From Desulfobulbaceae bacterium (GTDB lineage: Bacteria > Desulfobacterota > Desulfobulbia > Desulfobulbales > SURF-16), in the NCBI GenBank assembly GCA_020444175.1, contig JAHLLM010000010.1, positions 62,001 to 126,000 of the forward strand: a stretch of DNA of 64,000 bases, written 5' to 3'. This document shows positions 1-64,000 of the stretch, in pieces (positions within the stretch are counted from its first letter, which is position 1; every line of letters starts with the position of its first letter). The translations under genes were made by a program, and so were the position numbers. The notes beneath the pieces are model-generated. The model did no database searches, had not been told where the DNA came from, and worked only from the letters and a program-made list of their open reading frames with translations.

Positions 1-102
1 GATGCAAGCGGGCAGGAAGGCCGGTTTGAAAGACGGCCTTCCATGCCGGGGCTGTAGCCGATTTGGTTCTGACGCGGGTTGATGTTTTAGCGAGGTATTA
101 TC
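1..102. other. Start of window, tail or leader region with a hairpin
   Basis: No complete gene lies here. A 9-bp perfect stem (GGAAGGCCG at 15-23 with CGGCCTTCC at 34-42) encloses a 10-nt loop. Two frames stay open from the left edge (stops at 55-57 and 80-82), so this may be the last codons of an upstream gene cut by the window, followed by the leader of the ferredoxin gene at 103. The hairpin has no T-run after it, so I do not call it a terminator. Confidence 0.3.
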
Positions 103-837
103 ATGAAAGTAAAACGTAAAATTATAGAAATTAATGAAGAGCTTTGCAATGGCTGTGGTCAATGTATTGTTGATTGTGCTGAATCTGCTCTTGAAATTGT
201 CGATGGCAAGGCCAAAATAGTTGCGGAGAAATATTGCGACGGCTTAGGCGCCTGTATGGGCGGCTGCCCCACCGGAGCACTCAGTCTGGTGGAACGGGAA
301 TGTGAAGATTTTGACGAAGAGGCAGTGGAAGAGCTTTTAAAGAGCAAAAAGGAGGTGGAGACAAAACAAACACCATGCGGTTGTCCATCCAGTGCGTTAC
401 AGACTTTTGCTGCTCCTCCCCAGAGCCCGTGTCAGGCTGCAAACAAACCGAAATCCATGGCTACCGGACAGTCCGCTTTGACCCACTGGCCTGTGCAGAT
501 TCGTCTTGTCCCAGCTTCAGCCCCGTTTTTAAAGGGCGCGGACCTGCTCATCGCCGCGGACTGTACCCCCATTGCCCGGGCAAGTTTTCATGAGGATTTC
601 ATGGCCGGCAAGGTGGTTCTGATGGGCTGCCCGAAATTTGATGACAGGGAGAGCTATGTTCAGAAATTTGCCGAGATATTTGCATCCGCGGATATCAAGT
701 CGATCACCAGCGTTATCATGGAGGTGCCCTGCTGCGGTTCAATGCGCGGCATTATTGACCAGGCCATGAAACAGGCAGGAAAGAATATTCCCGCAAAAGA
801 GGTGGTGTTATCCACCCAGGGGCAAATACTGAGCTGA
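103..837 (+). CDS. Ferredoxin-type 4Fe-4S binding protein
   Basis: A 244-residue soluble iron-sulfur protein. The N-terminus holds a complete 4Fe-4S motif (C15, C18, C21, C25) followed by a second one spaced C45-x5-C51-x3-C55-P, in which the usual middle cysteine is Leu48. This incomplete second motif, reading CDGLGAC, is common in this type of anaerobe ferredoxin protein, so it may hold a 3-cysteine cluster or use a distant ligand. The region after residue 90 is Ala/Pro-rich, then a folded C-terminal part carries further cysteines (MGCPKFDD, PCCGSM), which may bind metal. No signal peptide, so cytoplasmic. The likely role is electron transfer; the partner is unknown and no adjacent oxidoreductase on this strand helps. 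It ends just before a bidirectional terminator shared with pyk. Confidence 0.8.
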   Translation: MKVKRKIIEINEELCNGCGQCIVDCAESALEIVDGKAKIVAEKYCDGLGACMGGCPTGALSLVERECEDFDEEAVEELLKSKKEVETKQTPCGCPSSALQTFAAPPQSPCQAANKPKSMATGQSALTHWPVQIRLVPASAPFLKGADLLIAADCTPIARASFHEDFMAGKVVLMGCPKFDDRESYVQKFAEIFASADIKSITSVIMEVPCCGSMRGIIDQAMKQAGKNIPAKEVVLSTQGQILS

Positions 838-855
838 GAAAATAATTTCTGATTT

Positions 856-898
856 TTAAATGAACCACCCGGTATTTGATCCGGTGTGGTTCATTTAA
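856..898. terminator. Bidirectional terminator between the ferredoxin gene and pyk
   Basis: An inverted repeat pairs TTAAATGAACCAC-CCGG with CCGG-TGTGGTTCATTTAA (one bulged base) around a short loop. Its A- and T-rich outer ends give a run of T on either strand, and it sits between two convergent genes, so it probably stops transcription from both sides. Confidence 0.75.
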
Positions 899-918
899 TT
901 TGATGTGGTAAAGAAGTA

Positions 919-2319
919 TCAAATGATACGAACCTGAACGGTCTCAATATAATGTCCCTCAACCAGGATATCGGACAAGACAATGATCCGGTCACCGGCT
1001 GAGATGGTTTTTTTTCGTTTTAACTGCTCAATGGCGCGCTGGATGGTTATTTCCGGGTCTTTGGAAAATTTAATCAGATGGGCGTGGATGCCCCAGTGGA
1101 TGCCAAGCCGCCGGCGCACATGGGTGGTGTTGGTGAAGGCTAAGATTGGCGAAATAGGGCGGCATTTGGAGAGCAATGCTGCGATGAGACCGCGCCTGGT
1201 TATCACTAAGGTCCCTACGGCCTTGAGATTGTTGTTGAGGATGGCAGCGCTTCGGGCAATCTCTTCCTTGGAATTATCTGAAACCGCAACCCTTACCGTT
1301 GTATCCGACTTCATCTTCCTTTCAATCCTTCCGGCCACAGTATCCATGGTTTCCAGGGCCTTAAGGGGATGCTTGCCGGTAGCTGTTTCGCCGGACAGCA
1401 TGATGGCGTCAGCCCCCTGCAGGACGGCATGAGTTATGTCGGTTACCTCAGCCCGGGTTGGCGTAGGGTTGATGATCATTGATTCCAGCATATGGGTGGC
1501 AACCACAACGGGTTTGCCGGCTTTCCGGCATTTCCGAATAATTTCGTCCTGAAGCAACGGTACCTCTTCATAGGGTAACTCAGCCCCAAGGTCGCCTCGG
1601 GCGATCATGATGCCGTCGGTCACGGAGATAATTTCGTCCAGTTGAGGGATGGCCTCTGCACTTTCAATCTTGGCCAGGATATCAATGGGGGCTTTTTTCT
1701 CCTCAAGGTAGTTTTGCAGGGTGGTAACGGAAGAGGCTCCCCGCACAAAGGAAAGGGCAATGAAGTCAATTTTGTTTTCAATGCCGAAGTTGATGTCCTG
1801 CCAGTCCTTGTCGGTGATCGAAGGCAGATCTGCACTCTTGCCCCTGATATTGATATGACGCCGGGAGGTAAGTATCCCGTCGTCCAGGCTTTCGCAGAGG
1901 ACGTCTTTTCCCTTAATATCTCTGACCTTGAGGCTCAGCATGCCGCCGTCAATAAGGACTGTGTCATCAACTTCCACTTCCTTGACAAAACCGTCGTAAC
2001 TCACCTCCACGCAGCGGGGTTCAAGCTCAGCCTGGTGTCTGATGGTCAGGGTCAGAGGGTCACCTTTTTTGAGAAGGATATTATGCCGGACATCACCGGT
2101 TCGGACCTCGGGCCCTTTGGTATCGATAAGTATGGCAATGGGAGAACCGGTTTTTTTATTGATCCTCTTGATGCTTTGAATAACACTCCTGTGCCACTCC
2201 AAGGTGCCATGGGACATATTGAGCCGGGCCACGTTCATGCCTTTTTCAGAAAGCTGACGGAGGATTTCGAACCGGGAGGTCTTGGGGCCTATGGTACAGA
2301 TGATTTTTGTTGCGCGCAT
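919..2319 (-). CDS. pyk: Pyruvate kinase
   Basis: Converts phosphoenolpyruvate and ADP to pyruvate and ATP, the last step of glycolysis. At 466 residues it has the usual length. It opens with the family start MRATKIICTIGP and shows the substrate-binding NMSHG, the active-site segment around ILAKIESAEA with its catalytic lysine, IARGDLGAELP, and MLESMI followed by TPTRAEVTD and LSGETATGKHP. The C-terminal allosteric domain is present from about residue 345. Together with pckA at 18 kb it makes a PEP/pyruvate/oxaloacetate node. Upstream on the minus strand, a small AGACTG-AAA-CAGTCT hairpin (2384-2398) lies in the leader and could be an operator, which is speculative. Confidence 0.96.
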   Translation of the reverse strand: MRATKIICTIGPKTSRFEILRQLSEKGMNVARLNMSHGTLEWHRSVIQSIKRINKKTGSPIAILIDTKGPEVRTGDVRHNILLKKGDPLTLTIRHQAELEPRCVEVSYDGFVKEVEVDDTVLIDGGMLSLKVRDIKGKDVLCESLDDGILTSRRHINIRGKSADLPSITDKDWQDINFGIENKIDFIALSFVRGASSVTTLQNYLEEKKAPIDILAKIESAEAIPQLDEIISVTDGIMIARGDLGAELPYEEVPLLQDEIIRKCRKAGKPVVVATHMLESMIINPTPTRAEVTDITHAVLQGADAIMLSGETATGKHPLKALETMDTVAGRIERKMKSDTTVRVAVSDNSKEEIARSAAILNNNLKAVGTLVITRRGLIAALLSKCRPISPILAFTNTTHVRRRLGIHWGIHAHLIKFSKDPEITIQRAIEQLKRKKTISAGDRIIVLSDILVEGHYIETVQVRII

Positions 2320-2573
2320 GGTGGTCGGGGTGTTCTAAGAAAGATTTGAGAAAAAAAGCCTTGTTCCGAATACGGCTTATGGGAGACTGAAACAGTCTGA
2401 TTTTATATATATCATTGCGGAATAGCAATATAAAAACAGGCTCAAGGAGTCAATGAGAGGCATCAATTACACAGCGATCCCATTTTGACTGACTTGCATA
2501 AGAAAAGTTGCAGGGGCGGATAAAAGCAGCCAGTGACAAGTATGTACAAGGTCCCCATGCTGGTTACTAACTA

Positions 2574-3239
2574 TTACTCGGCCAGGATGAAATCTGTGAT
2601 GTACGGATTTTCCTCCATTTCCAGAGCAATGGTTGAGGTTGGAGTTTCCCCGTAATCGTGGCCGGGATGGATTATTGTCTCCTTTGGCAAAACAAGCAGC
2701 TTTTCTTCAAGGGATTTCAGGAGGGCGTCAAGGGAACCGCCGGTCAGGTCAGTCCTGCCAACGTCTCCCACAAACAGCGTGTCACCTGTAAAGAGATTAC
2801 CTTCTACAAAAAAGCAGACCGAACCGGGAGTATGTCCCGGTGTGTGGATGACCTTGATTCGCAGATTCCCAACTTCAAGTTCATCGCCGTCATGCAGGCG
2901 AATATCAGCAGGAGAAGGAGCTGGGAGCCCGAGCTCTTTCTTTGATTTTTCCCGGACCTCCTGTATGGAAAAAAAGGTGTCATCCTCTTCATGCATGCAG
3001 ACCGGCACGGAGAACATCTCCTTTAATTCCTGGTTGGCAAGCACATGGTCGGCATGTCCGTGGGTGTTTAAAATGGAAACAAGCTCCACATTTTCGTCTT
3101 CGATCAACCCTTTAATTCTTTGCACTTCACCACCTGGGTCGATAAGAGCGGCTTTTTTTGTCTGCGGGCAGATAAGTAAATAGGTGTTCACCTTGTACGA
3201 CCCGATGCAAAGCTGCTTTATGATCACATTCTGTTTCAT
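2574..3239 (-). CDS. Metallo-beta-lactamase fold hydrolase, glyoxalase II-like
   Basis: A 221-residue zinc hydrolase of the glyoxalase II/YcbL group. It has the metal-binding THGHADH motif (residues about 60-66), a second ligand region HTPGHTPGS, the bridging aspartate in FTGDTLF, and a final HPGHDYGET. These are all the expected dinuclear metal ligands. Glyoxalase II hydrolyses S-lactoylglutathione, but many short members of the family act on other thioesters and the substrate here is unknown. The start codon overlaps the end of the ydbL gene by 4 bp (ATGA-type), so it is probably translated from the same message as the ydbH-ynbE-ydbL genes. Confidence 0.88.
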   Translation of the reverse strand: MKQNVIIKQLCIGSYKVNTYLLICPQTKKAALIDPGGEVQRIKGLIEDENVELVSILNTHGHADHVLANQELKEMFSVPVCMHEEDDTFFSIQEVREKSKKELGLPAPSPADIRLHDGDELEVGNLRIKVIHTPGHTPGSVCFFVEGNLFTGDTLFVGDVGRTDLTGGSLDALLKSLEEKLLVLPKETIIHPGHDYGETPTSTIALEMEENPYITDFILAE

Positions 3240-3613
3240 TTCTGGTACCAGTTTCCGGATTCATCCTGCAGCCAGGTGCCTGGTTTGGCTATTTCAACTA
3301 TCTGTTTGGCCCTGCGTTCGCCAACCAGTTGAGGGCTGACCCCCTGCTGTTTTGCAATGGCCGTGTAGACTTTGAGCCTGTCCTGGTTCTCTTCTGCAAT
3401 AAGATTTTTTTGATCAGGCGAATTTTTTCTGAACTCAAGAAAACCTTTATTGTTTTCGCCAATCACTCCTTGATCAAGCAATGTATTGATGGCCGGAATG
3501 CGAGCCAGCATTCTTTCCTTTATGCCTTGCTGGGCAAGGCAGGGAAGAGCAAAAAAATATGAGATCAATAAGAGTAGAAGAATGAAAGAATGTCTGTGAG
3601 TCAGGGTACGCAT
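3236..3613 (-). CDS. ydbL: YdbL family periplasmic protein (DUF1318)
   Basis: A 125-residue exported protein. A signal peptide (hydrophobic residues 10-24, cleavage near PCLAQQG) precedes a small domain with the YdbL-type pattern: ARIPAINTLLDQGVIGENNKGFL, then QGVSPQLVGERRAKQI and a C-terminal GTWLQDESGNWYQK (segments quoted in part). In Escherichia coli YdbL is encoded with YdbH and YnbE and is thought to help their assembly. The same order, ydbH-ynbE-ydbL, is seen here. The name rests on pattern recognition plus gene order; both agree. Confidence 0.8.
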   Translation of the reverse strand: MRTLTHRHSFILLLLLISYFFALPCLAQQGIKERMLARIPAINTLLDQGVIGENNKGFLEFRKNSPDQKNLIAEENQDRLKVYTAIAKQQGVSPQLVGERRAKQIVEIAKPGTWLQDESGNWYQK

Positions 3614-3627
3614 GGCGAATCTCCTTT

Positions 3628-3825
3628 TTATGGCTTCTGGGCGTCAATATCGTCAAAAAAGTTGTCAAGAGCCTTGTCAACCTTGATGTTAATGTCAATG
3701 GTGATATGGATCGGTTTTACCTCAATGGGAGCCACCTGAACTTCACTGCGAGATTCTATCTCATGTTTGGTACAGCCCAGGAGCAGGGCTGGAAATATGA
3801 GAAGAGGTATGATTTTTTTTAGCAT
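3628..3825 (-). CDS. ynbE: YnbE-like outer-membrane lipoprotein
   Basis: A 65-residue lipoprotein. The signal peptide ends in a lipobox LLGC with the lipidated cysteine at residue 18. The short mature part alternates polar and hydrophobic residues (VKPIHITIDINIKVD), typical of YnbE, whose beta-strand is proposed to extend the groove of YdbH at the outer membrane. It ends 14 bp before ydbL and starts about 160 bp after the end of ydbH. Small genes of this kind are easily missed; the lipobox, length and operon position make it convincing. Confidence 0.82.
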   Translation of the reverse strand: MLKKIIPLLIFPALLLGCTKHEIESRSEVQVAPIEVKPIHITIDINIKVDKALDNFFDDIDAQKP

Positions 3826-3988
3826 AGTTTTTCTCCTGAACAGGATTTTATCTCCCTAATGGGTAATGTCTGGACCGGCAGCATAAACCTTCCCGCACAT
3901 GTTGTCATAGGTTGAGGAAAAGGAGTGCACAGAATGATTAACCTTATTTTTTTCACGAGCAGTGATAGCCGGTTGCAATTCGAGTCGG

Positions 3989-6421
3989 CTACTGAATATA
4001 CTCCATCAAGTCTTTCACGCTTTTATCATAATCAAGAAATGAGTTAAGAGGAAAGCGAAAGTTGACATCAAGTCGGATTGGCCTTGTCATTCCCTGGCCT
4101 GATATCTTCTCGATCCTATGAAAGCTCCCTGTCTTTCCATCATACGAAAAAGGAAGGGGGTGCTCCGGTTTTCCGTCAAGTTTTAATTGCAGGATAAGGT
4201 CTTCTCCTTCAGTGATCAAGTTAAGTTTTGCCCACCCGTAGCTGAAATCCCGCAATGCCTCCTGGGCAAAATCAAGCTGGGAAAATTGCGGAGCATTTCG
4301 GGGGATGGCAGCGGTAAGGAAATCCGCTGCACCTATTTGAACAAGTCCTCCTTCTCCGGGAGTTGAATACAAAAAACTTTCCTCAAAGGTCACTTTGCCG
4401 TCGCTCACAGTAACAGGGATGCGACCGTTGACTGTTCCATCACCTGATACCTGTTCAATGCCGAGTTGGGCAAGGATGGAAGTAAGCCGCAACTTGTTGC
4501 AATAGAGGATTATTCGCGGCAGGGGAGTTCCTTTTTTCAGTCGAAGAGCATAGGTGTGTATGGAACCTTCCGCCCAGTCAAAATCCGCCTCTTCCACTAA
4601 TAATGAATCAGGCGATTCTATGGTGTAGTTTACCATACCGTCTTTTATGTGCAGATCTTTGAATTTGCCTGAGGCAAATCGAAAGGTCTGGGCAGGGGAG
4701 CTGTGCGGAATGGGAAGCTCCGGAAAGTTGATCTCAGTATTCATTCCTGTAATAGTAATTTTCTTTTCAGGGATCTGCAATGTTGCCTCAGATAAAGAGA
4801 GATCAAACTGACCATCCTGTTTGCTGCCCAGTTTGATATTTCCCGACCCACTTATAATGCCGGAAAACAAAGCGTCCGTTTTAAGTGTTGGTGATATTTT
4901 GCGAAATGAAAAATCAGTCAGCTTGCAGGGAGGCACCGTGACGCTTATTTGGGGTTCTCTTTCCCGGTTTTCCGTCATATCGCTGACCAGGGTCGATGAT
5001 GCTGTCAGCCCTGGGAAAAGTTTTGAAACAAAGTCTAGTGATAGTCGAACTGCTTGCCTGTCAATCTTTATCTCGCCACTGAGATGACCAAGGTCTTTTT
5101 TCTGCCAGCTTATTCGTGGTACGGACAGGGCTCCTGAAACTGCATCATCTGATAGGGGAAAACTGATAGGCAGGTTGAGAGAGGCACCTTCAAAATTGAT
5201 TCCTGCAGGGAGATGGGAAAATGAGGCCTTGGAAAATTGAGTGGTGCTTTCAATTTTTATTTTTTGCTCTTTTAGGATTGTTCCCCTGCTTTGAATGGTC
5301 ATAACTGGCACAGAAGCCTGGAATGTATTGTCAGCCATCTCAAGGCCAAGTCGGGTGATTGTATCGAAAGTGGCATTTCCGGCAGCATAATTTCCCGAGA
5401 GCTGAACGGATGGTGAAAGGATATCAAGTGTTTTTCCTGCATATTCGGCACGGAGTGCGGGAAATGAGGTTGCAGCTTTGAAATTCCAGACCTGATTGTC
5501 TGCCAAACCCTCAAAATTGACAACAAGTGGAAGATTGTTTTGTGGTGGTGTCGCTTGAGGACTGAGTACGAATTCCCCTATAACCATGCTGTTGCCAAAG
5601 TCAAAGGTTCCTGCAAAATCAGTAACCAAAAATGGAGAAAGGTTGATTTTGGCCTCTGCCTTGATAGTGAATGGTGAGCTTATCTTAAGATCCTGAGGAA
5701 GATCGATAAGATCGCTTAAAGGCAGTAGATTAAAATTTTCAGCCGCCATACTGAGGTCTAATTTTTCCAAGTTTTCGTCAAAGAGGCCGCTTACTGTAAT
5801 TTTTTGATCAAGCAGGAAGAGGTTTATATTTACTTCTGGAAGAGATGCCGGGGGCGATGATCGATCCGGATAAAGAAATTGTGCATCAAAGGGTATTCTG
5901 AAAAGCTTGTCATTCATTGTAAAAAGAAGGGTCGCCTGGCTGATTGAAATACGCTTTACAGTAATCGGCAGGGTGCTTTTTTTGAGTCCTTTGGCCGGTT
6001 TTTGAGGTTCAGCTCCTGTTAAAAGCTCCTGAAGGGCAGGCTCATCAACGATAAATGCATTGTTTTTCAGAGCGCAGTTAATTTCCACACCACGTATACT
6101 GATTTCTTCAACCTTACTCAAAAAAAGGTCAGCCAGAGAATAATGAATGGAGAGTGAGGCAACGGAAAGCACCGGTTTGTCGGGTGACCCCACTACAAAA
6201 CCAATGTCCGCAGAGTGTAGACCTAAAAGAGGGCGGGTTGACTGAAACTGAACAATGCCGGTTTTCTGCACCAGTCGAGGAAACAGGGATGTGTGGATAT
6301 AGTGGGGCAGAAGGATGAAAAAGCCGACTGAGCAGGCCAGAAGCATAAATGACAGAAGAATGAGGAATCGAAACAGGTATTTTGCCATCTTATTTTTTCG
6401 AAATTCTCTCAGTAGTTTCAT
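3989..6421 (-). CDS. ydbH: YdbH-like (AsmA/dicarboxylate-type) intermembrane lipid transport protein
   Basis: An 810-residue protein with one N-terminal transmembrane anchor (about residues 14-36) and a long periplasmic part of repeating beta-strand segments, as expected for the AsmA-like bridge proteins (YhdP, TamB, YdbH). In E. coli (879 residues) YdbH works with YnbE to carry phospholipids between inner and outer membrane. C-terminal features such as the segment around QVSGDGTVNGRIPVTVSDG and the following GGLVQIG match the YdbH C-terminal domain. It is the first gene of the ydbH-ynbE-ydbL-hydrolase operon. No strong Shine-Dalgarno is seen before either Met1 or Met12 (position 6388), so the start is uncertain. 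Confidence 0.82.
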   Translation of the reverse strand: MKLLREFRKNKMAKYLFRFLILLSFMLLACSVGFFILLPHYIHTSLFPRLVQKTGIVQFQSTRPLLGLHSADIGFVVGSPDKPVLSVASLSIHYSLADLFLSKVEEISIRGVEINCALKNNAFIVDEPALQELLTGAEPQKPAKGLKKSTLPITVKRISISQATLLFTMNDKLFRIPFDAQFLYPDRSSPPASLPEVNINLFLLDQKITVSGLFDENLEKLDLSMAAENFNLLPLSDLIDLPQDLKISSPFTIKAEAKINLSPFLVTDFAGTFDFGNSMVIGEFVLSPQATPPQNNLPLVVNFEGLADNQVWNFKAATSFPALRAEYAGKTLDILSPSVQLSGNYAAGNATFDTITRLGLEMADNTFQASVPVMTIQSRGTILKEQKIKIESTTQFSKASFSHLPAGINFEGASLNLPISFPLSDDAVSGALSVPRISWQKKDLGHLSGEIKIDRQAVRLSLDFVSKLFPGLTASSTLVSDMTENREREPQISVTVPPCKLTDFSFRKISPTLKTDALFSGIISGSGNIKLGSKQDGQFDLSLSEATLQIPEKKITITGMNTEINFPELPIPHSSPAQTFRFASGKFKDLHIKDGMVNYTIESPDSLLVEEADFDWAEGSIHTYALRLKKGTPLPRIILYCNKLRLTSILAQLGIEQVSGDGTVNGRIPVTVSDGKVTFEESFLYSTPGEGGLVQIGAADFLTAAIPRNAPQFSQLDFAQEALRDFSYGWAKLNLITEGEDLILQLKLDGKPEHPLPFSYDGKTGSFHRIEKISGQGMTRPIRLDVNFRFPLNSFLDYDKSVKDLMEYIQ

Positions 6422-6876
6422 TGAAAGTCATGAACGTATATTTTTTTGTGATTACCACTGAAACTCAGCCAGTCTTGCAGCAGGGACTGTAATGCATTAA
6501 TAATTCAAAAAATACTGTCTACACAAAAGTCATTCCCGCGAAAGCGGGAATCCAGAGTAGCTGGCTAGTCCGCCTAGATTCCCGCATTCGCGGGAATGAC
6601 GTATAAAAAGGCTGAAGATGAGTGGTAATCATTTATTTTTTTGAGCAGTATCTCAATTTATAATAAGGAGATAATTCCTTGAAAATTACAAGAAAAAAAG
6701 AAAATCTGCTAATGATTTCGATTAGCTCCTAGCTTTGGCTGTTGACAATCAAAATGGGGCGGATTAGAGAAATATATTACATGATTGTGACAGGTTTATA
6801 GGAGTAAATTTTTACCGGCAATCATGTTCTATCATAATTGATGATTCCTAAGAGATAAAACTGAAAAGAGGCTTTC
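6422..6876. other. Intergenic region between divergent ydbH and cytochrome genes
   Basis: This 455-bp divergent spacer must hold the promoters for both neighbours. Its left half is taken up by a nested palindromic element (6450-6630, listed separately). The remainder (6631-6876) is AT-rich, with several possible TATAAT-like hexamers but none I can rank. A weak ribosome-binding site, AAGAGG, precedes the cytochrome start. No open reading frame here looks real. Confidence 0.5.
6450..6630. repeat. Nested palindromic element (double hairpin inside an inverted repeat)
   Basis: The core (6529-6600) holds two hairpins, GTCATTCCCGCG-AAAGCGGGAATC and GATTCCCGCATT-CGCGGGAATGAC, that are each self-complementary and are also inverted copies of each other with one mismatch. 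The ATTCCC-N8-GGGAAT pattern resembles the Neisseria dRS3-type repeat. Outside the core, a 21-bp imperfect inverted repeat (6450-6470 and 6610-6630, 17 of 21 matching) frames it. A second element with the same plan is at 48242-48379. Such structures can act as terminators or be small mobile repeats. Confidence 0.75.
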
Positions 6877-8472
6877 ATGATGAAATTAAAACAAATCTGG
6901 CTGAGTGGTCTCCTGTTGTCAAGTCTATGTGGTTTGCCAAACAACTGCCTTGCCTCAAATGTCATACATTTGACCCATTTTTTCGGGGCAAAGGGTGAGT
7001 TCGGGCTTGAATGCATGGATTGTCATAAGCCGTATTGGAATGAAAACGGCTATTTCCAACTCACGCTTGACTCTGAAAGATGCAGTCAGTGTCATAGTCC
7101 GGATGGGATATTTGACGGCATGAATGATCCGGAAATAGGAGCATGGAATCCTGAAAACTGGCCGGATAATAACGGTGAATCAAAAATCTTTGATGAGGAC
7201 GGCAATCTCAGACCCGGCAAGGAAAGATGGTGTCTTGGCTGCCATGATGGCGGAACCTCGTCCGTACATGGCGTCCCGGCGCCCAATGTAGCAGGGCAGT
7301 ACGCAACCGAAGACTGGGAAAATCCGCAGACCGTTGTTGAAAGCGATTTGCAGGGTGCGCAGTATCTGCTGGATAATAATCTTGAAACCGGTGCCGCAAA
7401 TATATGGGGTTCCGGGCTCGTATTTGATCTTGGTCAGACAAAGCTGATCTCCCATATTCGTTTCTATATATCCACAACCGACTCAACCAGCTTCTGGGAA
7501 GCCTATGGCAGTGATGATTTGGAAACATGGAACAGGATACTGCTCGGCCGTGAAATTATATTTACCGGGCCGTCATGGGAGGCGGGGACAACGCAGGGAT
7601 GGAATGAACGAAGGCTCGATAAGTTCATGGAGGCCAGGTATATTAAAATGGTCAAAAGAAGTCCCTGGCCATTGCCAAGTAATTCAATTCGGGAGTTTCA
7701 GTATAAGAGCGATATTCAATACGGCTATCTTGTCAACGGACATAAATTCAGCTGTGACAACTGTCATGACACGTCAGCCGTTCACGTTGATGGCGTGGCC
7801 CAGACGTATAAGGCGGATTTGAATAATTATTCTGCCGGTTACCGATTGGCCGATGTTGAGGTCGGCTCGCAAATTGTTCCTGCCATGGAGATCCCTCGGA
7901 CAGGCTGTAATGATGCGAACAATGCCGGAACCGGTAATGATTTTGCCCTCTGTTTTTCCTGCCATGACCGATATAAACTTCTGGGAGACGCCTCGGGCAG
8001 CGGTGATTTCTACCAGGATCCCCTGCAGACTGGCTACAGGAATGAGAATCATGTTGATGATAACGGACATGTGACTAACGAGCATCTTCGCCACCTGTCT
8101 GGAAGAGGGTACTGCGGCAACAGCAAGGACTGGGATTCTGATTGGGACTCTGTGCCTGATTCACCCCAGAGCTGTACAGCTTGTCACAACGTCCATGGCT
8201 CACCTAACCCGGTCATGACACGCCATGGTGAACTGGCCAGCACTCCCGGCACCCTTGATAAAGTACCCATGTTCAATTTCCAGTATCTTGACTCGCAAGG
8301 AAATGTTGATCCAGAACTCAAGGATATCACGGAGAGCAGCGGAGGAGCACTTCAGTTTTATGCACCCGGAGCCGGTAATCCGTCGAAAAATGCAATATGC
8401 AATATGTGCCATAACGACTCAATACAGTATAACCGTATCCAGCCATATAAATTCAATTACCCCTTTCCATGA
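6877..8472 (+). CDS. Seven-haem c-type cytochrome with inserted discoidin-like (F5/8C) domain
   Basis: A 531-residue exported multihaem cytochrome. A signal peptide (cleavage near NCLAS, residue 27) is followed by seven CxxCH sites: CMDCH (46-50), CSQCH (69-73), CLGCH (119-123), CDNCH (about 293), CFSCH, CTACH and CNMCH. Between haem 3 and haem 4, residues about 140-277 form a haem-free insert with the look of an F5/8 type C domain: LVFDLGQTKLISHIRFY, then WEAYGSDDLETWNRI and a closing ARYIKMVKRS. That domain usually binds sugars or surfaces. It probably acts in periplasmic or extracellular electron transfer. No oxidoreductase partner is adjacent. A terminator follows at 8509. Confidence 0.88.
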   Translation: MMKLKQIWLSGLLLSSLCGLPNNCLASNVIHLTHFFGAKGEFGLECMDCHKPYWNENGYFQLTLDSERCSQCHSPDGIFDGMNDPEIGAWNPENWPDNNGESKIFDEDGNLRPGKERWCLGCHDGGTSSVHGVPAPNVAGQYATEDWENPQTVVESDLQGAQYLLDNNLETGAANIWGSGLVFDLGQTKLISHIRFYISTTDSTSFWEAYGSDDLETWNRILLGREIIFTGPSWEAGTTQGWNERRLDKFMEARYIKMVKRSPWPLPSNSIREFQYKSDIQYGYLVNGHKFSCDNCHDTSAVHVDGVAQTYKADLNNYSAGYRLADVEVGSQIVPAMEIPRTGCNDANNAGTGNDFALCFSCHDRYKLLGDASGSGDFYQDPLQTGYRNENHVDDNGHVTNEHLRHLSGRGYCGNSKDWDSDWDSVPDSPQSCTACHNVHGSPNPVMTRHGELASTPGTLDKVPMFNFQYLDSQGNVDPELKDITESSGGALQFYAPGAGNPSKNAICNMCHNDSIQYNRIQPYKFNYPFP

Positions 8473-8508
8473 TGCTGCACTGACACGGTCAGTTCTTTGA
8501 CGTTCTAC

Positions 8509-8548
8509 AAGGCGGTTGGGAATTGTTTCTTAACCGCCTTTATTGTTT
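8509..8548 (+). terminator. Rho-independent terminator after the discoidin-cytochrome gene
   Basis: AAGGCGGTT (8509-8517) pairs perfectly with AACCGCCTT (8532-8540) across a 14-nt loop, followed by a T-rich tail (TATTGTTT). It lies 37 bp after the stop codon. Confidence 0.75.
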
Positions 8549-8692
8549 GGGGGAATGGAGGCCGCATCTTTGAACAGGATCAAACCGTTGTGATCACCAA
8601 AAACATGCTGACAACGACAAATCTCATGAAGGGCATGGTTTTTTTATGGCAACGTCCTGATCTTTGAGGAGAAAAAACAGTGAGTTGAATGG

Positions 8693-9415
8693 TCAGCTGA
8701 TTCTTAAAATCTTGAGAATAATAATGCCCATTTCATAGAGCAGATAGAGAGGCCCTCCCATAAGGAGCATGTTGACAACATCCGGGGTGGGGGTGAGCAG
8801 GGCGGCGACAATACTGATGCCAAGAAGTGCATAACGCCTGCTTTTTTCAAAGGTTGAACGGGGGCAGAGGCCGCTCTTTGAGGCAAACACCATGAAAATC
8901 GGCAGCTCGAAAATAAGGCCGAAGGCAAGAACAAAAATGGTCACAAAGGAAACGAATTTGCCAACTGAGATGATTGATTGAAGCTGTTCTGATTCAAAAC
9001 CAAGCAGAAATTTAACACCAAAGGGCAGGGTGACAAAATAGCAGAAAGCTGTTCCCGAGTAAAAAAGAAGGCAGGTAAAGAAGATGAAACTGGCAAGGGA
9101 CGTTTTCGAAAGTGCGAATGGTTTGGCCATTGCCCGCCAGAAGCAGAAAACGATTGCCGGCATAAAGAGGAAAAGGGTGACAAAAAGAGCGAGCTTTACA
9201 TGGGCCAGGAAGGGTTCGGCTACCGTAAAAAAAGCAAGCTTCTGGTTAAGATGTCCCTGGACAAAGGCAAAGATGGCAGGCGAAACAAAGTAAAATCCAA
9301 GGGTACCCAGGCCAATTCCTGTTCCCAGGAAAAGGATGGTTTTTCTGATTTCAAGAATAAAAGAAAGAAGCCGTTTTCCTGGAGGGGCAGCCTCTGATTC
9401 CAGCAGAGATGTCAT
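8693..9415 (-). CDS. tatC: Twin-arginine translocase subunit TatC
   Basis: Inner-membrane receptor of the Tat pathway, which exports folded proteins carrying an RRxFLK signal. At 240 residues with six predicted membrane segments it has the usual length. The diagnostic features are the first-loop region with FTVAEPFLAHVKLALF, an acidic residue in FGLIFELPIF, and the C-terminal LLTPTPDVVNMLLMGGPLYLLYE. No tatA or tatB gene is next to it, so these must lie elsewhere. A clear Tat substrate, the molybdoenzyme at 42274, is encoded in this same window. Confidence 0.93.
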   Translation of the reverse strand: MTSLLESEAAPPGKRLLSFILEIRKTILFLGTGIGLGTLGFYFVSPAIFAFVQGHLNQKLAFFTVAEPFLAHVKLALFVTLFLFMPAIVFCFWRAMAKPFALSKTSLASFIFFTCLLFYSGTAFCYFVTLPFGVKFLLGFESEQLQSIISVGKFVSFVTIFVLAFGLIFELPIFMVFASKSGLCPRSTFEKSRRYALLGISIVAALLTPTPDVVNMLLMGGPLYLLYEMGIIILKILRIS

Positions 9416-9492
9416 TTTGCAGTTTTGTCGAATTGCTTAACGTTGGGCCGTTGTTACAAAATACGAAGTGTTAAGGTAGAAGATTTAAATCC

Positions 9493-10212
9493 TTATCCGA
9501 AAAATTCGGTAATCAGAAAGTTGACCGCAGAACGAAGTACCTCAATATCGCTTTGTTTCCCATCATTTTTTTTGAAATTTTCCAGGTTGTAAAGCGTTGA
9601 AATATAGAGATCCTGCTGCATGGCATTGGGCCGGAAACCCTGTTTTATCTTTTCGTGCTGCAGAAGAGGGACGAGCAGGTCGTTTGCTTCAAAATAGGGT
9701 CCAAGCCGCTGGTCTTCAATCCAGAGTTTGATCGTTTGTTCTGTATTTTCAGAAAAACCGTCGCAATGTGATTCTGTCAGCAGAACATAAAATGTGTGAT
9801 TGTCGCCCTGCTGGTCCTGCCAGGCTCCCCGGCCAAGGGGATAGGTGCGGCATGGCGCCGGTCTGCCGGCATAGACCAAACAGCCTTTAGGGGACACAAA
9901 AGGACAACTTGCCCTGCCGTCATCCACCATGCCGAGATAGACATTGGGGAAAACATCTTCCTTCTCGCACTCAACGATGGCATAGGCGTCCAGGAACTCC
10001 TGGCTCGAAATGCCCAGGGCCGTTCTCAGTCGCAACACATCATAAGGTGTAAGTGCGAGTTCCAGTTCCCGGCAGCACTCGGTAAAACAGGTGACACCCG
10101 GATGACAGGAAAAGGTAAATTTCTCATCTTCCTGCAGTTTCCGAACGTGCGGCGGAAAGTGCAGCTCGGGTTCGGCTTCATTTTTGGGTGGATGGAGTTT
10201 AGGAATAAACAA
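9493..10212 (-). CDS. YkgJ family cysteine-cluster protein
   Basis: A 239-residue cytoplasmic protein with the YkgJ-type zinc or iron-sulfur site: CHPGVTCFTECC near residues 36-47, then CPFVSPKGCLVYAGRPAPCRTYPLG near 122-146 (quoted in part). Members of this family are widespread and mostly uncharacterised; roles in metal handling or flagellar chaperoning have been proposed for some. The gene lies 19 bp downstream of secDF on the same strand, so it may be read from the same message. I cannot assign a specific function. Confidence 0.8.
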   Translation of the reverse strand: MFIPKLHPPKNEAEPELHFPPHVRKLQEDEKFTFSCHPGVTCFTECCRELELALTPYDVLRLRTALGISSQEFLDAYAIVECEKEDVFPNVYLGMVDDGRASCPFVSPKGCLVYAGRPAPCRTYPLGRGAWQDQQGDNHTFYVLLTESHCDGFSENTEQTIKLWIEDQRLGPYFEANDLLVPLLQHEKIKQGFRPNAMQQDLYISTLYNLENFKKNDGKQSDIEVLRSAVNFLITEFFG

Positions 10213-10231
10213 TATGTTTCACCATGATAAA

Positions 10232-12796
10232 TCAGGCTTCTCGACGCCAGAGATAGAGCACGGGGCTGGCGACAAAAATAGAAGAATAGGTTCCCACCAG
10301 AAGTCCGGTAAGAAGGGCGAATGAAAAATCATGGATAACCGTTCCCCCAAGGACAAAGAGGGAAACCAGTACCAGCGCCGTTGTCATCGATGTAACAACA
10401 GTACGGCTCATTACCTCATTGATGCTCAAGTTAATTAAATGTGAAAAGTCAAGGTTCAAATTCTGCTTGTGCATATTTTCACGGATACGATCAAAGACAA
10501 CAACCGAATCATTGAGCGAGTAACCTGCCAGGGTAAGAAGGGCGGTGACAATGAGCAGGGTAATTTCAATGTTGCATAACCAGCAGATGCCAAGCACGAC
10601 TACAACATCATGAAAAGTTGCAATGGCTGCGGCAACACCGAACCGGAAATCAAAGCGCAGTGCAAGATAACAGATAACGCCGAAAAGTGAAATGACAATG
10701 GCCTGCAGGGCCTTGTTCCTGAGCATTTCACTTACAGAGGAGCCGATCTCGGACTGACTTTCAAGAACGAAATTATACTCCGGCAGATTCTCTGCAAAAA
10801 GGGCGGTAACCATTTCAGAATCCTGGCCAACCACCTCTTCTTCTTTTTTAATTTTTACAATGAGCCGATTTTCATTGGTAACAGGTTGCAGTTCAACGCC
10901 GTCAACATTGTTGTCTGAAAAAACCTTTCGAACTTTTTCAAGCTCATAGGGTTGGGATGCCTGATACTGCAAAATCGATCCACCGGCAAAATCAACGCCG
11001 AGATTACCTTTTCCTCTCAGGAGCTGGGCAAAAGCAATGAGACCCAGCAAAACCAGAACCCCTGAAATAATAAAGGTTATCTTGCGGACTTTCATGTAGT
11101 CAATGTTTGGTTTTTTGAGCAGCGACATAAAGGAAATGGGTTTCAGCATGCGCTTGCTGTACAGAGTATCGTAAACGAGCCTGGTGCAGAAAAGACTGGT
11201 AAACAGGTTAAAGGTAACACCAAGGGAAAGAGTAACGGCAAAGCCTTTGATGGGGCCGGTACCAAAAAGGAAAAGGGCAAGGGCCGTTATCAGCGTTGTT
11301 ACCTGGGAGTCGACAATGGTCCAGAATGCTTTGTCATAACCGCTTTCCACTCCGGATCGAACTGATTTCCCGATATCGAACTCCTCACGCATCCTTTCAA
11401 AAATAAGGACGTTTGAGTCCACCGCCATACCGATTGACAGGATAATACCGGCAATACCGGGCAAGGTGAGCGTTGCCTGCATGGCTGCAAGTCCGGCAAA
11501 AAGAAAGAGTATGTTCAGCACCAGAGCCGCGTTGGCAATAACGCCTGACAGTCGATAATAGACGATCATGAAAAGGATGACCAGAAAGGTTCCCAGCAGG
11601 CCGGAGGAAAGTCCCTTACTGATAGAGTCATGCCCGAGCGAGGCACCAACGGTCAGGTTCTGGATAATGGAAACAGGGGCAGGAAGAGCGCCAACCCGGA
11701 GAATAATTGCCAGATCGGAAGCCTCTTCGTATGTAAAGCTTCCTGAAATCTGGGCACTGCCGCCCAGGATTTTTTCCCGGATAACCGGGGCGGAGCGGAC
11801 AACATCGTCCAATACAATAGCAAGCCGTTTATTGACATTTTTTTCTGTGATCTGGCCAAAAACTTTTCCGCCTCGGCCGGTAAGCTCCAGGCTGACATAG
11901 GGTTCGTTAAAATTGCCTCCCACCCTGACCTGGGCGTTTTTAACCATTTCGCCGGTCATCAGCACCTGATTGTGGAGGAGCAGTGGTGTTTTAATCTCCT
12001 GGCCGGTTTGTTTGTTTATTTCTTTTTCAAAATAGACCTGGGTATCATTGGGCAGAAATCGTTTCAGGGCCATGTTCAGTTTTTCATGGCTTTCGCCATC
12101 TTTCCATTCTCCTGAAGAAATGGCCTGATCTATCAAAGAGGGGAGGTTGATCCCACTGGAATCAACTATCTTGAACTCAAGCTGCGCCGTCTGACCAATG
12201 AGGCTCAAGGCGCGTTTAGGATCTTTTACGCCTGGAAGCTGGACAATGATTTCATCCTTGCCCTGGCGGACGATAACTGGTTCTGAAACACCAAACTGAT
12301 CAATACGATTTCTGATAATTTCAAGTGATTGGTTGACCGCATTTTTGTTGATAAAGGCAACCTGGTCTTCTTTAAGGCTGAGAGTTATGCGTGGAAAAGA
12401 GCCTTCTTCTGCTTTTATCTGGATATCAAGATTGGGGAAATCATCCTCAACGAGTTGTTTGACCGTGTCTACTGAATCGGTATTAGGCAGAGTGAAAATG
12501 ACTTTTTTCGCATCGTTTGAAGCGGTCTGCACAACAGAGATGCGTTGATCTTTCAGATTGCTTTTCAGGTCCTGGGCGGCAAAATCAAGTGAGTTCTCAA
12601 TGGCTTTATCAAGATCAACCTTTAAGACAAGATGCATACCTCCCTGGAGGTCAAGTCCAAGGTGCAAACCTTCCGGGGCCATGTATTTTTTCCACCATTC
12701 CGGGGTGGCGCTATAAAATGAAGGCAAAAGAGTAAGCCCGGAGAAGCCGACAAGTACAAAAAGAAGAAGGAATTTCCATCTGAGTGCTTTATTCAT
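10232..12796 (-). CDS. secDF: Fused protein translocase SecD-SecF
   Basis: An 854-residue single-chain SecDF that uses the proton gradient to help pull secreted proteins out of the Sec channel. SecD half: TM1 at 8-27, GLDLQGGMHLVLKVD, the large periplasmic P1 domain, then GMAVDSNVLIFERMREE in the membrane part. The join lies near residues 535-555. SecF half: DFAGGSILQYQ and LTLAGYSLNDSVVVFDRIREN, with TPTS-type end motifs near the C-terminus. Most Gram-negatives keep secD and secF as separate adjacent genes, so the fusion is notable though known in several lineages. No yajC gene is found upstream. Confidence 0.95.
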   Translation of the reverse strand: MNKALRWKFLLLFVLVGFSGLTLLPSFYSATPEWWKKYMAPEGLHLGLDLQGGMHLVLKVDLDKAIENSLDFAAQDLKSNLKDQRISVVQTASNDAKKVIFTLPNTDSVDTVKQLVEDDFPNLDIQIKAEEGSFPRITLSLKEDQVAFINKNAVNQSLEIIRNRIDQFGVSEPVIVRQGKDEIIVQLPGVKDPKRALSLIGQTAQLEFKIVDSSGINLPSLIDQAISSGEWKDGESHEKLNMALKRFLPNDTQVYFEKEINKQTGQEIKTPLLLHNQVLMTGEMVKNAQVRVGGNFNEPYVSLELTGRGGKVFGQITEKNVNKRLAIVLDDVVRSAPVIREKILGGSAQISGSFTYEEASDLAIILRVGALPAPVSIIQNLTVGASLGHDSISKGLSSGLLGTFLVILFMIVYYRLSGVIANAALVLNILFLFAGLAAMQATLTLPGIAGIILSIGMAVDSNVLIFERMREEFDIGKSVRSGVESGYDKAFWTIVDSQVTTLITALALFLFGTGPIKGFAVTLSLGVTFNLFTSLFCTRLVYDTLYSKRMLKPISFMSLLKKPNIDYMKVRKITFIISGVLVLLGLIAFAQLLRGKGNLGVDFAGGSILQYQASQPYELEKVRKVFSDNNVDGVELQPVTNENRLIVKIKKEEEVVGQDSEMVTALFAENLPEYNFVLESQSEIGSSVSEMLRNKALQAIVISLFGVICYLALRFDFRFGVAAAIATFHDVVVVLGICWLCNIEITLLIVTALLTLAGYSLNDSVVVFDRIRENMHKQNLNLDFSHLINLSINEVMSRTVVTSMTTALVLVSLFVLGGTVIHDFSFALLTGLLVGTYSSIFVASPVLYLWRREA

Positions 12797-12868
12797 TCTA
12801 TGTGATCCTGGAAAAAGTTTTTATTTAATTTTGTGGCGGTCTTGCTTTTATCTGCCCCTTAAGGGTAA

Positions 12869-12936
12869 AAAAATGTCCGTCCGCCGTCAGTCCTGTGTAA
12901 ACTGGTGCTCTTCTACGGGCGGATGGTCAGACATTT
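12869..12936. repeat. Imperfect inverted repeat
   Basis: AAAATGTCCGTCCGCC on the left pairs with GGCGGATGGTCAGACATTTT on the right, with a few bulged bases and a loop of about 30 nt. The right arm shares the GGCGGATGGTCAG core seen in the dispersed repeat family, so this may be a shortened relative. T- and A-runs flank it, so it could also end transcription. Confidence 0.5.
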
Positions 12937-13056
12937 TGTCTTTTTTTACGACGTTATCAATTCTTTTGGGTGAAACTATTCAGGTTTTTTCTGAAAAGAA
13001 TTAAAACAAGAGCGTGATTATACTCCACATGTATCATAAGTCAATCAGGATGAATC

Positions 13057-13160
13057 TTGAAGGTCTCGTAAAAGTCTCCAGGGGAGCAGGAGTAACACGG
13101 TAAATCAACAAGTTAAGAAGCCTGAATCTGATGAAGTCGTATTTTTTACGATTTCCTCAA
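13057..13160 (-). repeat. Decayed copy of the dispersed palindromic repeat
   Basis: It starts TTGAAGGTCTCGTAAAAG and ends TTTTTTACGATTTCCTCAA, the two ends being imperfect inverted repeats like those of the better copies. The internal ATCAACAAGTTA is shared with the copies at 17823 and 27482, but the rest has diverged, hence the lower confidence. Confidence 0.4.
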
Positions 13161-13251
13161 TCTTGCAATTGAGGATTTAAGTTTGACGCATTATGGGTTA
13201 TGTTATGTGTTTGCGCCAAGAAATACAAATTTTTATATAAAAAATTATGAA

Positions 13252-13373
13252 TTGACGGTTTCGTTGAAAAACACTGAAACGCCGCTGGTATGTGTAACTT
13301 GTTGATATTGTGTTAACGGGCGTCCATTTTCAGAGTTTTTTCCCCACATGGGGCATATGTGCGAATCCGTCAT
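13252..13373 (+). repeat. Dispersed palindromic repeat, copy A
   Basis: Begins TTGACGGTTTCGTTGAAAAA and ends near GCGAATCCGTCA. It shares the core GTGTAACTTGTTGATATTG with the copies at 17823-17926 and 27482-27586 (opposite strand) and the tail GCGAATCC with the copy at 61346-61468. It ends only about 20 bp before the hydrolase start at 13392, so it forms most of that gene's upstream region. Confidence 0.8.
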
Positions 13374-13391
13374 GATGCGAGGACAATAAAG

Positions 13392-13976
13392 ATGATCGAT
13401 CAGAAGGAATCTTTCGGTCAATGTAAGATTCATTATATTGAAACAGACAGCCCTGCAGGGCAGGATGTGGTGTTGTTGCACGGCATGAAATTTCAGGCTG
13501 CAACATGGAAGGAACTCGGGACTCTCGCCACCTTGGATGATGCCGGGAAACATGCAATTGCCCTTGATCTGCCTGGTTTTGGCGGATCTCCTGACTGTGA
13601 TGTCAATCCGGATCAGGTACTGGTTGATTTCATCACTCAAAAAAAACTTGAAAAACCGGTTGTAATAGGCCCTTCTATGGGGGGCCGGCTGACTATAGAG
13701 TTCTGTCTTGATCATCCGGAACTTGTAGGGGGACTTGTGCTGGTTGGAGCAGTTGGCGTGCAGGAGAATAAGGCTCGACTGGCCCGGATCAATGTGCCGA
13801 CCCTCATTGTCTGGGGTGGGGAAGACGCCATATCCCCGATTGAAAATGGAAAAACACTGCATGAATTAATTAAAGGTTCAGCATACCATGTTATCAATGG
13901 TGCGCCGCATCCCTGTTATCTTGAGCAGCCGGATGAGTGGCACCGGGTTTTGCTTTCATTTCTGGAGAATATATGA
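13392..13976 (+). CDS. Alpha/beta-fold hydrolase
   Basis: A 194-residue cytoplasmic serine hydrolase. The oxyanion region is VLLHGMKFQAATW, the nucleophile elbow GPSMGG, the acid residue lies in IVWGGEDAISP and the catalytic histidine in GAPHPCYLEQPDEW. It is short for the family because the cap domain is nearly absent, similar to small esterases of the CIB/ABHD14 type. I choose the ATG at 13392 because GCGAGGA sits 8 bp upstream; a longer frame reaches back into the repeat. Its stop overlaps the rsfS start by 4 bp. Substrate unknown. Confidence 0.85.
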   Translation: MIDQKESFGQCKIHYIETDSPAGQDVVLLHGMKFQAATWKELGTLATLDDAGKHAIALDLPGFGGSPDCDVNPDQVLVDFITQKKLEKPVVIGPSMGGRLTIEFCLDHPELVGGLVLVGAVGVQENKARLARINVPTLIVWGGEDAISPIENGKTLHELIKGSAYHVINGAPHPCYLEQPDEWHRVLLSFLENI

Positions 13977-14380
13977 AAAAAATTCATAAAAAATTAGCAG
14001 ACAGGTCAAGTCTTGAACTTGCTCAGATTCTGAGTAACGCGGCTTTGGAGAAAAAGGCTGAAGACCTGATTATCCTCGACGTGAGTAAATTATCATCTTT
14101 TACCGATTATTTTATCATCATGAGCGGTCGTTCAACCCGGCATGTCCAGGGGCTGGCCGATGCTGTAAGCAGCGAGCTGACCAGGAAAAGGATAAAGGAG
14201 AATTCAGTTGAAGGCGTGAAGGATGGGCTCTGGGTTCTTCTTGATTATGGGGATGTCGTTGTCCATATTTTTTACAAGGATGAGAGGACATTCTATGATC
14301 TTGAAGGCCTTTGGCATGACGCGCCACGGATTGCCGTGCAGGAAGAAATACAGGGCCATAAAAAAACAACCTCAGCATAA
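13973..14380 (+). CDS. rsfS: Ribosomal silencing factor RsfS (Iojap/YbeB)
   Basis: A 135-residue protein that binds ribosomal protein uL14 and blocks joining of the subunits when nutrients are scarce. Family signatures are ALEKKAEDLIILDVSKLSSFTDYFIIMSG (quoted in part), STRHVQGLADAVS, and GLWVLLDYGDVVVHIFYKDERTFYDLEGLW (in part). The start at 13973 overlaps the hydrolase stop (ATGA) and has GGAG upstream; a longer reading from 13937 would lie inside the neighbouring gene. rsfS is often next to nadD, which is not the case here. Confidence 0.95.
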   Translation: MKKIHKKLADRSSLELAQILSNAALEKKAEDLIILDVSKLSSFTDYFIIMSGRSTRHVQGLADAVSSELTRKRIKENSVEGVKDGLWVLLDYGDVVVHIFYKDERTFYDLEGLWHDAPRIAVQEEIQGHKKTTSA

Positions 14381-14394
14381 GTGAAGAAACTTTC

Positions 14395-15780
14395 ATGAAA
14401 TATATAAGCACCCGGGGTGGAATAGCCCCAATATCGTTCAAAGAAGCTGTTATGATGGGTCTTGCCACTGATGGCGGACTTCTTCTTCCCGAAAATATGC
14501 CGCAGGTGAGTGACGAAACGATCCAGGCCTGGCGCGGAATGTCCTACCCCGATCTGGCCCATGATGTCATGTCTCTTTTTATTGATGATATTCCGGCTGG
14601 GGATCTGAAAGACTTGGTTGACCGCTCTTATTCCACCTTCACCCATCCTGAAGTTGTTCCTGTAGTGCAGAAGGGTGATGTTTATATTATGGAGCTTTTT
14701 CACGGACCGACTCTGGCATTTAAAGATGTGGCCCTGCAGTTTCTTGGTAATGTTTTTGAATATCTGCTTAAGGAAAGCGGAGAAAAAATGAATATACTGG
14801 GAGCCACTTCCGGTGACACAGGCAGTGCGGCAATATACGGGGTTCGAGGTAAAGACAGGATCAATATTTTTATCATCCACCCGCATAAACGTGTCAGTGC
14901 CATCCAGGAACTCCAGATGACCACCGTTACCGATGATAATGTTTTCAACATGGCAATCCGCGGTACCTTTGACGATGGCCAGGCCATTGTCAAGACCCTT
15001 TTTAACGATATTCCTTTTAAGGAAAAATATCATCTGGGGGCGGTTAACTCAATCAACTGGGCCAGAATTCTCGCCCAGGTTGTCTATTACATCTATTCCG
15101 CCCTCAAGTTGACCCCTGATGACGGAATGGTCGATTTTTCGGTGCCCACGGGTAATTTTGGGGATATTTTTGCAGGATATGTTGCCCGTAAACTGCTTCC
15201 CGGCTCAATTCGGAACCTTGTACTGGCCACCAATGAAAACGATCTCCTGACACGGTTTGTTAACAATGGCGAATATTCACTTGGTAAAGTTGTGCAGACC
15301 ACCAGCCCGTCCATGGATATACAGCTTGCCAGTAATTTTGAACGCTATCTCTACTTCCTGTATGACAGAAATGCGGAGCGTACACGAGGTTCCATGGAGG
15401 AATTTTCCAAGACAGGGAAACTTCTTTTTTCCAAAACAGAGCAGGATAGAATCAGGTCCGAGTTTTCAACCAGGAGTGTTGACCAGAAAGAGACATTGGA
15501 GACGATCAGTGCTTTTTTCAAAGAGACCGGCTATGTGCTTGATCCCCATACTGCTGTTGGCGTCAGCGGTGGATTGGCTCGCCTTGAAAAGGGGATTCCC
15601 ATGATCTGTCTGTCCACTGCCCATCCCTCCAAGTTCGGTGCTGCGGTGGAGGAGGCTATAGGCCGTCCTCCGGAAATGCCGTCCAGTCTGCAGGGGCTTG
15701 AGAATAAAGAAACCCGGTGCAAAGTTCTTGATGCCGATGTGCAACAGATCAAGGAGTTTGTTACCCAGAACGCTCTGTAA
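14395..15780 (+). CDS. thrC: Threonine synthase
   Basis: Makes L-threonine from O-phosphohomoserine with pyridoxal phosphate. The 461-residue length fits the long (E. coli/yeast-like) class. The N-terminal MKYISTRGG, the PLP-lysine site GPTLAFKDVALQFLG (Lys110), GATSGDTGSAAIYG and the phosphate-binding PTGNFGDIFAGYVA are all present. It lies 14 bp after rsfS. Its transcription terminator (16041-16076) is separated from the stop codon by a 143-bp MITE-like insertion. Confidence 0.96.
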   Translation: MKYISTRGGIAPISFKEAVMMGLATDGGLLLPENMPQVSDETIQAWRGMSYPDLAHDVMSLFIDDIPAGDLKDLVDRSYSTFTHPEVVPVVQKGDVYIMELFHGPTLAFKDVALQFLGNVFEYLLKESGEKMNILGATSGDTGSAAIYGVRGKDRINIFIIHPHKRVSAIQELQMTTVTDDNVFNMAIRGTFDDGQAIVKTLFNDIPFKEKYHLGAVNSINWARILAQVVYYIYSALKLTPDDGMVDFSVPTGNFGDIFAGYVARKLLPGSIRNLVLATNENDLLTRFVNNGEYSLGKVVQTTSPSMDIQLASNFERYLYFLYDRNAERTRGSMEEFSKTGKLLFSKTEQDRIRSEFSTRSVDQKETLETISAFFKETGYVLDPHTAVGVSGGLARLEKGIPMICLSTAHPSKFGAAVEEAIGRPPEMPSSLQGLENKETRCKVLDADVQQIKEFVTQNAL

Positions 15781-15889
15781 GGTGTACGTGCGAACCTGAA
15801 TAGTTACGGCCTGGAGTTGAGGCCTATTTCGTGCCTTCGCTGAATAGATATCTTTTTTTCTTAAATTTCGCCGGTAATTTCGTTTTCAT

Positions 15890-16040
15890 AGTTAGTGCCT
15901 GTCCAGAGATGAGGATTTTTGTTCAAGATCAAGAACTGCGAAAAAAATTACCGGAGGCATATATGTGATATTCCGAGAATAATTTTTTGAGTAAGACGCA
16001 GATATTGAGTAAAAAGACCATTTATGGACAGGCACTAGTT
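15890..16040 (+). mobile_element. MITE-like element, copy 1, with AGTT target duplication
   Basis: A 143-bp non-coding element (15894-16036) with inverted ends AGTGCCTGTCCA and TGGACAGGCACT, flanked on both sides by the 4-bp direct repeat AGTT. A second element of exactly the same length, inverted, sits at 27158-27300 with its own 4-bp duplication. The interior contains an AT-rich palindromic region (AAAAAATTACCGG and AATAATTTTTT). It carries no open reading frame, so it must be moved by a transposase encoded elsewhere. Confidence 0.88.
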
Positions 16041-16082
16041 AAGGATGCATGATGTACTGCAACATCATGCATCCTTTTTTTT
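16041..16082 (+). terminator. Strong terminator of the thrC transcript
   Basis: AAGGATGCATGATGT (16041-16055) pairs perfectly with ACATCATGCATCCTT (16062-16076) over a 6-nt loop and runs into eight T residues. The MITE lies directly upstream, so it inserted between thrC and its terminator. Confidence 0.9.
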
Positions 16083-16274
16083 GCTGAGAACTGATTGCAA
16101 AAAAGTTTTTGTTCTATAGAGTAATGAAAGAAACGAAAAAGACTCAGGTCGGTTGTTTTTTGCAAATTGGTTCATGCGCGGGGAACTTTTAAGTGTTTTT
16201 TCCCTCTCATATTTTTAAGTCTCTTTCTTCTACGTGTCCATTCTATGGACACTGGGCCACAGGAGTAATAAAAA

Positions 16275-16733
16275 ATGAAAATGTTACAGATTGCGGCAGT
16301 CACTCTTTTTCTCCTTGTCTCCTCAACCGTTCAGGCTGAGGAAAGATTTAACTACGGCGAGAGCTGGAAAAAGGCGACAGTTCCTCAAAAGATGTTTTTT
16401 CTCAATGGGTACCAGAACGGCTATATTTTCGGTGTTATGAACGCTACCAAGTTTTTTATGCCCACGAATACGGATCAGGAAAAAGAGAAGGCATTTAAAA
16501 AAGCTTCGATGATTTATGGCGACAGGTTGTTTGGCAAGGATATGCTTGCCAATATTGTTTTGCTTATGGACAATCTTTATGCTGATGAGGCGAATAGGTA
16601 CATAGATAAAAGTGTTATGCTTGATCTGGCGATTGAAAAAATTCGTGGTCAGGATATATCAGAGGCTCTCAAACTTCACAGAGAGGCTGCGGAAGGAACG
16701 AGGATGGAAACAGGAAAAGGAGAAAGTAAATGA
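16275..16733 (+). CDS. Periplasmic protein of unknown function
   Basis: 152 residues with a clear signal peptide (cleavage near VQAEE, residue 22). The mature part is mainly helical with aromatic-rich FFLNGYQNGYIFGVMNATKFF and no cysteines or obvious catalytic motif. I do not recognise the family. The stop codon overlaps the start of the Isf-like flavoprotein by 4 bp, so the two are translationally coupled even though this one is exported and the flavoprotein is not. Confidence 0.75.
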   Translation: MKMLQIAAVTLFLLVSSTVQAEERFNYGESWKKATVPQKMFFLNGYQNGYIFGVMNATKFFMPTNTDQEKEKAFKKASMIYGDRLFGKDMLANIVLLMDNLYADEANRYIDKSVMLDLAIEKIRGQDISEALKLHREAAEGTRMETGKGESK

Positions 16734-17305
16734 AAGTGCTTGCGATCAACGGCAGCGCCCGTAAGGGTGGGAATACATCACAGCTGCTGCAGAATGTTCT
16801 CGATGAACTTGATAATGAAGGCATTGAAACGGAATTAATTGAGTTGGCCGGTAAAAGTGTGCCGGGCTGTATTGCCTGTTATAAATGTTTTGAAAAAAAG
16901 AATCAGCGTTGCGCCGTTGATAATGACATTATCAATGAAATGATCGAGAAAATGAGAGAGTCTGACGGCATATTGCTTGGTTCCCCGACATATTTTGCTG
17001 ATGTGTCAGCGTCCATGAAAGGACTTATTGAACGATGCGGTATGGTTTCAAGGGCTAACGGTGATATGTATAAAAGGAAAGTCGGGGCTGCAGTGGTTGC
17101 CGTGCGCAGGGCAGGAGCCTCCCATGTTTTCAGTTCACTCAACAATTTTTTTACCATCGGCCAGATGATTATTGTCGGTTCCTCCTACTGGAATATCGGG
17201 ATCGGGAAAGATCCGGGTGATATTACCAAAGATGAGGAAGGCATCAAAACCATGAAGGATCTGGGACATAATATGGCCTGGTTGCTGAAAAAGATACATG
17301 GGTGA
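16730..17305 (+). CDS. Isf-like NADPH-dependent FMN reductase/iron-sulfur flavoprotein
   Basis: A 191-residue flavodoxin-fold protein. The FMN phosphate loop is NGSARKGGNTSQLL (8-20). A compact cysteine motif C47-x2-C50-x2-C53-x7-C61 matches the 4Fe-4S site of iron-sulfur flavoproteins from anaerobes, and GSPTYFADVSASMKGLIER is the second flavin-binding region. Such proteins pass electrons or reduce oxygen and peroxide in methanogens and clostridia; the true partner here is unknown. It overlaps the gene before by 4 bp and the TerB-like gene after it. Confidence 0.87.
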   Translation: MKVLAINGSARKGGNTSQLLQNVLDELDNEGIETELIELAGKSVPGCIACYKCFEKKNQRCAVDNDIINEMIEKMRESDGILLGSPTYFADVSASMKGLIERCGMVSRANGDMYKRKVGAAVVAVRRAGASHVFSSLNNFFTIGQMIIVGSSYWNIGIGKDPGDITKDEEGIKTMKDLGHNMAWLLKKIHG

Positions 17306-17766
17306 CAGGAATTATGTTTGATCTTCTCAAAAATATCGTTCAGGGCGGTTTCAAAAAGGTTGATTCCCCGGAAGAAAATGAAAAAAACAAACAAATTGCC
17401 GCCTGTGTCCTTCTGCTTGAGGCTGCGCATGTTGATGACGAGTGCACCCCTGAAGAGATGGATCATGTTGTATCCGTGCTTCATGCCAAGCTCGGCATCT
17501 CCATGGATTATGTTGATGAATTAATGGCGCTGGCCCATGCCGAGAGAAAGAACGCCGTTGATCTCTGGAAATTTTCAAATCATATCAATCAGACGTATTC
17601 AATGGCTGAAAAAATCGCTATAATGGAAGATGTTTGGCGGATAATTCATGCAGATGGAAAACTTGACATGCATGAAGATCATTTTGCCCATAAACTGGCC
17701 AACCTTTTAAGATTAACCCATAAGCAGCTTATTGATGCCAAGCTGGCAGCACGTAACCTGAACTAA
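17302..17766 (+). CDS. TerB-family tellurite-resistance-like protein
   Basis: A 154-residue all-helical acidic protein of the TerB/TerB-like family, with the repeated metal-binding pattern AAHVDDECTPEEMD (near 40-53) and IIHADGKLDMHEDHF (near 112-126). TerB domains are thought to sit at membrane stress complexes. Two starts are possible: GTG at 17302, overlapping the previous stop, or ATG at 17314, for which the AGGA site is only 3 nt away. Despite the family name there is no evidence for tellurite resistance here. Confidence 0.85.
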   Translation: MTGIMFDLLKNIVQGGFKKVDSPEENEKNKQIAACVLLLEAAHVDDECTPEEMDHVVSVLHAKLGISMDYVDELMALAHAERKNAVDLWKFSNHINQTYSMAEKIAIMEDVWRIIHADGKLDMHEDHFAHKLANLLRLTHKQLIDAKLAARNLN

Positions 17767-17822
17767 TTGATGTTGCGTTGGCAGGAGGTCTGTTGCGCGG
17801 CTTTTGGCGGCTTACTGAATAA

Positions 17823-17926
17823 TTGATGGTCTCGCAAAAAGCTCTCAAGCTGACCATCCGCCAACGAAATATCAACAAGTTACATACTTGTCGGCGGCGG
17901 TTGAGGGGGGGTTACGAAACCGTCAA
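17823..17926 (-). repeat. Dispersed palindromic repeat, copy B
   Basis: On the plus strand it runs from TTGATGGTCTCGCAAAAA to ACGAAACCGTCAA; read on the minus strand it aligns along its full length with copies A, C and D. The two ends form an imperfect inverted repeat, and inner GC-rich blocks (CCGCC and GGCGG) can also pair. It fills the gap between the TerB-like gene and pckA. Confidence 0.85.
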
Positions 17927-18023
17927 TAATTGAACAGTTGAAAATCAGGGGAATCGTCTCCAGAAACAGTTTCTTCTTTAACGAAAAGATCTGACAAGAG
18001 CAACGAGCCGGAGGTCATTGATC

Positions 18024-19628
18024 ATGCAGGAAAGTTATTGTAGCGAGCACAGCAGTTACGGGTTGGAAAACCATGGCCTGACAAATTTGAATGAGATTTT
18101 CTGGAACCTGCCGACTACAAGGCTCTATGAAAAGATACTGACCCGTGGTGAGGGACGTCTTTCTCATCTTGGACCTATTGTTGTCCGCACAGGCCACCAT
18201 ACCGGTCGATCCGTCAATGATAAATTTATCGTCAAAGAGCCTTCAACACAGCAGGATATATGGTGGGGTGACGTCAACCCTCCCATTTCCGAAGAATATT
18301 TTGACCAGTTGCATAAACGCATGGCCATGCATCTGCAGACCCAGGACGTTTATGTCCAGGACTGTTTTGCCGGTGCTGACCCCAAACTGAGAATGCCGGT
18401 AAGGATCATTACCCAATATGGCTGGCACAGTCTTTTTGCCCGTAATATGTTTATCCAGGCAAAACCGGAAGAAATAAGACGGCATGTCCCGGAGTTTACA
18501 GTGATAGATGTCCCGCGTTTTCATGCCGCCCCCAGTCTCGATGGTACAAATTCAGAAACATTCATCATAGTCAACCTGAGGAAAAGACTGATTCTCATAG
18601 GTGGTTCAAGCTATGCCGGTGAAATCAAAAAATCAATTTTCAGCGTCATGAACTATTTGATGCCCAAGAGAAAAGTGCTGCCCATGCACTGTTCTGCCAA
18701 TATCGGACCTGATGGAGAAACGGCACTTTTCTTCGGTCTCAGCGGTACGGGTAAAACAACCTTGTCTGCTGACGCATCACGAACCCTGATCGGCGATGAC
18801 GAACATGGCTGGGGAAAAGATGGGATTTTTAATTTTGAAGGTGGCTGCTATGCCAAACTCATTCGCCTCTCCCCGGAGCACGAGCCGGAAATTTTTTCCA
18901 CCACCAGACGTTTCGGGACTATCCTGGAAAATGTCAGCCTTGATTCATGTACTCGAATGATTGATCTCGATGATGACACCTTTACCGAGAACACTCGCGG
19001 TTCATATCATATTTCCGCCATTCCCAACGCCAGTAAGAAAGGAATCGGAGGCCATCCAAAAACCATTATTTTTCTTTCTGCCGATGCCTTCGGTGTTTTG
19101 CCCCCTATTGCTAAATTGACCATAGAGCAGGCTATGTATCATTTTATTTCGGGATATACGGCTCGGGTAGCCGGTACCGAACGTGGCGTTACCGAACCGT
19201 CGCCTGTTTTCAGCGCCTGTTACGGGGCACCGTTTATGCCCATGCATCCCATGCGATATGCCGAATTGTTGAGCGAGAAACTCATGATGCATGGTTCCCA
19301 GGTCTGGCTGATCAACACGGGCTGGAGTGGCGGCCCCCATGGAGTAGGAAAACGTATGCCTCTTAATTATACGAGGGCTATGGTAAATGCCGCTTTAGAT
19401 GGTACACTGAATGATGTTGCCACTGAAAAAGAACCTTTCTTCGGGCTGCATATTCCAAAACACTGTCCCGGTGTGCCGGATGAGGTGCTTATTCCGCGAA
19501 ACACGTGGCCTAATCCTGCGGATTGTGATGCTCAAGCAGAAAAGCTGGCTCGTATGTTTGCCGAGAATTTCCAGCAATTTGCCGATCAGATGACCCCGGA
19601 GGTGCTGAAGGCCGGTCCTTCTTTGTGA
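18024..19628 (+). CDS. pckA: Phosphoenolpyruvate carboxykinase (ATP)
   Basis: Interconverts oxaloacetate + ATP and phosphoenolpyruvate + CO2 + ADP, for gluconeogenesis or in the fixing direction. 534 residues, the usual size. Seen motifs: the substrate-binding RTGHHTGRSVNDKF, the kinase-1a loop GLSGTGKTTLSAD (about 235-247), the metal-binding IGDDEHGWG and FNFEGGCYAK, and YTARVAGTE. The ATG at 18024 is chosen because GGAGG lies 9 nt upstream; a TTG at 18018 is in frame. The 5' region holds repeat copy B. Confidence 0.97.
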   Translation: MQESYCSEHSSYGLENHGLTNLNEIFWNLPTTRLYEKILTRGEGRLSHLGPIVVRTGHHTGRSVNDKFIVKEPSTQQDIWWGDVNPPISEEYFDQLHKRMAMHLQTQDVYVQDCFAGADPKLRMPVRIITQYGWHSLFARNMFIQAKPEEIRRHVPEFTVIDVPRFHAAPSLDGTNSETFIIVNLRKRLILIGGSSYAGEIKKSIFSVMNYLMPKRKVLPMHCSANIGPDGETALFFGLSGTGKTTLSADASRTLIGDDEHGWGKDGIFNFEGGCYAKLIRLSPEHEPEIFSTTRRFGTILENVSLDSCTRMIDLDDDTFTENTRGSYHISAIPNASKKGIGGHPKTIIFLSADAFGVLPPIAKLTIEQAMYHFISGYTARVAGTERGVTEPSPVFSACYGAPFMPMHPMRYAELLSEKLMMHGSQVWLINTGWSGGPHGVGKRMPLNYTRAMVNAALDGTLNDVATEKEPFFGLHIPKHCPGVPDEVLIPRNTWPNPADCDAQAEKLARMFAENFQQFADQMTPEVLKAGPSL

Positions 19629-19707
19629 AAAAAAGAGGGGAATTTTTAAGGGTGTTTTTTTTGTTAGGTTGGGCTGCTGAAGAGAGAAATGTTGCACGCT
19701 TTTTGAA

Positions 19708-19775
19708 TATGGAATATAGGGATAGTAATTTCTATTACAAATTGAGTTAATAACCTCAATCCCTCCTATTCCAAA
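19708..19775. repeat. Imperfect inverted repeat downstream of pckA
   Basis: TGGAATATAGGGAT (19710-19723) pairs with ATCCCTCCTATTCCA (19759-19773), and an inner ATTGAG/CTCAAT hairpin overlaps the right arm. It may end the pckA transcript, although the T-run is poor. Confidence 0.45.
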
Positions 19776-19917
19776 TGGTAAAGAGACTTACAAAAAGTAA
19801 AAAAGAAGTCTTTATTATCATTTTTCAACAGTTGCAGCACTGACACACATTTCTTTTCTCTCGATTATTTTCTCCTCCGTTGATCGGAACCTTGAGTCCT
19901 TCTTGTTTTTTTAATCT

Positions 19918-21597
19918 ATGGATACGACGAATTTCCATACCATAAAACCCGCGGACCTTCCTTCTCCGCCTCAGACAGCCATCCGCATTATGAGGGCCTG
20001 CTCCAGAAAGCGGGTCAATAATGAAGAGTTGAGCAGCCTGACCCAGAATGATCCCCTGCTTACTGCGGAATTACTGCGCATTGCCAACTCCTCTTTTTTC
20101 AGCCACGGCAGGTCCGTTGAATCGATCAGTCGAGCTATCCAGGTGCTCGGTCAACGCGCCTTGCGAAATCTTGCCCTGTGTCTTTCAGTGCGTGATGCCC
20201 TGAAAGATTGTGTCATTCCTGGATTTGATCTTGATCTGTTCTGGGAGGACGGGTTGCGCAGGGCTGTGAGTGCAAGACTTCTTGGCAGACTTGCCTCCCT
20301 TGACGCTGATGAGTGTTTCACGGCAGGTTTGCTCCAGGACTTCGGACTTCTTGTTCTTTTCCATCTCTTTCCTGAAAAGGGAAATGAAGCAGTAGAGATG
20401 CGAAAAATGACTCCAAGTAGACGACGTAACCGCGAAAAGGCTATTTTTTGCATAACACACGACCGGGTGGTTGAGCAGCTTGCCGAGGAATGGCAACTTC
20501 CAGAAAATCTGTCCCTGGCTCTGGGCAGTCACCACAAGAAAAAAGATGAAGGTCAGGCAAGGAGTCCGCTCAGCCGTGTTCTGCAGGGAGCCGACTGGTT
20601 GAATGCTCTTTTTACTGTTGATAACAAGAAGGTGGTATTAAGCCGGTGCAATATGCTCTTTTTTAAGGGCTTCGGGCTTGACCGGCAGAAAACCGAGGAG
20701 TACATCGCGTCCATCCCTTCGCAAACAGAAGAGGCGGCGGATGCCCTCGGTCTGCGCATCGGTGAGCAGGAAGATTTCAGCGATGTCCTGCGTTCAGCCA
20801 ATTTGCGGCTGATTGAAGATAATGTCAGTTATCAGGAACTTGCCTGGCGTCTGAAAAAAACCTTGCTTGAACGGGATAGGCTGGCTTCCGAACTTCGCAA
20901 GGAACTTAAACTGGCCCGCGAGGTGCAGAAAAGTTTACTGCCTGTTTCCCGTGAAGGATTGCCTGTGCATGGCATCAATATCTCTGCCCGCCACCTTTCA
21001 GGAGATTTTTATGATTATTTCAGTCTGCCTGACGGGCGTATCATTTTCAATCTTGGCGACGTGTCCGGTAAGGGGTCACACGCAGCACTGCTGATGGCGA
21101 AAATAAGTTCTGTATTTCGCTGTCTGGGGCGAGTGACAAACTCGCCCGGTGAACTTCTCGAACGTATTAACAGTGAACTTTGTGCTACCTCCATTCGGGG
21201 TATGTTTGTGACCATGGTTGCTGGTATCTATTCACCGGTTGCCGGCATAATCAGCCTGGCCAATGCCGGGCATCCCCCCCCTTTGCTGGTGAATCGAAAC
21301 GGGCATTTCAAGGAGTTTCCTGCCGAAGAACCGCCTTTAGGTATTCTCCCGGGGCAGAAATTCAGGGAACAGAATGTTGAGCTTGGCAATGGCAGCTTGT
21401 ATATCTATTCAGACGGAATCACCGAAGGGCGCGACAGCGAGAATCAGCCTCTTGGGATTAAGGGGTTGCTTGATCTCATTAAAAGACACGGGAATCTTCC
21501 CAGACAGAAAAGGCTTGTCGAGATAGTCAAGCCCTTGCGGGAAAGGCCGCTGAAAGACGATATTACCCTGCTCGTGGTGGAGATGCCGGATGGGTGA
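19918..21597 (+). CDS. HDOD domain - PP2C (SpoIIE-type) phosphatase
   Basis: A 559-residue soluble regulator. Residues about 10-215 form an HDOD domain (SPPQTAIRIMRAC, then NDPLLTAELLRIANSSFF and AIQVLGQRALRNLAL). A helical linker (about 290-335) leads into a SpoIIE/RsbU-like serine phosphatase with metal ligands in SGDFYDYF and GDVSGKGSHAALLMA, plus NAGHPPPLL and YSDGITEGRD. Phosphatases of this type remove phosphate from STAS-domain proteins. The next genes encode an RsbW-like kinase (overlap 8 bp) and a STAS protein, so the three should form a phospho-switch. No clear Shine-Dalgarno precedes the ATG. Confidence 0.92.
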   Translation: MDTTNFHTIKPADLPSPPQTAIRIMRACSRKRVNNEELSSLTQNDPLLTAELLRIANSSFFSHGRSVESISRAIQVLGQRALRNLALCLSVRDALKDCVIPGFDLDLFWEDGLRRAVSARLLGRLASLDADECFTAGLLQDFGLLVLFHLFPEKGNEAVEMRKMTPSRRRNREKAIFCITHDRVVEQLAEEWQLPENLSLALGSHHKKKDEGQARSPLSRVLQGADWLNALFTVDNKKVVLSRCNMLFFKGFGLDRQKTEEYIASIPSQTEEAADALGLRIGEQEDFSDVLRSANLRLIEDNVSYQELAWRLKKTLLERDRLASELRKELKLAREVQKSLLPVSREGLPVHGINISARHLSGDFYDYFSLPDGRIIFNLGDVSGKGSHAALLMAKISSVFRCLGRVTNSPGELLERINSELCATSIRGMFVTMVAGIYSPVAGIISLANAGHPPPLLVNRNGHFKEFPAEEPPLGILPGQKFREQNVELGNGSLYIYSDGITEGRDSENQPLGIKGLLDLIKRHGNLPRQKRLVEIVKPLRERPLKDDITLLVVEMPDG

Positions 21598-22021
21598 CGT
21601 GCTGGTTTTTAAGGGTGTTTTCCGGGCACAACCGGAAATGCTGAGCACTCTTCGTGCTCGGTTGCGGGAGATAGCAGCAGACTGCGGGTGCAGCGGGGAG
21701 AATGTCGATTGCCTGGTGCTTGCTGTCAATGAGGCATGCAGTAATATTATCCGACACGGCTACGGTGAGAAAAAGAGGGGTGAAATTATTATAGAAATTT
21801 TCCATAATAAAAATGAACATGAGATACGCATTCGTATTCAGGATTTTGCCCCCCATGTGGATTTAAGCCGCATAAAAAAAAGAGATCCAGCAGTTGTAAA
21901 GCCAGGAGGACTTGGTCTTTATTTTATTCAGAAGGTAATGGACAAAGTGGAATTTCTCGAACCTTCGGATGGCAAAGGGAATGTTCTTGAACTTGTGAAA
22001 AAGATCGGTCGCAAGGCCTGA
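21590..22021 (+). CDS. RsbW-like serine kinase (HATPase_c anti-sigma-factor type)
   Basis: A 143-residue GHKL-fold kinase. The N-box reads VNEACSNIIRHGY (residues about 45-57), the D-box region IRIQDFAPHVD and the G-box KPGGLGLYFIQKVMD. Proteins of this class phosphorylate a serine on a STAS partner or sequester a sigma factor. The start overlaps the end of the phosphatase gene, and the STAS gene follows after 126 bp. The kinase's natural partner is therefore probably that STAS protein, an inference from gene order. Confidence 0.9.
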   Translation: MGDVLVFKGVFRAQPEMLSTLRARLREIAADCGCSGENVDCLVLAVNEACSNIIRHGYGEKKRGEIIIEIFHNKNEHEIRIRIQDFAPHVDLSRIKKRDPAVVKPGGLGLYFIQKVMDKVEFLEPSDGKGNVLELVKKIGRKA

Positions 22022-22147
22022 AACTGCTGCTGTTAATTAAACAAGATGTTGCTTCAAACCCTGCGGAATGCACTGAGTCCTCAGAAGAATTCCCCTCTGT
22101 TTTTCGTGGAGTTTGCGGCTTGAAAAAATGTTGCCCAGGTGGACTGC

Positions 22148-22510
22148 ATGACAAAAAAAAACAAATATTATCCTGTTAACCGGCATGGTCCTGTAACCGT
22201 TATCTCTCTGACCGGAGAGATAGATATGCAGACCTCTCCGAATGCACGGGAGCAGATGCTTGATATTTTGAAGAAGAAAGGTTCCCTGCTGGTGGATCTG
22301 TCAAAGACAAAATACATTGACAGCTCAGGTGTTGCAAGCCTTGTCGAAGGGTTGCAGCTGGCAAAAAGCAGAAAACTTTCTTTTGCCCTTGTTGAGGTCA
22401 GCCATTCCGTAAACCAGGTCCTGCAGCTTGCCCGTCTTGATAAAGTATTTCCAATCCATCAGACTCTTGAACAGGCACTGACTGCCATGGGAACCCAGGA
22501 ACAGGGATGA
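22148..22510 (+). CDS. STAS domain protein (anti-sigma antagonist / MlaB-like)
   Basis: A 120-residue single STAS domain. The conserved phospho-acceptor loop reads YIDSSGVASLVEG, with the serine pair at the position phosphorylated in SpoIIAA/RsbV. The start is ATG 22148 with AGGTGG 5 nt upstream (an in-frame GTG lies at 22139). It overlaps mlaE by 4 bp. In E. coli the Mla transporter has its own STAS subunit, MlaB, bound to the ATPase MlaF. This protein sits in the same operon position but keeps the phosphorylatable serine, and a kinase and phosphatase are encoded just upstream. Confidence 0.9.
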   Translation: MTKKNKYYPVNRHGPVTVISLTGEIDMQTSPNAREQMLDILKKKGSLLVDLSKTKYIDSSGVASLVEGLQLAKSRKLSFALVEVSHSVNQVLQLARLDKVFPIHQTLEQALTAMGTQEQG

Positions 22511-23295
22511 AGAGGTTCTGTGAACAACTGGGGCGCAGGACCGTAGTTTCCCTTGAAGAACTCGGCTATGTTGCCTCATTGTGCCTGGAAAGCGTTCTCT
22601 GGCTTTTTCTTGGACCAAGACGGAGGCAGCCGGTACAGACTTCCGCTGTTTTTCGCGAGGCCATGGAAATCGGGGTAATGGCCATCCCCATAGTGTCCAT
22701 GCTCTGTTTTGCAGTTGGAGTCATGCTTGCCATACAGGGTATTGAAACCTTGAAGGTCTTCGGCGCCGAGAGTAAGGTTGTGATCGGCATTGCTCTTTCG
22801 GTTACCAGGGAGTTTTCTCCCCTTATTGTTGCCATTCTTGTGGCTGGGCGTTCAGGGTCCGCTATTGCGGCCCGCATCGGCACCATGCATGAATCTCAGG
22901 AAATAGACGCCTTGCGGGTTATCGGCATTAATCCCATTCGATATCTTTCCACCCCTCTTCTTCTTGCTGCACTTATTTCCGTTCCCTCGCTGACAGTACT
23001 CGGTGATCTGGCCGGCCTGTTCGGGGGAGCTCTTTTTACCAGTCTGAAATTAAATGTTCCTGTGACTGTTTTTTTTCAACGTTGCCTTGATATTCTTTCC
23101 GTGGACGATATAGGTCAGGGGCTTATAAAAAGTATTATTTTTTCCTTGATTATCGTCCTGATCGGTGTGAGTAACGGCTTCCAGGTAAGGGGAGGAGCCG
23201 AGGGGGTAGGGCGGGCGACGACACGGTCCGTGGTCTTATCCATCACCTTTATTATTCTTGCCGACCTCATTTTTACCTTTTTCATGAACAGGTGA
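22507..23295 (+). CDS. mlaE: MlaE-type ABC transporter permease
   Basis: The membrane subunit of the Mla/Mkl-type importer that moves phospholipids between outer and inner membrane. It has 262 residues and about six membrane segments. Typical motifs are FREAMEIGVMAIPIV, the EQ-like loop SVTREFSPLIVAILVAGRSGSAIAARIG (quoted in part), MHESQEIDALRVIGINPIRYL and GVSNGFQVRGGAEGVGRATT. Start overlaps the STAS stop codon (ATGA), and its own stop overlaps mlaF, so the three are translationally coupled. Confidence 0.94.
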   Translation: MKRFCEQLGRRTVVSLEELGYVASLCLESVLWLFLGPRRRQPVQTSAVFREAMEIGVMAIPIVSMLCFAVGVMLAIQGIETLKVFGAESKVVIGIALSVTREFSPLIVAILVAGRSGSAIAARIGTMHESQEIDALRVIGINPIRYLSTPLLLAALISVPSLTVLGDLAGLFGGALFTSLKLNVPVTVFFQRCLDILSVDDIGQGLIKSIIFSLIIVLIGVSNGFQVRGGAEGVGRATTRSVVLSITFIILADLIFTFFMNR

Positions 23296-23297
23296 TT

Positions 23298-24083
23298 ATG
23301 GACCACCCTGCCATTGAAGTAAACAGCTTATCCGCCCATTATGGTGATCGGCTTATTCTCGATAATGTTACTCTCACGGTCGACTATGGTGAGATTCACG
23401 TTATCATGGGCGGCAGTGGTTCCGGTAAATCAACATTGCTCCGGCATCTTCTCGCGCTCAACCGGCCTACTTCCGGTTATATCAAGCTGCTCGGCAGGGA
23501 TATAAACAGTATTTCCGAAATTGAGCTTGATGAGTTGAGAAGGGAAATGGGAGTCGCCTTCCAGGGGGGAGCACTTTTCGGTTCCATGACTGTTGGAGAA
23601 AATATCCAGCTCCCCTTGAAAGAACATACCAGGCTCAACGAGTCCACCATGCGTATCATGAGCAGGATGAAGCTTGAGGTAATGAACCTGGCAGGCTTTG
23701 AGGATCTCATGCCTTCCGAGTTGTCCGGCGGAATGATAAAACGGGCCGCCCTGGCCAGGGCTGTTGTCATGGACCCGAAACTGCTTTTTCTGGATGAACC
23801 GTCGGCAGGGCTTGATCCGGTTGTGGCCGCCGAGCTTGACCAGTTGATCCTGCGTCTCCGTGAAGCCATGAATATCACCATTGTGGTTGTCACCCATGAG
23901 CTTGAGAGCGCTTTTACCATAGCAGACCATATCACCGTTCTCGACAGTGGCAGAATTTTAATAACAGGAGCAGTCGATGAAGTGCGAAACAGCAGCAATC
24001 AAAGGGTGCAGGATCTTCTCATGCGCAGGGTGAGCATGGCTGTGGTTGATGGTGATGCATACCTGCAGCGCTTGACCGGCTAA
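23298..24083 (+). CDS. mlaF: MlaF-type ABC transporter ATPase
   Basis: ATP-binding subunit of the lipid importer. Walker A GGSGSGKST (near 38-46), Q-loop in VAFQGGALFGSMTVGENI, the signature LSGGM in place of the usual LSGGQ, and Walker B LLFLDEPSAGLDP followed by the switch histidine in VVTHELES. The atypical signature methionine is normal for MlaF. The start may be ATG 23298 or GTG 23292; the latter overlaps the mlaE stop. Confidence 0.95.
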   Translation: MDHPAIEVNSLSAHYGDRLILDNVTLTVDYGEIHVIMGGSGSGKSTLLRHLLALNRPTSGYIKLLGRDINSISEIELDELRREMGVAFQGGALFGSMTVGENIQLPLKEHTRLNESTMRIMSRMKLEVMNLAGFEDLMPSELSGGMIKRAALARAVVMDPKLLFLDEPSAGLDPVVAAELDQLILRLREAMNITIVVVTHELESAFTIADHITVLDSGRILITGAVDEVRNSSNQRVQDLLMRRVSMAVVDGDAYLQRLTG

Positions 24084-24149
24084 GTGAGGTGGAAAATGTG
24101 AGGGGAGAGGTGCGGGTTGGCAATCGTCATTTGGAGAAGCTGAGAATTT

Positions 24150-25094
24150 ATGAAAAGAGATAAGATAAATTATTTCGGGGTCGGGCTTTTTGTAATGGGC
24201 ATGTTTGTCGTGCTTATGCTGACGCTGCTTAAATTGACGGGGAGAGACGCTGACAGCGTTTCCTATCTCGTTCAATATAAAAGTATTGCCGGAATCAGAG
24301 AGGGATCATCGGTTACTCTGAGCGGTTATAAAATTGGACAGGTGGCTTCAATTATACCGATGCCGAAAAGTGATATTGGTGGCTATCAGCTGGAACTTTC
24401 AGTGCGCGGGGATTGGAAAATACCTGGGGACAGTACGGCTTCCATTGTCAGCCCGGGGCTTCTGTCCGAAAAGCAGGTCAATATCACGCCGGGAGGAAGT
24501 GCTGCGTATTTGTCACCTGGCGGGAGTATCAAAGGCGTGGAAAAAGTTAATGTGATGGCTGCTATTGAAAATATGGCCAATCAAATGAACGAATTGACGG
24601 AAGATTCCATAAAACCGCTTATCGCGAGTATCGGGGATTCTGTTACATCTCTCAGTGCCGACCTCCATAATGACCTGCCCCAGGTCATTACAAACCTCAA
24701 TACTCTTATCGAAAATTTAAATTCAAGCGCAACGAGCCTGAGCCACATGATAAGTCCGCAAAATACCGAGCATGTCAACAGTTTTTTTGCCAACGCTGAC
24801 AGCATTGCCAAGGATCTCTCCGGTTTGACCGACGATATCAGTTCCCTGCGCAGCCAGCTGGAACTTTTTGTCGGGGAGGCCCATCAGGTTGTGAAGGAAA
24901 ACCGGGTTAACATTGAAAGGACTGTCTCCGGACTTGCCGATCAGACTGATGTTCTGGGGCTTCATCTGAATACAACCCTCTATCACCTTGATGAGACCAG
25001 TCGAAATTTGAGTGAATTGAGCAGGGCTTTGCGTGAAAATCCCGCCCTTTTGATTCGAGGTACCAAAAAAGAAAATGGGGGAGAGGAAAAATAA
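24150..25094 (+). CDS. mlaD: MlaD-type MCE domain lipid-binding protein
   Basis: A 314-residue periplasmic protein anchored by one N-terminal membrane helix (about 10-29). The MCE domain follows (about 38-115) with the pattern YKSIAGIREGSSVTLSGYKIG and SIVSPGLLSEKQVNITPG (both in part). A long helical tail (130-300) is longer than in E. coli MlaD (183 residues) and is like the Mce/PqiB-type members that build a helical tube. It starts 66 bp after mlaF and ends exactly overlapping the next start codon. Confidence 0.93.
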   Translation: MKRDKINYFGVGLFVMGMFVVLMLTLLKLTGRDADSVSYLVQYKSIAGIREGSSVTLSGYKIGQVASIIPMPKSDIGGYQLELSVRGDWKIPGDSTASIVSPGLLSEKQVNITPGGSAAYLSPGGSIKGVEKVNVMAAIENMANQMNELTEDSIKPLIASIGDSVTSLSADLHNDLPQVITNLNTLIENLNSSATSLSHMISPQNTEHVNSFFANADSIAKDLSGLTDDISSLRSQLELFVGEAHQVVKENRVNIERTVSGLADQTDVLGLHLNTTLYHLDETSRNLSELSRALRENPALLIRGTKKENGGEEK

Positions 25095-25711
25095 TGAATG
25101 GATACAAGTTGCTTTCCATAATGCTTCTCTCTCTGCTCTGTATGTCGATAGTGTCCTGCATGACGCAGCAATCTCTGCCACAGGACCATTATTATCGATT
25201 GCCGGATCAGCCGGGAGAGAAGAGGGCGCATGTATTGTTTAAGGGTGTTCTCGGAGTGGGAGTCTTTAAAGCTGACGGTATGCTCAATGACAGATCCATC
25301 CTGACTGTTGATCCGGAGCATCCTGTAGAAATCTACCGTTCTGATTATCATCTCTGGCAGGAAGTGCCCGGAGTACTGATTCAGAAAAATATGACCTCCT
25401 ATCTGCAGAGAGTCGGAGCAGCGGGGCAGATTGTTTTATTTGAACCCGGCATGGATGTTGACCGGCTTGTTTCCGGACGTCTCCTTCGTTTTGAAGTATT
25501 AGAAGGGAAAGGTGGAAACGAGGTAAGGGTGCATATGGAGATTTCGGTTTTCCAAAAAGAGAACAGGGACCGAGTGTTCCTCGAGACCTATCGTGTGACG
25601 ATTCCCTGTCGTGATACCTCCATGGTCGCTGCCGTGGAAGGGCTGGGCGAGAGCCTGAAGCAGATATATGACCGTTTTCTGCGTGATGCAGGCGCGCGTA
25701 AATTGCAATAG
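25094..25711 (+). CDS. PqiC-like ABC-transport auxiliary lipoprotein
   Basis: A 205-residue outer-membrane lipoprotein with lipobox IVSC (cysteine near residue 22). The mature domain starts YYRLPDQPGEK and contains YRSDYHLWQEVPGVLIQ, typical of the PqiC/YmbA family (DUF330-like), proposed to dock the MCE tube to the outer membrane. Its start overlaps the mlaD stop by 1 bp. No mlaA or mlaC is present in this operon, so this lipoprotein probably replaces that outer-membrane arm. Confidence 0.88.
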   Translation: MNGYKLLSIMLLSLLCMSIVSCMTQQSLPQDHYYRLPDQPGEKRAHVLFKGVLGVGVFKADGMLNDRSILTVDPEHPVEIYRSDYHLWQEVPGVLIQKNMTSYLQRVGAAGQIVLFEPGMDVDRLVSGRLLRFEVLEGKGGNEVRVHMEISVFQKENRDRVFLETYRVTIPCRDTSMVAAVEGLGESLKQIYDRFLRDAGARKLQ

Positions 25712-25798
25712 TTTCCTTCTTGTTTGCATTGTGGCAAGGCCCCCAAAAGGTACCTGTTCAGTTGCCTTCCAATGAAATGGCAATTCGGGGTTCAACAT

Positions 25799-27058
25799 TT
25801 AGAAATTTGGTCCGGTCCATGGACCACCGCAGTTGATATTTTCGCCGCCATGGTAGTGGCAGCCGAAACAACCTTGAGGTCCGGCATGGCTGTTGGTATG
25901 ACAGCTGAAACAGAAATCGCTTTCACAAAAATATTGTTCGCCCCCGCCACTGCAACCGTCCACCTTGTTGTTGTTTACTTCCTTGCGTAAAAGATATGTT
26001 GACGGTCTGTTCCCAGTAGTAAGGATGCTGCCGTGGGGATCATGACAGTCCAGGCAGGAAAGGACATAGTTATTCTGGACAGGCGCGGTATTATATGGGG
26101 CGATGATCGTGCCGATACAGCCGGTTGCGTTACCACCAACGCCGAATAATCTCGCTCTTTCTCCGTGCATATCCCCTGATGATCCCCAGTCAATGGCAGT
26201 GAGATAGCCGTTTGTGGTATTGGGGTTCATGGAGGTCACGCCTGGTGTCGAGACAGGGACCTCATACTGATGACAGTCAAGACAGAAGGCGTTGTAATCC
26301 GTTTGAAGCGAACCGTCATGCAGTACGACGCCTCCGGGCTCGTAGGTGCTGGTTGATCCGTAATAATAAGGCGGGCGATATGAGGTGTAATTGCTCATGC
26401 GCTCGTTAGCGGCATCCCCCCATAGATTGTCATGGTCGGAGGGCTTTGAAATCGTTGTATAATCAGCATCACTCGGATGGTCCTTGCGGTTTTTGGCCAG
26501 ATGGGGATTGTGGCAGGCTACGCAAGGGTTGGAACTCTGTTTGAAAAAAGAAAATTTACTTTCCGCAAAGTTCTGAATGTCATAGAGGTTATGGTAGGAG
26601 GTTAAATTAAAGGCGCCCAGAATATCTGTTACCCAGTTTGTGGTATAGCCGCCAAAGGTGTTGGAGTACTGATAGTTATTGATGCCTCCGCCGTTTTGCA
26701 GTCCGCCGCTGCTGACATGGCAATAAAAACAGAAATTATCCGTCATGACATAGGGACCGAATTGAACGCTGTCATTAAAGCCGTCACTGAATACGGCAAA
26801 AGGCGAAGCATCTCCTGATACCGGCAAGGGCTCTTCGCCATCTACACTGGCATGCTGTTCATGGCAGTGACTGCAGTTGCCTGCGGCATAACCGGTCACA
26901 GAGCTTCGCGCCACCCCGCCTCCTGAATCGCCATGGGCGGATTGTGTATAAGAACCGCCGGCAGCCTCAAGGGGAAGGAGGATGCCGGTGCAGAAAAAAA
27001 GTAGTAAAAAAGAGTTGGTCGCTTTGTGAGAATTTTTTCCTTTTAACTCTGATTTCAT
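25799..27058 (-). CDS. Seven-haem c-type cytochrome
   Basis: 419 residues with a signal peptide (hydrophobic 17-33) and seven CxxCH sites: CSHCH, CFYCH, CVACH, CLDCH, CLDCH, CFSCH and CFGCH. It is rich in Gly, Asn and Tyr, like large surface or periplasmic multihaem cytochromes of metal- and sulfur-respiring bacteria. Unlike the one at 6877 it has no discoidin insert, but two long haem-free spacers. It is convergent with the Mla operon and shares no obvious link with it. The electron donor and acceptor are unknown. Confidence 0.88.
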   Translation of the reverse strand: MKSELKGKNSHKATNSFLLLFFCTGILLPLEAAGGSYTQSAHGDSGGGVARSSVTGYAAGNCSHCHEQHASVDGEEPLPVSGDASPFAVFSDGFNDSVQFGPYVMTDNFCFYCHVSSGGLQNGGGINNYQYSNTFGGYTTNWVTDILGAFNLTSYHNLYDIQNFAESKFSFFKQSSNPCVACHNPHLAKNRKDHPSDADYTTISKPSDHDNLWGDAANERMSNYTSYRPPYYYGSTSTYEPGGVVLHDGSLQTDYNAFCLDCHQYEVPVSTPGVTSMNPNTTNGYLTAIDWGSSGDMHGERARLFGVGGNATGCIGTIIAPYNTAPVQNNYVLSCLDCHDPHGSILTTGNRPSTYLLRKEVNNNKVDGCSGGGEQYFCESDFCFSCHTNSHAGPQGCFGCHYHGGENINCGGPWTGPNF

Positions 27059-27153
27059 TTTTACCTCTGTGGTGCCGTGTATATTTTATACTTTTACCAA
27101 AGAAAATATATCAAAGTAATAAAGACTGACTGCAGGGTGATGCTGTCGGAATT

Positions 27154-27304
27154 AGGAAGTGTCTGTCCATAAATGGCCCTTTTGCCTGATATCTGCGTCA
27201 TGCTTAAAAAATTATCCTCGGAATATTGTATATATGCCTCCGGTAATTTTTTGCGCAGTCCTTGATCTCAAACAAAATGCCCTATTTCTGGGCAGACACT
27301 AGGA
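27154..27304 (-). mobile_element. MITE-like element, copy 2, with AGGA target duplication
   Basis: 143 bp (27158-27300), starting AGTGTCTGTCCATAAATGG and ending GGGCAGACACT, flanked by the 4-bp direct repeat AGGA. Its reverse complement aligns over its whole length with the copy at 15894-16036, including TTACCGGAGGCATATAT and GACGCAGATAT. Both copies have the same length and independent 4-bp duplications, which is good evidence of transposition. It sits about 100 bp upstream of the cytochrome gene start and might affect its promoter. Confidence 0.88.
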
Positions 27305-27481
27305 AATATTAGAATTATACTCTTAATCATATTACACTTTTGTAGAAATTTCTCAATTTTTCTACTAAAAAAATGGAATAAATGTCGATACTTTTTAATC
27401 CATTTTCTGTGTTCGGGACTTATGGCGTATGTAGTTGGACAACATTTAATTCTCTCATCTTACGTTTTGTTCTGTCAATTT

Positions 27482-27586
27482 TTGACAATCTCGCAAAAAG
27501 TCCTGTAGCTGACCATCCGCCGGCGCAATATCAACAAGTTACACACGTTCCGGCGGCGGTTGAAAGGGTTTTTACGAAACCGTCAA
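27482..27586 (-). repeat. Dispersed palindromic repeat, copy C
   Basis: Runs from TTGACAATCTCGCAAAAAG to TACGAAACCGTCAA on the plus strand. It is the best match to copy B, sharing GCTGACCATCCGCC, ATATCAACAAGTTACA and GGCGGCGGTTGA. Confidence 0.85.
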
Positions 27587-27656
27587 TTTTTTATTTTCGA
27601 TCAATGACATGATAAGGTATAGGTGTTATCGATCAAAAGTGTGGTTTTTCCGAACA

Positions 27657-28922
27657 TTATAATTCTAATGATAAGGGCAAGCGATCCCGGCAGCTGGTAT
27701 CGTTTTTTGGGGTGATGCCGAGATTTGTCACAATGTGGCCGATGTCCGCGGCCAGCTTTCCATTGGGATTTTGGGCGACCAGTGGCGTGAAATTTCTGAG
27801 GTTATCTTCAATTTCAGGGATTTTGCGGATGGAGCCGGGATTTGCAATGGGGACGGAAAGTGTTTTGGCCGCCAGGGATGTGATGGTCTGCATGACCTGC
27901 TGGGCCTGAACAGGGTTGGTTATTCGGTTGACAATAAGATAGGGGTTGAAGTCAATTATTGCCCTGAGCACCAGTGGGACATCAAGGGGATCATGCTCTG
28001 TTACCCTTTGCAGCAATTCGGTGATTGATCCGACAACAGGTTTTCCGCTGGACTGGGTTGCATCCTTGAGCAATTGAGCCAGGAGGCTGTCTGTTATTTT
28101 TTCGTCACCGGCTTCTGGTCCGGAAATTCTGTTCAGTTTCCTGTACAGGGCTGTCTTTAAAAACTGGTACGCACCAATATAGGATGCTGAATCCTTTGTC
28201 GTCATGACCAGGCCGAAATCTCCAAGAAGAAAAAAGTCAAGCATGTTGTAGGAGGTGTCACCACCAAGATCAAGAACAACGTAATCTGCATCAAGCTCCC
28301 GAATTGCTTTGATGAGTTTCAGCTTTCGGGCATAGTGAATGTTTGCCGCACCAAGCTCCGAGCTGTCTCCGCCTATAATCATCGGGCCGATCCGACTCTG
28401 GACCAGGATATCTGTCAAAGAGGGGAATTTTTTGTTCAGGTAATCATTAACCGTACGGTCCATGATATATTTTTCCCCCAGATAAAGGGCCAGGTTGGCG
28501 CCCCCGAGATCAAGGTCCATGGCCACGGTTTTATATCCACTGGCAGCAAGGTAGACGCTTAAGTTGGCCGCAAGCATACTTTTGCCCACCCCGCCTTTGG
28601 CTCCGCCGACCGCGATTATTTTGCTTTTTGGGGCCGGAGTCTTTTCAAATGCACCCAACTTCACACGTTCCAGCAGGAAATCATATGATTGACGGGCCTT
28701 CCGGAGATATTGCAGCTTTTTATTCTTTCTTTTTTCAGAGTCTGTTTTTGATGCTTCAGGGTGACAATATTTGACCTTTTGTAAATAGGCCTGCTGGAGG
28801 AGAAAGTCGTTTATCTGTTTGAGGAATTTGAGATCAAACACTTTTTCCGGAGGGAAAAGATAGGCGCAGGAGCGTTGTATAGTTTTGATCTCCTGCGTAG
28901 TGTAGGTGTTGATCGGTAGCAT
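27657..28922 (-). CDS. MinD/ParA-like ATPase with N-terminal J-like region
   Basis: A 421-residue P-loop ATPase. Residues about 35-95 resemble a degenerate DnaJ-type domain: a helical pair around YCHPEASKT (HPE in place of HPD) then RKARQSYDFLLERVKLG. The ATPase starts near 105 with the deviant Walker A GGAKGGVGKSMLAANL, followed by DLDLGGANLALYLG and VVLDLGGDTSYNML. The FleN/MinD type places flagella or other polar machines, or controls gene expression. No flagellar or chemotaxis gene is adjacent, so the role is open. Confidence 0.85.
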   Translation of the reverse strand: MLPINTYTTQEIKTIQRSCAYLFPPEKVFDLKFLKQINDFLLQQAYLQKVKYCHPEASKTDSEKRKNKKLQYLRKARQSYDFLLERVKLGAFEKTPAPKSKIIAVGGAKGGVGKSMLAANLSVYLAASGYKTVAMDLDLGGANLALYLGEKYIMDRTVNDYLNKKFPSLTDILVQSRIGPMIIGGDSSELGAANIHYARKLKLIKAIRELDADYVVLDLGGDTSYNMLDFFLLGDFGLVMTTKDSASYIGAYQFLKTALYRKLNRISGPEAGDEKITDSLLAQLLKDATQSSGKPVVGSITELLQRVTEHDPLDVPLVLRAIIDFNPYLIVNRITNPVQAQQVMQTITSLAAKTLSVPIANPGSIRKIPEIEDNLRNFTPLVAQNPNGKLAADIGHIVTNLGITPKNDTSCRDRLPLSLEL

Positions 28923-29147
28923 TTTAACTCAGAATTCCGGCTATATCATGTTGATTTGGTGGGCAGCGGTTATCTTCAAAAAAAACATTTTTTATAGAGG
29001 ATATTAAAATATCAAGGGAGTAATGACTGATTTTTATCTTACTTATGATTAGTTATCATACAGTAAATATCGATTAATTCAGTAATAAACTAAAATTTTA
29101 AATAGATGCACCTTCTGTCAGGCGTTTTGTTCAGTCGGCGTAACCCG

Positions 29148-30512
29148 TTATTTCTTGCCGGTTACCTGGCTGCTGATTTCTCCTTTATGAATTCTGATAC
29201 GGAGTGCGTCTCCCTTTTTAACCTGGGCTGCAGAGCGGATAATGCAGCCGTCGGATTCTTTTCTTATTATACCATAACCCCGTCCCAGTACCTTCAGAGG
29301 GCTGACAGCATCGAGCAGGGCGGCGTTTTTTTCAAGATTTTTTCGTTTTCTTTCAATCAGCATCCGGCAAAGCAGTGTCAGCTTTTCTGTCAATTCGTTT
29401 ATTTTCTGTCTGCCGGCAACCACTTTTTGTTCAGGATTATGCCGTCCAAGTTTCGATTGCAAGATGGTAAGATGTTCTTGTCTGCTCTGTAAAACGCGTG
29501 CCATTGCCGTTGACAGAGATAGCTGGCTGTGGTCCAGAACGAGACGGAAGTGACTGAGTAGGGAAGTCGGATCTCCCAAACGGTGCTCCGCAAATTTTAA
29601 TCTCCGGCGAAGTGTTTCCATCCTTCTCTGCATGGACGTGCTAATCCGCGAAGAAAGATCATCGACTCTTTGCTTCAGGGCTTCACCGTCAGGAAGGACA
29701 TCCTTGGCTGCAGCTGTCGGAGTAGGGGAACGATGGTCTGCCACAAAATCCGTTATTGTAAAATCTATTTCATGACCGACTGCCGATACGACAGGAAGAT
29801 GCGAAGCGTAGACCGCCCGGGCGACTTTTTCTTCATTAAAGGCCCAGAGGTCTTCCAGCGACCCTCCTCCCCTGCAGAGTACGATTACCCCGGAGTCTTC
29901 TCTGCTGTTAAGTTGCGTTACTGCATCGGCAATATCATCAGCAGCTTCATTGCCCTGAACTCTGACGGGAAAAAGAGAGATCGGAACGGATGGGTATCGC
30001 ATTGAAGCGATACGGAGGAAGTCATAGAGAGCAGCCCCTTTTGGAGAGGTAATAATAAAAATCTTTTCCGGGAGAAAGGGGAGATGTTTTTTGTGCCGAG
30101 AGTCAAAAAGTCCTTCTCGTTCAAGCTTTTTTTTCAGATTCTCAAAGGCAACCTGCAGTGCACCAGTGCCCACGGAGTCGACAACATCAGCGATGATCTG
30201 GTAGTCGCCCCGTGGTTCGTAAACAGAAATTCTCCCCCTGCAAATTACCTGTTGACCGTCTTGCAGCGGGGTGTTGAGATACTTTTGCTGTCCCTTGAAA
30301 AGGACGACTTTGATCTGCGCATTTTCATCTTTTAGGGTAAAATAAAGGTGTCCTGAATAGGGTTTCCTCAGGTTGGAAATTTCTCCGGTAACAGTCACAA
30401 AGGAAAACTCTGTTTCAAGCACGCCTCGAATCGACTGGGTCAGTTCCGAGACAGATTGAATTTGCATAGCATAGGGTGAAAGGGGCATTCTCTCTCCATG
30501 AATTAAGTGCAT
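29148..30512 (-). CDS. xseA: Exodeoxyribonuclease VII large subunit
   Basis: 454 residues. An N-terminal OB-fold binds single-stranded DNA (FVTVTGEISNLRKPYSGHLYF, quoted in part), then the catalytic domain with TSPKGAALYDFLRI, VLCRGGGSLEDLWAFN, SAVGHEIDFTITDFVADHR (in part) and TPTAAA. A long coiled coil (about 260-400) leads to the end domain GRGYGIIR. It pairs with a small subunit XseB, not found here. The start could also be at the internal Met at 30488, which is nearer the usual N-terminus. Confidence 0.95.
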   Translation of the reverse strand: MHLIHGERMPLSPYAMQIQSVSELTQSIRGVLETEFSFVTVTGEISNLRKPYSGHLYFTLKDENAQIKVVLFKGQQKYLNTPLQDGQQVICRGRISVYEPRGDYQIIADVVDSVGTGALQVAFENLKKKLEREGLFDSRHKKHLPFLPEKIFIITSPKGAALYDFLRIASMRYPSVPISLFPVRVQGNEAADDIADAVTQLNSREDSGVIVLCRGGGSLEDLWAFNEEKVARAVYASHLPVVSAVGHEIDFTITDFVADHRSPTPTAAAKDVLPDGEALKQRVDDLSSRISTSMQRRMETLRRRLKFAEHRLGDPTSLLSHFRLVLDHSQLSLSTAMARVLQSRQEHLTILQSKLGRHNPEQKVVAGRQKINELTEKLTLLCRMLIERKRKNLEKNAALLDAVSPLKVLGRGYGIIRKESDGCIIRSAAQVKKGDALRIRIHKGEISSQVTGKK

Positions 30513-30676
30513 CGTTGATTTTTTTTGTCCGGGCTTGTATAAGTTTGGTCAAGATAATTTGATTTAGCAGACTGTTCCACTTTTTCTTGGCTGCCAGATG
30601 AAAAATGCGGACTGGATGAACCAATACATAAAAAAACACCGACACTTCAAGCGCCCCCTTAAATAAGGATATTTTT

Positions 30677-31351
30677 ATGTCAGAACAACAGAGCCCTTTT
30701 ACTAAACTCCATGTCGAAGAAGTGACACAGGCCAAGCGGACCCTGCTTGACGAGTTGAATCTTCCGCCCAAGGTAACAAAGTTTATCCGGGATAATGCCA
30801 AGCTACTTCAGAATATTTTTGTGCTGCTTACTGTTTTAGTCTGCGCCTGGACATTTTATAACTATTATACCCAGAAACAGAAAAATGATTCCACGGCCCT
30901 TCTTGCCCAGGCAATGCAGGCATCCCCTGAAATCCGCCCGGAACGACTGGAAGAAGTAATTGATAAATATTCAGGAAGTGGTGCCGCCACCTGGAGTAGA
31001 ATGACTCTGATCCACGACCAGATAGATAAAAAAGAATATGAAAAAGCAAAGGCGGGTCTGAATGAACTTGTCGGCTCGCTTGGCAAGACCAATCCTCTTT
31101 ACAGTCTGGTTCTTTATGATCTGGCCCAGGTCTCTGAACTTACAGGAGACCTTGGTGCAGCTCTTCGTCAATATGGAGAGCTTCGTGAAATGGTCGGCTA
31201 TCACGTAATCGGTTACCTGGGTGAGGCCCGTATTTATGAACAGCAGGAGGAAACCACCAAGGTGCGCGAAACCTATGAAAAGCTCAAGATGCAAAAGGAC
31301 CTAGATCCTGCTGTCCGCGAATGGGTTGATGCCAAATTAAGTCTTATGTGA
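30677..31351 (+). CDS. Membrane-anchored TPR-like protein (YfgM-like)
   Basis: A 224-residue protein with a cytoplasmic N-terminus, one membrane helix (about 44-63) and a periplasmic helical domain with TPR-like repeats (YDLAQVSELTGDLGAALRQYGEL, in part). The arrangement resembles YfgM, an ancillary factor of the Sec translocon. It is encoded just upstream of panC and probably in the same transcript, but no functional link is apparent. Start has an AAGGA site at a good distance. Confidence 0.7.
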   Translation: MSEQQSPFTKLHVEEVTQAKRTLLDELNLPPKVTKFIRDNAKLLQNIFVLLTVLVCAWTFYNYYTQKQKNDSTALLAQAMQASPEIRPERLEEVIDKYSGSGAATWSRMTLIHDQIDKKEYEKAKAGLNELVGSLGKTNPLYSLVLYDLAQVSELTGDLGAALRQYGELREMVGYHVIGYLGEARIYEQQEETTKVRETYEKLKMQKDLDPAVREWVDAKLSLM

Positions 31352-31384
31352 TGCTGTCCGGGACAGTCTCCTTGAGGACATACC

Positions 31385-32236
31385 GTGGAAATCATTAAGA
31401 ACCCTGATGCCATGACGGCCTGGGCAGACCAGATGCGAGCCCGGGGCCGGACAATAAGCTTGGTGCCCACCATGGGATATTTCCATGAGGGGCATTTGTC
31501 ACTTATGCGCAAAGCGCGGGAAATTGCTGAAGAGGTTGTTGTTTCCCTTTTTGTCAATCCCATGCAGTTTGGTCCCTCGGAAGATCTTGACCGCTATCCG
31601 AAATCCTTTGACCAGGATGCCCGTCTTGCTCATGAGATTGGTGCTTCCGTTCTTTTTGCTCCCGGCAGTGATGAAGTTTATCCCCCGGGTTTCCAAAGTA
31701 AAGTCGAAGTGGCAGGGTTAACCGAACAACTGTGCGGGGCCAGCAGGCCGGGACATTTTACCGGTGTTACAACTGTGGTTGCCAAGCTCTTCAATATGGT
31801 GAAGCCACATTTTGCTGTTTTTGGCAAAAAAGATTTTCAGCAGTTGGCTGTCATAAAAAAAATGGTTGCTGATTTGAATTTTGATGTGAAGATAATCGGC
31901 CAACCTATTTTCCGGGAAAAAGACGGGCTCGCCATGAGTTCCCGCAACAGTTATCTGGATGCGGATGAACGTAAGCAGGCCCTCTGTCTTTATCAGGCTC
32001 TTCAGCTTGCCAGACAAAAGGTTGCCGGCGGAGAAAAAAACGCGGCCGGTCTCAAGCAGGAGATCTTCCGATTTATAGCGGCTTCCGGAAAGGTAGAAAT
32101 AGATTATGTTTCCATCGTGGATTGTCGGACATTGAGTGTCTGCCGGGAAATTACCGACAAATCGCTTCTAGCCCTGGCAGTTAAAGTCGGAAAAACAAGA
32201 TTAATTGACAATACCCTTTTAAAGGGGGATTCATAG
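31385..32236 (+). CDS. panC: Pantothenate synthetase
   Basis: Joins pantoate and beta-alanine with ATP to form pantothenate. 283 residues. The nucleotide-binding VPTMGYFHEGHLSLM (HIGH-type), FVNPMQFGPSEDLDRYP, TVVAKLFNMVKP, FGKKDFQQLAVIKKM and MSSRNSYL are all present. The start is GTG with GAGG about 9 nt upstream. panD follows after 21 bp, so the pair supplies both the enzyme and its beta-alanine substrate. Confidence 0.97.
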   Translation: MEIIKNPDAMTAWADQMRARGRTISLVPTMGYFHEGHLSLMRKAREIAEEVVVSLFVNPMQFGPSEDLDRYPKSFDQDARLAHEIGASVLFAPGSDEVYPPGFQSKVEVAGLTEQLCGASRPGHFTGVTTVVAKLFNMVKPHFAVFGKKDFQQLAVIKKMVADLNFDVKIIGQPIFREKDGLAMSSRNSYLDADERKQALCLYQALQLARQKVAGGEKNAAGLKQEIFRFIAASGKVEIDYVSIVDCRTLSVCREITDKSLLALAVKVGKTRLIDNTLLKGDS

Positions 32237-32257
32237 ATATTAAGGAAAAGTACTGAA

Positions 32258-32662
32258 ATGCTGCGCAACATGCTTAAATCAAAAATTCACAAGGCTACTA
32301 TCACCCAGTCTGATCTGATGTATAATGGAAGTTTGACCATTGATAGCGAATTGATGGCCGCTGTAGGCCTCTTGCCATATGAGAAGATAAAAGTCTATAA
32401 CATCCACAGCGGTGATCGTTTTGACACCTATGCCATTGAAGGCGAAGCAGGGTCAGGAGTTATCGGCCTGAATGGGGCGGCGGCCCGGAAGGGACATATC
32501 GGTGATCTGATCATCATCGTCAGTTATGCCATTTATTCAGCCGAGGACCTGAAAGATTACGAGCCCCAGGTGGTGATTCTGGATGAAAACAATAAGGTGA
32601 CCGAGAGAGTTCAGGGTTTTTTTGCTTCCAGCAACCTTACTGATGACTTCACAAATATATGA
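32258..32662 (+). CDS. panD: Aspartate 1-decarboxylase proenzyme
   Basis: Makes beta-alanine from aspartate. The 134-residue proenzyme cuts itself between Gly24 and Ser25 (in YNGSLTID) to create the pyruvoyl cofactor. Lys9, Tyr22 and the GLNGAAARKGHIGD segment match the family. It is directly downstream of panC; its last 20 bp overlap mqnB. Confidence 0.96.
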   Translation: MLRNMLKSKIHKATITQSDLMYNGSLTIDSELMAAVGLLPYEKIKVYNIHSGDRFDTYAIEGEAGSGVIGLNGAAARKGHIGDLIIIVSYAIYSAEDLKDYEPQVVILDENNKVTERVQGFFASSNLTDDFTNI

Positions 32663-33314
32663 CCACATTCTCCTGACCGCAGCTACTGATTTTGAGCTGG
32701 AACCGGCCAGAAGGAGACTGGCGGGCAGGGAAAACATATCTTTTTTTGTCTGCGGCGTAGGCCCTGTTGAAGCAGCTTTTAATCTGACCTCCTATCTTGC
32801 CGCCGGCAGGCGGATTGATGCCGTAATCAATTTCGGGGTTGCCGGCGCTTATTCGGCCAGTGGGCAGCAATTGCTTGATATAAGCCTGGCCGGCAGGGAA
32901 GTGCTGGCCGATTTTGGTATCTGTCTTGCCGACCGGATTGATTCATTGTCTGAAAATATTGCAGCAACTGCCGACTTTGATCTAGAAAATAATCTGTTCA
33001 GCCAGTCCCGGGAGATTTTGGCGAAGAGTGAGCCCGCGCTGCACTGCGGGACATTTCTCACAGTCAATTGTGTGAGCGGTACGCGTAGTCGTGGTGATTA
33101 TCTGCAAAGAAAATACCAGGCTCTTTCCGAGAATATGGAAGGGGCTGCCGTTGCCCGGACATGCAAAGGCTTTGGTATTGATATGCTTGAACTGCGTTGC
33201 ATCAGCAACATGGTTGTGGATCGTGACCCGAAAAAATGGCGTCTTAAAGAAGCCTGTGAAGTCGCCGGTGAAAAGGTAGCCCATTTAATTGAAGGACTAA
33301 GGGCTAAGGACTAA
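32643..33314 (+). CDS. mqnB: Futalosine hydrolase
   Basis: Removes hypoxanthine from futalosine in the menaquinone pathway. About 223 residues of the nucleoside phosphorylase fold: TAATDFELEPARR, FVCGVGPVEAAFNL, NFGVAGAY, the catalytic region ENMEGAAVARTCKGFGID (in part) and RCISNMVVDRDP. ATG 32643 is chosen although it overlaps panD and lacks a clear ribosome site; a longer reading (32622) would begin at a TTG. Its last seven codons and stop are formed by a heptamer repeat (GGACTAA). Confidence 0.87.
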   Translation: MTSQIYDHILLTAATDFELEPARRRLAGRENISFFVCGVGPVEAAFNLTSYLAAGRRIDAVINFGVAGAYSASGQQLLDISLAGREVLADFGICLADRIDSLSENIAATADFDLENNLFSQSREILAKSEPALHCGTFLTVNCVSGTRSRGDYLQRKYQALSENMEGAAVARTCKGFGIDMLELRCISNMVVDRDPKKWRLKEACEVAGEKVAHLIEGLRAKD

Positions 33315-33366
33315 GCCCTTAGCCCTTGACCTTAAGTCTCAGTCCTTAAACCTTAGACCTCAGTCC
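33294..33366. repeat. Heptamer repeat array, head-to-head, overlapping the mqnB end
   Basis: Three 7-mers on the plus strand (GGACTAA, GGGCTAA, GGACTAA; 33294-33314) face about seven degenerate units of the opposite sense (YAGNCCT type, to 33366). The array forms a loose palindrome between mqnB and mqnD. The same unit family, GGACTGA, is found at 62233-62274. Confidence 0.8.
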
Positions 33367-33375
33367 TAAAGATCC

Positions 33376-34206
33376 ATGCTCAGCATCGGTTTTTCACCCT
33401 GCCCAAATGATACATTTATCTTCCATGGTCTTGTCAACGGCCTTGTTGGTGAGGATTGCGCCTGTTTTAAGGAACCTGTTCTTGCTGATGTTGAAACATT
33501 GAATACCTGGGCCTTTGAATCTCGGCTTGATGTCACGAAAATTTCTTTTCACGCCTTGGGACACGTTCTTGATGATTACGTTTTGCTTCATTCGGGGAGC
33601 GCTCTGGGGCGGGGGTGCGGACCGCTGCTCGTTGGACGGGAGATGGTGGATAGAGATGATCTTGAAGGGCAAAAAATTGCCATTCCAGGGAAACACACGA
33701 CTGCAGCCATGTTGTTGCAGCTTTTTCTGCCGGGACACTATGAACTGGTGGCAATGCCTTTTGAAAAGATTATGCCGAGTGTGGCAGTCGGCAAGGTTGA
33801 TTACGGCGTTATTATACATGAAAGTCGATTTACCTATCAGCAGCATGGACTTGTTTGTCTGCAGGATCTGGGGAGTTGGTGGGAAAAGGAAACCGGCCAT
33901 CCCATTCCTCTGGGAGGAATCGTTGCCAGGAGAAGTCTTGGCCGGGAGACACTTTTGCGTATAGATCACTGCATTAAAAAAAGTGTTCAATGTGCATTTT
34001 CTGATCGAAAAAAAAGCGAAACATACATAAAAAAGCATGCCCAGGAGCTCGATGATCATGTGATTCGCAGTCATATTGACCTGTATGTGAATAGTTTTTC
34101 CGAGGACCTTGGAACCCAGGGAATGAAGGCTATCAATGAGTTTTTACTACGGGGAAAAGAGGCCGGTATTTTTGCCTGGAAAGGCACAGAATTTGTCCTG
34201 TCATGA
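33376..34206 (+). CDS. mqnD: 1,4-dihydroxy-6-naphthoate synthase
   Basis: Forms 1,4-dihydroxy-6-naphthoate from cyclic de-hypoxanthinyl futalosine, the step before prenylation. 276 residues of periplasmic-binding-protein-like fold. SPCPNDTFIFHGL (7-19), DVETLNTWAF, KISFHALGHV and IAIPGKHTTAAMLLQLF fit this family; the N-terminal SPCPND is diagnostic. mqnB directly upstream supports it. The organism therefore uses menaquinone made by the futalosine route. Confidence 0.95.
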   Translation: MLSIGFSPCPNDTFIFHGLVNGLVGEDCACFKEPVLADVETLNTWAFESRLDVTKISFHALGHVLDDYVLLHSGSALGRGCGPLLVGREMVDRDDLEGQKIAIPGKHTTAAMLLQLFLPGHYELVAMPFEKIMPSVAVGKVDYGVIIHESRFTYQQHGLVCLQDLGSWWEKETGHPIPLGGIVARRSLGRETLLRIDHCIKKSVQCAFSDRKKSETYIKKHAQELDDHVIRSHIDLYVNSFSEDLGTQGMKAINEFLLRGKEAGIFAWKGTEFVLS

Positions 34207-34299
34207 TAAAGTGAGGCTGGGTAGGGTAGAGATTTTTATTTTGTTGATAATTGTTACTAAATATCTTGAGTTCAGCATAGATATCAGGTAAGGAGAAAC

Positions 34300-34344
34300 A
34301 TGCTTGACAATTTGTGGACAGGAGCTATATTGATCGCTTTCTAA
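34300..34344 (+). other. Possible leader peptide of the ilvBN operon
   Basis: A 14-codon frame, MLDNLWTGAILIAF, starts at 34300 with AAGGAG 4 nt upstream. Five of its 14 residues are leucine or isoleucine, the products or relatives of the pathway that follows. Downstream, ACGGCAC (34357-34363) pairs with GTGCCGT (34396-34402) just before a T5 run, as in an attenuator. A competing reading places a promoter inside this frame, in which case the peptide is not made. Confidence 0.3.
34304..34331 (+). promoter_or_regulatory. Candidate sigma-70 promoter of ilvBN
   Basis: TTGACA (34304-34309), a 16-nt spacer and TATATT (34326-34331) make a near-consensus promoter. It would start transcription about 34338 and leave a leader of roughly 110 nt with the ACGGCAC/GTGCCGT stem before ilvB. 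It overlaps the possible leader peptide; only one of the two can be right. Confidence 0.5.
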
Positions 34345-34447
34345 CTACCAGAAATGACGGCACTTAGAAATCCAATGCAAATTTGCTACAGGGTGGTGCC
34401 GTAAGTTTTTGCTCTCAGAATATTAATTTCAAAAGCAGGAAAACGTT

Positions 34448-36148
34448 ATGAAAATCACAGGCGCACAGGCGTGGTTAAAATGTCTGGAAGAACAGAACGT
34501 TGATACTGTCTTCGGTTTTCCCGGAGGAGCAGTCATCGATCTTTACGATGAAATATTAGCGCAAGACAAGATCACCCATGTTCTTGTTCGGCATGAGCAG
34601 GCAGCTGTCCATGCTGCAGATGCTTATGCGAGAGTTATCGGGGATGTTGGTGTTGCCCTGGTTACTTCAGGTCCCGGAGCAACGAATACGGTGACCGGTA
34701 TCGCATCCGCTTATCTGGACTCCATACCCATAGTAGTTTTTACCGGCCAGGTTCCTACCGGACTCATTGGCAATGATGCCTTTCAGGAGGTTGATATTGT
34801 CGGTATTACGCGTCCATGCACAAAGCATAATTATTTGGTTAAGGATCCGAATCAACTGGTTTCTACCATCCGCGAGGCATTTCATATCGCCAGGACAGGT
34901 CGTCCCGGCCCGGTTTTGGTAGATCTTCCCAAGGATGTTATGGCCGCAAAAATAAGCTTTCCTGAGCCGAAACCAGTGAAGATGAGGACCTATCAGCCTA
35001 CATATGAACCGCATCCCGGACAGGTGGAAAAAGCCTGCAGGGCAATAATGAAGGCTAAAAAGCCCGTATTTTATATTGGCGGTGGCGTCATTGCTTCCAA
35101 AGCACATGACGAGTTGACCGAGTTGGCCCGTAAGATGGATATACCGGTTACCATGACCCTCATGGGACTTGGGGGGTTCCCCGGCACAGATCCATTGTCC
35201 ATGGGAATGCTCGGCATGCATGGCACCTATTATTCGAATATGGCTGTTGCCAACTGTGATCTGCTTGTCAGTGTTGGAGCAAGGTTTGATGACCGTGTAA
35301 CCGGCAGGATTGACGCCTTCGCTCCACACGCAAAAATCATACATATTGATATTGACCCCACGTCAATCAGTAAAAATGTCAGAGTTGATATCCCCATTGT
35401 TGCAGATTGTAAACATGCCCTGGCAGGAATGAATAACTGGTTTGATCGCTGCAAGGAAATTGATCTGGCTGCCGAGAAGGAAAAACATGAACCATGGCTG
35501 AAGCAGATTAAAGATTGGAAAGTTGAGCATCCTCTCGGATATGTTGAAGAAACTGATATTATCAAACCTCAGTTTGTTGTTCAGAAACTTCACGAATTAA
35601 CTCAAGGCGATGCAATTATAACAACTGAAGTCGGCCAGAATCAGATGTGGGCAGCTCAGTTTTATCATTTCAACCATCCAAGGGCCTTTATGACATCAGG
35701 CGGGCTGGGCGTCATGGGGTATGGATTTCCTGCTGCAATCGGAGCCCAGATGGCGGCACCGGATCGTACTGTTATAGATATTGCGGGTGATGGCAGTATT
35801 CAGATGAATATACAGGAGATGGCCACGGCCATGCAGTATAAACTGCCTGTAAAGATTGCTATACTCAATAACAATTTCCTTGGCATGGTTCGTCAGTGGC
35901 AAGAGCTTTTTTATGATAAGAAGTATTCTGCTACTCCTCTTGATGTGGCTCCGGATTTTGTTGCCCTGGCCAAGGCCTATGGGGCAGTTGGCTTACGTGC
36001 TACAAAACCGAGTGAAGTAGAGCCCGTCATCAAAGAGGCCCTGGCGACAAAGAATCTGGTTGTTATGGATTTCGTCATAGCCAGGGAAGAAGGGGTTTAT
36101 CCGATGGTTCCCGCTGGAAAAGCGACAACTGAAATGCTTCTGGTGTAA
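34448..36148 (+). CDS. ilvB: Acetolactate synthase, large (catalytic) subunit
   Basis: Thiamine-diphosphate enzyme for the first step of valine, leucine and isoleucine synthesis. 566 residues. The catalytic glutamate is in [17 protein letters not shown]; other hallmarks are [14 protein letters not shown], the FAD-binding middle domain, [18 protein letters not shown] and the cofactor site [15 protein letters not shown]. ilvN follows after 32 bp, giving the standard two-subunit enzyme. leuA further downstream extends the same pathway. Confidence 0.97.
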
Positions 36149-36180
36149 TACCGGAAATAGAATAAGAGAAGGGTGTTGTA

Positions 36181-36666
36181 ATGAAACATACCATATCCGT
36201 ATTATTACAAAATAGACCAGGAGTTCTGTCTCGCGTTACAGGCTTATTCAGTGGACGGGGCTTTAATATCGAAAGTTTATCCGTTGCTCCCACACTGGAA
36301 GCTGATATTTCTTGTTTAACCCTGGTAACGACAGGTGACGACGCAATTGTTGAGCAGATCACCAAACAATTGCACAAGCTTATTGATGTTATTAAAGTCA
36401 CGGACATCAGCGAAACTGATTATGTTGAAAGGGAGATGGCGCTCGTCAGAGTCAAAGCTGAACCCTCGACACGGGCTGAAATACTGCGCATTACTGACAT
36501 TTTTCGTGGTAAAGTTGTTGATGTCAGCCCGAGGAGTTTTGCGGTAGAGGTGACTGGAACCTGTGATAAGGTTAAGGCAATGATAGATCTTCTGCGGCCC
36601 ATCGGGATTCAGGAAATTATCCGTACAGGGACAATTGCCATGACCCGTGCCAGCAAAAAGTTTTAA
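36181..36666 (+). CDS. ilvN: Acetolactate synthase, small (regulatory) subunit
   Basis: 161 residues. An N-terminal ACT domain (VLLQNRPGVLSRVTGLFSGRGFNIESL, in part) binds valine for feedback control, and a C-terminal domain (about 80-160) activates the large subunit. Length is typical. A terminator-like hairpin follows at 36717. Confidence 0.97.
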   Translation: MKHTISVLLQNRPGVLSRVTGLFSGRGFNIESLSVAPTLEADISCLTLVTTGDDAIVEQITKQLHKLIDVIKVTDISETDYVEREMALVRVKAEPSTRAEILRITDIFRGKVVDVSPRSFAVEVTGTCDKVKAMIDLLRPIGIQEIIRTGTIAMTRASKKF

Positions 36667-36716
36667 CGACATCAAACAAAGAAGTTTTTAGATATTTCGT
36701 TTCGTAAGTCTTTGAT

Positions 36717-36752
36717 AATAAACCGGTATACCATAAGGCATACCGGTTTATT
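36717..36752 (+). terminator. Terminator-like hairpin after ilvN
   Basis: AATAAACCGGTAT (36717-36729) pairs perfectly with ATACCGGTTTATT (36740-36752), loop of 10 nt. The T-run is short but AT-rich ends help in both directions. It separates ilvBN from psd. Confidence 0.65.
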
Positions 36753-36797
36753 GCGTCTCAGGTCAAATGCGCCGGAACAAGTAAACGGAAGTTAGGC

Positions 36798-37442
36798 ATG
36801 AAAGAGCAACATATACCTGTGGCAAAGGAAGGCTATCCTTTTATAGCTCTGGCTGCCTTTGTAACCATAATTTTTTCATTGCTGGATTATGATATTATTG
36901 CTTTTTCCGCAATGCTGCTGACTATTTTTGTCCTGTATTTTTTCAGGGACCCTGACAGGATCATCCCTGAAGGAGAAGATGTTTTTGTTTCACCTGCGGA
37001 TGGAAAGATACTCTTGGTCGAAAAAGTTTATGATGATCGATTTGTCCATGAGCATGTCTATAAAATAAGTATATTCATGAATGTTTTTAATGTTCATGTC
37101 AACAGGACTCCATTCCCTGGAGAGGTGGAATCAATCATCTATTCACCGGGCAGGTTCTATTCAGCCAACACTGAACGCGGTGCCATGGAAAACGAGTTTT
37201 GTGCTGTTACTTTGTCAACAGGTTCCGAGCATCGGTATGCAGTAGTGCAGGTAGCCGGTCTCATCGCCCGCCGTATTGTCTGCTGGGCGACAAGAGGAGA
37301 TTCCTTGAACCGTGGTCAACGTTTTGGCCTCATACGCTTTGGCTCCCGTGTTGATCTCTACCTTCCTTTGAAAACTCAACTTGAAATTTCTCCGGGCCAG
37401 AAAGTCAGGGCTGGTGAAACCGTGCTTGGGTATCTTTCCTGA
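36798..37442 (+). CDS. psd: Phosphatidylserine decarboxylase proenzyme
   Basis: Makes phosphatidylethanolamine from phosphatidylserine. The 214-residue length fits the short, archaeal-like class. Two N-terminal membrane helices (18-35 and 36-50) anchor it; DPDRIIPEG and SPADGKILLVE follow, and the self-cleavage site is FGS at 181-183, Ser183 becoming the pyruvoyl group. pssA, which makes its substrate, is two genes downstream. Confidence 0.93.
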   Translation: MKEQHIPVAKEGYPFIALAAFVTIIFSLLDYDIIAFSAMLLTIFVLYFFRDPDRIIPEGEDVFVSPADGKILLVEKVYDDRFVHEHVYKISIFMNVFNVHVNRTPFPGEVESIIYSPGRFYSANTERGAMENEFCAVTLSTGSEHRYAVVQVAGLIARRIVCWATRGDSLNRGQRFGLIRFGSRVDLYLPLKTQLEISPGQKVRAGETVLGYLS

Positions 37443-37495
37443 TTCCGGATTTGAAATCGATAAATGCCAGTCTGACTTAAAATATTCGGGTATTT

Positions 37496-37738
37496 TTGAA
37501 AACAAAAAGTGACAAAATTTGGAAAGAAATTATATTCTCATTGTTAAGGAATTTGAGACTTATTGGCTCTTTTTTGCGTTTTGTTGTAATTATTGCTAGT
37601 ATTGGGATAAATCTGTCAGGTTATGTTGTTGGCTGGCTTGGATGCCTGCCGGTTTCGCTCCAGGTTTCATTAGCCGATTTATCGAAATCCATGAGACTTG
37701 ACTACAATCCGTATTTGGATAATGAGGGGATACCATGA
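37496..37738 (+). CDS. Small membrane protein between psd and pssA
   Basis: An 80-residue frame starting with TTG, with one or two hydrophobic stretches (about 20-50, LIGSFLRFVVIIASIGINL in part). Its stop overlaps the pssA start by 4 bp, which favours a real coupled gene, but no Shine-Dalgarno precedes the TTG and I do not recognise the family. It could be a small partner of the phospholipid enzymes or a chance frame. Confidence 0.45.
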   Translation: MKTKSDKIWKEIIFSLLRNLRLIGSFLRFVVIIASIGINLSGYVVGWLGCLPVSLQVSLADLSKSMRLDYNPYLDNEGIP

Positions 37739-38496
37739 AGGAAAAAGACCAGCAACACTATAATTCCCAGCGAGGAACCATCTGCCTGTTGCCGAACCTG
37801 TTGACAACAATGAGCCTGTTCAGTGGATTCTACTCAATTGTTTCATCTATCAATGGTGAGTTCTTTCATGCTGCAGTTGCTATCATTGTTGCTGCTGTTT
37901 TTGATGGGCTGGATGGGCGGGTGGCACGCATGACCGGCACAACCAGCAAATTCGGAATGGAGTATGACTCCTTATGTGACCTTGTCTCATTCGGAGTTGC
38001 TCCGGCAATACTTACCTATTTATGGATGATGCAGCCCTATGGCCGTTATGGCTGGCTGGCAGCCTTTCTCTATGTGGCTACCACCGCCCTCAGGCTGGCT
38101 CGGTTCAATTCCATGGTGGATGAAACTCCGAAAAATGTTTTTGTAGGGCTGCCCTGCCCGGCTGCCGCAGCTTTGATTGCCACTTCGGTACTTTTCTGCC
38201 GTTATGTTGAATTTCAAAGCAACTATCTTGATGTAGGTGTTTTGCTCATGGTGTATGCCCTGTCCTATCTTATGGTCAGCAGTCATCACTATCAGAGTTT
38301 TAAGCAGGTGAGCAAGGCAAAGACATTTCAGTTTATGGTTTTCATGGTGCTTGTCCTTATCGTTATCGCCACAGAACCTCAGGTAACGCTTTTTCTGGTC
38401 GGCGTTCTTTATGTCCTATCCGGACCCCTGGCGGGGGTTTACCGGTTAATTTTCAGGGATAAGAAGGCAGTAGAAGAACAGAAAAAATTTGTTTAA
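37735..38496 (+). CDS. pssA: CDP-diacylglycerol-serine O-phosphatidyltransferase
   Basis: Makes phosphatidylserine from CDP-diacylglycerol and serine in the inner membrane. 253 residues, several membrane helices. The CDP-alcohol phosphotransferase signature DGLDGRVAR followed by G-x3-D-x3-D in FGMEYDSLCD is complete. Together with psd it forms the phosphatidylethanolamine pathway. leuA follows after 41 bp. Confidence 0.95.
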   Translation: MKEKDQQHYNSQRGTICLLPNLLTTMSLFSGFYSIVSSINGEFFHAAVAIIVAAVFDGLDGRVARMTGTTSKFGMEYDSLCDLVSFGVAPAILTYLWMMQPYGRYGWLAAFLYVATTALRLARFNSMVDETPKNVFVGLPCPAAAALIATSVLFCRYVEFQSNYLDVGVLLMVYALSYLMVSSHHYQSFKQVSKAKTFQFMVFMVLVLIVIATEPQVTLFLVGVLYVLSGPLAGVYRLIFRDKKAVEEQKKFV

Positions 38497-38537
38497 CCGC
38501 AGCTTGTTGTTTGAGAGCTGCGATGTCGAGGTTAGAT

Positions 38538-40094
38538 ATGTCTCAAACAAGCGTAAAGAGCGATAAAGAAAAAGTTTTTATATTTGATACAACTTTACGG
38601 GATGGCGAGCAGTCACCCGGGGCCACCATGAATATGCAGGAAAAATTCCGGCTGGCCCAACAACTTGTCAAATTGCAGGTTGACGTCATTGAAGCAGGTT
38701 TTCCCATTGCTTCTGCCGGTGATTTCGACTGTGTCAAGAATATTGCGGATCATATAAAAGGTGCGCAGATTGCCGGTCTTGCCAGGGCAAATAAAAAGGA
38801 TATTGATGCTGCCTGGGAGGCTTTGAAAAAAGGGGAGAATCCCCGAATTCATACCTTTCTTGCCACATCAGACATACATCTGAAACACAAACTCAAAATG
38901 AGCCGGGAGCAGGTGCTGGAACTGGCTGTTGCCTCGGTTAAACATGCTGCCGGATATACGCCTAATGTGGAGTTTTCTGCTGAGGATGCCTCTCGAAGTG
39001 ACCTGGATTTTGTCTGTCGTGTTTTCGAAGCTGTAATAGACGCCGGGGCAACGACCCTGAATTTCCCCGATACGACTGGGTATGCCCTGCCGGACGAGTT
39101 TGCCGGACAGATTCGTTATCTGATGGAAAATATTCCGAATATTGACAAGGCAATTCTCAGCGTGCATTGTCATAATGATTTAGGTCTGGCTGTGGCAAAT
39201 TCCCTGGCCGCCATAAATGCAGGTGTGCGGCAGGTAGAATCAACGATTAACGGAATTGGTGAGCGGGCAGGCAATACCGCCATGGAAGAGCTGGTCATGG
39301 CCCTCCGGACCAGGGGTGACAGGGTAAGCGTCTACACAGATATCGCTACTGAACACATCCACGCTTCCAGCCGCATGGTAAGTTCCATTACCGGTATTCC
39401 CGTGCAACCCAACAAGGCCATTGTCGGAGCCAATGCCTTTGCCCATGAGTCAGGTATCCATCAGGATGGGGTTCTTAAGGAAAGAACAACCTATGAAATA
39501 ATGGATCCCTGTGATATCGGACTCACAAAGGGAAATTTGGTACTTGGAAAACATTCGGGCCGCCATGCCCTGAAAGACAGGCTGAAAGCACTGGGTTATG
39601 GTAATCTGACAGACGATGAGGTGAACAGCGTTTTTCATCGTTTTAAGGAACTGGCGGATGTCAAGAAAGAGATGTTTGATGAAGATCTGGAAGCAATACT
39701 GCTTGATGAGGTGGTGCGCATTCCGGAAACGTATCAACTTTTGTCTCTGGGAGCCATGAGCGGCAATAAAACGATGCCCACCTCCGCTGTGCAACTTCTG
39801 GTGGAAGGAAAAGAGGTTCAGGACGCGGAAATCGGGGTTGGGCCTATCGACAGTGCCTTCCGGACCATAGCCAAGCTGACAGGGACTACCAGTAAGCTTC
39901 TCTATTTTGCCGTCAGTTCCATTACCGGAGGGACGGATGCCCAGGGTGAGGTGATGGTAAGGGTAGAGGATGAAGGAAAAATAGTGGTTGGCCAGGGAGC
40001 TGACCCTGATATTATCACAGCGGCGGCCAAGGCCTATTTAAAGGCGTTGAACCGTCTTGACTATTTAAAGAAAGAAACGAAGAAAAACAGTTGA
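38538..40094 (+). CDS. leuA: 2-isopropylmalate synthase
   Basis: Condenses acetyl-CoA with 2-oxoisovalerate, the first committed step to leucine. About 518 residues. FDTTLRDGEQSPG (the metal-binding start), the catalytic core with LSVHCHNDLGLAVANSLAAI (in part), NGIGERAGNTAMEELVMAL and HESGIHQDG are present, and the C-terminal allosteric LeuA dimer domain runs from about 390. ATG 38538 has GAGG at a good distance; in-frame starts at 38511 and 38523 are less likely. Confidence 0.96.
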   Translation: MSQTSVKSDKEKVFIFDTTLRDGEQSPGATMNMQEKFRLAQQLVKLQVDVIEAGFPIASAGDFDCVKNIADHIKGAQIAGLARANKKDIDAAWEALKKGENPRIHTFLATSDIHLKHKLKMSREQVLELAVASVKHAAGYTPNVEFSAEDASRSDLDFVCRVFEAVIDAGATTLNFPDTTGYALPDEFAGQIRYLMENIPNIDKAILSVHCHNDLGLAVANSLAAINAGVRQVESTINGIGERAGNTAMEELVMALRTRGDRVSVYTDIATEHIHASSRMVSSITGIPVQPNKAIVGANAFAHESGIHQDGVLKERTTYEIMDPCDIGLTKGNLVLGKHSGRHALKDRLKALGYGNLTDDEVNSVFHRFKELADVKKEMFDEDLEAILLDEVVRIPETYQLLSLGAMSGNKTMPTSAVQLLVEGKEVQDAEIGVGPIDSAFRTIAKLTGTTSKLLYFAVSSITGGTDAQGEVMVRVEDEGKIVVGQGADPDIITAAAKAYLKALNRLDYLKKETKKNS

Positions 40095-40104
40095 GGTTTA
40101 TTAA

Positions 40105-41133
40105 ATGAGTCGACCAGAAGGATATAATGTTGCAGTTGCCGGTGCCACCGGTGCTGTTGGTGGAGCCATGCTTGATGTTCTTGAGCGCAGAAATTTTCCA
40201 ATAAAGGAGCTTCGCCTCCTTGCCTCGGAACGTTCTGTGGGCAAAAAACTTGTTTTTAAAGGCAAAGAGATTGCCGTGCAGCTTCTTGATAAAGATGCTT
40301 TTAAGGGCATTGATGTTGCCCTTTTTTCGGCCGGGGCATCCCGCTCTCTTGAGTTTGGTCCTGCGGCAGCAGCGGCTGGCGCCGTGGTTGTCGATAATTC
40401 CAGTGCTTACCGTATGGACCCGGAAATTCCCCTGGTTATTCCGGAAGTAAATCCCGGAGCCATAGCCCAATATACGAAACGGGGCATCATTGCCAACCCG
40501 AACTGTTCTACAATTCAGATGCTGGTTGCCCTGAAACCTGTTTACGATAAGGTTGGTATCAAGAGAATCGTTGTTTCGACATATCAGGCTGTTTCCGGCT
40601 CCGGAGCCAAAGCAATTGAGGAGCTGAAAAACCAGGTCAAGGCATATGCTGCCGGGAAAACTTTAGAAAACAATGTTTACCCGCACCAGATAGCCTTTAA
40701 TTGTCTGCCTCACATTGATTCATTCCTTGAGAACGGCTATACCAAGGAAGAGATGAAAATGGTCAATGAAACCCGGAAGATCTTTGAAGATGACTCCATT
40801 GGTGTAACAGCAACAACGGTCAGGGTGCCGGTCACGTTCGGTCATTCTGAATCCGTTAATATTGAAACGAACAAGAAAATTACCGCTGCTGAAGTTAAAG
40901 AACTCATGGCAACGGCTGATGGTGTCAGGCTCGTTGATAATCCTGAGAAAAATGAGTACCCCCTGGCCATTGATTGTGAAGGAAAATTCGAGACCCTTGT
41001 TGGCCGTATTCGTGAGGATGAATCCATTGAAAACGGTATCAATATGTGGGTTGTCGCAGATAATATCCTTAAAGGGGCGGCCCTCAATGCGGTGCAGATC
41101 GCCGAGGTGCTCATCAAGGACTATATAAAGTAG
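40105..41133 (+). CDS. asd: Aspartate-semialdehyde dehydrogenase
   Basis: Reduces aspartyl phosphate to the semialdehyde that leads to lysine, methionine and threonine. 342 residues. The NADP-binding VAVAGATGAVGGAML, the catalytic cysteine in NPNCSTIQM, and TYQAVSGSGAKAIEEL and VPVTFGHSES are seen. It supplies homoserine for thrC at 14 kb. The gene lies 10 bp after leuA. Confidence 0.96.
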   Translation: MSRPEGYNVAVAGATGAVGGAMLDVLERRNFPIKELRLLASERSVGKKLVFKGKEIAVQLLDKDAFKGIDVALFSAGASRSLEFGPAAAAAGAVVVDNSSAYRMDPEIPLVIPEVNPGAIAQYTKRGIIANPNCSTIQMLVALKPVYDKVGIKRIVVSTYQAVSGSGAKAIEELKNQVKAYAAGKTLENNVYPHQIAFNCLPHIDSFLENGYTKEEMKMVNETRKIFEDDSIGVTATTVRVPVTFGHSESVNIETNKKITAAEVKELMATADGVRLVDNPEKNEYPLAIDCEGKFETLVGRIREDESIENGINMWVVADNILKGAALNAVQIAEVLIKDYIK

Positions 41134-41168
41134 CAGTGCTTGATGCCTCTCCGGCTGAGCTCATTGCC

Positions 41169-41750
41169 ATGCGAATAATTTCCGGAACAGCAAGGGGCCG
41201 CAGATTAGTTTCTCCGGGGGGTAAAGGCAGAAAAGGGGAGATCCGCCCCACCTCCGACCGAGCCAGGGAGGCAATTTTTAATGTGCTGGCGCGGGAAGTC
41301 GATGGTGCCAGGGTTCTTGATCTTTTTGCCGGAACAGGGGCTCTGGGGCTTGAAGCTTTGAGTCGTGGAGCCCGGTCAGCTCTTTTTGTGGATAAGGGGC
41401 AGACATCCATTGACCTGGTCAGTAAAAATATTGAGTTATGCGGCTTCTGGCCCGAATCCACTGTTGTCAGAAGGGATTTAACCAGAAGCCTTTTTTTTTT
41501 AAAAAACCACATGCCCAAGGGAGGCTTTTCCCTGGTTTTTGTTGATCCTCCCTATCTCAAGTGTTCTCTTCGTCGTCTTTTAGACGATCTGGCCCAGGAT
41601 GATATTGTGGCCTCTGGAGGGATGCTTGTGGTTGAGTCAAGCTCAACTGATACATTGCCTGAAACAGCCTCGTGCTTTGTTCTTGTGGACCGACGTTCGT
41701 ATGGCGAAGCGGGTTTCTGGTTGTACAGAAAACAAGAAAGTGAACTATGA
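41169..41750 (+). CDS. rsmD: 16S rRNA (guanine966-N2)-methyltransferase RsmD
   Basis: About 193 residues. It opens with the family start MRIISGTARGRRL (ATG 41169; a longer GTG frame from 41136 exists). The SAM-binding DLFAGTGALGLEALSRGA and catalytic VDPPYL (NPPY type) are clear. It overlaps coaD by 4 bp; the rsmD-coaD pair is a very common arrangement. Confidence 0.94.
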   Translation: MRIISGTARGRRLVSPGGKGRKGEIRPTSDRAREAIFNVLAREVDGARVLDLFAGTGALGLEALSRGARSALFVDKGQTSIDLVSKNIELCGFWPESTVVRRDLTRSLFFLKNHMPKGGFSLVFVDPPYLKCSLRRLLDDLAQDDIVASGGMLVVESSSTDTLPETASCFVLVDRRSYGEAGFWLYRKQESEL

Positions 41751-42277
41751 GTGATTATGAACCGCTGATTGCGCCGAAGGTAACCGAAAATATAGCTGTT
41801 TATCCCGGAACATTTGATCCGATCACCAGAGGACATCTCGATATTATCCAGCGGGCTCTCCATCTTTTTGATCGTGTTGTTGTCGCCATTGCCGTTAATG
41901 CCTCTAAAAATCCTCTGTTCTCCCTTGAAGAGAGGAAACAGATGATCCTCGATTGTTTTCCCCGCGATGAGAGCCGGATTGAAGTGGATTCTGTAGAAGG
42001 GCTTCTCGTTGACTATGCTTACAGAAAAGGGGCAAAGGCAATTGTTCGTGGTTTGCGGGCTGTTTCTGATTTTGATTATGAGTTCCAGCTCGCTCTGATG
42101 AACAGGCGTATTGAGCGCGAGGTGGAAACCGTTTTTCTGATGACCGGATTCCGATGGATCTACATCAGTTCCAGTATTATTAAAGAGGCAGCCCGCCATG
42201 GTGGAGATGTCAGCGGGCTTGTCCCTGATCATGTCTGCGAAAAACTGCGACATGCGTATATGGGTAATGGGCAATGA
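41747..42277 (+). CDS. coaD: Phosphopantetheine adenylyltransferase
   Basis: Adds AMP to 4'-phosphopantetheine in coenzyme A synthesis. 176 residues with a 15-residue N-terminal extension before the usual AVYPGTFDPITRGHLDII (T/HxGH nucleotidyltransferase motif). KAIVRGLRAVSDFDYEFQLALMNR (in part) and ISSSIIKE complete the signature. panC and panD are in the same window. The stop overlaps the molybdoenzyme start. Confidence 0.96.
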   Translation: MSDYEPLIAPKVTENIAVYPGTFDPITRGHLDIIQRALHLFDRVVVAIAVNASKNPLFSLEERKQMILDCFPRDESRIEVDSVEGLLVDYAYRKGAKAIVRGLRAVSDFDYEFQLALMNRRIEREVETVFLMTGFRWIYISSSIIKEAARHGGDVSGLVPDHVCEKLRHAYMGNGQ

Positions 42278-44502
42278 GCGGAAAGGCTATGGCTGAGCAA
42301 AAACTGTCCAGGCGGTCATTTTTGAAAAATACCGGACTCTCAGCCCTGGCTCTGGGTTTGAGTCAACGGACAGCGTATTCTTTTACAGAGACGGACGATC
42401 CGCAAAATGGAAACACCCTTTCCTCTACGACGGTGCCAACCGTTTGCGCCATGTGCCGTGCCCGATGTCTTGTTCTTGCAACGGTGCGAGAGGGGCGTCT
42501 GCTCAAGCTTGAAGGAAATCCAGCCAGCCCTTTTAATGGCAGAATGGTCTGTGCCCGTGGCCAGGCGGCAGTGAAGCTGCTGTATGATCCTGATCGATTA
42601 AAATATCCCCTGAAGCGAATCGGGGAAAGGGGAGAGGGGAAATGGGTACGTATCAGCTGGGAAGAGGCTCTTGCAACCATCGCCTCTCAGTTTAAGAAAA
42701 ATCTCATAAATCACGGTCCGGCAAGCCTGGCCCTGTTCGCAGGTGGACCTTCCTCATTCTATATCAAAAAACTCTTCCAGCAGAACGGCATCTCCCAGGT
42801 TCACGATGCTTCCTTCAGTCATTGCGACAAGATTCGTAATCTAGCCTATGAGGCAACTTTTGGCACGTCTGCCGCACACTCTTTTCATCTGGATTATGCC
42901 AATACGAAATGTATCGTTCTTCTTGGTTCCCATGTCGGCGAAAACGTGCAGGTTCCGGAGTTAAGGCCGCTTCTTTCCGCCCTGCGGAATGGGGCGGAGC
43001 TGATAGTGGCCGACCCCCGTTACTCAGCCATTGCCGCTAAGGCGGATCATTACCTGCCTGTAAAACCAGGAACCGATATTGCCTTGCTGCTCGGTTGGTT
43101 GCATCATATTGTTTTTGAAAACCTCTATGATGCCCAGTGGATTGATGAAAATGCCTCTGGTTTTCCGGAACTGAAGAACCATCTGCAATACTATACCCTG
43201 AGCCGGGTTGCCGACTACACAGGAATTTCTGTCTCTGATATTCGTCGAACGGCGGAAACAATGGTTTCTCATGCCCCGGCAGTCATTATTCACCCGGGAA
43301 ATCATTTAAGCTGGTATGGCAATGATGTACAGCGGGTCAGGGCCCAGGCGCTGCTTGCTGCTCTTCTTGGTGCAGTGGACAGGACCGGGAGTATGCAATT
43401 TTCTGATATCAGCACCCCATTACCAGAGCAGATTGATGCCTTTGTCCAGGCAATGGACGCCGATGGTCCTTCGTTTTCCGCCCTGATGAACCGAATGGAG
43501 AAAAGGGAAATTAAATTTGCCGGTATCTGGGGCCAGAATCCATTCCAGAACCATCCTTCTCCCTATAAGACAATTACCTCCTTTAAGAAAGCTGAATTCA
43601 TTTTTTGCTCGGATATCCTGCCCGGTGAGGCGAGCCAGTATGCTGATATTGTTCTTCCTGAAGCAACCTTTCTTGAGCGTCTTGACGTCCTTGAAGTGTG
43701 GAAAAATCAGACGCGGCCTGTCATTGCCAGCCGTTTTCCTGTGGTAAAATCTCAATTTGAGGTAAAGGATGCTTACTGGATAGTCAAGCGCCTCGACGAT
43801 CAGATAGGTCGGCAGAGTATGTTCCCTCACATCAATGCTGCAAGTTTTCTTGACAGTCAGCTGATGAGCCTGGGGCTGTCCCTTGCTGAATTACGCTCCC
43901 ATGATGGCATGTTTATCCTGGAAGAGGAGATGGCTGACCCTGGCCATGATACGATTCCGGATTTCAGTGATATTGATCCTGACGAGGTTTTTGCCGAATT
44001 TGCCGTCCTCCCTCCTACACGCAGAATTGAGCTTTCTTCATCTTTCTTTGCCGAGCAGGGCTGGGATCCTCTACCGGGATTTAACGCTGATGACATCGAA
44101 TCTCCTCCCGCAGGTTTTGTAAGGCTTCTGTATGGACGCAGTCCTGTGCAGAGTCTAAGCTTTACCACCAACAATCCCTGGCTCAATCATGAGATTGACG
44201 AGAACGTGCTCTGGGTGAATGATATCTATGCAGCCCGTTCACGAGTCAAGGACGGAGAAAAGATTTTTCTGGAAAATCAGGATGGCATTCGTTCTATAAA
44301 ACCCATAAAGGTCAAGGTCACTCCTGGAATTCGCTCTGACTGCGTTTTTATGGTCCATGGCTATGGCTGCCGCTCAAGCCTGTTGAAAGAGGCTTTCAAC
44401 AGAGGCATCTCAGATACGGCCCTGATGACCAGGAGCAAGGAAGACCCCATCAGCGGTGTGCGGGGAATGAGGGTAAATTTTGTCCGTTTTGTGCAAGGCT
44501 GA
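42274..44502 (+). CDS. Tat-exported molybdopterin oxidoreductase, catalytic subunit (PhsA/PsrA-like)
   Basis: 742 residues. A Tat signal (SRRSFLK at 12-18) sends the folded protein to the periplasm. A 4Fe-4S site is formed by C58, C61, C65 and C93, and Cys184 in FSHCDKIRNLAYEATFG is the probable molybdenum ligand. VADPRYSAIAAKADHYLPVKPG and a C-terminal pterin-binding domain follow, as in thiosulfate/polysulfide reductase chain A. Substrate is unknown; sulfur compounds are a guess from the family. There is no four-cluster ferredoxin subunit or NrfD/PsrC anchor; a Rieske protein and a cytochrome b follow instead. Confidence 0.88.
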   Translation: MSGKAMAEQKLSRRSFLKNTGLSALALGLSQRTAYSFTETDDPQNGNTLSSTTVPTVCAMCRARCLVLATVREGRLLKLEGNPASPFNGRMVCARGQAAVKLLYDPDRLKYPLKRIGERGEGKWVRISWEEALATIASQFKKNLINHGPASLALFAGGPSSFYIKKLFQQNGISQVHDASFSHCDKIRNLAYEATFGTSAAHSFHLDYANTKCIVLLGSHVGENVQVPELRPLLSALRNGAELIVADPRYSAIAAKADHYLPVKPGTDIALLLGWLHHIVFENLYDAQWIDENASGFPELKNHLQYYTLSRVADYTGISVSDIRRTAETMVSHAPAVIIHPGNHLSWYGNDVQRVRAQALLAALLGAVDRTGSMQFSDISTPLPEQIDAFVQAMDADGPSFSALMNRMEKREIKFAGIWGQNPFQNHPSPYKTITSFKKAEFIFCSDILPGEASQYADIVLPEATFLERLDVLEVWKNQTRPVIASRFPVVKSQFEVKDAYWIVKRLDDQIGRQSMFPHINAASFLDSQLMSLGLSLAELRSHDGMFILEEEMADPGHDTIPDFSDIDPDEVFAEFAVLPPTRRIELSSSFFAEQGWDPLPGFNADDIESPPAGFVRLLYGRSPVQSLSFTTNNPWLNHEIDENVLWVNDIYAARSRVKDGEKIFLENQDGIRSIKPIKVKVTPGIRSDCVFMVHGYGCRSSLLKEAFNRGISDTALMTRSKEDPISGVRGMRVNFVRFVQG

Positions 44503-44524
44503 TGTTGCTGCTTGAGTTCCTGTC

Positions 44525-44947
44525 ATGAAACAGCAATTGGAAGGAGGGAGAAGGCCTTTTTTAGAAAAAGGGTGGGGATGGATCAAACTGGCTGCTGCCG
44601 CGGCGCTCTGCTACCCTTTTTTTCGTTTTCTGAGCTTTCAGGTTCCCCGTAAACCCCGTCTTGAAAAGGTGACACAGAAACTGAAAGTTGGGGATGTCTA
44701 TCTTGCCCCTGAATTTGCCCTTTTCCTGGATAAATCAAAAGTCTGGGCTGTTTCCAGAACGTGTACACATCTTGGGTGCAGGTTGAATTACAGTGAAGAA
44801 AATCACCTGCTCATCTGCCCATGTCATCAAAGCAAATTTACGGTAGACGGCAAAAGAATAGCCGGGCCGGCTAAGAGAAATCTTGCTCAATTTCCAGTTG
44901 AAAAGATGAGTGGGACGTCTGAACAGGGATATATCGTAACCTTATAA
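44525..44947 (+). CDS. Rieske 2Fe-2S protein
   Basis: A 140-residue protein with an N-terminal membrane anchor (about 18-38) and a complete Rieske site: C80 and H82 in CTHLGC, C98 and H101 in CPCHQSKF as ligands, with C85 and C100 forming the disulfide. Gln102 stands where most bc-type Rieske proteins have glycine. The domain is small, as in cytochrome b6f-like or arsenite-oxidase-type proteins. It lies 22 bp after the molybdoenzyme gene and 15 bp before the cytochrome b gene. Confidence 0.93.
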   Translation: MKQQLEGGRRPFLEKGWGWIKLAAAAALCYPFFRFLSFQVPRKPRLEKVTQKLKVGDVYLAPEFALFLDKSKVWAVSRTCTHLGCRLNYSEENHLLICPCHQSKFTVDGKRIAGPAKRNLAQFPVEKMSGTSEQGYIVTL

Positions 44948-44962
44948 TGCAGGAATCGGATT

Positions 44963-45793
44963 TTGAAACGTTTTCTCACTGAAACAAAATGGGGAGCAAT
45001 GAGTCTGACTGCTCTCTATATTTCCGTGATATCGGGGATTGTAGTTGCCCTGCAGTATGATTTCTCCCACCCTTTCTATTCCGCCGTATCCCTTGATTTG
45101 CTCATCCCTTTCGGACTTTACTGGCGTTCGCTGCATTTTTACTCAAGCCAGCTTTTTTTTCTGCTGTCACTGGCTCATCTTGTCGCCATACTTGTCGCTT
45201 CTTCCCGACACTTATCTCTAAACAAATGGATATGGCTTATTGCTACTGTGCCTGTTTCACTGTTACTCCTTTTTACCGGGTATGTACTGAGAGGCGATGC
45301 CACAGGTGAATCAGCCGGGCATATTGCTGAAAATATCTGCCTTTCCGTTCCTGTGATCGGTGACATGTTAAACAGCCTGCTTTTTGCCATTGCGGAAGAA
45401 GGCATGAAGCGAGTCTATGCCAACCATGTGATCGGCCTGGTGGTTCTCTGGGGGATTTTTGCCTGGGACCACCTGCGGCGCTACCGGGTCAGAATAGTTG
45501 ACCACAGCTGGTTTGTCTTTTTCACTGTTGCATTTTCACTGGTTTTCAAGGCACCAATGGACCTGATGAGAATAGGTGATTATTATATATCCGGACCGTG
45601 GTTCTTTCTGGGTTTGCAGGAATTGTTGCGTTACGTTCAGCCATTCTGGGCCGGCGTCGTTTTCCCGATGCTTTTTCTTTTTTCATTGGCTTTTTTACAG
45701 GATGGACATAAATGGTGTAAAAAGGCGCAATTTTTTGCAGGGGGCTGGATCATTTTCTATTGTGGAGCCACGATTCTTGCATTAAACCATTAG
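44963..45793 (+). CDS. Cytochrome b (b6-type, with fused subunit-IV-like end)
   Basis: 276 residues, about seven membrane helices. Two bis-histidine haem b pairs are seen: H58/H72 (14 apart) and H155/H170 (15 apart). GYVLRGDATGESAGHIAENI (in part) lies where the Qo-side cd region falls, and GPWFFLGLQELLRY replaces the PEWY-type motif of subunit IV. It is shorter than a normal cytochrome b plus subunit IV. The start is TTG with AGGA 8 nt upstream. With the Rieske protein it should oxidise or reduce menaquinone for the molybdoenzyme. Confidence 0.9.
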   Translation: MKRFLTETKWGAMSLTALYISVISGIVVALQYDFSHPFYSAVSLDLLIPFGLYWRSLHFYSSQLFFLLSLAHLVAILVASSRHLSLNKWIWLIATVPVSLLLLFTGYVLRGDATGESAGHIAENICLSVPVIGDMLNSLLFAIAEEGMKRVYANHVIGLVVLWGIFAWDHLRRYRVRIVDHSWFVFFTVAFSLVFKAPMDLMRIGDYYISGPWFFLGLQELLRYVQPFWAGVVFPMLFLFSLAFLQDGHKWCKKAQFFAGGWIIFYCGATILALNH

Positions 45794-45830
45794 AACACTT
45801 CATACCTCAGCAATTGTAAAGGAGAAAAGC

Positions 45831-46484
45831 ATGAAAAGAAATTTTGTCTTATTAGGCCTGATATTTTTCCTGGTAACAGGCTGTGCGCCCCCGCAAACGA
45901 AAACAGGACAAGGGGGGCTTTATGGAGCAGCAGGCGGTGCTGCCGCCGGTGCCTTACTGGGCCAGGCAATTGGTCGTGACACCGAAGGAACCCTCTGGGG
46001 AGCAGCCATCGGTGCCGCTCTTGGCGGTGCTGCCGGTGCCGGGGTCGGAAGAATGATGGATAATCAGGAACGGGATATGCGATCCGCCCTGGCTGCCTCC
46101 GAAGCTGCGACCGTAAAACGGGAGGGAAATCTCCTTTCTGTCGTATTTAAGAGTGATATGACTTTTGATTTTGATTCTGCTGAAATACGTCCGGGGCTAT
46201 ATCCTGAAATTGATCGGGTTGCCAATGTTGTGGGTCAATATCCACAGACATTGATCCGTGTAGAAGGTCATACTGACAGTACAGGAAGCGAGGAGTATAA
46301 TCTGAAATTATCCCAGAGGCGCGCCCAGGCAGTGGGCAATCTTCTGATGCAGCGCAACATCAGCAGTTCCAGGATACAACTCGTCGGTCTTGGAGAAACC
46401 CATCCCGTTGCCAGTAACGAAACAGAAGCCGGCCGGTTAAAAAACCGCAGGGTAGAGATTAAAATTGTGCCGTCTCCCTCCTGA
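45831..46484 (+). CDS. OmpA-like peptidoglycan-binding lipoprotein
   Basis: 217 residues. Lipobox VTGC (Cys18), a glycine-zipper segment (about 30-75, with AAGGAAAGALLGQAIG) and an OmpA C-terminal domain (about 105-217) carrying the peptidoglycan-binding VEGHTDSTGSEEYNLKLSQRRA (in part) and LKNRRVEI. This is the YiaD/Pal-like plan and fixes the outer membrane to the cell wall. A good AAGGAG site precedes the ATG. It may be co-transcribed with the cytochrome b gene 37 bp upstream. Confidence 0.92.
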   Translation: MKRNFVLLGLIFFLVTGCAPPQTKTGQGGLYGAAGGAAAGALLGQAIGRDTEGTLWGAAIGAALGGAAGAGVGRMMDNQERDMRSALAASEAATVKREGNLLSVVFKSDMTFDFDSAEIRPGLYPEIDRVANVVGQYPQTLIRVEGHTDSTGSEEYNLKLSQRRAQAVGNLLMQRNISSSRIQLVGLGETHPVASNETEAGRLKNRRVEIKIVPSPS

Positions 46485-46507
46485 AATATTTAATCCATAC
46501 TCATAAT

Positions 46508-46572
46508 ACTCACCAGAAAATGTTCGACAATTCGTCGCAGCTACGCATATTCTGGTGAGTGTTTGTCTTCCC
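46508..46572 (+). terminator. Terminator after the OmpA-like lipoprotein
   Basis: ACTCACCAGAA (46508-46518) pairs perfectly with TTCTGGTGAGT (46550-46560) over a 31-nt loop, followed by a T-rich tract. It closes the transcript that begins upstream of the molybdoenzyme. Confidence 0.65.
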
Positions 46573-46719
46573 TTTTTTTGTTCTTTTTCTAAAATAATAA
46601 CCTGTTATACGTTTTTGCGAAGAAATGCTGCTCTGGCTTTATCTTTGCAGGTAGTATTTCCTGTAATTATTTATTTCCATGTTGCTTGCGGCGTATTGAT
46701 CAGAGGAGAGAAAGGGGAA

Positions 46720-47118
46720 ATGGAGTTTATAAAAAAAAGAAAAAGGGTACTTATTGTCGATGATGACGTTGCCCTGTGCCGGTCTCTTCAGATCCAGCTT
46801 AACATGGAAGGTTATGATGTGGAAACGGCTTTTGATGCAGCCAGCGGTCTGTCGAGAGCCTTTTCATCGCTGCCGGAACTTATTTTCCTGGACTTTCATC
46901 TTCCCGATGAAAGCGGTTTGGAAATCCTTCCTGAAATGTTACTGGCTATGCCGGGGAGTCGTATCATCATTGTTTCAGGCGATACTGCTGCCGGGATGCT
47001 TGTCAGGAGACGGTATAACAATATGGTCGGTTATCTGCAAAAACCTTTTGAGCTTGACGAGTTACTCCGCTGTGCAGACCAGTATGCAGTTTTCCAGTCG
47101 TGTTCAACCTCTTCTTGA
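46720..47118 (+). CDS. Single-domain response regulator
   Basis: 132 residues, one receiver domain. Asp58 in FLDFHLPDESG is the phosphorylation site, with the acidic pair in VDDD, the Ser/Thr in IVSGDTAA and the lysine in LQKPFELDEL. No output domain. The long open frame from 46555 is not used: ATG 46720 has GGGGAA right upstream. The cognate kinase is not in this window. Confidence 0.9.
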   Translation: MEFIKKRKRVLIVDDDVALCRSLQIQLNMEGYDVETAFDAASGLSRAFSSLPELIFLDFHLPDESGLEILPEMLLAMPGSRIIIVSGDTAAGMLVRRRYNNMVGYLQKPFELDELLRCADQYAVFQSCSTSS

Positions 47119-47129
47119 TTTCTCGTTTT

Positions 47130-47996
47130 TTATCCATACAAGGCAATGAGTATCACGCCGCAGAACATGATTATCGTCCCCTTAAATCGAAACTGAATAT
47201 TTTTTTCTTTGAGTAAAAGCCAGCTCAGAATAACGGAAAAGAGGATACTGCTCCTTTTTACGGCAATCATATAGGCTGCCGTGTTGAGCATGATGGCAAG
47301 CGCATGGCAGCTTACCTGTGAAATAAGAAGTGATCCAAGAAAAAAACCTTTATAACGGCAGGACCATAGGTTTTCCCAGTTTATCTTGCCAAGAAGAGAA
47401 AATCCAATCAGCATAATGAGATTCATGACAATGAAGAATGTGTAGGTAAAAAAGAGTGGGGAGGAGTGGAGCATGGCCTGTTTGCCCAGGACTGCTGCAT
47501 AGGAGAAGGTAAAGGCTACCAGCAGCATAAGCCAAGAACCTTTTTCCCTGGTAAAAGCTGTAATGGGATACCAGAAACTTTTTTGGTTTTTATCGATATT
47601 TAAGATGTAGCTTCCTGCGACAATGAGAATAATTCCAACGCACCCTAAACTGCTCACCTTTTCACCGAGGACAAGAGAACCTGTCAGAATCATAAAGACC
47701 GGGGTAAATGCCAGAAACGGGACCGTGAGAGAAATGGGTGAAAGCTTTATGGCATGGAGGTAAAGGATATAGGCAAGTCCATTAACAGGCAGGGAAATAA
47801 GAAACGCTTTCCAGAAAACAGTATCAACCTGGGGCACGGGCAACAGCAGGGCTGCGCATATTAAAACCGGTAGAGACCAGAACAGTTCCGCAGCTCCTAT
47901 TTCAAGAGTGGAAAGTTCCCGGCTGAATATTTTGACGGCAATATCCCGAAAAGCAACGGAGAGGGCGGTCAATAGAGAAAGAACAAGCCAGATCAT
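47130..47996 (-). CDS. EamA/DMT family transporter
   Basis: A 288-residue inner-membrane protein with ten predicted helices in two EamA repeats (FTPVFMILTGSLVLGEKVSSLGC near 120 and SILFSVILSWLLLKEKNIQF near the end, both in part). Members export amino acids, nucleobases or other small metabolites. Substrate unknown. It is convergent with the response regulator gene, only 11 bp apart. Confidence 0.87.
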   Translation of the reverse strand: MIWLVLSLLTALSVAFRDIAVKIFSRELSTLEIGAAELFWSLPVLICAALLLPVPQVDTVFWKAFLISLPVNGLAYILYLHAIKLSPISLTVPFLAFTPVFMILTGSLVLGEKVSSLGCVGIILIVAGSYILNIDKNQKSFWYPITAFTREKGSWLMLLVAFTFSYAAVLGKQAMLHSSPLFFTYTFFIVMNLIMLIGFSLLGKINWENLWSCRYKGFFLGSLLISQVSCHALAIMLNTAAYMIAVKRSSILFSVILSWLLLKEKNIQFRFKGTIIMFCGVILIALYG

Positions 47997-48446
47997 TGAG
48001 AAAGTGAAAGTAAAATAAGAGTGCTGGTTAAAGTCGTCATGTTGTCATAAATCTTCCACCCTGCTCAGGGTATCGTATAAAAGTAAATCAGCAAATTTTT
48101 TCTGCCGGAAAGGGAAACAAGTCAAAAAATCGAGAACTTATATCGTTCCATAGGATTCTATCATAAAAGAGGATAACAGAGATACAGGATATAAGCTTCT
48201 TGCAGTCGGCACCTGAAATAAATTAGAATATATGCTTATAAACAATTCTCAGTTAAAATTGCCACTTTCCTGTCGCCAAGTTTCCAATGCTGGATTCCCG
48301 CCTCCGCGGGAATGACATAACCAAGCCCGCCGTCACTCCCGCGGAGGCGGGAGTCTAGAGGTTGACTACTGAGAATTGTATGGAGGCAAATTAGAATATA
48401 ACCTGTTTCTTATCAATATTAACTTTTTACATGACTTGAAGGTTCC
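47997..48446. other. Intergenic region with nested palindrome
   Basis: The 450-bp divergent spacer between the EamA gene and the cNMP-sensor gene. Its right half is a nested palindromic element (48242-48379). The left half (47997-48241) is AT-rich, presumably carrying both promoters. No gene is convincing. Confidence 0.5.
48242..48379. repeat. Nested palindromic element (double hairpin with perfect 12-bp terminal repeats)
   Basis: The ends ACAATTCTCAGT (48242-48253) and ACTGAGAATTGT (48368-48379) are perfect inverted repeats. Inside, two GC-rich hairpins (48293-48316 and 48332-48355), each containing CCCGC and GCGGG, are inverted copies of each other with two mismatches. The plan is the same as at 6450-6630, with different outer ends. 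Confidence 0.78.
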
Positions 48447-49544
48447 ATGGGCGACCTGCTGGAAGCAAAATTTAAGATTATCCAGGACCGAGATTGTCCT
48501 CTCTATGATGAGGGTGATGAGTTCACCCTTTCCGGGCTGGCACTCCAGCCTCCTACCGGTAAGGCTACCTGCCTTTTTCTTGCCAAGGAGATAACAGGTA
48601 TCCTCATCGAAAAAATGGATGCTGAATCCAGTGGTGACAAAGAAGCAACCCAAAAGGATAAAAAAGAATTTAACTGCAGTGGTTGCACGGGTCTTATCAA
48701 ATTTTCCTATGTGGATGAAAGTAAATTTTATACGCCCCAGATGCGCATGATGGCTGCCGCTGAAACTCGAAAACAGACAAGAGAAACTGGAGCGCTGGTC
48801 AGCATGGTGAATTCCTTTTCTTTTTTTCAGACTCTGGAGGAAGATAGCCTGAAAGACATCCTCTCGTGCCTGCAAATGAAGGACTTCAAGGCTGGGGAAA
48901 TTGTGCTGCATAAAGGTCAGGCGGGAAGAAATCTTATGTTCATCGTCTCCGGTCGCGTGGCCGTGGCGGATGACGAAGATATAACCCTGGCAATTCTAGG
49001 CAGGGGCGAGATCTTTGGCGAGATGAGTCTCTTCAGCGGCAATCCTGTGTGCGCCTCCATAAAATGTGTGGATCCTGTGAAGATTCTTATGCTGAGCGGT
49101 AAGGATTTAAGCCATATTCTCATTAAGTATCCCTTTCTGCAGATGGCTTTTACCCGATTGCTCGTACAACGTCTCTGCGAAACAAATGTGACCCAGGCCG
49201 AGAAAATGTCCCAGGCCTTTTCAGGACTTCTTATGGAGCTTCCGCCCTCCGAACTTTTCCAGATGTTGAATGAAAATGTTAAATCAGGCGTGGTTGAACT
49301 TGATCTTTCCAAAGGCAAAGCTCAGGTTGCCTTCAGTGAAGGCGAGATAGTTCGTGTGCAGTATATGGACCTAAGCGGAGCAGAGGCCTTTAATGAAATC
49401 ATCAAGGAACAGAAGGGCCGATTCCGGTTTTCAGCCTCGCTTTCGCTTGAAGAGATGGGCGCTCCCCCCATTGCAAGCTTTATGAAACTCCTCATGGATG
49501 GTTTGCGCAAAATAGATGAAGAGAATGAGGAAAAAGATGACTAG
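48447..49544 (+). CDS. Three-domain sensor: TIGR04076-like, cNMP-binding, DUF4388 (PATAN)
   Basis: 365 residues. N-terminal about 1-105: a small cysteine-containing domain starting KFKIIQDRDCPLYDEGDEFTL (in part), with CSGCTGLIKF later, matching TIGR04076. Middle about 120-240: a cyclic-nucleotide-binding fold (KAGEIVLHKGQAGRNLMFIVSGRV in part, then LGRGEIFGEMSLFSGNP). C-terminal about 255-350: DUF4388/PATAN (LMELPPSELFQML, VELDLSKGKAQVAFSEGEIV in part). No DNA-binding helix-turn-helix, so it is probably a protein-interaction regulator, not a CRP-type activator. Confidence 0.85.
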   Translation: MGDLLEAKFKIIQDRDCPLYDEGDEFTLSGLALQPPTGKATCLFLAKEITGILIEKMDAESSGDKEATQKDKKEFNCSGCTGLIKFSYVDESKFYTPQMRMMAAAETRKQTRETGALVSMVNSFSFFQTLEEDSLKDILSCLQMKDFKAGEIVLHKGQAGRNLMFIVSGRVAVADDEDITLAILGRGEIFGEMSLFSGNPVCASIKCVDPVKILMLSGKDLSHILIKYPFLQMAFTRLLVQRLCETNVTQAEKMSQAFSGLLMELPPSELFQMLNENVKSGVVELDLSKGKAQVAFSEGEIVRVQYMDLSGAEAFNEIIKEQKGRFRFSASLSLEEMGAPPIASFMKLLMDGLRKIDEENEEKDD

Positions 49545-49589
49545 ATTTGCATCAAAGCATTTGAGTTCAAAACGAATTTATCAAGAAAA

Positions 49590-49898
49590 TCAAAGGATTT
49601 GACAATCCGTTCTTCCCCACTCTGTCAGTATAATAAAATAGTCAATGATATTCACAGAATTGCTTTTGTTTAAATCTCCTTCACAGGGGAGTGTTTCGCT
49701 GCAATCTGTTCTTCCCCATTCCGCTATTAAAAGAGAAAAGTCGAGAGAATTAACTGAGGTGTCGTTGTTTATATCCGCCTTGCAAATGAAAGCGAGCTTC
49801 TCCCTGACAATACTTCTTGTATCCTCACTGGTATGATACACAAAAATTCTGTTGTCATATCTGATAAATGGCTGAGGTCCATAACCAAAATTGTACAT
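49590..49898 (-). pseudogene. Dockerin-like fragment
   Basis: A 102-residue frame with two dockerin type I-like calcium-binding repeats, ADINNDTSVNSLDFSLLI and GDLNKSNSVNIIDYFIIL, each ending in EWGRTDC. There is no signal peptide, the upstream frame is closed by a stop four codons before the Met, and no ribosome site is seen. This looks like the surviving C-terminal end of a larger exported dockerin protein. It may still be a small gene, so the pseudogene call is tentative. Confidence 0.5.
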
Positions 49899-50029
49899 AG
49901 GTATTTTCTATTATTGTTTTATGCAGAAAAGTTTTAAGTTATACAACGTGTTGGTTTGAGTTGAAGGATGTTTGTTGCTGATTCCCATGTAATCATTCTT
50001 TGTGCCCTTGATTTTATTATGGATTAAAA

Positions 50030-51799
50030 ATGTCTTCTCAGAAAAATGGCTGGACTGGCAAAGTCTTGTATATTGATCTATCCGCTTCGATGATAAAAGT
50101 GGTGCATCCGGAAGATGAGGTGTATCGCAAATTTATTGGCGGCAAGGGACTTGCCGGTTATTTTCTGCGGCCCCACGTCACCCTGCCTTGGGACCACACC
50201 GAAATGCCCCTGCTTATTTTTACAGGGCCCCTTGTCGGCACGGCTGCGCCTACTTCGGGGCGAAGTACTGTTATGTCACGTTCTCCGCTGACCGGCACAA
50301 TTGCCGACACTTCGGTTGGCGGTCGTCTCGGCTTCGAGTTGAAGCGGGCTGGTTGGGACGGGATTATCATTACCGGTAAATCCGAATTTCCCTGCGGCAT
50401 TGAGATAAACGACGACAAGGTAAAGATAGGAGATGCCTCGAAACAGTGGGGCAGGGATACCAGCTCTTTTTTTGAGGAATTCTATGACGGAAAATGCTCT
50501 GTGTCGGTTATCGGGCCGGCAGCGGAGAACGGAGTGGCTTTTTCGTCTTTAATTGTCGACAGACACCATGCTGCAGGACGCATGGGTATAGGTCTTTGTT
50601 TTGCCGCTAAACATCTCAAATATCTCATTGTAAACGGCAGCGGAAAAGTTGCGGTCCACGACACGGAAAAACTGAAAGCCGCCCGGGAAGAAATTGTACG
50701 ACTTACCAATGCATCTCCTATTCTGATGGGACAGCACGGGTTTTCCTGTTTCGGCACCGGATCTATTTATGATCTGATGGATTCACGCCGCATGATGCCT
50801 ACGGATAATTTTACCAAAACTCATTTTGAACGTGCTGCTGAATTGAATGCAAATGCCTACAAGGAAAAATATTCTCCAGGCAAGCACGGCTGCATGGGAT
50901 GCCACATTCGCTGCAAGAAGATTGCCCGCAGTAAAATGGCAGGTGTTTCCATGCCTGAATTTGAAACCATGTCCCACTTTACAGCACTGGTCGGTAATAC
51001 GGATATGGATCTTGTCATGCAAGCCAATAAACTCTGCAACAGGTACGGGATGGACACTATTTCCGCTGCTGCAACACTTGCCTGCTATCGTGAAGTGAGC
51101 GGCAGAAGAGATATCGCAGGTGACGTACTTGATCTTCTGGAGCAGATCGCAACCGCGTCTTCCGAACTCGGGCGTGAGCTCGGCCGTGGATCAGTCAGCT
51201 ATTGTAAATTGAAAAAAAACAAAAGTGCATCAATGAGCGTCAAGGGCCTTGAGCTTCCCGCTTACGACCCTCGCGGAGCCTATGGCATGTCACTTGCCTA
51301 CGCCCTTTCAACAAGGGGAGGGTGCCATCTGCGGGCCTATCCAGTCAGTCATGAAATTCTGCGAAAACCGGTGGCAACTGATCGTTTTTCTTTCAGCGGC
51401 AAGGCGCGCATCATTAAAATTGCCGAAGATCAGAACGCAGTGATTGATTCACTCACCGCCTGTAAGTTTATTTTTTTTGCAGCAGGGCTTGAGGAATATG
51501 CCAAGGCCTATACGGCTGCCACGGGCGTTGCTTCCTCCGCTCAGGACCTGCTTAAGGTTGGTGAGCGAATTTATTATAATGAAAGAATTATGAATGCCCT
51601 GAATGGTTTCAGCGCCAAGGATGATGATTTACCCCGGCGTTTTTTTGAGGAGAGCGGCAGCAGTGGCAACTCCATCGAGATCAGACCCATTGATCGTCAT
51701 GCCTTCCTGGAAGCACGGGCTCGATACTATCGCATACGTGGCCTTGATAAAAATGGTTTGCCTGATCCGCAGAAAGTCGAGGAACTGGGACTGACATGA
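50030..51799 (+). CDS. Aldehyde:ferredoxin oxidoreductase (tungsten enzyme)
   Basis: 589 residues of the AOR family. The 4Fe-4S ligands are C288, C291 and C295 (in HGCMGCHIRCK) and C478 (in TACKF). The pterin-binding regions include TGPLVGTAAPTSGRS, GRLGFELKRAGWDGIIITGK and AYDPRGAYGMSLAYALSTRGGCH (the last two in part). AORs convert aldehydes to acids with ferredoxin, using a tungsten bis-pterin cofactor. The substrate is unknown. Its stop overlaps the start of the aldolase fusion gene by 4 bp, so the two products are probably made together. Confidence 0.93.
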   Translation: MSSQKNGWTGKVLYIDLSASMIKVVHPEDEVYRKFIGGKGLAGYFLRPHVTLPWDHTEMPLLIFTGPLVGTAAPTSGRSTVMSRSPLTGTIADTSVGGRLGFELKRAGWDGIIITGKSEFPCGIEINDDKVKIGDASKQWGRDTSSFFEEFYDGKCSVSVIGPAAENGVAFSSLIVDRHHAAGRMGIGLCFAAKHLKYLIVNGSGKVAVHDTEKLKAAREEIVRLTNASPILMGQHGFSCFGTGSIYDLMDSRRMMPTDNFTKTHFERAAELNANAYKEKYSPGKHGCMGCHIRCKKIARSKMAGVSMPEFETMSHFTALVGNTDMDLVMQANKLCNRYGMDTISAAATLACYREVSGRRDIAGDVLDLLEQIATASSELGRELGRGSVSYCKLKKNKSASMSVKGLELPAYDPRGAYGMSLAYALSTRGGCHLRAYPVSHEILRKPVATDRFSFSGKARIIKIAEDQNAVIDSLTACKFIFFAAGLEEYAKAYTAATGVASSAQDLLKVGERIYYNERIMNALNGFSAKDDDLPRRFFEESGSSGNSIEIRPIDRHAFLEARARYYRIRGLDKNGLPDPQKVEELGLT

Positions 51800-52953
51800 A
51801 ACAGCTCGTCGACAAATACACTGACAAAATGATCAAGGGCGGACTGGCTGAGGCACCTCTTGTCTGCGGGCTGGATGATGAGATGACCTGGAACCGACAG
51901 GCTCCCGAGGTACCGATACTTGAGGCTGTCATGCAGGGCATGAACATCAATTCCCTCATCTGTGCCGAACCTGCCGAGCCCTACCAGTCTATTCTTGTGT
52001 ATCTTACTGAAAGATATCCTGAGGTTATTACTCCGGGAGACTGCGAAACGCGTACCTTTTTGCACGACTTGCCGGTGGGTCATGAGTTTTCTGCCAAGGT
52101 TATTGGCTCCCATCTTCTTTACCGAAAATCAGTGGTCATCAAAGCTGATGGAAAGGTAAAGATTGTAACTTTCGGCACGGTGAGTCCCGAACAGGCCTTT
52201 GTGACCTTCAGTTCGGTCTGCTTTGCCGGATTTGTTCTCTTTTTTGCAGACTTTCTCGCTGATTTCAAGAATGGAACCGTCAGCGAAACGCAGCGTCGTG
52301 CCTTTGACAGGGCGGTGTCTCATCTTGATGAACCTCGTACGGACTGTCCGGAACTTCTTTGCGGTCCGTTTCACCGGGAGGCAGAGGCGTATGAAGCGAT
52401 CATCGAAGCCGGTCGGCATACGGTTGAATACGGACTGGTTGATTCCTATTTCGGCAATATATCCTATCGCCTTGGGGAGACAATTTATATCAGTCAGACC
52501 GGCAGTTCACTCGATGAGCTGGCAGGTTGTATTGATCCCTGCCCCCTTGATGGGTCATCTTGTGCCGGTGTGACCGCCTCGAGTGAACTGGTTGCCCATA
52601 ATGAGATTTTTCTGCGCACAGACAACCGGGCCATCCTTCACGGACATCCGAAGTTTGCAGTCATTTTGTCCATGGATTGTGATAGGAAGGAGTGTCCCAA
52701 TAAAAAGAGGTGCCATATAAAATGCTCAGAGGAGAGAACAATAGGAGATATCCCTATTGTTCCAGGTGAGGTTGGTACGGGGACAACCGGATTGTGTCAT
52801 ACCCTGCCCCCGGCAGTAAAGGGCCGGAGAGGGGCCATCGTCTGGGGGCACGGACTGTTCACTGTGGGCCGTGAAGACTTTAACCTGGCCTTTCAGCATC
52901 TCCTTGACATTGAAAACATGTGCCGGGAGGAGTATTTTAAAAGAGTAAAATAA
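51796..52953 (+). CDS. Class II aldolase/adducin domain protein with N-terminal extension
   Basis: 385 residues. Residues about 205-380 form a class II aldolase fold: EAGRHTVEYGLVDSYFGNIS, the zinc ligands in ILHGHPKF and WGHGLFTVG. The first 200 residues are a separate domain I do not recognise (with NSLICAEPAEPYQSILVYL, in part, and a hydrophobic stretch near 134-150). Class II aldolases cleave or form fuculose/rhamnulose-type phosphates or act as epimerases. Coupling to AOR suggests that the aldehyde it releases is oxidised by AOR. That pathway is an inference. Confidence 0.82.
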   Translation: MKQLVDKYTDKMIKGGLAEAPLVCGLDDEMTWNRQAPEVPILEAVMQGMNINSLICAEPAEPYQSILVYLTERYPEVITPGDCETRTFLHDLPVGHEFSAKVIGSHLLYRKSVVIKADGKVKIVTFGTVSPEQAFVTFSSVCFAGFVLFFADFLADFKNGTVSETQRRAFDRAVSHLDEPRTDCPELLCGPFHREAEAYEAIIEAGRHTVEYGLVDSYFGNISYRLGETIYISQTGSSLDELAGCIDPCPLDGSSCAGVTASSELVAHNEIFLRTDNRAILHGHPKFAVILSMDCDRKECPNKKRCHIKCSEERTIGDIPIVPGEVGTGTTGLCHTLPPAVKGRRGAIVWGHGLFTVGREDFNLAFQHLLDIENMCREEYFKRVK

Positions 52954-52972
52954 GACCTGCTCCTGCACACTT

Positions 52973-53359
52973 TTATCCTGCTTTCACCTCGATCCGACAA
53001 GGTTTGACTGCCGTAGATTTTGGCAGGTGCAGGTAGAGAACTCCTCGTTTGAATTCCGCTCTTGTTTTTTCTGCATCCAGCCCTTTGGGAAGGGTGAAGA
53101 CTCGGCGATAGACGCCTGCATGAAATTCCTCTCTTTGGGCGGTTCCTTCAAATTGCGCAGAAATGACTCCTTCCAGTGTCAAGGTGTCATCCTCAACATG
53201 AATTGAAAGATTCTTTTTCTCCACGCCCGGCATATCCGCCACCAGAAGTATTTCTTCATCGTTAACAAAAATATCAACATCCGGTGTGGTTGTTGCCCCT
53301 GATTTCAAAACTTCTGCCGACTGAGGATGTTGCTTTTTGAGATCTTTTTCACTGTTCAT
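52973..53359 (-). CDS. Hsp20/alpha-crystallin small heat shock protein (short)
   Basis: 128 residues, one alpha-crystallin domain (about 28-118): VDIFVNDEEILLVADMPGVEKKNLSIH (in part), TLTLEG and GVYRRVFTLPKGLDAEKTRAEFKRGVLYLHLPKS (in part), with the GVL motif. It lacks a clear IxI C-terminal tail. A second Hsp20 gene lies 13 bp upstream; the two form an operon. Confidence 0.92.
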   Translation of the reverse strand: MNSEKDLKKQHPQSAEVLKSGATTTPDVDIFVNDEEILLVADMPGVEKKNLSIHVEDDTLTLEGVISAQFEGTAQREEFHAGVYRRVFTLPKGLDAEKTRAEFKRGVLYLHLPKSTAVKPCRIEVKAG

Positions 53360-53372
53360 GGCTCAGACTCCC

Positions 53373-53816
53373 TTAAACTGCCTGTACTGAAATTTTCTTT
53401 GGCTTTTCATTCTTGGCCTTTGAAAGTTTTACCGTCAAAATACCGTTCTTTAAGGTGGCCGATACCTTTTCCACATCTATTTCAATGGGCAGGGAGAAAC
53501 TTCTTGAAAAGGATTTTACGTTTCGCTCCTTGCGAAGTACTGTGTAGCTTCCATCCATGTCAACTTGACGCTCGCCTTTTATGGTCAAAAGATTGTTATG
53601 GAGCTTAATGTTGATTTCGTTTTCCGCAATACCGGGAAGCATGCAATAGACGGTGAGATACTTTTCATCTTCGTAGAAATTCGTGCGAGGCCATGAACCT
53701 GCCGTGGTGAAGGATCTTCGTTCGTTTTCGAAATCATCGAACAATCTGTTCATTTGGTTTTTGAAAAAACCCATCGTTCCAAAAATCTTGTCAATGTCTT
53801 CTGTATTTCTGAACAT
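53373..53816 (-). CDS. Hsp20/alpha-crystallin small heat shock protein
   Basis: 147 residues. The alpha-crystallin domain (about 45-140) reads PRTNFYEDEKYLTVYCMLPGIAENEINIKL (in part), LLTIKGERQ, FSRSFSLPIEIDVEKVSATLKNGILTV (in part), then the KNEKPKKISVQAV tail. The N-terminal arm GFFKNQMNRLFDDFENERR drives oligomer formation. First gene of the Hsp20 pair. A 15-bp palindrome (53907-53921) lies upstream and may be its control site. Confidence 0.94.
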   Translation of the reverse strand: MFRNTEDIDKIFGTMGFFKNQMNRLFDDFENERRSFTTAGSWPRTNFYEDEKYLTVYCMLPGIAENEINIKLHNNLLTIKGERQVDMDGSYTVLRKERNVKSFSRSFSLPIEIDVEKVSATLKNGILTVKLSKAKNEKPKKISVQAV

Positions 53817-53906
53817 GATGGCACCTCGCTTTACTTCCCTTGAAGTTCATGGATCAAAGAACAGCGCACTGCTTCATTTTGTAACTGATGTTCTGTGTGT
53901 CTGAAT

Positions 53907-53921
53907 TGATATTAAATATCA
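53907..53921. promoter_or_regulatory. 15-bp palindrome upstream of the hsp20 pair
   Basis: TGATATT-A-AATATCA is a perfect 7-1-7 inverted repeat about 90 bp upstream of the first hsp20 gene. It may be an operator for that promoter. It is not a CIRCE or HrcA site. Confidence 0.35.
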
Positions 53922-53984
53922 AGCAGTTGTAGTATTTGTAGAAAATATAGTTTCTGTGTGTGCCAAAGTCAAGGAGGGGCTGTT

Positions 53985-54431
53985 TTACTCTGTTTCACTA
54001 TCAACAAGATTTCCTCTGCCCAGGAGACGAAAGGTTGATTCAAGGGAACCGTCATCATCATACAGAAGAAGAGTTTTTTGGGTTTCATCCAGGACGACAT
54101 TGCCACATTTGGTGATAAAGAGCTTTCTTGATAAACCCTGTTTGGATGATTTGCGAATTGTTTTGCGCAGGCAGAGTTTTCCGTCATCTTTAACACTCCA
54201 TTTGTCTGATTTTTTGACTGTTTTTGATGGATAGACAACTCTGAATTCACCTTCTGCAGCAAAATAGATTTGGTATGTTTTATTGTCTTTCACAAAATGA
54301 CGTGTAAAGGTTCTATTGGTCAGTAAACTTTTCACCTCAGCGGAGTTGAGGTGTCGGGTCGCAGCCAGTGCCTGGTTCGTGAAAAAGGTGGAAATGATCA
54401 GGAATAAAAAAAAGAATCGTTTATTGGTCAT
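53985..54431 (-). CDS. Exported protein of unknown function (DUF995-like pattern)
   Basis: 148 residues with a signal peptide (cleavage near NQALA, residue 23). The mature part shows TRHFVKDNKTYQIYFAAEGEF, KSDKWSVKDDGKLCLRK and LFITKCGNVVL (first two in part), which resembles small periplasmic proteins of the DUF995 type with a shared W-x5-G-x-x-C pattern. Two cysteines could form a disulfide. No partner is apparent. Confidence 0.65.
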   Translation of the reverse strand: MTNKRFFFLFLIISTFFTNQALAATRHLNSAEVKSLLTNRTFTRHFVKDNKTYQIYFAAEGEFRVVYPSKTVKKSDKWSVKDDGKLCLRKTIRKSSKQGLSRKLFITKCGNVVLDETQKTLLLYDDDGSLESTFRLLGRGNLVDSETE

Positions 54432-54685
54432 GGTTTCGGGCCCACGGCAAAGATTAGCGGTATGAACTTCTTACTCATTTAAAGTAATCACACGTGACCG
54501 AAGGTGTCAATATGCATATCTTTACAAGGAACACACAGCGACATAAATCAAATATCTACCATTGATTGTTATTTGCAATGTGCTGCAATTACATTACGTA
54601 ATTGGCAATATGTTCATCGGATTTTGCCGCTGTGTATCAATTTGCTGTTTTTCCTTGCAGAAATAAATCCCTTGAGCGAAGCATA

Positions 54686-55129
54686 TCAGGCAAGACGGGC
54701 TTTCCGCCAACCTTCTGCTTTTAATTGGTTAATCCTGGTAATAGCCCAGGCGTTTATCTCCTGCAGGTACTGTTGGGGGTTTTCATCCTTTTTTGCAATG
54801 ATTTTCTCTCTTTCACCTGCGATATCCTCAGTTTCGCCGGGATACATTTCACGCCAGGTTGCATAACCCTGATCAAAAATAAAGGCAGCATTCATCTGCT
54901 CGGCTGACATGGATAATTTGGAAATACCGTACATCCTGGCCAGGGTCAGGTCATATTCAATAATCCAGCCGTTATCCTCGATCATGGATTCGTGGTTTAA
55001 AGGTTTTCCTGGAGAACAAGAAGGGCAGAAAAGCCTGTCAATGACTTCTGAATCCATAATGTTATCGCGTAAATGGAATTGCGCCTCTTTTTTCCCGCAT
55101 TCGCATTGTTTTTTTACTTCCACGCACAT
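54686..55129 (-). CDS. Cytoplasmic zinc-ribbon-like protein of unknown function
   Basis: 147 residues. The N-terminus has two cysteine pairs, CEC (residues 9-11) and CPSC (near 35-38), spaced as in a treble-clef or zinc-ribbon site. A helical part with MIEDNGWIIEYDLTLARMYGI (in part) and an acidic C-terminus follow. No known family is recognised. It is transcribed in the same sense as, and downstream of, the SNF2 helicase gene. Confidence 0.62.
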   Translation of the reverse strand: MCVEVKKQCECGKKEAQFHLRDNIMDSEVIDRLFCPSCSPGKPLNHESMIEDNGWIIEYDLTLARMYGISKLSMSAEQMNAAFIFDQGYATWREMYPGETEDIAGEREKIIAKKDENPQQYLQEINAWAITRINQLKAEGWRKARLA

Positions 55130-55232
55130 AAGCTTACTCCTCTGGGTTCCCTGATATTGTTTTTAATGGTGCAAAGAATATGTAACAGGATAGCAGGGAG
55201 GATAGGAAAAGTAAAGAAAATAATAACTGTTA

Positions 55233-58200
55233 CTATCTGTCTTCGAGGAGTTGAAGCAGGTCGTCCGCATTGATTTTATGACTCATGTCGCTGCCTTCCA
55301 GTAAGCTGTCAGCCAGTTGGCGCTTATCGTGATGGAGTTTGAGGATTTTTTCTTCAATGGAGTTTGTTGTCACAAGTCTATACACTGTAACAGGCCGCAT
55401 CTGGCCGATTCGATGTGCTCTGTCCGATGCCTGGTCCTCGGCTGCAGGATTCCACCAGGGATCCATATGGATCACATAATCGGCCGCTGTGAGGTTAAGG
55501 CCAAGTCCTCCTGCTTTCAGACTGATAAGAAAAAGATCTCCTTCTCCAGCCTGAAAAGCCGCGACATTCTTCTGCCGCTTTTTGGTCGGAGTCGATCCGT
55601 CGAGATACTGGTAAGAAATATTTTTTTCATCAAGATAGGATCGGATTATTTTCAAGTGTCCTGTGAACTGGCTGAAGACAAGAGCTTTATGTCTGTTTTC
55701 CAGAAGTTCATCGATAATAGTTCCAAAGAGGTGAAGCTTGGAACTCTTGATGTCAGATCCTGGCTGGACAAGAAGAGGATTGCAGCAGGCCTGCCGCAGT
55801 TTCATTATCTGAGCCAGAATCTGCATGTGTTTGTGACCCTGTGGTACATTTGATTTTTTGATCTTTTCCAGGGCCTGTTGGCGCAAGGCCTCATAAAATG
55901 CAGCTTCCTCCTCGCTCATGTCAACCTGGAGAACGACCTCTGTTCTGGGTGGCAGTTCGTCAAGGACCTGACTTTTCAAGCGGCGCAGAATAAAAGGCTG
56001 GATCAGTTTTTTCAGTTTTTGCCTGGCTTTTTTATCGTTTTCTTTTTCAATGGCAAGACCAAAGTGCTGATTGAAGTGTTCCAGGGAACCAAGAAGTCCG
56101 GGATTAATAAAGTTAAACAGGTTCCAGAGTTCGCCGAGATGGTTTTCGATGGGTGTTCCTGTGGTGATGAGTTTAAAAGAGCCTTCAAGGCCCATGGCTG
56201 CCCTTGATCGTTTGGTGGAAATGTTTTTGATAGCCTGAGCTTCGTCAAGGACAATAACTTGCCAATTTCGGGAAAGAAGAAGTTTTTCCTCCTGTTGCAA
56301 CAGACCGTAGCTGCATATCAGAACATCAAAGCTCTTCAGGCCATCTATGAGCTTTTTTCGTGCTTTTCCTCCGAAAAGTATGGGGGTCAGGGTTGGGGCA
56401 AATCGGTTTATCTCAGCAAACCAGTTGTGACAAACAGAGGTAGGCGCTACAACAAGTGAAGGGCCGGAGGGAGCCTGCTGCAGTATAATGCCAAGAGCCT
56501 GAATTGTTTTTCCCAGTCCCATATCATCAGCCAGACAGGCACCAACACCCCAATGACAGAGTCGGGCAAGCCATTTAAAACCTTCCACCTGATAGTCGCG
56601 CAATTCTGCATGCAGGGTTGCAGGGACTTGCGGTTGTAAATTAAGAGAATCGCGAATGCGATTAAGTTGGTCTTGCCATTTGCTGTCTGCTGTAAGCTGG
56701 ACACCACTTTCAGCAAATTGCTCAAGGGCACAGCTTGCCAAAGGATGTATTCTTATTCTGTCGGCACTTTGGTCGGTGTAGCTGTTTAAGTCGTCCAGCT
56801 GTTTTCTGAATTCTCGGGAAAGAGCAAGAAATTGTCCTCTGCCGAGGGGAATAAACCTCCCGGAATTATCCTGGGTCAGCTCAAGGAGTTTCTTCATTTC
56901 CAGAATTTTGTCATGATCCAGAGAGAGCTTGCCGTCAAGTTCGAACCATTTTTGTTTTTTCTTGATATGAAGCTGGAAATTTTCAAAAGAAACCTGCTTT
57001 TTGATTGCAAGTTTTTCACCTTCAGGCCATTCAATAATAACACTGTCACCCAGGCATTGAATTTCGTCTAGGACCTCTAAACAGTCCTGAAGGTCTTCAA
57101 TAAACCACTCGCCATCAACACCACCAAGTCTGGCAAGAGTCGGGCATTGCTCTTCTATGCGGGCACAGTTTTCTTTTTCAGCCTCAAGGTGTCGTTGAAT
57201 CTGCAACCGTTTCCCTTTAATTTCAGCAATGACGGTTGCCGAGCCTTGGCCCGGATAAAGATATGGACCGCCATGGCAGAAGGGTCTCACAAGCAATGAT
57301 ATCCTGAATCCGGAACCTACGGGCAGCAATTGAATAATAATTTTATCACAGGCGGTTGTCTCTTCTATATCTGTCGGAGTCCCTCCAATATCGGATTGGA
57401 TTGTCAGAGATGAAGAGAGATTCCCCAGGGTATGAAGTACCTGTTTTTTTGCAGAAAGTGGAATTGTCAGTCCATCATCACCGATGATGGAGTTGATTTT
57501 TCTGTGCTTGCCGGAAATCTGGATTATTTTAAATCGTGTAGGTGTCTCCCGTACAGCAAAGGTTTTTTCATCGCTGAGGGGAGGGGAAAATTTTAAGGTA
57601 ACCTTGTCATTTGTCTGAATGGCACGCAGCTCAGGTTCACCTCTGGTAAACTCAACCGGAACTGATGGGGCTTCAGCCAAAAAAAGATGCGGATGCCCGA
57701 CGAGTGCCGGCAGTGTCTCATCCATGTCAAATTCATAGGTGAAATTTTGATTGGACTGTGTCCTGTGTAAGGTTGCCTGGATTTTTTGGTCTTGGGGAGA
57801 AAGGAACTCAAGTTTCTGACCACTGTATAGACGTTTCAGGGAGACAGTCCGCCCCTGGCTCCAGAGCCCTCTCGCATTTATTTTTTGCTCCTTTGGAGAA
57901 ATGGTAATAAAACCTTCTTTAAAATGAATCAACCAGGCTATTCTTGTTTGGGGAATTCCATCTGCTTCATCTTCACGGCTGATAAGGTTGAGTGCCTTTA
58001 AGGCACGTTGCCATGTTTTTTCATGGGGAAGGACGGAAAGAAGAGGCACAATACCTGTCTCACTGCATAAGGAGCGACTGAATTTTTTGTATGAATCATT
58101 TTCTGTGGCCTGATACAGCAAGGTGGCGTATTCCACGGCCAGCCACATGTAGCCGTTTTCTTTTGCCAACTTAAACAATGTGTTGAGTTCATCGACCTGA

Positions 58201-59375
58201 CTTGAATCAAGTTTTCCGTTGATCCAGAAAGTCCCAAGGCCCATGAGTAAAGCGGTTATTGCGTCTTTGTTGCTCTGATTCCAGAGGTGGATAGTGTAAT
58301 CAGGCTTGAAATTTTCCAGATGGGCTTGGGTGATTTTCTGTAAAATTTTGTAGGCAGATATAAAAGGGTTGCTGAGCTGAATGGATTCCACAGTGGAAAT
58401 GGCAGAAGAAATTTTTGCGTATTTTCGGTAGTCACCTGTTTTGAGCAGGGCAAGTATATAAATAAGGCCTTCAATGCCAACGAAAAAAGTATTTTTTTTG
58501 TCCTGTTTTTTACGTAAATCTTTCAGATCTTCCTTAAATTCCAAAAGGGCGCTTTCGTTATTGCCGGTAGTGAAATCAAGCCATCCTTTTAAGCCCAAAG
58601 AATCAATAAAATTGCCTGCCTCACTTATTTTTTGGCGGGCAGCCTGCATATCTCCCCTGAGGAATAAGTTTGTAATAATCAGGTAGTAGACTGAAGGCCA
58701 CCCTTCCTCGGGAATGATTGAATGTATTGACTCGCTCTGCAGATAGGCAAAAGGAAGGTCAATGGATTCAAGGGACAGGAAGCTTTTTCTGCAGATTTCA
58801 TGCAGGCAGTGAAGTTGCAGGTGGGGCGGAAGAGTTTTGAACCAGTCAGGGTCAAAAGGATTGTTCATTATCTCGGCCAGGGGCGACTGATTTTCAGATG
58901 TCTCCGGGCAATCGAAATAACAGAAAAGATGTTTGTTAAAGGCGTCGAATTCGCCAAGGTAGAGTCCGATCCGCATTTCTCTGACATGTCGTAGGCTTTT
59001 CTGCTTCAGGGTGTTAAAACTGGGACCCTGAACAGGCAGAACATGCTGGACAGTGCCGGCCATGTTTTTAAAGATGCCGGAGGTAGCGGCCTGTCTGCTG
59101 ACAATCTCAATGATAAGCGGGTTGCATTGATATCGCCAGTTCAGTAAATCTCTTTCCTGGAGTTTGCGGAGTATGGCAAAGTAGGTGGTATTCATCTCAG
59201 CCTGGCTTGCATCGGAAGTACTTTCATTCATTTTGTGCAGGCAGGAGATAATAACTCCGGAAGTGGTCGGTTCAAAGATTATTGAGATCAGCTGGAGAAT
59301 GGTTTTCTCTTCCTGATTGAGTGCTTCATACTGGGAAAGAAGTTGTGGTATTTTTTTTGTAAATCGAGAAGACAT
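55233..59375 (-). CDS. SNF2-family DNA helicase/ATPase
   Basis: 1380 residues. The C-terminal 480 residues form the SNF2 motor: Walker A in ADDMGLGKTIQALGIIL (about 943), DEAQAIKN (about 1043) as motif II, FILRRLKSQVLDELP, and the helicase C-terminal part with SLKAGGLGLNLTAADYVIHMDPWWNP (in part) and DRAHRIGQ. The preceding 900 residues are unlike other SNF2 domains: helical repeats (about 130-460), then beta-rich parts. Such bacterial proteins remodel protein-DNA complexes or act in transcription. No restriction or defence genes are next to it. Confidence 0.9.
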   Translation of the reverse strand: MSSRFTKKIPQLLSQYEALNQEEKTILQLISIIFEPTTSGVIISCLHKMNESTSDASQAEMNTTYFAILRKLQERDLLNWRYQCNPLIIEIVSRQAATSGIFKNMAGTVQHVLPVQGPSFNTLKQKSLRHVREMRIGLYLGEFDAFNKHLFCYFDCPETSENQSPLAEIMNNPFDPDWFKTLPPHLQLHCLHEICRKSFLSLESIDLPFAYLQSESIHSIIPEEGWPSVYYLIITNLFLRGDMQAARQKISEAGNFIDSLGLKGWLDFTTGNNESALLEFKEDLKDLRKKQDKKNTFFVGIEGLIYILALLKTGDYRKYAKISSAISTVESIQLSNPFISAYKILQKITQAHLENFKPDYTIHLWNQSNKDAITALLMGLGTFWINGKLDSSQVDELNTLFKLAKENGYMWLAVEYATLLYQATENDSYKKFSRSLCSETGIVPLLSVLPHEKTWQRALKALNLISREDEADGIPQTRIAWLIHFKEGFITISPKEQKINARGLWSQGRTVSLKRLYSGQKLEFLSPQDQKIQATLHRTQSNQNFTYEFDMDETLPALVGHPHLFLAEAPSVPVEFTRGEPELRAIQTNDKVTLKFSPPLSDEKTFAVRETPTRFKIIQISGKHRKINSIIGDDGLTIPLSAKKQVLHTLGNLSSSLTIQSDIGGTPTDIEETTACDKIIIQLLPVGSGFRISLLVRPFCHGGPYLYPGQGSATVIAEIKGKRLQIQRHLEAEKENCARIEEQCPTLARLGGVDGEWFIEDLQDCLEVLDEIQCLGDSVIIEWPEGEKLAIKKQVSFENFQLHIKKKQKWFELDGKLSLDHDKILEMKKLLELTQDNSGRFIPLGRGQFLALSREFRKQLDDLNSYTDQSADRIRIHPLASCALEQFAESGVQLTADSKWQDQLNRIRDSLNLQPQVPATLHAELRDYQVEGFKWLARLCHWGVGACLADDMGLGKTIQALGIILQQAPSGPSLVVAPTSVCHNWFAEINRFAPTLTPILFGGKARKKLIDGLKSFDVLICSYGLLQQEEKLLLSRNWQVIVLDEAQAIKNISTKRSRAAMGLEGSFKLITTGTPIENHLGELWNLFNFINPGLLGSLEHFNQHFGLAIEKENDKKARQKLKKLIQPFILRRLKSQVLDELPPRTEVVLQVDMSEEEAAFYEALRQQALEKIKKSNVPQGHKHMQILAQIMKLRQACCNPLLVQPGSDIKSSKLHLFGTIIDELLENRHKALVFSQFTGHLKIIRSYLDEKNISYQYLDGSTPTKKRQKNVAAFQAGEGDLFLISLKAGGLGLNLTAADYVIHMDPWWNPAAEDQASDRAHRIGQMRPVTVYRLVTTNSIEEKILKLHHDKRQLADSLLEGSDMSHKINADDLLQLLEDR

Positions 59376-59484
59376 TTTGATAGTATACCATATAAGTCTC
59401 CTTCATAAAGGGTGAATTGAGTTTTTTGGTATACGTGTTCATTTAAAGCTGGATAAAGAGCACTGTTTCGGGTTTTCAAGGACT

Positions 59485-60237
59485 ATGGAAATTTTATTTT
59501 TAGGGGTAGGTGAGGCATGCGACCCTCAAAAACCTAACACATCCCTTTATGTTAGAACCGCCCAGGGTCACCGTTTTTTGTTGGATTGCGGTTTTACCAC
59601 ACCTCATATCTTCTTTTCATTCGTCGAAGATCCAGATGAACTCGATGTTGTATGGATTTCCCATTTTCACGGTGATCATTTTTTTGGTATGCCGCTTCTT
59701 CTGCTCCGATTCTGGGAGATGGAAAGGAAGAAACCTTTAATCATCACGGGTCAAAAGGGAGTTAGAGAGAAAATTACCGCAGTCATGGATCTGGCATACC
59801 CTGATTTTTTGCCGCGTCTGCAGTTTCGTCTTCATTTCATTGAAATAGAACCTGGACAGGAAAATATGATTTGCGAGAGTTCGTGGCAGACGGCTGAAAA
59901 TGTTCATTCTACACGAGCCTTATCTCTGCTCATTAATGATGGTGAACATCGTTTTTTTTATAGCGGTGACGGCCGGCCTACACCGGAAACACAAATCTTG
60001 GCTGATGGATGTGACCTTATGGTGCATGAAGCCTTCCGGCTGGACAAGGAGGTGCGCAATCACGGAAATATTCTAAGCAGCCTCGATTTTGCCCGGAAAG
60101 CCAGGGTGAAAAAACTAGCTCTTGTCCATCTGGAGCGAAATTGTAGAAAAAACAACAAGAAAGCAATTCTGGATGCCATTCAAAAGAGCGGTCTGCATGT
60201 TATTCTGCCGAAAACCAGTGAAACTATTTCCCTGTGA
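59485..60237 (+). CDS. RNase Z-like metallo-beta-lactamase fold hydrolase
   Basis: 250 residues. The metal-binding HFHGDHFFG (near 72-80), the histidine in ENVHSTRALSL, and the aspartate in YSGDGRPT match the RNase Z/ElaC and phosphodiesterase group. The exosite arm of true tRNase Z is missing, so it may be a small nuclease or phosphodiesterase of other function. It starts 109 bp from the divergent SNF2 gene. Its stop overlaps the next frame. Confidence 0.82.
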   Translation: MEILFLGVGEACDPQKPNTSLYVRTAQGHRFLLDCGFTTPHIFFSFVEDPDELDVVWISHFHGDHFFGMPLLLLRFWEMERKKPLIITGQKGVREKITAVMDLAYPDFLPRLQFRLHFIEIEPGQENMICESSWQTAENVHSTRALSLLINDGEHRFFYSGDGRPTPETQILADGCDLMVHEAFRLDKEVRNHGNILSSLDFARKARVKKLALVHLERNCRKNNKKAILDAIQKSGLHVILPKTSETISL

Positions 60238-60245
60238 GATTTCTT

Positions 60246-61307
60246 ATGGATAAAAATAAACAGAGAATTCTTGGGTTTGGAGTCGTAAAAGCAGCAGCAT
60301 GGGTGAGTCTTGTGGTGCTTCTGACTGTCATATTTAAAAGTTTGGATTTTCTGCTCATTCCCTTTAGTATTTCGCTTCTATTTTGTTACGCTCTCGGCAT
60401 TCCCCTTGAGTTTTTGCAGCGTTTCAAGGTGCCCAGTTCTGTTCGAATTATTATTGTGGTCTGTTTTATTATTGCTTCATTCTATCTGCTGGGCAGGATG
60501 GTGAGTCTCAATGTGAAGGAGTTTTACTCTCAATTACCTGTTCTTGAGGAAAAATTTTGGATTTATGCCACGAGTATCCTTGATCTGGTCAACATTACTC
60601 CGGATGAGGCCAGGGAAATGTATGATTCTTTGGTGCAGAGTTTTACTGCCATCGATTTAAAGCCTATTGGTGTCATGGCCAAAAAACTAAGCGGCTCTTT
60701 TTTTTCATTCCTCGGCAATATGTTCTGGGTCATACTTATTATGATTTTCATGCTGGCCGAGCGGGACAATTTTACTCCGAGAATTGTCCTGGCACTCGGA
60801 GATGAAAGATCTGAACCGGTTCTTGAGGCTGTCAAAAGGATAAATAAAGCTGTCCAGAGCTATCTGGGTCTGAAAACATTAATCAGCCTTCTGACCGGAT
60901 TTTTGGTGGCAGTATCTCTCGCCTTGCTGCAGATCCCTTTTGCTCTGCTCTGGGGAGTGCTTGCCTTTCTGTTTAATTTTATACCAAATATCGGATCACT
61001 GATATCTGTTGTTCCTCCTGTGGCTATTACCCTTTTTCAGTTTGGATCGTTCAGCAAAGCTTTCCTTGTTGCCGTTATTCTTGTCGCTATTCAGGTTATA
61101 GTTGGAAATTTTCTGGAACCAAAGATAATGGGAAAAGGTCTCAACCTCAGTCCATTGGTCGTTCTCCTGTCTCTTGTCTTTTGGGGATGGATGTGGGGAA
61201 TTCCGGGCATGCTGCTTTCTGTACCACTGACAGCTGCTTTCAAAATCGCCTGTGAACAGCTTGACTCAACGAGGCCAGTGGCTATATTAATGAGTGCCCG
61301 GAAGTGA
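60246..61307 (+). CDS. AI-2E family transporter
   Basis: About 353 residues with eight predicted membrane helices. Family features are the FKSLDFLLIPFSISLLFCYALGIPLEFLQR start (in part), a soluble central loop (about 100-150), FALLWGVLAFLFNFIPNIGS, NFLEPKIMGKGLNLSPLVVLLSLVFWGWMWGIPGMLLSVPL (both in part). Members include the putative AI-2 exporter TqsA and sodium/proton antiporters; the substrate cannot be told. A GTG at 60234 is an alternative start overlapping the upstream stop. Confidence 0.88.
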   Translation: MDKNKQRILGFGVVKAAAWVSLVVLLTVIFKSLDFLLIPFSISLLFCYALGIPLEFLQRFKVPSSVRIIIVVCFIIASFYLLGRMVSLNVKEFYSQLPVLEEKFWIYATSILDLVNITPDEAREMYDSLVQSFTAIDLKPIGVMAKKLSGSFFSFLGNMFWVILIMIFMLAERDNFTPRIVLALGDERSEPVLEAVKRINKAVQSYLGLKTLISLLTGFLVAVSLALLQIPFALLWGVLAFLFNFIPNIGSLISVVPPVAITLFQFGSFSKAFLVAVILVAIQVIVGNFLEPKIMGKGLNLSPLVVLLSLVFWGWMWGIPGMLLSVPLTAAFKIACEQLDSTRPVAILMSARK

Positions 61308-61345
61308 TGGTTCGGACTTTTTGACTTAAAAAGAAGAATTGAGAA

Positions 61346-61468
61346 TTGACGGTTTCGTAAAAAAACACGTAACCGCCGCCGACACATGTGCAACTCGTTG
61401 CTATTGCGTTGGCGGATGGTCAGCTACAGAACGTTTTACCCTAAAGGGCATAATTGCGAATCCATCAA
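61346..61468 (+). repeat. Dispersed palindromic repeat, copy D
   Basis: From TTGACGGTTTCGTAAAAAAA to GCGAATCCATCAA. It shares CCGCCGCCGACA, the GTTGCTATTGCGTTGGCGGATGGTCAGC region (in part) and the ends with copies A-C. It lies between the AI-2E gene and the Bax inhibitor gene, 43 bp before the latter. Confidence 0.85.
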
Positions 61469-61511
61469 GGATTTAGAATATTAAGAAGTTTTTCAAGGAG
61501 GAGGGTGTAAG

Positions 61512-62225
61512 ATGTATAACAATTATAACAACGCTGTTTCGGTTTCCCAGGCCCAGAGCCAGGCTTCGACTATTTTCCTGGCCAAGGTTTTCAACTGGAT
61601 GGCTATCGGTCTTGGTCTGACCGGCTTGATGGCTTTTCTTGTGGCAAATTCTGAAACAGCCATGCAGATTTTTATTGTAAACCCCATGATGCGTTGGGGA
61701 ATCATAATTGCCGAGCTGGGACTCGTCTTTTATCTGTCTGCCCGTGTTATGAAAATTTCTTCCCAGGCAGCTACAGGTCTTTTTCTGGTCTATTCGGCCC
61801 TCAACGGCATTACACTTTCCGTTATTCTGCTGATCTATACAGCTACTTCGGTGGCCGCAACATTTTTTATTACTGCCGGCATGTTCGGCGCCATGGCTAT
61901 TTACGGAATGGTGACTAAAAAAGATCTGAGCTCCATGGGATCTTTTATGTTCATGGGCCTCATCGGAATGATCATCGCGTCAGTTGTCAATATTTTCCTG
62001 CAGAGCTCAATGATGGCCTGGGTTGTTTCCGGGCTTGGGGTGGTTGTCTTTACTGGACTGACAGCGTACGATGTTCAAAAAATTACCCAGATCGGTGCGT
62101 CAGGCATTATGTCTGAGGGAGAATCAGCGATCCGCAAGGGAGCAATTATGGGCGCCCTGGCATTATATCTTGATTTCATAAATCTTTTCCTGAGCCTGCT
62201 TCATTTTCTCGGTAACAGAGACTAG
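61512..62225 (+). CDS. Bax inhibitor-1/YccA family membrane protein
   Basis: 237 residues, seven helices. FLAKVFNWMAIGLGLTGLMAF (in part), LVYSALNGITLSVILLIYT, FITAGMFGAMAIYGMVTKKDLSSMG (in part) and GLTAYDVQKI near the end with its conserved acidic pair mark the family, which leaks calcium or protons and modulates FtsH protease in E. coli. The ATG has an AAGGAGGAGGG site upstream. A heptamer repeat and terminator follow. Confidence 0.94.
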   Translation: MYNNYNNAVSVSQAQSQASTIFLAKVFNWMAIGLGLTGLMAFLVANSETAMQIFIVNPMMRWGIIIAELGLVFYLSARVMKISSQAATGLFLVYSALNGITLSVILLIYTATSVAATFFITAGMFGAMAIYGMVTKKDLSSMGSFMFMGLIGMIIASVVNIFLQSSMMAWVVSGLGVVVFTGLTAYDVQKITQIGASGIMSEGESAIRKGAIMGALALYLDFINLFLSLLHFLGNRD

Positions 62226-62232
62226 CTTTTGA

Positions 62233-62274
62233 GGACTGAGGACTGAGGACTGAGGACTGAGGACTGAGAACTGA
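62233..62274 (+). repeat. Heptamer tandem repeat GGACTGA
   Basis: Five perfect tandem copies of GGACTGA followed by one variant, GAACTGA. It starts 8 bp after the Bax inhibitor stop codon and is related to the GGACTAA array at 33294. Confidence 0.9.
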
Positions 62275-62303
62275 AAGCAAAGCCCATGGTCTGGGTAGAA
62301 TAC

Positions 62304-62343
62304 AAAAGCGGGGTGTTGATTATTTGATCAACACCCCGCTTTT
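62304..62343. terminator. Bidirectional terminator
   Basis: A 17-bp perfect stem, AAAAGCGGGGTGTTGAT with ATCAACACCCCGCTTTT, loop TATTTG. It lies between convergent genes and has a T-run on both strands. Confidence 0.92.
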
Positions 62344-62352
62344 CGTTGTCTA

Positions 62353-63282
62353 TCAACTTCCGTATTTTTTTTCATATTTTTCCTGGAGCTGCAGAAGGGT
62401 ATCCAGGTATTTTTCTTTATCCTGCAAGCCGGAAAGATAATTCATTTCTTCGATAAGGTTGTTCAGTGGGTAACGGATATCGATGCCAAGATGGTTGAGG
62501 TTTTTTTCGTTGGCAAGATCAATGATGAGAATACAGTAATATTTCGTCAGAGTTCGCAGCGTCAGATCGCGTCTGGCCAGATAGGCCTGACCTCCCAGTG
62601 TGTTAAGGAAAAAAACAGAATAGCCGTACAATTTATCTACAGGGAGCTGGATGGGATAGTTGAGTTGAAGACACTGTTCTCTTTGTTGAGCCATTTCATA
62701 AAAATCAGCCATAACCCCTTCAAGGAGCTCTTTTTCGTGGGCCATGATTTTTTTCAGTATAAATATATTTTTACCCCCAAGCACTCTGTAGAAATGCGCT
62801 GTGTTCTGTAATATGCTTAACAGATTATCTTTTTCTCGTGTAATTTTGGGTTGCGTTGCCAGCAGAGTGCCGATGATCTGGCTGACAAAAATCTTTGCTC
62901 CTCCCTCCTCTTTAAATGCTTCCATATATTCCTGCTCATCCAGGTGGGTTAAAAAATCATCCACTCTATTTGAAGTCACTTGGCAAGGATCAATGTGAAC
63001 CGGTTCGGTTCCTGCCTGTTTATAGGTTGTGTCATTGCTGTTTGATTGATCGGTTGCCTGAGCCCTTTCAGATGAGTTCCCTTGGTCGCTGTTGGATAGT
63101 TTTTTCTCAAGATCATCAACTTTACTCTGCCATTTCTGTTTTTCCTGTTCCAGGGATATGGCCGCATTTTTTTCAGTTCGTTGGTTGAGATTCAGGAAAA
63201 AGAAGAGAGCTAGAGCTGCAAGAGCTAGAAGAACTAGAATGATAACGATTTTTGTATTATTTGATTTTTTTTCAGTAGACAT
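62353..63282 (-). CDS. Membrane-anchored helical protein of unknown function
   Basis: 309 residues. A membrane helix (about 11-30), a short coiled coil (about 35-65), a Ser/Asn-rich linker and a soluble helical domain (about 95-309). IDPCQVTSNRVDDFLTHLDEQEYM (in part) begins the folded region, which has no catalytic motif I recognise. The topology suggests a periplasmic domain anchored in the inner membrane. It has its own promoter region shared with the divergent response regulator. Confidence 0.75.
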   Translation of the reverse strand: MSTEKKSNNTKIVIILVLLALAALALFFFLNLNQRTEKNAAISLEQEKQKWQSKVDDLEKKLSNSDQGNSSERAQATDQSNSNDTTYKQAGTEPVHIDPCQVTSNRVDDFLTHLDEQEYMEAFKEEGGAKIFVSQIIGTLLATQPKITREKDNLLSILQNTAHFYRVLGGKNIFILKKIMAHEKELLEGVMADFYEMAQQREQCLQLNYPIQLPVDKLYGYSVFFLNTLGGQAYLARRDLTLRTLTKYYCILIIDLANEKNLNHLGIDIRYPLNNLIEEMNYLSGLQDKEKYLDTLLQLQEKYEKKYGS

Positions 63283-63502
63283 GATGAACCCAGGGTTAAA
63301 TTGGTCGATTCGGGGAATATGTATTGGAAAAGGATTTCGTACATAGCTTGAGAGTGCTTCATTTGTTATGCTATAGTCTCTAGTTATGCTATAATCTATC
63401 GGTGTTTGCTTTGCGAGTCAAACAGAATTCTTATGCCGTAGTAGTGACCTCTGAAGTGAAGTTGTATTGAAGATGGAGACCTATTAAAAAAATTACCAAC
63501 TC

Positions 63503-63883
63503 ATGGACGATAGTTTGCAAAAAATTTTATTGGTTGATGATTCTAAAGTGATGAGAAGGATTCTTGCCTCATTTTTTAAAAAAATGGGTTATGAGAATGT
63601 TGCAGAGGCCTCAAGTGTGAAGAAGGCTTTGGTCATTTTAGGCAATCAAGAAATTGATCTTGTTGTTTCTGACTATTCCATGCCTGGAGCAAACGGGCTT
63701 GATTTGTTGCGAAGCATACGCACAGATCCTGATCTGTGCGATGTGATGTTTGTCATGGTGACAGCGGAGGCCCAGTTGTGTCAGATTCTAGCTGCCTTCA
63801 GAGAAGGTGCACAGCATTATATAACAAAACCTTTTACGTATCATTATCTGGAATACGTTGTCAAAAGAGCTCTCATGTCATGA
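63503..63883 (+). CDS. CheY-like single-domain response regulator
   Basis: 126 residues. Asp57 in VVSDYSMPGANG is the phosphorylation site, with VDDSK, the Thr in MVTAEAQ and the lysine in ITKPFTYHY. It starts MDDSLQKILLVDDS. The next gene begins inside its stop codon. Confidence 0.92.
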   Translation: MDDSLQKILLVDDSKVMRRILASFFKKMGYENVAEASSVKKALVILGNQEIDLVVSDYSMPGANGLDLLRSIRTDPDLCDVMFVMVTAEAQLCQILAAFREGAQHYITKPFTYHYLEYVVKRALMS

Positions 63884-64000
63884 CTTTTCGTACAAAAAAT
63901 AAAAATAAAAAGAAGTGGTTTGACCGATACCTGCCCTTTGTTTCGAAAAGTCCGGAAATGAAAATAAAGTGGTTGGAAAAAACTTTCCGAAAGGGTGCGT
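63880..64000 (+). CDS. Partial gene cut by the end of the window
   Basis: The ATG at 63880 overlaps the response regulator stop (ATGA) and the frame stays open to the last base, giving 40 residues that begin MTFRTKNKNKKKWFDRYLPF. It is basic and has no recognisable domain yet. Four-base overlap with a response regulator gene suggests a partner in the same pathway. Confidence 0.65.
   Translation, partial: MTFRTKNKNKKKWFDRYLPFVSKSPEMKIKWLEKTFRKGA

Follow-up and report, generated by a model that had tools for sequence, protein, structure and literature searches.

A 64,000-nucleotide stretch of Desulfobulbaceae DNA, analyzed here as a whole and referred to as the window, carries an operon in which genes resembling a partner-switching phospho-relay are combined with those of a lipid ABC transporter. 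It raises the question of whether the relay acts on the transporter itself or on a sigma factor or other protein elsewhere in the cell. Regulation of MlaB, the STAS subunit of the E. coli Mla system, and of inter-membrane lipid transport is described as an open question in Kolich 2020 (PMC7367683). Phosphorylation of MlaB has been hypothesized (Thong 2016, PMC5016091; Kolich 2020, PMC7367683), although the relevant passages name no kinase, and Kolich 2020 states that there is no experimental evidence of the modification. The earlier note, which knew of no such control for Mla, is corrected as regards the idea of phosphorylation. In the collection of open-access papers searched, none mentions MlaB with RsbW, and only Kolich 2020 and one review treat MlaB and phosphorylation together with a STAS domain and a kinase. 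Within that collection, a phospho-relay of the partner-switching type linked to MCE lipid transporters is previously unreported.

An operon of partner-switch and transporter genes

The operon consists of RsbU/V/W-type partner-switch genes together with MCE lipid ABC transporter genes, in seven codirectional and mostly overlapping open reading frames (Table 1), and the layout and domains previously proposed from the sequence are borne out by Pfam and NCBIfam. The overlaps are 8 bp (phosphatase/kinase), 4 bp (STAS/mlaE and mlaE/mlaF), and 1 bp (mlaD/lipoprotein). The kinase-STAS gap is 117 bp if translation begins at the GTG at 22139, and the 126 bp given previously holds for the ATG at 22148. 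No terminator-like site was listed in a scan of this gap, and such sites are not more numerous across the operon region than in shuffled sequences.

Table 1. Features of the operon, in window coordinates
Feature	Position	Strand	Evidence
HDOD + SpoIIE-type PP2C phosphatase, 559 aa; predicted sensor-phosphatase	19918..21597	+	Pfam HDOD 9e-47, SpoIIE/PP2C 1e-42
RsbW/SpoIIAB-type serine kinase, 143 aa	21590..22021	+	Pfam HATPase_c_2 8e-27
STAS protein, 123 aa; predicted substrate of the kinase and predicted MlaB-like subunit	22139..22510	+	Pfam STAS 5e-19; TIGR00377 above cut-off; MlaB-slot relatives
Ser62 codon (IDSSG); predicted phosphosite	22322..22324	+	Alignment with E. coli MlaB Thr52
mlaE-type permease, 262 aa	22507..23295	+	Pfam MlaE 7.6e-68
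mlaF-type ATPase, 263 aa	23292..24083	+	Pfam ABC_tran; MlaF as top NCBIfam hit (1.8e-60, under the equivalog cut-off); MlaF structures matched in PDB
MlaF C-terminal extension with Tyr257 and Leu261	24024..24080	+	Alignment and survey; residues correspond to Tyr261 and Leu265 at the E. coli MlaF-MlaB interface
mlaD/MCE protein, 314 aa; long C-terminal part	24150..25094	+	Pfam MlaD 4e-12; about twice as long as short MlaD proteins
PqiC-like lipoprotein (ABC_trans_aux), 205 aa	25094..25711	+	Pfam PF03886 1.6e-6, just above cut-off

The MlaE permease, MlaF ATPase, and MCE-domain MlaD are all recognized by Pfam and NCBIfam, but the window proteins miss the NCBIfam equivalog cut-offs for MlaF, MlaD, and MlaB. 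The operon lacks mlaC and mlaA; its MlaD is long, and its last gene codes for a PqiC-like lipoprotein. By gene content and sequence, we classify the transporter as an Mpc-like (Mla/Pqi-chimeric) relative of the E. coli-type Mla system, not as a canonical Mla. A second MlaE is encoded on another contig (C54) close to the only MlaA match of the genome, and the window system is thus a second MCE transporter in this genome.

The operon is likely to have been acquired laterally, as no close copy of the STAS protein was found in 21 genomes of the same family and the nearest relatives are from Gammaproteobacteria metagenome-assembled genomes (MAGs); inheritance within the family was rejected on these grounds. 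The MlaE proteins of the family are far more distant than those of the Gammaproteobacteria MAGs, and no close MlaE was found in the plasmid records searched.

Conservation of the linkage

Among named genomes, the four nearest MlaE relatives (59 to 63% identity, in records titled as Gammaproteobacteria MAGs) all retain the order phosphatase-kinase-STAS-mlaE-mlaF-mlaD-lipoprotein. The survey of Desulfobacterota proposed in the earlier note shows that the core order recurs in distant genomes of the same phylum: of four genomes with ~40% MlaE identity, three carry the core phosphatase-kinase-STAS-mlaE-mlaF-mlaD, and the fourth shows kinase-STAS-mlaE-mlaF-mlaD-lipoprotein. In the class to which one of these genomes belongs, the STAS type is present in 19 of 56 genomes, with phosphatase-kinase-STAS-mlaE-mlaF at ten further loci and kinase-STAS-mlaF at three, of which two have mlaE downstream and the third reaches a contig end; 6 of the 21 places at which the STAS type occurs in this class are exceptions, with no mla neighbor. 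A rearranged version (kinase-STAS-mlaF-mlaE-mlaD) keeps the kinase and STAS genes beside mla, and three arrangements (L107, L211, and L212) have no adjacent phosphatase; like the six places without mla, these weigh against a switch acting on the transporter. The phosphatase and kinase genes are thus conserved beside mla in relatives, in various orders, which is contrary to the outcome that the earlier note had named as refuting its proposal. Chance adjacency is rejected by conservation of the order in distant genomes, including both the Gammaproteobacteria MAGs and members of the same phylum, and the linkage of the phospho-relay to MCE transporters is real and conserved.

Two other genomes show the components in different settings. 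One (G446) has a canonical mlaF-mlaE-mlaD-STAS-mlaA-mlaC array, with a divergent kinase gene before it and a phosphatase gene after it. In the other (G550), STAS is the fifth gene of mlaF-mlaE-mlaD-mlaC-STAS, matching the E. coli mlaFEDCB order, and the phosphatase and kinase genes form an overlapping orphan pair 2.9 Mb from mla with no STAS gene of its own. The sensor part of the phosphatase varies among relatives, being either HDOD or GAF, as expected if an exchangeable input feeds a fixed switch.

The co-occurrence of kinase and STAS types was surveyed with profiles in 395 genomes from the phylum. No STAS score falls between 118 and 82 bits and no kinase score between 117 and 99 bits, and thresholds of at least 118 and at least 117 bits, respectively, pick the identical 7 of 395 genomes, although five of these seven contributed to the profiles and the independent part is only two further genomes, both of which agree. 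The pairing bears on whether the kinase and phosphatase act on another STAS protein of the cell, with the window STAS a constitutive MlaB-like subunit. The genome does have further STAS/kinase loci, at least three in number (C77, C66, and C39), but all three have their own kinases, and C66 and C39 also their own phosphatases; with the 7/7 co-occurrence and the RsbV-type phosphosite retained in the window STAS, we consider this reading very improbable.

The STAS protein and the output of the predicted switch

The active-site motifs of the relay enzymes are intact. The kinase N-box residues E48, N52, and H56 and the G-box PGGLG are invariant in 9/9 aligned cassettes, and the phosphatase keeps the DVSGKG, NAGH, SDGITE, and DDIT motifs of the metal-binding PP2C type. 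Ser62 lies in a DSSG-type motif and falls, in alignments, opposite the SpoIIAA/RsbV phosphoserine and Thr52 of E. coli MlaB; all 11 kinase-associated STAS proteins have it. The best PDB match of the kinase family profile is RsbW (6m36). The kinase tree does not firmly set the cassette kinases apart from others, since they share one side of a branch in only 46% of bootstrap replicates. The STAS tree keeps its two labeled sets apart in 100%; the remaining mla-linked STAS proteins carry no label in it. An AlphaFold2 model of a read-through kinase-linker-STAS chain (pTM 0.73) is compatible with docking but does not decide for or against it, and Foldseek matched only the separate folds.

Several observations support the STAS protein as a predicted MlaB-like subunit of the transporter, as claimed previously. 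Its gene adjoins mlaE/mlaF in the window and in related loci, the operon position of MlaB, and in G550 a STAS of this type occupies the MlaB slot itself. The C-terminal MlaF extension, defined by an aromatic position followed four residues later by a hydrophobic one, is present in 11/11 of these systems and in 1 of 63 other MlaF proteins (Fisher 3e-12, uncorrected for relatedness and with the criterion set after the tails were viewed). A point against is that in E. coli MlaB still binds after deletion of this extension, which also serves in MlaF dimer assembly (PMC7367683). STAS helix 2 makes the most contacts with MlaF in the MlaFB structure (PMC7367683), and in this region the stand-alone STAS proteins linked to mla, E. 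coli MlaB among them, all carry Ala four residues beyond the serine (+4), and all except MlaB carry Glu at +8. Typical RsbV-type proteins have Gly and Ser at these positions, none with Ala at +4 and one with Glu at +8, and the Ala/Glu pair is also found in mla-linked STAS proteins without a kinase. Counting against an MlaB role, the window STAS is closer in overall sequence to SpoIIAA/RsbV than to E. coli MlaB. Slot, extension, and helix-2 residues all agree with a predicted binding to the helical face of MlaF.

It is nonetheless conceivable that the trio is an ordinary RsbU/V/W switch controlling a sigma factor or other protein elsewhere, with the transporter genes merely cotranscribed. The three proteins do resemble RsbU, RsbW, and RsbV, their closest structures are RsbW and SpoIIAA/RsbV-type proteins, and in two genomes (G601 and G602) the trio is present without adjacent mla genes. 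However, when the genome's own sigma factors were used as BLAST queries, neither the window nor 14 related loci yielded a sigma gene. The genome has four sigma-70 family hits, which look like RpoD, a second RpoD-like protein, FliA/WhiG, and RpoH, and all four stay below the cut-off for a SigB/F/G-type factor; a sigma-factor output was rejected for want of a candidate in any of these. Moreover, the 13 ordinary phosphatase-STAS-kinase trios in the phylum sample are not beside mla, this STAS type fills the MlaB slot without an adjacent kinase, and the accompanying MlaF proteins carry the extension that contacts MlaB in E. coli. We therefore regard an ordinary switch of this kind as unlikely.

Partner switches with outputs other than sigma factors are known, as in HsbA and SypA, and information could also flow in reverse, with the MlaF of an idle or assembled transporter capturing the STAS protein, and free STAS reporting the transporter state to a kinase acting elsewhere. 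Every component needed for STAS exchange between MlaF and the kinase is present, but no second kinase target is apparent beside the genes in the loci examined and the transporter itself is the simpler output, leaving this reading slightly less credible still.

A proposed switch and its relation to known systems

We favor, with a probability of roughly 70%, a partner-switching module that has an MCE-type lipid ABC transporter, and not a sigma factor, as its output, with phosphorylation taking the STAS protein off MlaF. Unphosphorylated STAS would sit on MlaF in the MlaB position, so that the transporter stays assembled and active. Ser62, at the center of the predicted MlaF contact face, would be phosphorylated by the RsbW-like kinase, and phosphorylated STAS would leave MlaF, turning transport down; the kinase may also hold unphosphorylated STAS. 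The PP2C phosphatase, presumably governed by a signal at its HDOD domain (GAF in relatives), would remove the phosphate, switch transport on, and thus act as an activator.

That phosphorylation turns transport off is the most likely direction by analogy with E. coli, in which assembly requires MlaB, which keeps MlaF on MlaE, and the MlaB T52E substitution weakens MlaF binding (PMC7367683). The T52A protein remains bound to MlaF with ATPase activity abolished (PMC5016091, PMC7367683), so Thr52 is no simple phospho-switch there and has a role beyond phosphorylation.

With a matched kinase and phosphatase beside a transporter whose predicted small regulatory subunit has a serine of the kind such kinases modify, and with this set recurring in distant bacteria, the operon is probably a built-in on/off switch for lipid movement between two membranes. 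Somewhat less firmly than the module itself, we favor its being one of a conserved class in which a STAS subunit that can be removed lets a dedicated serine kinase/phosphatase pair turn a lipid-transporting ABC ATPase on or off, with transport itself as the output. If so, ABC transporters would be subject to a new form of regulation, namely posttranslational switching of outer membrane lipid supply via a detachable subunit of the ATPase, and lipid transport would be a new output for partner switching. The operons supply a candidate kinase, phosphatase, and phosphosite for MlaB-type subunits, as well as natural genetic variants.

The RsbU-RsbV-RsbW and SpoIIE-SpoIIAA-SpoIIAB systems share with the window a PP2C phosphatase, a HATPase_c_2 serine kinase, and a STAS substrate with DSSG, whereas the window has no sigma factor, has ABC lipid transporter genes as the predicted output, and differs in the helix-2 residues. 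E. coli MlaFEDB has homologous MlaE, MlaF, and MlaD proteins, a STAS protein in which the residue at position Thr52 is Ser/Thr, and the MlaF C-terminal extension, but the mlaFEDCB operon includes mlaC and has no kinase or phosphatase gene, and its MlaB is a minimal fold, in contrast to the full-length, RsbV-like window STAS. The architecture is closest to that of Brucella abortus Mpc (PMC12436622), which likewise combines MlaE/MlaF homologues, a long MlaD, a PqiC-like lipoprotein, and a STAS domain with the permease in an operon without mlaC or mlaA. The Brucella STAS is fused to the permease, whereas that of the window is a separate gene with a 4-bp overlap, and the four-gene mpc operon (PMC12436622) has neither the kinase nor the phosphatase that the window operon encodes.

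MCE transporters and partner switches in the same genome

The genome that carries the operon codes for two MCE transporters, and the switch of phosphatase, kinase, and STAS protein is present with only one of them. The further mlaE-mlaF-mlaD set is on contig C54 (loci L001 and L186) with mlaA close by, and no STAS gene is seen at this set. An additional partner switch adjoins an enzyme gene on contig C77, and further phosphatase-kinase-STAS loci on contigs C66 (L013) and C39 (L014) are each followed by a CheA-like gene. The cytochrome-like gene neighboring the operon is convergent to it.

Coordinates of the neighboring gene and the additional partner switch
Feature	Location	Strand	Content
Multihaem cytochrome-like protein, 419 aa	window 25799-27058	minus	many CxxCH motifs
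Partner switch L012	C77, about 743-3315		response regulator, STAS, RsbW-like kinase, cellulose synthase-like glycosyltransferase, consecutive

STAS proteins beside efflux genes in other genomes

In two other genomes, G601 and G602, RND efflux pump-like genes (membrane fusion protein and pump) lie downstream of STAS genes at L210 (G601 C12) and L209 (G602 C24), with no kinase gene near either STAS. These STAS proteins are broadly of the same type as that of the operon. At L205 (G601 C70) and L206 (G602 C2), an outer-membrane efflux-type gene adjoins the phosphatase-kinase-STAS trio and no mla genes accompany it. It is possible that at L205 and L206 the switch is re-used for a different envelope system.
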